DNA of 21,949 nt. Source: a virus. Both the position numbers and the translations under genes were made by a program. The stretch is from IMG/VR virus record IMGVR_UViG_3300011430_000045, positions 1-21,949 of that record, one strand, 5' to 3'. This document shows, piece by piece, positions 1 to 21,949 of this stretch (positions are counted from its first letter, which is position 1; each line of letters begins with the position of its first letter). A model generated the notes under the pieces. That model did no database searches and had not been told where the DNA came from. It worked only from the letters and a program-made list of their open reading frames with translations.

Positions 1-70
1 GGCGAGCAACGCGCTCTTTTACGCGCGCTACCGGACCCGATTTGCGGCGTGGCTGTACCGGAGGTGGCAC
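1..70 (+). other. Open in-frame stretch upstream of terS (left edge)
   Basis: This 70-base stretch reads without a stop in the same frame as the small terminase gene that follows (frame starting at base 2), and nearly all its third codon positions are G or C, as in the real genes here. The other two forward frames have much weaker third-position bias and stop at 79-81 and 84-86. Either the terminase gene begins further left, outside the window, or this is the tail of another gene that uses one of the other frames. The window edge prevents a decision. Confidence 0.4.
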
Positions 71-541
71 ATGGCCCGTGATCTGAGCCCACGCGCGCAG
101 AAGTTCGCGGAGCTCTACGCCGGGAACGGCGCGGAGGCGGCGCGGCGGGCCGGCTTCGGCGGAGGGCCAGGGTCGCACTCGGCGCACGCGGCGCGGCTGC
201 TGAAGGACGAGCGGGTGATCGCGATCATCGAAGCGCGGCGCGCGCGCGGTGAGGTGACGGAGCGCGAGGACGACGCGGCGCCGGCGTCGACGGCGGGCCC
301 GTTGCTGCCGACGAGCTCGGCAGCGGACGCGTACCGCGCGGTGATCGCCGACCCGACGATCGCGATGGGCGTGCGGCTGCGCGCGATCGAGCGGCTCGAG
401 AGGCTCGAGGCTGCGGCGCACGGGAACGACGACCTCGAGAGCTACCAGGCCAAGCTGCGCGCGAAGGTCGCGGCGATCCTCGCGCACAAGCGCGCACGGG
501 ACCGAGCGGCAGCGAAGACGAAGGGAAGGAAGGCGGCATGA
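71..541 (+). CDS. Terminase small subunit (TerS-like)
   Basis: A 156-aa protein that probably recognises phage DNA and hands it to the large terminase for packaging. The N-terminus reads LSPRAQKFAELYA followed by EAARRAGF, the usual opening of the phage small terminase family (helix-turn-helix, compare LTPKQ-FxxEY...AAxRAGY). The middle has a helical VRLRAIERLERLEAAA stretch suited to oligomerisation, and the C-terminus is Lys/Arg-rich (HKRARDRAAAKTKGRK). The ATG at 71 has a strong Shine-Dalgarno sequence (GGAGG at 60-64), which decides the start, although the frame stays open upstream to the window edge. It overlaps the next gene by 4 nt (ATGA). It is separated from the large subunit gene by four small genes, which is unusual. 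The family call rests on the N-terminal motif and on context. Confidence 0.75.
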   Translation: MARDLSPRAQKFAELYAGNGAEAARRAGFGGGPGSHSAHAARLLKDERVIAIIEARRARGEVTEREDDAAPASTAGPLLPTSSAADAYRAVIADPTIAMGVRLRAIERLERLEAAAHGNDDLESYQAKLRAKVAAILAHKRARDRAAAKTKGRKAA

Positions 542-990
542 AGGCGAAGGCGACGAAGGCAGATCCTCGCGAAGCGGCAGAGCGCTCGATCGAGCTCGTC
601 GATCAGGTGCGCGACGTGGAGGGCAAGCTGCGCCGACGGCTCTTCGAGTCCGAGGCGCAGTGGGAGCTGGGTGCCGAGCTCGTAGCGTGGGGCGGCGGTC
701 CACCGCCGGCGATCCTCGCGCCTGGGCAAGCGCCGCCGCAAGGCGGGCTGATGCCGCTGCCGGTGTGGCGGATCACGAATTGGGCGCAGGACCGACAGCG
801 CGCCGTGCAGCTGATCGTTCCCTTCGGCGGCGCGCGCGTGCGGGTCCCGGCGAAGCTCGTGGTCTCGGTCGCTGCCGACGGATCGAGGAACGCGACGCTC
901 GTTCCCGCCGTCGAGGCGGCGAAGCTCGAAGAGCAGCAGCGCGTGCGGCAGGACGCTGCGCTCGCGCGCGGCGGGGAGACGGTGCAGTGA
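538..990 (+). CDS. Hypothetical phage protein, 150 aa
   Basis: Function not recognised. The start codon sits in an ATGA overlap with the terS stop, so translation is probably coupled. The N-terminal third is charged and probably helical (REAAERSIELVDQVRDVEGKLRRRL). A Pro/Gly-rich linker follows (around GGGPPPAILAPGQAPPQGG), then a strand-like part with PVWRITNWAQDRQRAVQLIVPF and RVRVPAKLVVSV, and a charged helical end. There is no signal peptide or membrane segment. Third-position GC bias supports it as coding. Its place between the terminase subunits suggests a packaging or late regulatory role, but nothing in the sequence proves this. Confidence 0.65.
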   Translation: MKAKATKADPREAAERSIELVDQVRDVEGKLRRRLFESEAQWELGAELVAWGGGPPPAILAPGQAPPQGGLMPLPVWRITNWAQDRQRAVQLIVPFGGARVRVPAKLVVSVAADGSRNATLVPAVEAAKLEEQQRVRQDAALARGGETVQ

Positions 991-1655
991 TCATGACGGC
1001 GCCGCGGTACGGAGCTCGCAAGATCGATCGCCGCGCCGAGCGCGAGATCCAGCGCGATCGGACGGGCGAAGAGCCGCACCGGTACGTCTGGCAGAGCCCG
1101 GAGCAGGCGGTGCGCTCGTACGTGCGCGCGCGGATCGAGCACGACGAGATCCGCTCGAGCTCTGACTACGAGGCGAAGGCGAACCGGGTGCAATGCGCGC
1201 TCGACCCGTCGCGCGGTGGGCGGGAGCACGCGGAGGTGGACCGGCACCGCAACGTGGCGCTCGCGCTCGATCGCGCCGAGTGCGCGTTGGGGCCGGGCCT
1301 TCTGCTCTTCGTGCCGAGCTCGGCGCTCGCGCTCGAGGCGTACGTGCTGCGCGTCGTCGGTAAGCCGGCGTACCGGCGCACGCGGCAGGGCAACCGCAAC
1401 CGCAAGGGCCGCTACGTCGAGTGGCGCGGGCTGCGCGTGGTCGACGTGGTCGACGTCATGCGCGAGCAGTACAGCGTCACGATCACCGAGCACCAGGTGT
1501 CCATGCTCGTGCGGCACTTCAATGGGCGCGTGCGCGACGCGCTCGTCGCGGCCGAAGAGCTGCGGCCGTCGGCGCGCGCGGAAGACGAGATCGAGGGACA
1601 GCACCGCAACACGAGAGCGTGGGATCCGCTCGCACGCCTGAAGGAGGCAACGTGA
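987..1655 (+). CDS. Hypothetical phage protein with possible C-terminal winged helix, 222 aa
   Basis: Function not recognised. The GTG at 987 overlaps the previous stop (GTGA) and lies 9 nt after GGGGAG at 972-977, which favours it. An in-frame ATG at 993 is the alternative and would remove two residues. The N-terminus is strongly basic and acidic (GARKIDRRAEREIQRDR). The C-terminal third, GLRVVDVVDVMREQYSVTIT then EHQVSMLVRHFNGRVRDAL, has the helix spacing of a small DNA-binding or winged-helix domain, but I cannot name a family. A basic patch RRTRQGNRNRKGR precedes it. Together these suggest a nucleic-acid-binding protein in the packaging region, as an inference only. Confidence 0.6.
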   Translation: MIMTAPRYGARKIDRRAEREIQRDRTGEEPHRYVWQSPEQAVRSYVRARIEHDEIRSSSDYEAKANRVQCALDPSRGGREHAEVDRHRNVALALDRAECALGPGLLLFVPSSALALEAYVLRVVGKPAYRRTRQGNRNRKGRYVEWRGLRVVDVVDVMREQYSVTITEHQVSMLVRHFNGRVRDALVAAEELRPSARAEDEIEGQHRNTRAWDPLARLKEAT

Positions 1656-1858
1656 AGAAGGACAGCGAACTGATCGGTCAAGCATGCCAACGCGTGCGCG
1701 AGGATACGGGCTTCGAGGGTGGCGCCGAGATCAAGACGACGCGGCTCTACGAGGTCCTCGGTGTTGGCCCGGCGCGGCAAGGCACGGCTCGGCCCGGCCG
1801 GGCAGGGCACGGCAAGGGCTCTAGTGAGCAGAAAGGAATCGGGCAGATGTCGTCGTGA
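1652..1858 (+). CDS. Small hypothetical protein, 68 aa
   Basis: The protein starts at a GTG that overlaps the previous stop (GTGA, 1652-1655), with an excellent Shine-Dalgarno AAGGAGG at 1641-1647. The N-terminal 40 residues look like ordinary helical protein (KKDSELIGQACQRVREDTGF, then EIKTTRLYEVLG). The second half is low-complexity Gly/Arg/Ala sequence (PARQGTARPGRAGHGKG) encoded by an imperfect 25-nt tandem repeat. Its stop overlaps the next start by a GTGA. Function unknown. The strong ribosome binding site and the double coupling support it as a real gene despite its size. Confidence 0.55.
   Translation: MKKDSELIGQACQRVREDTGFEGGAEIKTTRLYEVLGVGPARQGTARPGRAGHGKGSSEQKGIGQMSS
1766..1815 (+). 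repeat. Imperfect 25-nt tandem repeat inside the 68-aa gene
   Basis: Two adjacent 25-base units, 1766-1790 and 1791-1815, both begin GGCCCGGC and share GGCA and GGCACGGC at the same offsets; about 20 of 25 positions agree. The junction contains GGCCCGGCCGGGC, which can fold on itself. The repeat encodes the Gly/Arg-rich second half of the small protein and probably arose by local duplication. Confidence 0.6.
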
Positions 1859-2130
1859 GCACCGACAACAAGAACCAAGGCCCGCGCGGGCTGCTCAGCA
1901 TCGGCGCCGTCGCGCGCCGGCTCGGGTGGAACGAGAGCACGATCCGCCGGCACACGGTGCCCTACGCGCAGTGGGGCGAGCGCGAGAAGCGAGAGGGGAA
2001 GATCCCGGTGATCTCGCTCGGCGCGCGCGAGTACGTGCCCGCGTGGTGGGTCGACTCGCTGATCACATCGCTGGGGGGCGATGCGAGCGCAGATTCTCGT
2101 GCAAAGAAAACCGGATCTGACCAAACCTGA
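1855..2130 (+). CDS. Small helix-turn-helix DNA-binding protein (MerR/excisionase-like)
   Basis: A 91-aa protein whose N-terminal half reads LLSIGAVARRLGWNESTIRRH, a helix-turn-helix with the SIxxVARxLGxxxSTIRR pattern of MerR-type and excisionase-type domains. It is followed by IPVISLGAREYVPAWWVDSLI, which corresponds to the wing and the LGxxxYxP...V motif usual in such small proteins. The GTG start overlaps the previous stop (GTGA, 1855-1858), and AAAGGA lies some 14 nt upstream. It sits just before the non-coding gap in front of the large terminase, so it may regulate late transcription or assist packaging at a nearby site; this is inference. The last codons lie in a CTGACCAAAC direct repeat. 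Confidence 0.65.
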   Translation: MSTDNKNQGPRGLLSIGAVARRLGWNESTIRRHTVPYAQWGEREKREGKIPVISLGAREYVPAWWVDSLITSLGGDASADSRAKKTGSDQT

Positions 2131-2136
2131 CCAAAC
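2117..2136 (+). repeat. Tandem CTGACCAAAC direct repeat
   Basis: Two perfect head-to-tail copies of CTGACCAAAC lie at 2117-2126 and 2127-2136, across the stop codon of the HTH gene. The AT-rich unit stands out from its GC-rich surroundings. A direct repeat at one-helical-turn spacing beside a small DNA-binding protein gene and a non-coding gap may be a protein binding site, but it could also be a chance duplication. Confidence 0.5.
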
Positions 2137-2276
2137 CCTGCTTGAAAGTGGCCCCTCGAAATGGGTAGGTTCTCACCACGATCGCGAGGTGCGCGCAGCG
2201 GTAGGCGGGCGCAGAGCACGACGCGACACGATGCGGCCCGGGGTGCGAGGACACCAGTCCGGTTCATACCCGGAAG
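2131..2276 (+). promoter_or_regulatory. Non-coding gap before terL with a weak promoter candidate
   Basis: This 146-nt stretch is the only sizeable gap between genes in the first half of the window. It holds TTGAAA at 2142-2147, a good match to a -35 box, and 18 nt later TAGGTT at 2166-2171, a poor -10 match. No strong hairpin was seen. It may carry a promoter or a packaging/regulatory site for the head genes. The evidence is weak because only the -35 element is convincing. Confidence 0.25.
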
Positions 2277-3935
2277 ATGGCGAGTGCGACTCTCGCGGCC
2301 GCTATGAGCTCGGCGCAGGCCGACCTCGACTCGCTCGCCGAGGACCTCGCCGAGATCGAGCTCGACCTACCGAGCTTCGGCGAGCTCTTGCAGATCAAAA
2401 CGAAGGGCGAGGGCAAGGTCACCTTCGACTTCGCACGGTGGCACCCCGAGCAGAAGCGCTTCGAGCGCGAGCGCACCGGGCGCGACCTCGTGGTGAAGCC
2501 GCGGCAGATCGGTTTCTCGACGCTCGAGAACGCGCGCGACTACCAGTACGCGCGGACGCACGAGGGCGCGCAAGTCGTCGTCGTCGTGCACAGCGGCGAA
2601 GCGAAGTCCGAGTTCTTCTCGGCGATCCGTCTCATGGATCAATCGCTGCGCGCGTGGGGGCTGAGCCCCGAGCCGCGCGAGAACACGAAGACGGGCCTGC
2701 GTTGGGACGACAACGACAGCTCGATCAAGGTGATCGAGGCGGGCAAGGACGAGATCACCGCCGCGGACCGCGGCCGATCAGGCACGATCCAACGGCTGCA
2801 CATCACCGAGGCAGCGTTCTACCGCGCGCCGGAAGAGACGATGGCTGCGCTCTTCGGCTCGCTCGGCGAGAACGAGTGTGTGATCGAGTCGACGGCAAAC
2901 GGTGTCGGGAACTGGTTCCACTCGCGCGTCGAGGAAGCGCGTAAGGGGCTCTTCGACAACTACGCGCTGCACTTCTTCTCGTGGCTCGAGCACCCCGGCT
3001 ACATAGCGGAGCCCGGCAGCTACCCGGCGCCGCCTGCGGAGCGCGATCGGCACTGGGAGACGAAGATCCGCGCGGCGGGGGCGAGCGATGCGCAGATCGC
3101 GTGGTGGCGCAAGACGGTGCAGAAGCTCGGCCTCGAGCGCGCGCTACGCGAGTACCCCGTCTCGCTCGAGGCGGCGTTCCTCGTGAGCGGCGAGAGCTGG
3201 CTCGACACGGAGCACCTCGACTGGTTGCGGATGCAGACTCGGCAACCGATCGACGAGATCGATCTCGTACGAGGCCTGCGCGAGTTCGGCGCGCTTCGGC
3301 TCTTCGAGAAGCCCGAGCGCGGGCGCACCTACCTGGTGATCGTGGACCCGTCGGAGGGCACGGGCGGGAACGAAGCGGCGATGACGGTGATGGATCACCG
3401 GTCGGGCCGTGTGGTCGCGACGTGGGAGAACAACCGCGTGAAGCCCGGCGAGCTCGCGCACCCGGCCGCGCAGGCGGGGCGGCTCTACAACAACGCGCTC
3501 CTCGTGGTGGAGCGCAACGTGTGGCGGCGCGCCAGCAACAGCGACGGCGGTGGCGGCGTCGAGACGCTGAACGTGCTCGAGCGCGAGGAGCGCTACCCGC
3601 GGCTCTACCGCGATGAGAAGGGCGTGCTGGGCTGGTCGACGAACGAGCTCACACGGCCGCTGATTTTCGGCGACCTCGCCAAGGCGATCGAAGAGCGCGC
3701 AGCGAGCACGCCGTGCGCGAAGACGGTCGAAGAAGCGGCGTCGCTCATGACCGGGAAGAACGGGCGCCCCGAGGCGCGCGGCAAGCGCAACCGCAAGGGG
3801 CAGCGCTTCCGCGGTGACGACGGGCTCTTTGTGTGCTGGGGAATCGGCCTCCAAGTGCGCTCGCGTACTCCGATGCCGGGCACCGCGCGCGCGGTGACGA
3901 CCGGCCAGCTCGAGAGCACGGGGTTCCGGACGTGA
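2277..3935 (+). CDS. Terminase large subunit (ATPase and nuclease)
   Basis: A 552-aa motor protein that translocates DNA into the prohead and cuts it. The ATPase domain shows a Walker A variant KPRQIGFST (about residues 74-82), a Walker B-like strand RLHITE (173-178) in which T-E takes the acidic position, and the coupling motif ESTANG (204-209). The RNase H-fold nuclease domain follows, with YLVIVDPSEG (acidic D357) and LLVVERN (E412). The length is normal for the family. The ATG at 2277 has only a weak GGAAG directly before it. An ATG at 2304 is an alternative without a better ribosome site, so the exact start is uncertain. It is followed after 13 nt by the portal gene, the classic packaging order. 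Confidence 0.92.
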   Translation: MASATLAAAMSSAQADLDSLAEDLAEIELDLPSFGELLQIKTKGEGKVTFDFARWHPEQKRFERERTGRDLVVKPRQIGFSTLENARDYQYARTHEGAQVVVVVHSGEAKSEFFSAIRLMDQSLRAWGLSPEPRENTKTGLRWDDNDSSIKVIEAGKDEITAADRGRSGTIQRLHITEAAFYRAPEETMAALFGSLGENECVIESTANGVGNWFHSRVEEARKGLFDNYALHFFSWLEHPGYIAEPGSYPAPPAERDRHWETKIRAAGASDAQIAWWRKTVQKLGLERALREYPVSLEAAFLVSGESWLDTEHLDWLRMQTRQPIDEIDLVRGLREFGALRLFEKPERGRTYLVIVDPSEGTGGNEAAMTVMDHRSGRVVATWENNRVKPGELAHPAAQAGRLYNNALLVVERNVWRRASNSDGGGGVETLNVLEREERYPRLYRDEKGVLGWSTNELTRPLIFGDLAKAIEERAASTPCAKTVEEAASLMTGKNGRPEARGKRNRKGQRFRGDDGLFVCWGIGLQVRSRTPMPGTARAVTTGQLESTGFRT

Positions 3936-3948
3936 GGGCGGAGGCGGC

Positions 3949-5631
3949 ATGGGGATCATCGAGACCATGCGCGCCGCGATCGCGCCGAGCTCTATCGCGC
4001 TCGCGATGCGCGCGCCGAAGAGGCTCCCGCGGATCGGCCGAAGCGGTCCGCCGCTCGCGCACGTGCTCCCGCCGCTCAATCCGTACTCGCGACTGATCGA
4101 GTACGGGGCCCTCGAAGCAGACCCGCAGCGATGGTTCTCGGTCATGGAGCGCGCGGACTCGGGCGACACCGGCCCGATGATGGATCTCTTCTCCGACGCG
4201 CGCGATCGCGATCCGCATCTAGACGGCGTCGCGCGCAAGCGTCAGCAGTCGATGATGGGGCGGCCGATCGTGTGGCGCCCTCCGGACGGCTTCGAGGACG
4301 ACGAGGAAGCGAACGAGGCCGCGCAGTTCACGCGCCGCATCCTGCTCTCCGAGAGCCGTGCGTTCCGCTCGCGGCTTACCTACCTCATGAGCGGTGCGGT
4401 AAACGGCTATGCGGCCGCGCCGCTGCGCTGGACCACGAACGCCAGCGGCGACTACGTGCCGCACATCTTCGGGCCGGGGCGCGTGGAGGAAGGCTTCGTC
4501 CACCCGAACCGATACGCCTTCGATCGCGACTCGCGGCAGATCGGGTTCTACGCGAGTCAGTTCCGCAACTACATGGACGTGAAGAAGCTCTCGGACTATC
4601 CGGACTGCTTCGTCGCGCACATTCCGATGTCGGGCCGCGCTGACTATCCGTGGCGCCGTGGTCCGATGCGTTCGTGCATCGTGCCCTCGTTCATCAAGCG
4701 CATGGGCCTGAAGTTCTGGCTGACGCTCGCCGAGCGCTTCGGCATGCCGCAGCCCTACGCGCTCGTCCCGCCGGGCATGGACCACGACGGGCAGTCGAGC
4801 GACGACACGATCGCAGTCACGCGCGAGGCGCTGCGTAACCTTCAGTCGACATGGTCGGCGGTGTTCACGAAAGGGATCGAGATCAACTCGATCCCCGGAA
4901 GCGGCGAAGCGAAGGCCGAAGTCCACGAAGCGCTGATCAACTGGGCGGAGACGACCGAGTCGGTATCGCTGCTCGGACAGAACCTCACCACGAAGGTCGA
5001 CGGCGGCAGCTTCGCGGCGGCCGAGTCCCACCGCTATGTGGCTGGTGACCTTCACCTCTCGGACTCGGTCGAGCTCGGCGATACGATCACGCAGCAGATC
5101 AACGAAGCGGTGATCCGCTACAACATGCCGGGCGCACCCGTCCCGGTGTGCGAGGTGAGTACCGGACAGAAGCAGGTATTCACCACCGAGCACGTGAAGG
5201 AAGGCATCGCGTCGCCGGACGAGATGCGCCGCACGATGGGCCACGAGGCGATCCCAGACGGTGCGGGCAAGGACTATCGACGCCCGGTGACCGTGCAGGT
5301 GCCGGCGCAGATCGGGCCGGAGATCGACGTCGACGTGGCAGAGCTCGACGACGAGCCCGCACCCGGCGAAACGATCGAGACAGAGCCGACGGCGACCAAC
5401 GAGGCCACGGCGAAGGATCCGAGCACCGCGCTCAACGGCGCGCAGGTCTCGGCGCTGCTCGAGATCGTGGCGAAGGTGGTCGAGGAGCAACTCCCGCGCG
5501 ACAGCGCGAAGGCGCTGATCCTCGCGGCGTTCCCGCTGAGCGACGAGCAGGCGGAGAAGATTCTCGGGACGGTAGGGAAGACCTTCGAGCCCGCGCCCGA
5601 AGCTGCGCCGCCGGCCCCGTTCGCACCCTGA
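3949..5631 (+). CDS. Portal protein, Mu gp29-like (DUF935)
   Basis: A 560-aa protein expected to form the dodecameric vertex through which DNA enters the head. The segment DRDPHLDGVARKRQQSMMGR (about residues 87-105) is typical of DUF935 portals of the Mu gp29 type, as are the following region ending RRPVTV and the stretch NWAETTESVSLLGQNLTTK. The C-terminal 100 residues are acidic and Ala/Pro-rich (around DVAELDDEPAPGETIETEP) and end in a flexible APEAAPPAPFAP tail. The ATG at 3949 has GGAGG at 3940-3944. In Mu the next gene encodes the gpF-like minor head protein; here only a 64-aa gene separates the portal from the protease. Confidence 0.88.
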   Translation: MGIIETMRAAIAPSSIALAMRAPKRLPRIGRSGPPLAHVLPPLNPYSRLIEYGALEADPQRWFSVMERADSGDTGPMMDLFSDARDRDPHLDGVARKRQQSMMGRPIVWRPPDGFEDDEEANEAAQFTRRILLSESRAFRSRLTYLMSGAVNGYAAAPLRWTTNASGDYVPHIFGPGRVEEGFVHPNRYAFDRDSRQIGFYASQFRNYMDVKKLSDYPDCFVAHIPMSGRADYPWRRGPMRSCIVPSFIKRMGLKFWLTLAERFGMPQPYALVPPGMDHDGQSSDDTIAVTREALRNLQSTWSAVFTKGIEINSIPGSGEAKAEVHEALINWAETTESVSLLGQNLTTKVDGGSFAAAESHRYVAGDLHLSDSVELGDTITQQINEAVIRYNMPGAPVPVCEVSTGQKQVFTTEHVKEGIASPDEMRRTMGHEAIPDGAGKDYRRPVTVQVPAQIGPEIDVDVAELDDEPAPGETIETEPTATNEATAKDPSTALNGAQVSALLEIVAKVVEEQLPRDSAKALILAAFPLSDEQAEKILGTVGKTFEPAPEAAPPAPFAP

Positions 5632-5641
5632 AGGAGGCCGC

Positions 5642-5836
5642 ATGCCCCGACTCACGATCAAGGTGACCGGCGACGGTCCCCTGAAGACGACGCACCGCGA
5701 GCTCTCGCACGGCGTGACGCAGGACGAGCTTGAGCAGATGGCCGACGACATGTCGGCGCGCGCTGGCGGCAAGCGGCACGTGGACACGACGCGCCTCGGC
5801 GCGGCCGCGCGCTCGGACGAGGACGAGCGGGACTGA
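5642..5836 (+). CDS. Small hypothetical protein, 64 aa
   Basis: A short protein starting at an ATG with a strong AAGGAGG upstream (5631-5637), which supports real expression. The N-terminus PRLTIKVTGDGPLK is strand-like; the rest is helical and acidic (TQDELEQMADDMSARAG) and ends in DEDERD. It lies between the portal and protease genes, where Mu-like phages carry the much larger gpF-type minor head gene. No family recognised. It could be a small head assembly factor, by position only. Confidence 0.6.
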   Translation: MPRLTIKVTGDGPLKTTHRELSHGVTQDELEQMADDMSARAGGKRHVDTTRLGAAARSDEDERD

Positions 5837-5842
5837 GCGCCG

Positions 5843-7528
5843 ATGCCCGCGACGATCGAAGAGCTGCGCGTGCAGTACGCGGCGGCGGTGCCGGTGTACG
5901 TGCGCGACTCGCTCGAGTCGTGGGAGCTCGTGCTCAGCGAGACGGGCGACGCAATCTCGGCCCACGGGACCGCACGAGCGGCGCTCCTCGCCTCGCTCGA
6001 TCTCGCCGCGATCGGCGGCAACCCGGAACGGCGCGCACAGGGCAAGTCGGCGGGCTTCGTCAAGAAGGCGAACCTGCGCGAGGACGGCGAGCCGGTCGGC
6101 GTGTGGCGATGGCTCGACGCGAGCGCCGAGGAAGACGAGCCGATCGGCAAGACGCGGATCACCGCGGCCGCGCTCTGGGAGATGGCCGCCGGGCTCAACG
6201 AGCGCAAGAGCGCGATCCCGATCAACGGCGGTGGTGCACCGCGCGCGGATTTGCAGTTGAGCCTGCCGCACGGCGACGCGTACCTCGGGAGCGATCACCC
6301 GGCGAACGGATACGCGCACGTCGGCGCGATAGTGGTCGACGAAGACGGGCGTACGCACCTCTTCCTATATAGCGAGCTCCTTCCGCCGATCGCGGCTGAG
6401 ACGGATCTCGGACGGCTCGCGTACGGCTCGATCCGCTTCTACGCGGACGACGTCGACGAGGACGACAACTACGCGATCAAGGGCGCGGTGCTGATCTCGC
6501 ACGCGCTCACCAACGACCCCGCGGTGACGACGCTGTCGGCGGGGAGCGAGCGCGTGCAGCTCGGATCGACGCGCGGGTTCCTCGGGACTCGCACACGGAG
6601 GATGACCGTCATGGCGGAGAAGACGAAGGACCAGCGCGGTCCCGCGGGCGAAGTGTTGGCGAAGATCGCCGGCGTCCTCGGGCTCACGATCGAAGACGTC
6701 GAGGCCGACTACTACAAGGTGCACGACGCGGTCTGCGCGCTCGCGCAGGCGAAGAAGGTCGAAGACATCGTCGCCGGCGCCGACGCGGCGCCGGCCGAAG
6801 GTATGTCGACTGCGGCACGCGGTGCGCGAGCCGTCGAGGGCATCGCGCCCGACAAGGTCGAAGACGCGCTCTCGTCGCTGATCGCGTGGGGGCAGGATGT
6901 TCTCGGTAAGCCCGAGGCACCCGCGAGCGAGGTGCTCGACGAGCTCGTCGCGCGCAAGGAAGAGATCGCAGCGGCGCTCGGCGCCGACACCCCGCCGCCC
7001 GAGGGCGAAGGCGAGTCCGTCGAAGCGGCTGCCGAAGAGAAGCCGGAAGCCGAGGAGCAGGAAGAGCCCGAAGAGAAGCGCACGGCGCGCGAGCGCGCCA
7101 CCGCGGTCTCTGCGGAGCGCGATGCACTCCGCGCGAAGGTCACGCGGTACGAGACGACGGAGTGGATCGACGGCGAACTCGCGAAGCGCAAGATCGCGCT
7201 GAAGCCCGAGGCGCGCTCGGCTCTGATCGAAGACGCGATCCGCCACGGCCGCGATGTCGCGCTGAAGATCATCAACGCGCACAACGCGCCGCCGCGCTCG
7301 CACCCGCTCGATGAGAGCGGTGCGCCAGCGGCCGCTGCGCCGACGTCGTTCCGCGCAGCGGTAGACGCCTGCATGAGGGACGCGCGCGCCGAACTCGAGA
7401 TCGAGAACGCTTCGGCGGCAGCGCTCCCGCACTACGTGCGCGCTCGCGCGCAGCAGCTCGCGCTCAAGCGCTGGCCGGAACTGAAGAGCAACCCGGCGGC
7501 CGGTGACGGCGCCGCGCCTGCCGCCTGA
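5843..7528 (+). CDS. Mu gpI-like prohead protease fused to scaffold
   Basis: A 561-aa protein. Residues 1 to about 240 resemble the phage Mu protease I family: an INGG segment where the family usually has an IPxDYxH-type motif (residues 126-130), then SDHPANGYAHVGAI (150-163), a GRLAYGSIRFYADD strand (190-203) where family members have the YRxxSPxF-type serine region, and the hallmark HALTNDPAV (220-228). Residues from about 257 on are a helical, acidic scaffold with EEKPEAEEQEEPEEKR and a long coiled-coil-like part, ending with a domain that contains LPHYVRARAQQLALKRWPEL. The protease would cleave scaffold and head proteins during maturation. The usual catalytic His after the IP motif is replaced by Gly; H152 or H220 could serve instead, so activity is uncertain. 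The 6-nt gap after the 64-aa gene suggests one transcript. Confidence 0.78.
   Translation: MPATIEELRVQYAAAVPVYVRDSLESWELVLSETGDAISAHGTARAALLASLDLAAIGGNPERRAQGKSAGFVKKANLREDGEPVGVWRWLDASAEEDEPIGKTRITAAALWEMAAGLNERKSAIPINGGGAPRADLQLSLPHGDAYLGSDHPANGYAHVGAIVVDEDGRTHLFLYSELLPPIAAETDLGRLAYGSIRFYADDVDEDDNYAIKGAVLISHALTNDPAVTTLSAGSERVQLGSTRGFLGTRTRRMTVMAEKTKDQRGPAGEVLAKIAGVLGLTIEDVEADYYKVHDAVCALAQAKKVEDIVAGADAAPAEGMSTAARGARAVEGIAPDKVEDALSSLIAWGQDVLGKPEAPASEVLDELVARKEEIAAALGADTPPPEGEGESVEAAAEEKPEAEEQEEPEEKRTARERATAVSAERDALRAKVTRYETTEWIDGELAKRKIALKPEARSALIEDAIRHGRDVALKIINAHNAPPRSHPLDESGAPAAAAPTSFRAAVDACMRDARAELEIENASAAALPHYVRARAQQLALKRWPELKSNPAAGDGAAPAA
6597..6601 (+). promoter_or_regulatory. Internal Shine-Dalgarno for the nested scaffold gene
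   Basis: GGAGG lies inside the protease-scaffold gene, 9 nt before an in-frame ATG at 6611 (a closer ATG at 6602 directly abuts it). The spacing to 6611 is ideal. It falls exactly at the boundary between the protease domain and the helical scaffold part, which supports a real internal start. Confidence 0.65.
6611..7528 (+). CDS. Nested scaffold protein (Mu gpZ-like), in-frame internal start
   Basis: Translation from the internal ATG at 6611 would give a 305-aa protein identical to the C-terminal part of the protease-scaffold polypeptide, beginning MAEKTKDQRGPAG. Phage Mu is known to make its scaffold (gpZ) as the C-terminal part of gpI from a nested start in the same frame, and lambda does the same with C and Nu3. 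The supporting evidence here is the GGAGG at 6597-6601 with good spacing, the position just after the ALTNDP hallmark of the protease domain, and the acidic helical composition of the product. It would be made in excess over the protease to guide capsid assembly. No transcript or protein evidence is available. Confidence 0.62.
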   Translation: MAEKTKDQRGPAGEVLAKIAGVLGLTIEDVEADYYKVHDAVCALAQAKKVEDIVAGADAAPAEGMSTAARGARAVEGIAPDKVEDALSSLIAWGQDVLGKPEAPASEVLDELVARKEEIAAALGADTPPPEGEGESVEAAAEEKPEAEEQEEPEEKRTARERATAVSAERDALRAKVTRYETTEWIDGELAKRKIALKPEARSALIEDAIRHGRDVALKIINAHNAPPRSHPLDESGAPAAAAPTSFRAAVDACMRDARAELEIENASAAALPHYVRARAQQLALKRWPELKSNPAAGDGAAPAA

Positions 7529-7552
7529 GCGCGGCCAACGGGAGAGAGACCA

Positions 7553-7957
7553 ATGGCATACGCAGTCCACCACGTTCTGACCGAAGCGTTCGTCGCGGCC
7601 GAGGAGGTCGAGGCGTACCGGCTCGTGATCGTCGACCCGACCGACGAGTACAAGTGCCGTTACCCCGAAGCGGACAGCGATACCCAGCTGCTCGGGATCA
7701 CCGCCCACCACGCTGCATCTGGCGAGGTAGTGGATGTGGTGACGCTCGGCGTCGCGCTGCTCGATGTCGATGCGACGACCGACATCGTGCACGGCGACGA
7801 CATCGTCGCAATCAGCACCGCGGGTAAGGGCCAGAAGTGCCCGACCACCGCTGCAACCGTCTTCGAGTGCATCGGGTATGCGCGCACCGCCGCGACCGCC
7901 GCGGCAGAACGCATCCCCGTCTACATCTCCAAGCACCCCCGAACCGTCCCGGCGTGA
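7553..7957 (+). CDS. Probable capsid decoration / head stabilisation protein
   Basis: A 134-aa, mostly strand-forming protein directly before the major capsid gene, the usual place of the small trimeric decoration or cement protein (lambda gpD or DUF2190-like). It has the pattern of this group: an N-terminal EEVEAYRLVIVDPTDEYKC, a DTQLLGITAHHAASGEVVDV segment, then VTLGVALLDVDATTDIVHGD and an AISTAGKGQKC stretch. This matches the layout in which a solvent-exposed loop is followed by a Gly-rich turn and a strand to the C-terminus. Start by ATG after GGGAGAGAG. The family call relies on position and on the strand pattern. Confidence 0.6.
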   Translation: MAYAVHHVLTEAFVAAEEVEAYRLVIVDPTDEYKCRYPEADSDTQLLGITAHHAASGEVVDVVTLGVALLDVDATTDIVHGDDIVAISTAGKGQKCPTTAATVFECIGYARTAATAAAERIPVYISKHPRTVPA

Positions 7958-7989
7958 TCGCTGGCTGAAGACCACCAGGAGTCAACAAG

Positions 7990-8958
7990 ATGACTGCATA
8001 TCCCATCAGCCCGCGCGACGCGCACGTCAACGCGGCGCTTTCCGACTTCGCGTCGAGCTACGTCAACTCGCAGTTCATTGCGGAAGACGTGTCCCCTGTG
8101 CTCCTCGTCAACAAGGAGAGCGACTCGTTCTGGAAGCGCTCGCGCATCGATCAGGCGACGATCGTCAATGATCGTGTCGGCGCGCGCTCGTCCATCAACG
8201 AGATCAACTATGAGGTCGAAGAGGCCTCGTATAACTGCATCGGCCGCGGCCTGAAGCATCCGATCCCGGAGGCGCTCAAGCTCAACGCGGACCCTGCGCT
8301 CAACGTGCAGCAGATCGGCACCGCGACCGTGATGCAATACATCAAGCTCGCGCGCGAGGACCGTGTGGCCACGCTCGTTATGACGTCGGGCAACTGGGCG
8401 TCTGGCAACACCGGCGCGGCGGCGGCGGTGTGGACCGACGACGTGGCGGGCGCGCCGATCGACGACATGCATACGGCGCTCGAGGCGATCCCGTTCAACG
8501 GCGAGGACGTGATGGTCCTCGGCGTCTGCTCGGACCTCGTGTGGAACGACCTCTCGATCCATCCGCAGGTCATGAGCTTGCGCGGCGGCGGCAACACGGG
8601 CGGCGGTCCGGTCACGAAGGACGAGCTCGCGGCGTTCCTCGGGATCGACGGCTTCCGCGTTTCCAAGGTGCACAAGAACACAGCGAACCTCGGCGTCACC
8701 GCGAGCTACTCGCGGGTGTGGGGATCGACGACCTTCGCGTTCGTCGTGGTCCCGCGGCAGATGTCGAGCACGGAGCAGATGGCGTTCAGCGTCACGTTCC
8801 GCGCGAACCTTCCGGGCTCGTCCGGAGGCATGCGTGCACGCGAGTGGCACGAGCCCGGGCAAGGCATCGGCGGCACCGACTTCGTCGCGGTCGAGCTGAA
8901 GGACGACGAGAAGATCGTCCAGAACGACGCCGGTTACCTCCTCACGAGCGTCCGCTGA
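7990..8958 (+). CDS. Major capsid protein (HK97 fold)
   Basis: A 322-aa protein that should form the icosahedral shell. It is of typical length for Mu-type capsid proteins (Mu gpT is near 300 aa), follows the protease, scaffold and decoration genes in the usual order, and has a strong AGGAG Shine-Dalgarno (7977-7981) befitting an abundant protein. The N-terminal helix region includes ALSDFASSYVNSQFIAEDVS, followed by the strand SPVLLVNKESDSFWK typical of capsid proteins of this group. Near the end, VVPRQMSSTEQMAFSVTFRA and YLLTSVR form the final strands. No long N-terminal delta domain is seen, consistent with a separate scaffold. Confidence 0.85.
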   Translation: MTAYPISPRDAHVNAALSDFASSYVNSQFIAEDVSPVLLVNKESDSFWKRSRIDQATIVNDRVGARSSINEINYEVEEASYNCIGRGLKHPIPEALKLNADPALNVQQIGTATVMQYIKLAREDRVATLVMTSGNWASGNTGAAAAVWTDDVAGAPIDDMHTALEAIPFNGEDVMVLGVCSDLVWNDLSIHPQVMSLRGGGNTGGGPVTKDELAAFLGIDGFRVSKVHKNTANLGVTASYSRVWGSTTFAFVVVPRQMSSTEQMAFSVTFRANLPGSSGGMRAREWHEPGQGIGGTDFVAVELKDDEKIVQNDAGYLLTSVR

Positions 8959-8993
8959 TGAGCGGCGCGAGAGCGCATGGGAGCGACGCATGA
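8958..8993 (+). CDS. 11-codon linking mini-ORF (possible coupling leader)
   Basis: An 11-codon frame (MSGARAHGSDA) begins at the ATG in TGATG that overlaps the capsid stop and ends at a TGA that overlaps the next gene's ATG (ATGA, 8990-8993). It would let ribosomes finishing the very abundant capsid gene continue without a break to the following gene. A chance arrangement in a 31-nt gap is also possible, so it is listed only tentatively. Confidence 0.25.
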   Translation: MSGARAHGSDA

Positions 8994-9610
8994 GCAACGC
9001 GAACTGGGAACAGATCAAGTACGCGCTCAAGAGCATCCTCAGCTCGACGGCGTACGACAAAGCGATCCGCACTACGAGCACGCTGCACATCACCGGTGCA
9101 GCGTCGCTCACGGGCGGCATCGCGCAGGCGACCGCGTACAGCGGCGCGCACAACATCACGCCGGCGGCAGCGACGACGGGAACTGACACGGCGTTCGCCA
9201 ACGGCACGCAGTTCGTCTCGTCGATCTTCGTGCCTGCGAACAAGACTCTGACGGGCGCTGGGTACCTCATCGGCTCGGTCGGTGGTACCGACAAGGTGTA
9301 CGCCGTCCTCTATAGCGCGGCTGGCGCGGTGCTCGCGAACTCCTCTGTTGCCAGCGGAGGCGCGACCGTCGGGACCGCGGCGAACGTGCAGACGCTCGCG
9401 TTCACCGCGACGTATGCGGCAGTCGGTCCGGCCCTCTACTACGTGGGCATCAGCGCGAACGGGAACACGGCGAAGATCCGAACGGTCCCAGCGCACTGCC
9501 AGGGATCGATCTGGGGCAACAGCGTTTCCCAGACACACGGCACCGTGGCTGCCATCACTCCGATGACCGCCTTCACGGCCGACAAGGCGCCCTACCTCTT
9601 CCTCTACTAG
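8990..9610 (+). CDS. Probable accessory head protein (β-sandwich)
   Basis: A 206-aa protein with a short helical start (NWEQIKYALKSILSS) and then a Ser/Thr/Gly/Ala-rich body of short strands, including TDTAFANGTQFVSSIFVPAN, TDKVYAVLYSAAGAVLANSS and YYVGISANGNTAKIRTVPA. The strand-turn alternation suggests a β-sandwich, comparable with head fibre or decoration proteins found beside capsid genes in other phages. The ATG at 8990 is preceded by GGGAG at 8979-8983. Its immediate place after the capsid gene points to a virion protein on the shell, as inference. It might bind host surface glycans, but nothing shows that directly. Confidence 0.5.
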   Translation: MSNANWEQIKYALKSILSSTAYDKAIRTTSTLHITGAASLTGGIAQATAYSGAHNITPAAATTGTDTAFANGTQFVSSIFVPANKTLTGAGYLIGSVGGTDKVYAVLYSAAGAVLANSSVASGGATVGTAANVQTLAFTATYAAVGPALYYVGISANGNTAKIRTVPAHCQGSIWGNSVSQTHGTVAAITPMTAFTADKAPYLFLY

Positions 9611-9617
9611 GAGCACC

Positions 9618-9950
9618 ATGCGAGCCGTAGTCACCAAGGCGTTCCACTATCGCCGCACGCGCTATGCGCCGAGCGGCGATCTCGCGGCGCCGAACGTAGT
9701 CGATCTCGACCCCGTCGCGTTCGAGCGCTTCAGCAGCCTCGGATGCGTAGTCGCCGCGTCCGAATACGCGACGAAGAGCGAGGCAGAGGCCGAGGCTGCA
9801 ACGTTCGTCGCCGAAGCGACGAAGATGGCGGCCGAAGTCGGTGCGCGCGAACTCGAAGACGCGAAGGCGTCCTCGACGAGCCACCACGTTATCGACGCCC
9901 CATCGGCGCCGAAGCGCCCTCGCCGCAAGGAATCCCCCTCCAGCTCCTAA
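9618..9950 (+). CDS. Small head-module protein, 110 aa
   Basis: The N-terminal 45 residues (RAVVTKAFHYRRTRYAPSGD then VVDLDPVAFERFSSLGCV) resemble a small module common next to capsid genes: a strand pair, a YxxG-type turn, then DLD and a short helix ending in a leucine-glycine turn. The rest is a long Ala/Glu/Lys-rich helix and a Lys/Arg-rich tail (APKRPRRKESPSSS). Only 7 nt separate it from the preceding gene and an AGGAG precedes the ATG. The strong terminator follows directly, so this is the last gene of the head operon. Function unknown. Confidence 0.6.
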   Translation: MRAVVTKAFHYRRTRYAPSGDLAAPNVVDLDPVAFERFSSLGCVVAASEYATKSEAEAEAATFVAEATKMAAEVGARELEDAKASSTSHHVIDAPSAPKRPRRKESPSSS

Positions 9951-9971
9951 CCTCCTCCTTCGTGTCCATTG

Positions 9972-10012
9972 GCCCCCGCTCGACGTTCCTTTGCGCGTCG
10001 AGCGGGGGCTTT
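9972..10012 (+). terminator. Strong rho-independent terminator after the head genes
   Basis: A perfect 14-bp stem, GCCCCCGCTCGACG at 9972-9985 pairing with its exact complement at 9996-10009, with a 10-nt loop (TTCCTTTGCG), is followed by TTT and then CCT. It lies 22 nt after the last head gene stop. It is among the clearest intrinsic terminators one would expect in a genome this GC-rich, though the U-tract is short (3 T). It separates the head block from the neck and tail block. Confidence 0.85.
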
Positions 10013-10034
10013 CCTATTCGTGCGGGGGTGAGCC

Positions 10035-10505
10035 GTGGCCAACGTCTACACGGACAGCACGGCGCTCACCACGCGCGTCGGCGCGGCGCGTCTGACCGCG
10101 CTCCAAGATCGGAACGCAGACGGCTCGGCCGATAGCGGGGTGCTCACCGCAGCGATCGAGCGCGCGGGCCGCATCATCAACCGCCGCCTGCGCCAGCGGT
10201 ACGGATCGTCGATCCCGTTTGCGCAGCTGACCGACACGCCCGCGACGCCGGAAGAGATCCAAAAGATCGCCGAGGACCTCGTCCTCTACGACCTATACAG
10301 CTTCTTCGAGCCCGAGGGGCGCGACGCGAAGTACCACGAAGCGCTCGCGATCGAGGCGCTCGATGCGCTGCGCAACGGCGAGGACGACATCGACGTCGCG
10401 CGGGCCGCCGCGCACGAAGGGAAGTTCATCGCGGTCTACGACGCCGAGGACCCCGTGTTCTCTGGCGTCGACGACGACGGCGTCTCCCGCATGCGGGGGA
10501 TCTAA
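10035..10505 (+). CDS. Head completion protein, DUF1320 (Mu gp36-like)
   Basis: A 156-aa protein with the pattern of the DUF1320 family: a short N-terminus YTDSTALTTRVG, then LTALQDRNADGSADSGVLTA with Asp-rich turn, then a helix with INRRLRQRYG and a long helical end (EEIQKIAEDLVLYDLYSFF). Family members such as Mu gp36 act between portal and tail during head completion. The GTG at 10035 is the only good start after the terminator, with a GGGGG upstream at 10022-10026. It begins the neck gene group. Confidence 0.8.
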   Translation: MANVYTDSTALTTRVGAARLTALQDRNADGSADSGVLTAAIERAGRIINRRLRQRYGSSIPFAQLTDTPATPEEIQKIAEDLVLYDLYSFFEPEGRDAKYHEALAIEALDALRNGEDDIDVARAAAHEGKFIAVYDAEDPVFSGVDDDGVSRMRGI

Positions 10506-11002
10506 TGGCCACCGTCGTTCTCACGGTGAAGCACCGCACCGAAGGCGGCGGGCTCGAAGCGTGGTCGGCCGCGATCACCGATCCCACGCCGGCGTTGCTT
10601 TCGATGGGTGGTGTGGTCGAGCGGTTCGTAGAGAGCCGCTTCGAGACGCAGACGGATCCCTGGGGCGCCGCGTGGGCCGCGGTGAGCGCGACGACGCTGG
10701 CGCTGCGCGAGAAGCTCGGCGGCGGCGACGCGCTCGCCCTCGCGTCGAAGGTGTATATGCGCCTGCGCACGCGCGGTCGGCGAATCGTCGTCGGTATCGC
10801 GGGGAGCGCGGGGCGCGCGCGGCAGTTCGGCGCGCCGAACAACCGTATCTTCGGGCGCGCGCCGGCGCCGATCCCGCCGCGTCCGGCGATGCCGCTCCGC
10901 GGCGGCCGCATCGATCTACCCGGCGGGCTGCGCGAGCAGCTCATGGACGCTTTCCGAGAGGGCATCCGCAGCGCGGTCCGCAACCTGCGGAGCCGCTCGT
11001 GA
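10505..11002 (+). CDS. Virion morphogenesis protein (Mu gpG / P2 gpS-like)
   Basis: A 165-aa protein that fits the phage virion morphogenesis family: the segment ESRFETQTDPWGAAWAAVS (about residues 44-62, with the DPxGxxW signature), then LREKLG, a basic stretch RGRRIVVGIAG, and a RQFGAPNNRIFG turn leading to IPPRPAMP, as in the family's HQxG...iPaRPF order. These proteins assist joining of the tail to the head in Mu-like and P2-like phages. The start overlaps the previous stop (TAATG), so expression is coupled. Confidence 0.82.
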   Translation: MATVVLTVKHRTEGGGLEAWSAAITDPTPALLSMGGVVERFVESRFETQTDPWGAAWAAVSATTLALREKLGGGDALALASKVYMRLRTRGRRIVVGIAGSAGRARQFGAPNNRIFGRAPAPIPPRPAMPLRGGRIDLPGGLREQLMDAFREGIRSAVRNLRSRS

Positions 11003-11544
11003 CGGCGCAGACGACGTCGTACCTGCGCGGCGCGATCGTGGAGTGCCTCACGATGTCAACAGGCAAACCGCGGGCGCTCGCGGCGGGACACCTCTTCGGA
11101 CAGGGCTTGCCCCCCGGCGTCGATCGCACACTGCGATCGATCCGCGCGAAGGACGCGACGAATCGCAAGAGCGCGTTCGCGATCATCGGGGACATTGAGG
11201 TACCGGGCTCGGTCGCTGACGAGCTCGGCTCCGACCACATCTACGAGTGCCAGATCGTGATCTCGCGCGACTACTTCCTCGGTTGGGAGTTCAGCACAAG
11301 CGACGTAGGCGCGACGATGGACGCGGTGGCGGACGACTTCATGCGCGTCCGCAAAGCGCTCTGTCACCCCGCCGCGCTCGACACGACGGTCGGCGGAACG
11401 GCGACGGGGATCGCGCACGGCGGCTTACGGGCTGCTGGCGCGAAGGCTGCGCCGCGTGTCGAGCAGATCGGCGACGGCCGCGATCGGCTCGTGAACGTGA
11501 TCGATCGCTTCAGCTGCGTTTTCCAGTTCAGCCCCGGCTCTTGA
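10999..11544 (+). CDS. Probable tail terminator / neck protein, 181 aa
   Basis: The GTG at 10999 overlaps the previous stop (GTGA), and the reading frame from here shows strong G/C third-position bias. The N-terminus reads TAQTTSYLRGAIVECLT. Further on, AFAIIGDIEVPGSVADELGS, YECQIVISRDYFLGWEF and VIDRFSCVFQFSPGS alternate strands and helices like tail terminator proteins, whose last strand typically ends in such a VxFxxxF run. It lies between the head-completion gene and the tail tube gene, the usual site of that function. No clear family motif is available, so the call rests on context and general pattern. Confidence 0.5.
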   Translation: MTAQTTSYLRGAIVECLTMSTGKPRALAAGHLFGQGLPPGVDRTLRSIRAKDATNRKSAFAIIGDIEVPGSVADELGSDHIYECQIVISRDYFLGWEFSTSDVGATMDAVADDFMRVRKALCHPAALDTTVGGTATGIAHGGLRAAGAKAAPRVEQIGDGRDRLVNVIDRFSCVFQFSPGS

Positions 11545-11562
11545 GCCGCTCGAGGAGCTGCA

Positions 11563-12807
11563 ATGCCCACGTACGATCAGATGACCGTGCAGCGCGCACG
11601 GTTTGCGGTGGAGTCGACCACCTTCGGCGACGACCTCACCGACGACGTCGCAACGAATTTCTTCGATCTGCGCCACGAGCCGATCAAGTTCATCCCGAAG
11701 ACGGACATGGTGCAGGACACCACCGTCGTGCAGCGCGCGTTTGAGCAGCGCAACGACGTGCTCGGGCCGTCGCGCGCAAGCGCGGCGTGCACGTTCATGT
11801 GGACGGGCACGAACGAAGCGCTCAATGCGGCGGCGACGCCGACGAAGCGCGCGCAATCGAAGCTGATGGAGGCGCTCCTCGGCGGATACAACGCCGCGGC
11901 GGGTAGCCTCGCCGCGAGCGGCGAAGCGACCACCGGATGCGTCGTGACCGCGGCGCAGGGCAGTCGGTTCACCGAGGGCACGATCATCGGGATCACAGTC
12001 GCCGGCGTTATCTACCCGCGGCTCGTCACGAGCCGAGCGACGGACACGCTCGTGTGGTGGCCGGCGCTACCGGCCGCACCTGCAACTGGTGCGGTGATCC
12101 TCAACAGCCAGTCGATCTTCCTCACCGATACGCCTGCGACGCAGATCCAAATGCTCTTCGAGGCCGCGAAGCAGCGCGGCAATATCTGGACAGGGCTCGG
12201 TGGGTGGGGCGATTTCTCGATGGACTTCACGCGGGGCGGACTCGCGAAGTGGTCCTCGACACTGAACTTCGCCGACTACGAGCACGACGACGAGTTCGAC
12301 GTGCCGCAGGGCGGGAGCGCGATCGCGCTCGCGTCGTACGACGACACCGGGCCGATCGTCGTGAGCAAGGGCGGCTGCCACTTCGGCGCAAGCTCGAGCT
12401 CGACGCTGTCGCTCGTGCGGTGCGCGGGGCTCACGGTCAACTTCGCGCGCGAGTTCTTCGACGTCGGCCTTCACTCGGGGGTCGAGGGTCGCACGGAACC
12501 GGAACTCAACTCGCGCACGCGGCGCACGCTCGAGATCACGCTGCTCAAGCCCGACCCGTACGAGGACTATTGGGAGGCGCATCAGGCCCAGACGAACTAC
12601 GGCCTGCTTTTCTGGCTCGACGGTGGCGCCGGCGGCACGCAACGCACTGTGTGCGTCCCGACGATGCAGATCTGTGCCGAGCCCGAGCCGGTCGAAGCCT
12701 TCGGCATGGAAGGCCTGAAGATCAGTTGCCTCATCAAAGAGAGCAACAAGGCGAGCGCGCAGACCGCCGAGGTGCAGCGCTCTCCGATCGTGATCGGGAT
12801 GACCTGA
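11563..12807 (+). CDS. Probable tail tube protein
   Basis: A 414-aa protein ahead of the tail assembly chaperone pair and tape measure, the usual place of the major tail protein. The N-terminal segment includes VQRARFAVESTTFGDDLTDDV. Between about residues 110 and 190 there is an inserted strand-rich module (GTIIGITVAGVIYPRLVTSR, then ALPAAPATGAVILN) of a kind often seen embedded in tail tube and tail-hub folds. The C-terminal half has strands around STLNFADYEHDDEF and LTVNFAREFF. It is longer than minimal tube proteins, which the inserted module explains. AGGAG lies before the ATG. It is abundant in a virion if the call is correct. Confidence 0.6.
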   Translation: MPTYDQMTVQRARFAVESTTFGDDLTDDVATNFFDLRHEPIKFIPKTDMVQDTTVVQRAFEQRNDVLGPSRASAACTFMWTGTNEALNAAATPTKRAQSKLMEALLGGYNAAAGSLAASGEATTGCVVTAAQGSRFTEGTIIGITVAGVIYPRLVTSRATDTLVWWPALPAAPATGAVILNSQSIFLTDTPATQIQMLFEAAKQRGNIWTGLGGWGDFSMDFTRGGLAKWSSTLNFADYEHDDEFDVPQGGSAIALASYDDTGPIVVSKGGCHFGASSSSTLSLVRCAGLTVNFAREFFDVGLHSGVEGRTEPELNSRTRRTLEITLLKPDPYEDYWEAHQAQTNYGLLFWLDGGAGGTQRTVCVPTMQICAEPEPVEAFGMEGLKISCLIKESNKASAQTAEVQRSPIVIGMT

Positions 12808-12829
12808 TCGCGTCGAGCAGGGGGAAGCG

Positions 12830-13393
12830 ATGGCAAACGTGGATGATCTGATCACGCCGCTTCGCGTGGTGTGTGTGTCGACTGACATGGCGATCGACCG
12901 AGTCGAGACGCCGATCGAGGAGTACATAGAGACGCGCGACGAGGGCCTCGTCGTCGCTCTTCCGGGCCGACGCCTTCGATGGGCGACCGTCGGCGCGTTG
13001 AGCCTCGACGACTTCATGGTCGTCGATTCCTATCCGCCCGGCGCGCAGAAACTGCGAGCAGCATTCATGAACTCGGTGCGCTCGATCGAGAACTACGACG
13101 AGCACGGCGATGCACTTCGCCCCTCGCGGCCGTTCCAACAGGCGGACGGCACCGAGCGCTTCATCTGGACGCTGGACGAATTGCGGAGGATCTTCCTTCG
13201 ACTCGGCGCGCACTTCATCTACGAGCTCGGCTATCTCGCACACGAGAGGGCCATGGTCGAAAAAACAGAGGGCGGCTGCGTCTACTACACGCGGCCGCCT
13301 TCGTTGCAGCACGGGCTAGAACAGATCGCGCGCCAGCATGCGGCGCAGAGCCGGATGAGCGATGGGACCCCGCCCAACGCGAGGTCTGCGTAA
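12830..13393 (+). CDS. Tail assembly chaperone, upstream part (G-like)
   Basis: A 187-aa protein between the tail tube gene and the tape measure, where lambda carries G and GT. A helical middle with WTLDELRRIFLRLGAHFIYE and a final part HGLEQIARQHAAQSR fit a chaperone that coats the tape measure during tail assembly. The third-position GC bias holds in this frame up to the stop. Near the end lies an A6 run followed by a strong hairpin (13260-13299), and the frame -1 to this one stays open beyond the stop as the next entry. A GGGGAAG lies before the ATG. Confidence 0.65.
   Translation: MANVDDLITPLRVVCVSTDMAIDRVETPIEEYIETRDEGLVVALPGRRLRWATVGALSLDDFMVVDSYPPGAQKLRAAFMNSVRSIENYDEHGDALRPSRPFQQADGTERFIWTLDELRRIFLRLGAHFIYELGYLAHERAMVEKTEGGCVYYTRPPSLQHGLEQIARQHAAQSRMSDGTPPNARSA
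13260..13299 (+). promoter_or_regulatory. Candidate -1 frameshift signal: A6 run and hairpin
   Basis: GTC-GAA-AAA-ACA in the G-like frame contains six A (13260-13265), the longest A run I saw in the window. After a 5-nt spacer comes a 10-bp stem, GGCGGCTGCG at 13271-13280 with CGCGGCCGCC at 13290-13299 (one G-U pair), and a 9-nt loop. The AAA codon at 13262 can re-pair as AAA one base back, and the A run could also slip in transcription. The run is not in the ideal X-XXY-YYZ phase, so efficiency is uncertain. Confidence 0.5.
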
Positions 13394-13830
13394 GGATTGA
13401 CCCCGACACGCGTCGCGAGCTCCGGCGCGGATACGGATGCGCGTGCGGTGCATGGCGCTACGAGGTAGGGCGCCGGACCTTCAACGAACTCTCGAGCGAC
13501 CCGAGCGAGACAGTACTCGAAGGCATGCGGCAGGTGACCGACATGCGGCAGACGGGCTGCCCGTGGCAGGCGCTTCGCGATCCGTACGTCGCGGCCGTAC
13601 TGCATTGGTCGCGCGAGGTGAAGCGGCGCGGCGGCTACCCCGGTAGCCTCCCCGAAGCGATCGCGCGCGGCGTCTCGATCTACGAAAGCGCGTTCGGTGC
13701 CGTGCGTGCCTTCGATCAGCAGCGTGAACACGCGCGGCTCGAAGAAGAGAACGCGCAGCGCGAGGCGAACGCGGCGCGCGGATTCGTGGCGCAGCCGACG
13801 ATACGACGACCTACGAAACGTCGCCGCTGA
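13264..13830 (+). CDS. Tail assembly chaperone, downstream part (T-like), read by -1 frameshift
   Basis: This frame, -1 to the upstream chaperone gene, remains open to the TGA at 13828-13830. From about 13390 on it shows coding-like third-position bias. It has no usable ATG or GTG near the upstream stop; the first in-frame ATG is far inside, at EGMRQ. It therefore should be read through a frameshift from the G-like gene, giving a fusion of 145 plus 188 residues if the slip is at the AAA at 13262. The distinct part includes GYGCACGAWRYEVGRRTF with a CxC pair, TGCPWQALRDPYVAAVLHW, and a coiled-coil LEEENAQREANAARG with a basic tail. Low third-position bias before 13390 leaves room for a later slip point. 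Confidence 0.6.
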   Translation, partial: NRGRLRLLHAAAFVAARARTDRAPACGAEPDERWDPAQREVCVRIDPDTRRELRRGYGCACGAWRYEVGRRTFNELSSDPSETVLEGMRQVTDMRQTGCPWQALRDPYVAAVLHWSREVKRRGGYPGSLPEAIARGVSIYESAFGAVRAFDQQREHARLEEENAQREANAARGFVAQPTIRRPTKRRR

Positions 13831-13845
13831 CGGCCGAGGTGCACC

Positions 13846-15642
13846 GTGGCCGACGAGACATTTGAGATTGGCTTCGAGGTCACGAACGCGCAGGCGCCGG
13901 CACAGGCCTTCGAGGATCTCAAGCTCAAACAGCTCCAGGCGGGCGAGGAAGCGAAGCGGCTCTCGGCCGAGCTCCGCGCGCTACAACAGTCGGGCCAGGC
14001 GACCGCGCAGAAGACGGAGGAGCTTCAGCGCGCGTTGATTCGCGCGAAGGAAGCGGCGGCGCAGTACGGGGCGCAGGCTCGGCAGGTGGCGCAGGCGCAG
14101 CGCGCGCAGGCCCAAGCTGCGCAGGCCCAGGCGTCGGCCACGAACACGACTAGTACGGCCATGACGCGCGGCACCGCCGCGCTTGCGACGGCGGGTCGGA
14201 GCGCGAGTACGGTAGGGCAGCAGTTCGGGCAGTTGTCGTCTTCGATCGGACGGGTCGGATCGATAATCGGTACCGCGGCCCCTGCCCTTGGCGGCTTCGT
14301 CACCTCGCTCGGTCAAGCCGGCGGCGCGATGACGGGCCTATCCGCCACAATGGGACCGGTCGGGATCGCGATCGGTGCGGTCACTGCGGCGATCGGGATC
14401 GCCACCGCGGCATGGGAACTCTTCGGCGACGAAGCCGAGGAGGCTGGGCGGGACGCGGAGGAGGCGGCAGGGCGCGCTACCCGTTCGATGACACAGGTCA
14501 TCGAAGCACGGATCACCGACACGCAGGTCCGCATCGAGCAGATGCGGGCTACGGCGGGTTCTGACGCCGAGTTCGTCGAACAGACGGCGGTCTTGCGTGG
14601 CCTTCAGGCGCAGCTCGAAGAGCTCGAGGCGCCGCTTCGCCTTCGCGCACAGCTCGAAGAGGAAGCGACGACACGCGCGCGCGCGCATGCGCAAGCGGAA
14701 GCGGGCCTCGTCGAGGCAGCGCGCGAGTATGCGGCAGGCCTCGCCGAACTCGAAGAGCAAGAACGCGAACAGCAGCGGCGGCGAGAAGAAGCTCAGCAAT
14801 CGCGCCAGCGCGCCGCCCAGTCCGAGCGTGAAGAGCTCGCGCGGATCGATGCGCTCGCAGACCAGCGCGATCAATACGAGCGCAGCATTCAGAAGGTCGT
14901 CGAAGCGCTCGAGCGCGAACAGGCTGCGTTCAACGCGCTCTACGGCGAAGACGCCATGGCAGCGGCGGAGGCGCGGGCGAACGCGTTCACACAGAACCGG
15001 CTGAACGATTCGAACGAAATGCTCGCGATGGGCGAGCAGATCGAGACCGACCGACAGGGCGCTCACCAGGCGGACCTGCATCAGAAGGAGCAGGACCGCG
15101 AGAAGCTCGAAGAGACGAAGGAGCATCACCGTGAGGTCGCCGCGATCACCGACGAGATGTGGTCGAGTGTTGGCGCGTCGGTAACCGACTTCGCCGGCCA
15201 GATGTTCAAGTTCCTCATCTCGGGGAGCGACAAGTCGGGCGACGCGTTCCTCGGGATGCTCGACGCGTTCCTCGAAGCGACGGCGATCGAGTACTCGATC
15301 AAGGCGCTCGGCGAAGCGGCGAACGCGATCGCGGCGTTCGCGCGCAACGATTACGTGGCCGGGCCTCAACACCTCATCGCGGCAGGCATGGCGGCTGGCG
15401 TTGCGGCTGCGACGGGGATTGCCGGCGCGGCCATCAACGTCCCGAGTGCGGGCGCCGGAGGGAGCGCGCCGGCGAGTGCAGGCCAGGCGGCGACGGCTGG
15501 CGGTGGCGGTGGAGTCACCAACATCTCAATCAACCTTTTCGCGCCGAACGCCGTCTTCACCGAGGCCGAGCGCGGCCAGATGCTCACGAACAGCATGCGC
15601 GCGACGCGGCGCGAGTTCGGCCCGGCCGCCACGAGGGTCTGA
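13846..15642 (+). CDS. Tape measure protein
   Basis: A 598-aa protein with the expected layout: an N-terminal coiled-coil region (about residues 20-95, rich in Ala/Gln/Lys/Glu), a hydrophobic Gly/Ala-rich stretch (138-192, including GPVGIAIGAVTAAIGIATAAW), a second long coiled coil with many Glu/Arg/Gln residues, and a C-terminal hydrophobic and glycine-rich segment (GAGGSAPASAGQAATAGGGGG). It sets tail length and later leads DNA into the cell. At about 1.5 Å per residue, 598 residues predict a tail of roughly 90 nm, shorter than lambda's. The GTG at 13846 has GAGGTG shortly before it. It follows the chaperone pair, as in other siphophages. Confidence 0.88.
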   Translation: MADETFEIGFEVTNAQAPAQAFEDLKLKQLQAGEEAKRLSAELRALQQSGQATAQKTEELQRALIRAKEAAAQYGAQARQVAQAQRAQAQAAQAQASATNTTSTAMTRGTAALATAGRSASTVGQQFGQLSSSIGRVGSIIGTAAPALGGFVTSLGQAGGAMTGLSATMGPVGIAIGAVTAAIGIATAAWELFGDEAEEAGRDAEEAAGRATRSMTQVIEARITDTQVRIEQMRATAGSDAEFVEQTAVLRGLQAQLEELEAPLRLRAQLEEEATTRARAHAQAEAGLVEAAREYAAGLAELEEQEREQQRRREEAQQSRQRAAQSEREELARIDALADQRDQYERSIQKVVEALEREQAAFNALYGEDAMAAAEARANAFTQNRLNDSNEMLAMGEQIETDRQGAHQADLHQKEQDREKLEETKEHHREVAAITDEMWSSVGASVTDFAGQMFKFLISGSDKSGDAFLGMLDAFLEATAIEYSIKALGEAANAIAAFARNDYVAGPQHLIAAGMAAGVAAATGIAGAAINVPSAGAGGSAPASAGQAATAGGGGGVTNISINLFAPNAVFTEAERGQMLTNSMRATRREFGPAATRV

Positions 15643-16421
15643 TGGCACACCTTCTCGCCGGCTGGGACTTCGCGCGCTACGAGACAGCGCCCGCGTTCAC
15701 GATCGACGACGACGGCGCCGCGCACCTCATCACGTTCTCGACTGGCACCTACTGTCACATCGATCTTCAGTCGGTGCTCGGCACTGGCGCCTACGACGAC
15801 TTCGCGACCGCGCTTCAGACTGCCATCAACGCCGTGGTCGATGGCAGCAACACATACGCGGTGACGTTCGTGACGTCGCCGACCCCCGGTTACCTGATCG
15901 AAGCGGACACGGTGAATTTCTCGCTCGCGTTCTCTGGCGACGCCGGGACGAATATGCGCCGTATCCTCGGGCTCTCCGGAAATCAGAGCGGCGCGTCGGA
16001 GTACTCGTCGGACGTCACAGCGTACTACTACCTCGCGCTCGCGCGTGACGGGTATTCGGATTTCTCGCGCCCGTTCGAGACAGCGGGCCAGACCAAGCGC
16101 GTCGTCTCCTCGAACGCCAGCGCGTACTCGGTCGGGCCGCAAACGTACGAAGAGCGGTTGAAGCTGAAGATGCGATTCAACGCGCTAGCTAGCGTCTTCG
16201 AGGATCAAGCAGTCACCGCCGCACCGTGGACGTATGAGGCGCTGCGGAAGCATGTGCGCTGTCATCAGCCGGTGGTGTTCCGGACGACCACTCCGGCCGC
16301 GAACCTCGTCTGCAAGTTCGTGACGGGCGAGTTCGATGAGGGTTCGCGCAAGAGCGTGTTCCGCGACTACCACGCGAAGTGGGATCTCGAGGTCGAGGCG
16401 CAGTACCTAGGCTCGGTCTAG
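15642..16421 (+). CDS. Probable distal tail protein, 259 aa
   Basis: The ATG overlaps the tape measure stop (TGATG), so the two are coupled. The protein is strand-rich with aromatic residues, for example AHLLAGWDFARYETAPAFTI near the start, HIDLQSVLGTGAYDDFATALQ and YHAKWDLEVEAQYLGSV at the end. Its place directly after the tape measure and before a large hub-like gene is where siphophages carry the distal tail (Dit-like) protein, which caps the tube and anchors the tip. No specific motif proves the family. Its stop codon interlocks with that of the minus-strand gene in a shared CTAG (16418-16421). Confidence 0.5.
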   Translation: MAHLLAGWDFARYETAPAFTIDDDGAAHLITFSTGTYCHIDLQSVLGTGAYDDFATALQTAINAVVDGSNTYAVTFVTSPTPGYLIEADTVNFSLAFSGDAGTNMRRILGLSGNQSGASEYSSDVTAYYYLALARDGYSDFSRPFETAGQTKRVVSSNASAYSVGPQTYEERLKLKMRFNALASVFEDQAVTAAPWTYEALRKHVRCHQPVVFRTTTPAANLVCKFVTGEFDEGSRKSVFRDYHAKWDLEVEAQYLGSV

Positions 16422-16666
16422 GGCTCGTCGTCGGCAGCGCCGAGCATGCGCGCGAATCCCTCGGAGAGGTTTTCGTTCGCAAGACGGCTCTCGGCAAGGT
16501 GCTCCTGCAAGGTGGTGTGCATCGCATCGAGTCGCGCGCGCGCGGCGCGCAGCTCCTTCGCTGCGCTGACGACCGACCACCACGCGGCGAGCCACATCAC
16601 GAGCCAAGCGACCGCCGCGGTCGCGACGAGCACTGTATAGAGTGCGGAGCCGTCCCCCTCCGACAC
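16418..16666 (-). CDS. Small single-TM coiled-coil protein, minus strand
   Basis: An 82-aa protein on the strand opposite to all neighbours. Residues about 9-33 (LYTVLVATAAVAWLVMWLAA onward) form one clear membrane span. The remainder, AAKELRAARARLDAMHTTLQ and EHLAESRLANENLSE, is amphipathic and likely a coiled coil. The N-terminus is acidic (MSEGDG) while basic residues follow the span, so the positive-inside rule favours the coil in the cytoplasm. That argues against an inner-membrane spanin. The GTG start overlaps the lipoprotein stop (TAGTG). It ends in the CTAG shared with the 259-aa gene. Function unknown; a moron or membrane regulator is the likeliest class. Confidence 0.6.
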   Translation of the reverse strand: MSEGDGSALYTVLVATAAVAWLVMWLAAWWSVVSAAKELRAARARLDAMHTTLQEHLAESRLANENLSEGFARMLGAADDEP

Positions 16667-17037
16667 TACGGGGCGTCCGGGTGATCGGCGCCGAGGTGGG
16701 TCTCACCGTCGCACGGAATCGCGACGCATCGCGGCGAGCCGCTCGCGCAAGAGGAAGCCGCGTCCGCGGAGGCGCACACCACCGGCGCCGTTAGACGGGT
16801 GCCACCACCGAGACGGCCAGGGTCGCACCGCGCTTCCCATGCCTCGTCGCAAGTGGCGAAGTGCAGCCACGTCATCCCGTCGCGCTCCTCACCGCTCTGC
16901 GTGGGGATGTCGTCGTCCGGCCCGCATTCCGCCATCGCTGTGACGGCCCCAGCGGGCACCTCGCACCGCGGCGCCTCGCCAATACAGCCAGCCACCACCG
17001 CCGCGCCCGCCCCAATCCACCACCGCCGCTGAAACAT
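16666..17037 (-). CDS. Small cysteine-rich lipoprotein, minus strand
   Basis: A 123-aa lipoprotein. The ATG at 17037 gives MFQRRWWIGAGAAVVAGC: two Arg, a hydrophobic core, and a VAGC lipobox with the lipidated Cys at residue 18. Eight further Cys residues are spread through the mature part (for example ECG, ATCDEAW, ARCDPG, VVCAS, SSCAS, PRCVAIPC), enough for four disulfides, so it should be oxidised outside the cytoplasm. The reading frame continues upstream to a TTG at 17055, but the ATG gives the better signal peptide. It lies first in a minus-strand pair amid plus-strand tail genes. Phage lipoproteins in such places often block superinfection or alter the host surface; here that is inference. 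Confidence 0.7.
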   Translation of the reverse strand: MFQRRWWIGAGAAVVAGCIGEAPRCEVPAGAVTAMAECGPDDDIPTQSGEERDGMTWLHFATCDEAWEARCDPGRLGGGTRLTAPVVCASADAASSCASGSPRCVAIPCDGETHLGADHPDAP

Positions 17038-17084
17038 GGCGGACCAAGGTAACAACGATCGGACCGGCGTGAAGGGGTCACCAA

Positions 17085-19706
17085 ATGACGACGCCGTGGA
17101 ACCGCTTCATCGCGACGGGCAGCGGCCAGCTCGCTGTCCGGCTCATGATCGAGGGCCTGCCGTACGAGTTCGTTTCTGACCCGCGCATGGAGCAAACGAC
17201 GGCCGACGGCCGCGTGCGCGTATACGCGCTGCCCGAGATGGGCGCAGGGATCGTCATCGAAGACAGCGTCAACATCCCGGAGGCGAAGCTCGAAGCGCAG
17301 GGCGTCTCGATCACGATCTTCGAGACCGACGACGAGCTCGTGTCGCGGGCGTTCTGGTTCATGCCGTCGATCGAGCGCTTCGTCGCGGCGAGCGTCGAGT
17401 CGGACGACGAGACGATCACGCTGTTGAGCACGGGTGGGATCGTTGACGGCGACGTCGTGCACATCGGGACGGAGGCGATCCTGGTGGACGACGTGCCGAG
17501 CGCGACGGAGCTCGACGTCACGGGCGGGCGCGCGTACTGGGATACGATCGCGCAAAAGCACTGGGCGAACGAAGGCGCGGTGCCGTACGCGCTGATCGCG
17601 AACCGCCCGCTGCGCGTGCGCGGCCGGCGCGCGTACATCTACGGCTACGCGGACGGCGACGACCCGCAGGGCGACGGAACACAGATCTGGCTCGGCCACG
17701 TCACGAGCGAGCCGCGCTGCGACGACGCGGGCGCGAGCTGGCACATCCAGATCGGCTCGATCGCGGAGCGGCTCGAGAGCAAGCTCGGCGGCGGGCTCGA
17801 CGTACCGAAGTACCCGCGCGGGATCTACTACCCTTCGCATGCTGGGCTCCGTGTGCTCGTCGCGGAGACGACTGCCGGCGGAGTGGATAACGATACGGAC
17901 TGGTTCACCGGGTTCTTCGAGACGCAGCGCGACTTCGTCGAGGCGCTCACCGACTGGCTTACGACTGGGGGCGAATCACGGATCGCGGACCTTGGCCTCG
18001 CGTCGACGCTCCGAGCGATCGAGACCGAAGACGGCCGCTGGACATTGCAGATCGTGGTCGGTACCGGAGTGACAAACTTCCAGGTCCTTATTCAGAGCGA
18101 GCAGGACGGAGAGACGTCGTTCGACATGGCGGAGTACGTCGACGAGGATGGCGCTCTGTTCGATTCGATATCGGCCGGAGATGTTATCTACCCGCGATGG
18201 TTCACGCGCCACGAGGACGACCGCCTCGTCCCGCGCGGGTTCTTCGGTGAGAGCGGTGACGACAGCCTCCATAGCCCGTCCGACGCCGCGACGTGGCCGC
18301 GCTACCGCCTCTACCTGAACTCCGGCGTCGCGGACGACTGGGTCACGTGCGAGATCGACTGGCCGAGTGGCGATACGCGCGAACACGCGATCGTTTCGGC
18401 CGGCGTCTCGGCCGCCGACAACTACATCGAGCTCGAGCCGTTGCTCGCCGTCGCGGGAGAGCGATACGGCGCGTTCAGCCCGCCCGCTGTGAATCCGCTG
18501 CGCGGGGTAGCAACGGGCAACCTGGACGACTTCCGCGAGTTCCTGCTCACCGAGTCGGTCGACTACGCCAACCGCGGCACCGCGCCGTTCGTCACGTCGA
18601 GCGACATCGCCGATTGGAGCGCGGTGATCGCCGACGCGATCCGCGGGCGCTCGTGGCTCGATCGGCGCTTCTATACGCTTGCCGCTCCCGTCGATCTTGC
18701 CGAGATGCTCGCGGGCGAGTGGCGCCTCCTCAACCTCTTCCCGGTGATCGAGAGCGACGGGCGCATCGGCGTGCGCATCCTGCGCCAACCCAACGAGTCG
18801 ACGGCGGACGCGACGACGATCGACGAAGAAATCGTGAGCGTCGGGTGGAGCTCGATCGAGCGAGGCAATCAGACGATCAACCGCGTCGAGCTCAAGACGG
18901 GCTACGTCGCGCGTGACGACGAGTGGACCGAGACGACGATCGACACCGTCGACATCACGGCATACGCGCAGGATCACCAGGATCGGCCGCTCACGATCGA
19001 GCCGCGTAGCCGGGCGGCCGGTCTCGCGCAGGAGTGGCGAGAGATCGGCGAGAACGCCGTCGCGGAGATGGCGCTCCCGGTGCTCGGGCTCTTCGGCTAC
19101 CCGCACTCGTTCGTCGACGTCCACGTGAGCTGGAAGCTCTTCAACCTGCTGATCGGCGACATCGTCTCGTTCAGCGCTGAGCACCTGCCGAGTTATCTCA
19201 GCGGAGTGCGCCCGATATCGGGCGTCGTAGGGATCGTCGTCGGCCGCCGCTGGGCGCTCGGCGAAGCGCACGGACGGCTGCGCATCCTGATCTCGTTCGC
19301 CAACGTCGCGGGCTACTCGCCAACGGCGCGTGTTACCGGGACGGCGGATCAGGGCGGGAACGTCTGGGACCTCACCATCAATCACACGCTCTACGCGCCG
19401 CTCGATTCGGCAGGCGCCGTGCTCGCGAACGTCGATACTTTCATCGAGGTCGATCACTCGGTGAAAATAGTGAAGTACGACAGCGAGACCGCCTCTGAGG
19501 TCGAGGGCACCGTAACGGCGGTGAACACCTCGACGCACGTCATCCGCGTCGCCTTCAACAACGTGTTCGTTCCCGGCGCGTTTACGTGGGAGCTCATGTT
19601 CCAGGACTACAGCAACTCGAACGACACCGAGCGCAAGTACGCGGCGATCGCGAGCTCTACGGCGCTCCTTGCCGCCAACACGAACCCTCGTACGTACGGC
19701 GCCTGA
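17085..19706 (+). CDS. Large tail-tip / tail hub protein, 873 aa
   Basis: The largest protein in the window, with an ATG after AAGGGG. It is strand-rich, acidic and without membrane spans. Residues about 105-165 hold a module with GGIVDGDVVHIGTEAILVDD then GGRAYWDTIAQKHW, a recurring turn-and-strand pattern in phage tail-tip proteins (DGxVxxIGTEAxxV...G..xGT...H). The second half includes LLNLFPVIESDGRIGVRILR and GRRWALGEAHGRLRILISF. It probably is the hub or tail-associated protein at the end of the tail, where the tape measure leaves and the receptor-binding parts attach. The call is by size, order and module; no enzymatic motif was seen. Confidence 0.6.
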   Translation: MTTPWNRFIATGSGQLAVRLMIEGLPYEFVSDPRMEQTTADGRVRVYALPEMGAGIVIEDSVNIPEAKLEAQGVSITIFETDDELVSRAFWFMPSIERFVAASVESDDETITLLSTGGIVDGDVVHIGTEAILVDDVPSATELDVTGGRAYWDTIAQKHWANEGAVPYALIANRPLRVRGRRAYIYGYADGDDPQGDGTQIWLGHVTSEPRCDDAGASWHIQIGSIAERLESKLGGGLDVPKYPRGIYYPSHAGLRVLVAETTAGGVDNDTDWFTGFFETQRDFVEALTDWLTTGGESRIADLGLASTLRAIETEDGRWTLQIVVGTGVTNFQVLIQSEQDGETSFDMAEYVDEDGALFDSISAGDVIYPRWFTRHEDDRLVPRGFFGESGDDSLHSPSDAATWPRYRLYLNSGVADDWVTCEIDWPSGDTREHAIVSAGVSAADNYIELEPLLAVAGERYGAFSPPAVNPLRGVATGNLDDFREFLLTESVDYANRGTAPFVTSSDIADWSAVIADAIRGRSWLDRRFYTLAAPVDLAEMLAGEWRLLNLFPVIESDGRIGVRILRQPNESTADATTIDEEIVSVGWSSIERGNQTINRVELKTGYVARDDEWTETTIDTVDITAYAQDHQDRPLTIEPRSRAAGLAQEWREIGENAVAEMALPVLGLFGYPHSFVDVHVSWKLFNLLIGDIVSFSAEHLPSYLSGVRPISGVVGIVVGRRWALGEAHGRLRILISFANVAGYSPTARVTGTADQGGNVWDLTINHTLYAPLDSAGAVLANVDTFIEVDHSVKIVKYDSETASEVEGTVTAVNTSTHVIRVAFNNVFVPGAFTWELMFQDYSNSNDTERKYAAIASSTALLAANTNPRTYGA

Positions 19707-19709
19707 CGC

Positions 19710-20339
19710 ATGCCGTCATCCGAGCTCGGGCACTATGTGCGCTTCGACGAAGCGAATGTGGATAGCCAAGAGTATTGCGACACGGGGATCTCTCGCCGAG
19801 CGATCGGAAACCTCGATCATCTCGCCGATCAGTACGCGCAGCAGCGCGTGAACTGGGTCAGTCACAGCAGTCTCTACCTGACGCAGGACGCAGCTTCGAT
19901 CACTGATGACGTTTACTATCCGATGTGGACATCGACGCCGTTCGATCTCCACGTGCGCGAGGACCTCGAGAGCTACCGCTGCTTCGTCCGGCTTCGCGTG
20001 CAGAGCGACGACGCGGTGCAGTCGGCGGTCTTCCGCGCGATCCTCGCGCCGGAGGGCGACGCCGAAGCGGACCTGTTCACGGCTGGCGTGAACGTCTTCA
20101 CCACCGCAACGATCACGTCCGCCACCTTCGCGTGGGTCTCGGGCGGCTCGCTGATCTACCTCGACCGCGACCACGTGCGACGAGCGACGCGCACCGTCTC
20201 GACGGTCGACAGCGTCGGAGGCACGCCCGTTACTGCGACGTGGCTCCGCGCGCGGCTGCACGTTTGGGGCGCGCGGTCGAACTCGCAAGCTGAGCCGCGC
20301 CTCGGCGGTGTGCACCTGCGCGAGTACTACCACCCGTAA
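19710..20339 (+). CDS. Tail-tip structural protein, 209 aa
   Basis: The gene begins 3 nt after the hub gene stop, without a clear Shine-Dalgarno, so it likely depends on coupling. The N-terminal part is polar and partly helical (LDHLADQYAQQRVNWVSHSS), like the start of a trimeric tip or receptor-binding unit. It is followed by strands: YRCFVRLRVQSDDAVQSAVF, FTTATITSATFAWVSGGSL and WLRARLHVWGARSNSQ, ending GGVHLREYYHP. The layout is a single β-sandwich-like domain. The order after the hub suggests a tail-tip component. Its exact role is not recognised. Confidence 0.5.
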   Translation: MPSSELGHYVRFDEANVDSQEYCDTGISRRAIGNLDHLADQYAQQRVNWVSHSSLYLTQDAASITDDVYYPMWTSTPFDLHVREDLESYRCFVRLRVQSDDAVQSAVFRAILAPEGDAEADLFTAGVNVFTTATITSATFAWVSGGSLIYLDRDHVRRATRTVSTVDSVGGTPVTATWLRARLHVWGARSNSQAEPRLGGVHLREYYHP

Positions 20340-20348
20340 GGGGGACGC

Positions 20349-21380
20349 ATGTCGGCAACCGTCCCCGAGTCGCGCGTCGACCTGCGCCAGGGCGAGGTTG
20401 CGATTTCGAACAGCGTGCGGAGCGTGCACTGGGTCGAGGCTGCGCGGCAGCAATGCTGGCTCGCTGGGCGCGGATCGATCGACGTGCCGGTGCACTGCCC
20501 GCTCGTCACGGTCTCGGCAGCAGACAGCGCGAACTTCCGCTATTGGACGAAGCCGCGCTATCAGACGACGCGGTACGCGTACTCGCTCGTGCTGACCGCG
20601 AGCAGTTCCGGGACGTGCACGGTGACGATCGGCGGGACGCCGCACGCTGTGCGCGTCGATCGGCCGAGGGACGCGACGCCGGTCACGATCTTCGTGGACC
20701 GGGCCTCGCAGAGCGAGAGCGAGGCCGAGCTCGGGTTCACGCTCGCAGCACCGAGCGGCTTCGCCGTCACGCTACACAGCGTGGGGATCGAAGCGGTCCC
20801 GCGCTACCTGCTCGCCACGAGCGGGAGCGACCTCGGCACCGATCGCCTCGGGTTCTGGCCGCGTCAGCCGATCTTCGAGCTGCGGCACACGGATGAGATC
20901 CTCGATCGGCAGAACGAGCTACGCAGCGCATGCCGCCGCGTCGGCGAGTATCAGCTTTCGCTTGGAGACAAGAGCCCGTTTGCGATCACCACCGCCTCGC
21001 CGTCGTGGGCCGCGCTCCTCGACGACGAGTTCACGCTGCTCGGACGCTACCTCTTCAGCACGGACACGACGCGCACGATGAGCTGGCGCATCCTCGCGAA
21101 GTGCAGCGACGGCACGACCGCCGGCAGCTGCCGCGTCAACAACACGTCGGGCGGGTCCGGCGTCTCGACGATCACGATTCCCGCCGGCACGACGAGCTAC
21201 ACGTGGCTCCCGGTGACGAGCGGTGCGGCGGCCACGTTCGCGTGCGACGCCGAGAACAACACCGTCAGCAACGGTCGCCGCTCTTCGCGCGACGACGAGC
21301 ACATGATCGAGGCGAACCGCAGCGCTGGCGCGGGCACGATCAACATCGCGTCGATCAGCATCTACGACGCCGCCGCATAG
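20349..21380 (+). CDS. Tail-tip or receptor-binding candidate with two β-sandwich-like halves
   Basis: A 343-aa protein after GGGGG (20341-20345) and an ATG. Two strand-rich halves share a loose pattern: SSGTCTVTIGGT, then VTIFVDRASQ and VTLHSVGIEAV in the first; TAGSCRVNN, then TSYTWLPVTSGAAATFACD and INIASISIYDA in the second. This suggests duplication of one sandwich domain (carbohydrate-binding or jelly-roll-like). A linker with ILDRQNELRSACRRVGEYQL lies between. Such proteins in this place often bind host receptors, which is inference. No catalytic motif was seen. Confidence 0.5.
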   Translation: MSATVPESRVDLRQGEVAISNSVRSVHWVEAARQQCWLAGRGSIDVPVHCPLVTVSAADSANFRYWTKPRYQTTRYAYSLVLTASSSGTCTVTIGGTPHAVRVDRPRDATPVTIFVDRASQSESEAELGFTLAAPSGFAVTLHSVGIEAVPRYLLATSGSDLGTDRLGFWPRQPIFELRHTDEILDRQNELRSACRRVGEYQLSLGDKSPFAITTASPSWAALLDDEFTLLGRYLFSTDTTRTMSWRILAKCSDGTTAGSCRVNNTSGGSGVSTITIPAGTTSYTWLPVTSGAAATFACDAENNTVSNGRRSSRDDEHMIEANRSAGAGTINIASISIYDAAA

Positions 21381-21401
21381 CGCGCGGTGCACGGAGACAT
21401 C

Positions 21402-21935
21402 ATGGCTACATTTGGAACCGGCGCGCCCAATCCGAGCGTGCCCGCGGCCCACAAGGGCGACAACGCCGAGATCTTCAACGCGACGCTTACGGCGAACTAC
21501 GTCGCGGGCACCGTGCTCGAATGCAAGGGCGCTCGCACGTGCGCGCTCACGATCAAGTACAACACCGACGCGAGCGGCACCCCAGGAAAGCCGGGCCTCG
21601 TGATTCTCGGGAGCAACCATTCGTCGGCACCGCTCGTGACGGACGACGAGTGGGGGGTGCTCGCCGAGCTCGAGGGCACCGGTACTGACGCTACGCTCGG
21701 TGACTCGCTGCCGGCGAGCGTGGACTTCACGCTGACGCCCGAGTTCAACGTGCGGAAGCTGCGCGGGACCGCGGTCGACTTCTACGCGTCCGACAACGCC
21801 ACGGACAAGCTGCGCAAGCTCTTCCCGCTCGACGTCAGTTACATAAAGTACCTCGTCGTCCTCGCGAAGGAGGAGGGCGATACGGACGCGGGCGATCTCG
21901 GTGCGCTCGTGGTGCTCGCTTCGCTGAGCGCGTGA
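21402..21935 (+). CDS. Hypothetical tail-tip region protein, 177 aa
   Basis: The ATG at 21402 has GGAG at 21393-21396 with good spacing; a GTG at 21387 is in frame but lies before that site, so the shorter start is preferred. The protein opens with ATFGTGAPNPSVPAAHKGD and continues with strands (NATLTANYVAGTVLECKGAR, ASVDFTLTPEFNV), and ends with a helix and strand (VSYIKYLVVLAKEEGD). It looks like a compact β-rich virion protein. No family recognised. Its position continues the tail-tip operon. Confidence 0.55.
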   Translation: MATFGTGAPNPSVPAAHKGDNAEIFNATLTANYVAGTVLECKGARTCALTIKYNTDASGTPGKPGLVILGSNHSSAPLVTDDEWGVLAELEGTGTDATLGDSLPASVDFTLTPEFNVRKLRGTAVDFYASDNATDKLRKLFPLDVSYIKYLVVLAKEEGDTDAGDLGALVVLASLSA

Positions 21936-21942
21936 GGGGCTC

Positions 21943-21949
21943 ATGGGCA
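21943..21949 (+). CDS. Start of the next gene (cut by window edge)
   Basis: ATG-GGC-A at 21943-21949 follows GAGGGG (21934-21939) by a few bases, a plausible ribosome site and start of the next gene in the same operon. Only two codons are visible, so nothing can be said about the product. Confidence 0.35.

Follow-up and report, generated by a model that had tools for sequence, protein, structure and literature searches.

Organization of the locus

The window analysed here, the whole 21,949-base stretch of one uncultivated-virus record (67.7% G+C, a single metagenome contig), carries two overlapping reading frames directly upstream of a tape-measure gene. The second frame lies at -1 relative to the first and lacks a start codon of its own, as in lambda-type G/T pairs. 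The features of the region are as follows:

11563..12807, plus strand: probable tail tube gene, 414 aa, named by position only, as in relatives
12830..13393, plus strand: G-like gene in frame 2, 187 aa, stop TAA at 13391-13393, based on codon bias, the GC-frame plot and its position before the tape measure
13246..13249, plus strand: SD-like GAGG, candidate upstream stimulator, based on anti-SD pairing energy and the spacing rule
13260..13265, plus strand: A6 run
13261..13264, plus strand: A_AAA tetramer (Z_ZZN, motif per PMC4066793), proposed -1 slip site, with tRNA-Lys shifting from 13262-13264 to 13261-13263
13264..13830, plus strand: T-like part, 188 codons of the -1 frame that slippage would bring into reading, with codon-bias support only from about 13390
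13265..13391, plus strand: two-frame overlap if slippage occurs at A6, about 42 codons, from codon-bias and change-point scoring
13268..13302, plus strand: candidate stimulatory hairpin, 14-bp stem (13268-13281/13289-13302) with a 7-nt loop
13396..13398, plus strand: ATT, the only candidate non-standard start for T near the G stop, from a scan of the T frame near the junction
13846..15642, plus strand: tape-measure protein gene, 598 aa

Profile matches to a terminase (PHROG 2), a major head protein (PHROG 1005, E 4e-46), a virion morphogenesis protein (PF05069) and a tape-measure protein (PHROG 1686, E 1.7e-6) indicate that the window comes from a tailed phage. In the gene order of tube, chaperones and tape measure proposed in the first-pass annotation, the tape measure has a profile match; the tube is assigned by position only, and this candidate matched nothing in the family libraries searched. 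With its counterparts in Pseudomonas phage JBD18, Roseobacter phage RDJL6 and Stenotrophomonas phage QH16, the major head protein shares about 26% identity, and aligned major head proteins diverge too much for a pattern scan.

Judged by its sequence, the phage is a deep singleton. For several tail-region proteins encoded within 11002-19706, among them the probable tube protein (414 aa) and a protein of 873 aa at 17085-19706, neither 50,697 phage records nor the family libraries searched contained a detectable relative. Between tail genes, two small ORFs on the minus strand (16418-17055) run opposite to all other likely genes; the one at 16418-16666 encodes a single membrane-like stretch and the one at 16666-17055 has a lipoprotein-like start. 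They are perhaps a lysis or cargo pair. The strongest hairpin of the window, at 9971-10010, consists of a 16-bp stem followed by TTTCCTATT and lies between the genes at 9618-9950 and 10035-10505, where it is likely an intrinsic terminator or processing site within the structural operon.

The coding frame switches without a usual start codon

The -1 frame relative to G is free of stops from 12886 to 13830. This is weak evidence for coding, because -1 frames often stay open in this genome: of 126-nt stretches taken from the -1 frame of its other genes, 71% are likewise stop-free. More informative is the composition of the two frames. In the GC-frame plot, third-position GC tracks the G frame until about 13380, with the T frame taking over at about 13390, and a change-point model using the phage's own codon use locates the G-to-T switch at 13343-13391, a switch at A6 being 21 nats worse. 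Both the GC-frame plot and codon likelihoods indicate that the G frame is still coding past A6, to about 13390. Within 13250-13480, the T frame contains no ATG, GTG or TTG and offers only CTG at 13276 and ATT at 13396; the earlier observation that the second frame is at -1 and lacks ATG or GTG near the junction was therefore borne out and extends to TTG. A start at the nominal ATG at 12979 was rejected, since the T frame has no coding bias there. The coding frame thus changes from G to T with no usual start codon at which T could begin.

If slippage occurs at A6, the overlap would be read in two frames. In this stretch, the G frame scores well above off-frames but lower than almost every other in-frame stretch of the phage (fraction 0.0014). 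GC at its second positions climbs from 0.41 to 0.60, the direction that third positions of T would favour, although other genes of the window reach 0.59. The T frame scores no better than ordinary off-frames, and codon bias reveals no T-frame coding in the first part of the overlap. These data fit a G-dominated two-frame reading, in which the first 20-30 codons of T may be translated. As a check, the same change-point model was run on QH16, which has a canonical T_TTT_TTG and a hairpin; there too the predicted switch falls near the G stop, 54 nt beyond the slip site. The overlap is longer in the window than in relatives (about 42-43 codons versus 3-26).

A proposed single-tRNA slip site between two candidate stimulators

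The A6 run at 13260-13265, with the G frame reading GTC GAA AAA ACA (13256-13267), was confirmed as previously described; nowhere else in the 21,949 bases is A or T repeated five or more times in a row. It contains the lysine codon AAA, which is rare in this phage (8/149). No canonical X_XXY_YYZ slippery heptamer was found in G; such a heptamer is usual, not universal, for lambda-type pairs. The first-pass annotation listed the imperfect fit of GAA-AAA to tandem slippage as an open point. This point is largely answered, as tandem slippage is not required when GAA-AAA contains A_AAA, a recognized Z_ZZN single-tRNA motif (PMC4066793, PMC5009743). Slippage of a single tRNA on lysine codons is known from IS1222 and from Bacillus subtilis cdd, both at CGA_AAG (PMC5009743).

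According to Sharma et al. 2014 (PMC4066793), the minimal bacterial -1 motif is Z_ZZN; an SD-like stimulator is sought 6-17 nt before the second base of the motif, and a hairpin is sought with its start 4-10 nt after the motif, having a G-C pair plus at least three further pairs and 7.6 kcal/mol or more. All three elements of the window agree with this description of a bacterial -1 signal. A_AAA at 13261-13264 is in the zero frame. The GAGG at 13246-13249, missed by the first-pass annotation, sits 12 nt before 13262, and its anti-SD pairing energy is among the best 3-4% of window positions. The hairpin at 13268-13302, with 14 uninterrupted pairs, two of them G-U, has a predicted energy of -27.9 kcal/mol (z -5.0) and begins 2 nt past A6 and 4 nt past 13264, in line with the published spacing and energy. 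A hairpin had been reported at this place, with a stem of 10 bp (13271-13299) starting 5 nt beyond the run; its presence stands, and its extent is corrected here to 14 bp starting 2 nt beyond the run.

The stem is the second-longest perfect one in the window, after the intergenic one at 9971-10010. In synonymous resamplings of the local peptide with the codon use of the window, A6 appeared in 66/5000 (1.3%), a stem of at least 14 bp in 79/5000 (1.6%), and A6 together with a stem of at least 12 bp in 3/5000. The two features, each rare in this resampling, lie side by side. The energy of the hairpin alone is not unusual for this peptide, 246 of 1000 resamplings being as low. On the opposite strand, where both G-U pairs are mismatches, the fold is weaker (-21.8 against -28.8 kcal/mol), which suggests that the hairpin is fitted to the plus-strand RNA. 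A role as a minus-strand terminator was rejected for the same reason, and 3 kb separate the hairpin from the ends of the nearest minus-strand ORFs considered. An Rfam search gave no meaningful match (best E 0.76).

Proposed joining of the two frames

The combination of the A6 run, the hairpin, the GAGG, the missing start codon and the coding switch makes a frameshift at the A run the best explanation, and G and T are probably the tail chaperone pair of a long-tailed phage, joined by -1 slippage at A6. Under this model, most ribosomes would read G to its stop at 13391 and yield the 187-aa protein. A minority would pause at AAA 13262-13264, held by the 14-bp hairpin ahead and perhaps by the GAGG behind; tRNA-Lys would then move back one base to AAA 13261-13263, and the T frame would be read to 13830. 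The result would be a GT fusion about 333 aa long. By analogy with lambda, binding of the tape measure would fall to G and recruitment of tube subunits to the T part. The frames, the missing start codon, A6, the hairpin and the codon-bias switch are observed directly in the DNA; slippage itself, its exact site, its efficiency and the functions of the proteins are inferred. In lambda, the G:GT ratio is 30:1 (PMC5009743), so a shift of a few percent would be wanted, and slippage at A_AAA is low-level. Against this explanation stand the lack of a homologue of G or T in which conservation of the signal could be compared, the lack of resemblance to chaperone families already described, the nature of the motif, a tetramer that is the least active of the six working in E. 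coli (range 0.26-5.6%), the off-frame score of T early in the overlap, and the greater length of that overlap compared with the relatives.

Other explanations account for parts of these data. T might be translated alone, by reinitiation at ATT 13396 after the G stop and with the aid of a GAGG at 13381-13384, without any frameshift. This would suit the codon-bias switch, which fits best at 13343-13391, and the position of the ATT 2 nt after the G stop; however, ATT starts are very rare, the GAGG sits 11 nt away, which is longer than usual, and the set of A6, hairpin and upstream GAGG would be a coincidence. We consider reinitiation unlikely, and we hold much the same, slightly lower, opinion of an assembly or sequencing indel around 13343-13391 that would hide a single G+T frame in the real genome. 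Codon bias alone places the switch in that interval and the record is a single metagenome contig, but A6 and the hairpin would again be fortuitous, and phages with related head proteins also show split -1 frames. An indel at A6 itself was rejected, since G-frame coding continues after it.

The first-pass annotation also left room for a different slip site up to 13391 and for transcriptional slippage. The former does have a candidate, C_CCG at 13369-13372 near the G stop, which is the only Z_ZZN within the range preferred by codon bias. A -1 shift there instead of at A6 seems improbable, given that C_CCG is a weak motif, exceeding background in E. coli by a factor of only 1.8-3.6 despite a strong stimulator, and is followed by no unusual structure (z +0.8). 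Transcriptional slippage at A6 would add one A to some mRNAs and thereby fuse G and T, and both the A run and the resulting frame suit it. It is very improbable all the same: the documented bacterial cases in PMC5009743 use runs of about nine A or T, the run here is short, and the downstream hairpin could not assist because it is not yet transcribed while the polymerase is on the run.

Homologue searches and comparison with known pairs

The frameshift at the A run proposed in the first-pass annotation therefore remains the best explanation, while the accompanying label of tail chaperones finds no homology to any chaperone family. The pair had no match in Pfam, PHROG or NCBIfam, and no known chaperone family resembles either protein. 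T did not match the Phage_TAC_18 (PF23812) profile at E up to 10, and a profile built from nine T proteins scored 1.7 bits against it, below the best shuffled control (9.5). Usable homologues of G or T were absent from viral contigs searched with G, T, the tube, major head, tape-measure and other tail proteins as queries, and none were found in phage records, in one genome-collection scan with terminase, or in 398 genomes of one phylum. AlphaFold2 run without an alignment gave poor models (mean pLDDT 37.6 for G and 55.7 for T). Overall, a pair acting like G/GT is well supported, and assignment to any particular known family is not.

Lambda G/GT (PMC5009743) shares with the window the order of (probable) tube, G, T and tape measure, a T frame at -1 without a start, and a slip site distal in G. 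It differs in its heptamer, in place of which the window has the A_AAA tetramer with a strong simple hairpin and a longer overlap (about 42 codons), and no sequence similarity was found. QH16, with a related head gene, also has a -1 T frame and a strong hairpin after its slip site T_TTT_TTG, and its G runs 26 codons past that site; however, its motif is a canonical heptamer, and its G and T are unrelated to those of the window at a detectable level. Phage_TAC_18 pairs, such as those of RDJL6 and of the Rhodobacter phages RcRudolph and RcSimone-Hastad, likewise precede the tape measure with T in the -1 frame, but their slip sites lie 3-7 codons before the G stop and their T profile does not match the T of the window. 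The single-tRNA lysine sites (CGA_AAG of IS1222 and cdd, and Z_ZZN of IS1/IS3-family elements) are similar in that only tRNA-Lys re-pairs and the shift is low-level, and slip sites of IS families often carry SD-like or structural stimulators (PMC4066793, PMC5009743). IS1222 and cdd differ in using A_AAG within transposase and cytidine deaminase genes, whereas the window has A_AAA in a phage tail gene.

Among phages with distantly related head proteins, RDJL6 (A_AAA_AAC) and QH16 (T_TTT_TTG with a hairpin) have canonical slip sites and a -1 T frame at the same gene position; a -1 T frame is likewise present in JBD18, where no clear slip site was seen. The G proteins of RDJL6, QH16 and JBD18 match PHROG tail chaperone families, and the T of RDJL6 corresponds to PF23812. 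Two Rhodobacter phages are annotated with G and T as joined genes. Together with RDJL6 and QH16, they speak in favour of a frameshift in the window. In other records, the annotated T begins at an internal or later codon even though a canonical slip site joins it to G in the -1 frame: L003 (13593-13976), QH16 (L004, 4922-5215), L105 (1198-1587), L107 (1201-1551), L109 (1132-1479) and L110 (1198-1599). In these genomes, the fusion has probably gone unannotated. In JBD18 (L006, 12943-13173), upstream of the 47-aa gene that follows the chaperone (PHROG 8022), its -1 frame remains open and protein-like (WADIYACLIAGGYG...), and the gene may be the tail of a frameshift fusion.

Implications

Programmed frameshifting in tail chaperone genes is among the most conserved phage recoding events, and such slippage is a way in which phages make two tail-assembly helpers in a fixed ratio. 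The pair described here is probably an instance, in orphan proteins, of a known kind of system; its slip motif is unusual and its overlap long. Chances are about even that it represents a new, sequence-unrelated chaperone family in which a single tRNA slipping at A_AAA, next to a very strong hairpin, makes the fusion, with about 42 two-frame codons and no heptamer near the stop. By placing the start of T at an internal codon, several deposited phage genomes miss a probable fusion. With its non-canonical slip motif, strong hairpin and long two-frame overlap, this member from a phage without close relatives would broaden the set of signals to be accepted by annotation tools, and a probable role is given to two proteins recognized by no family model.
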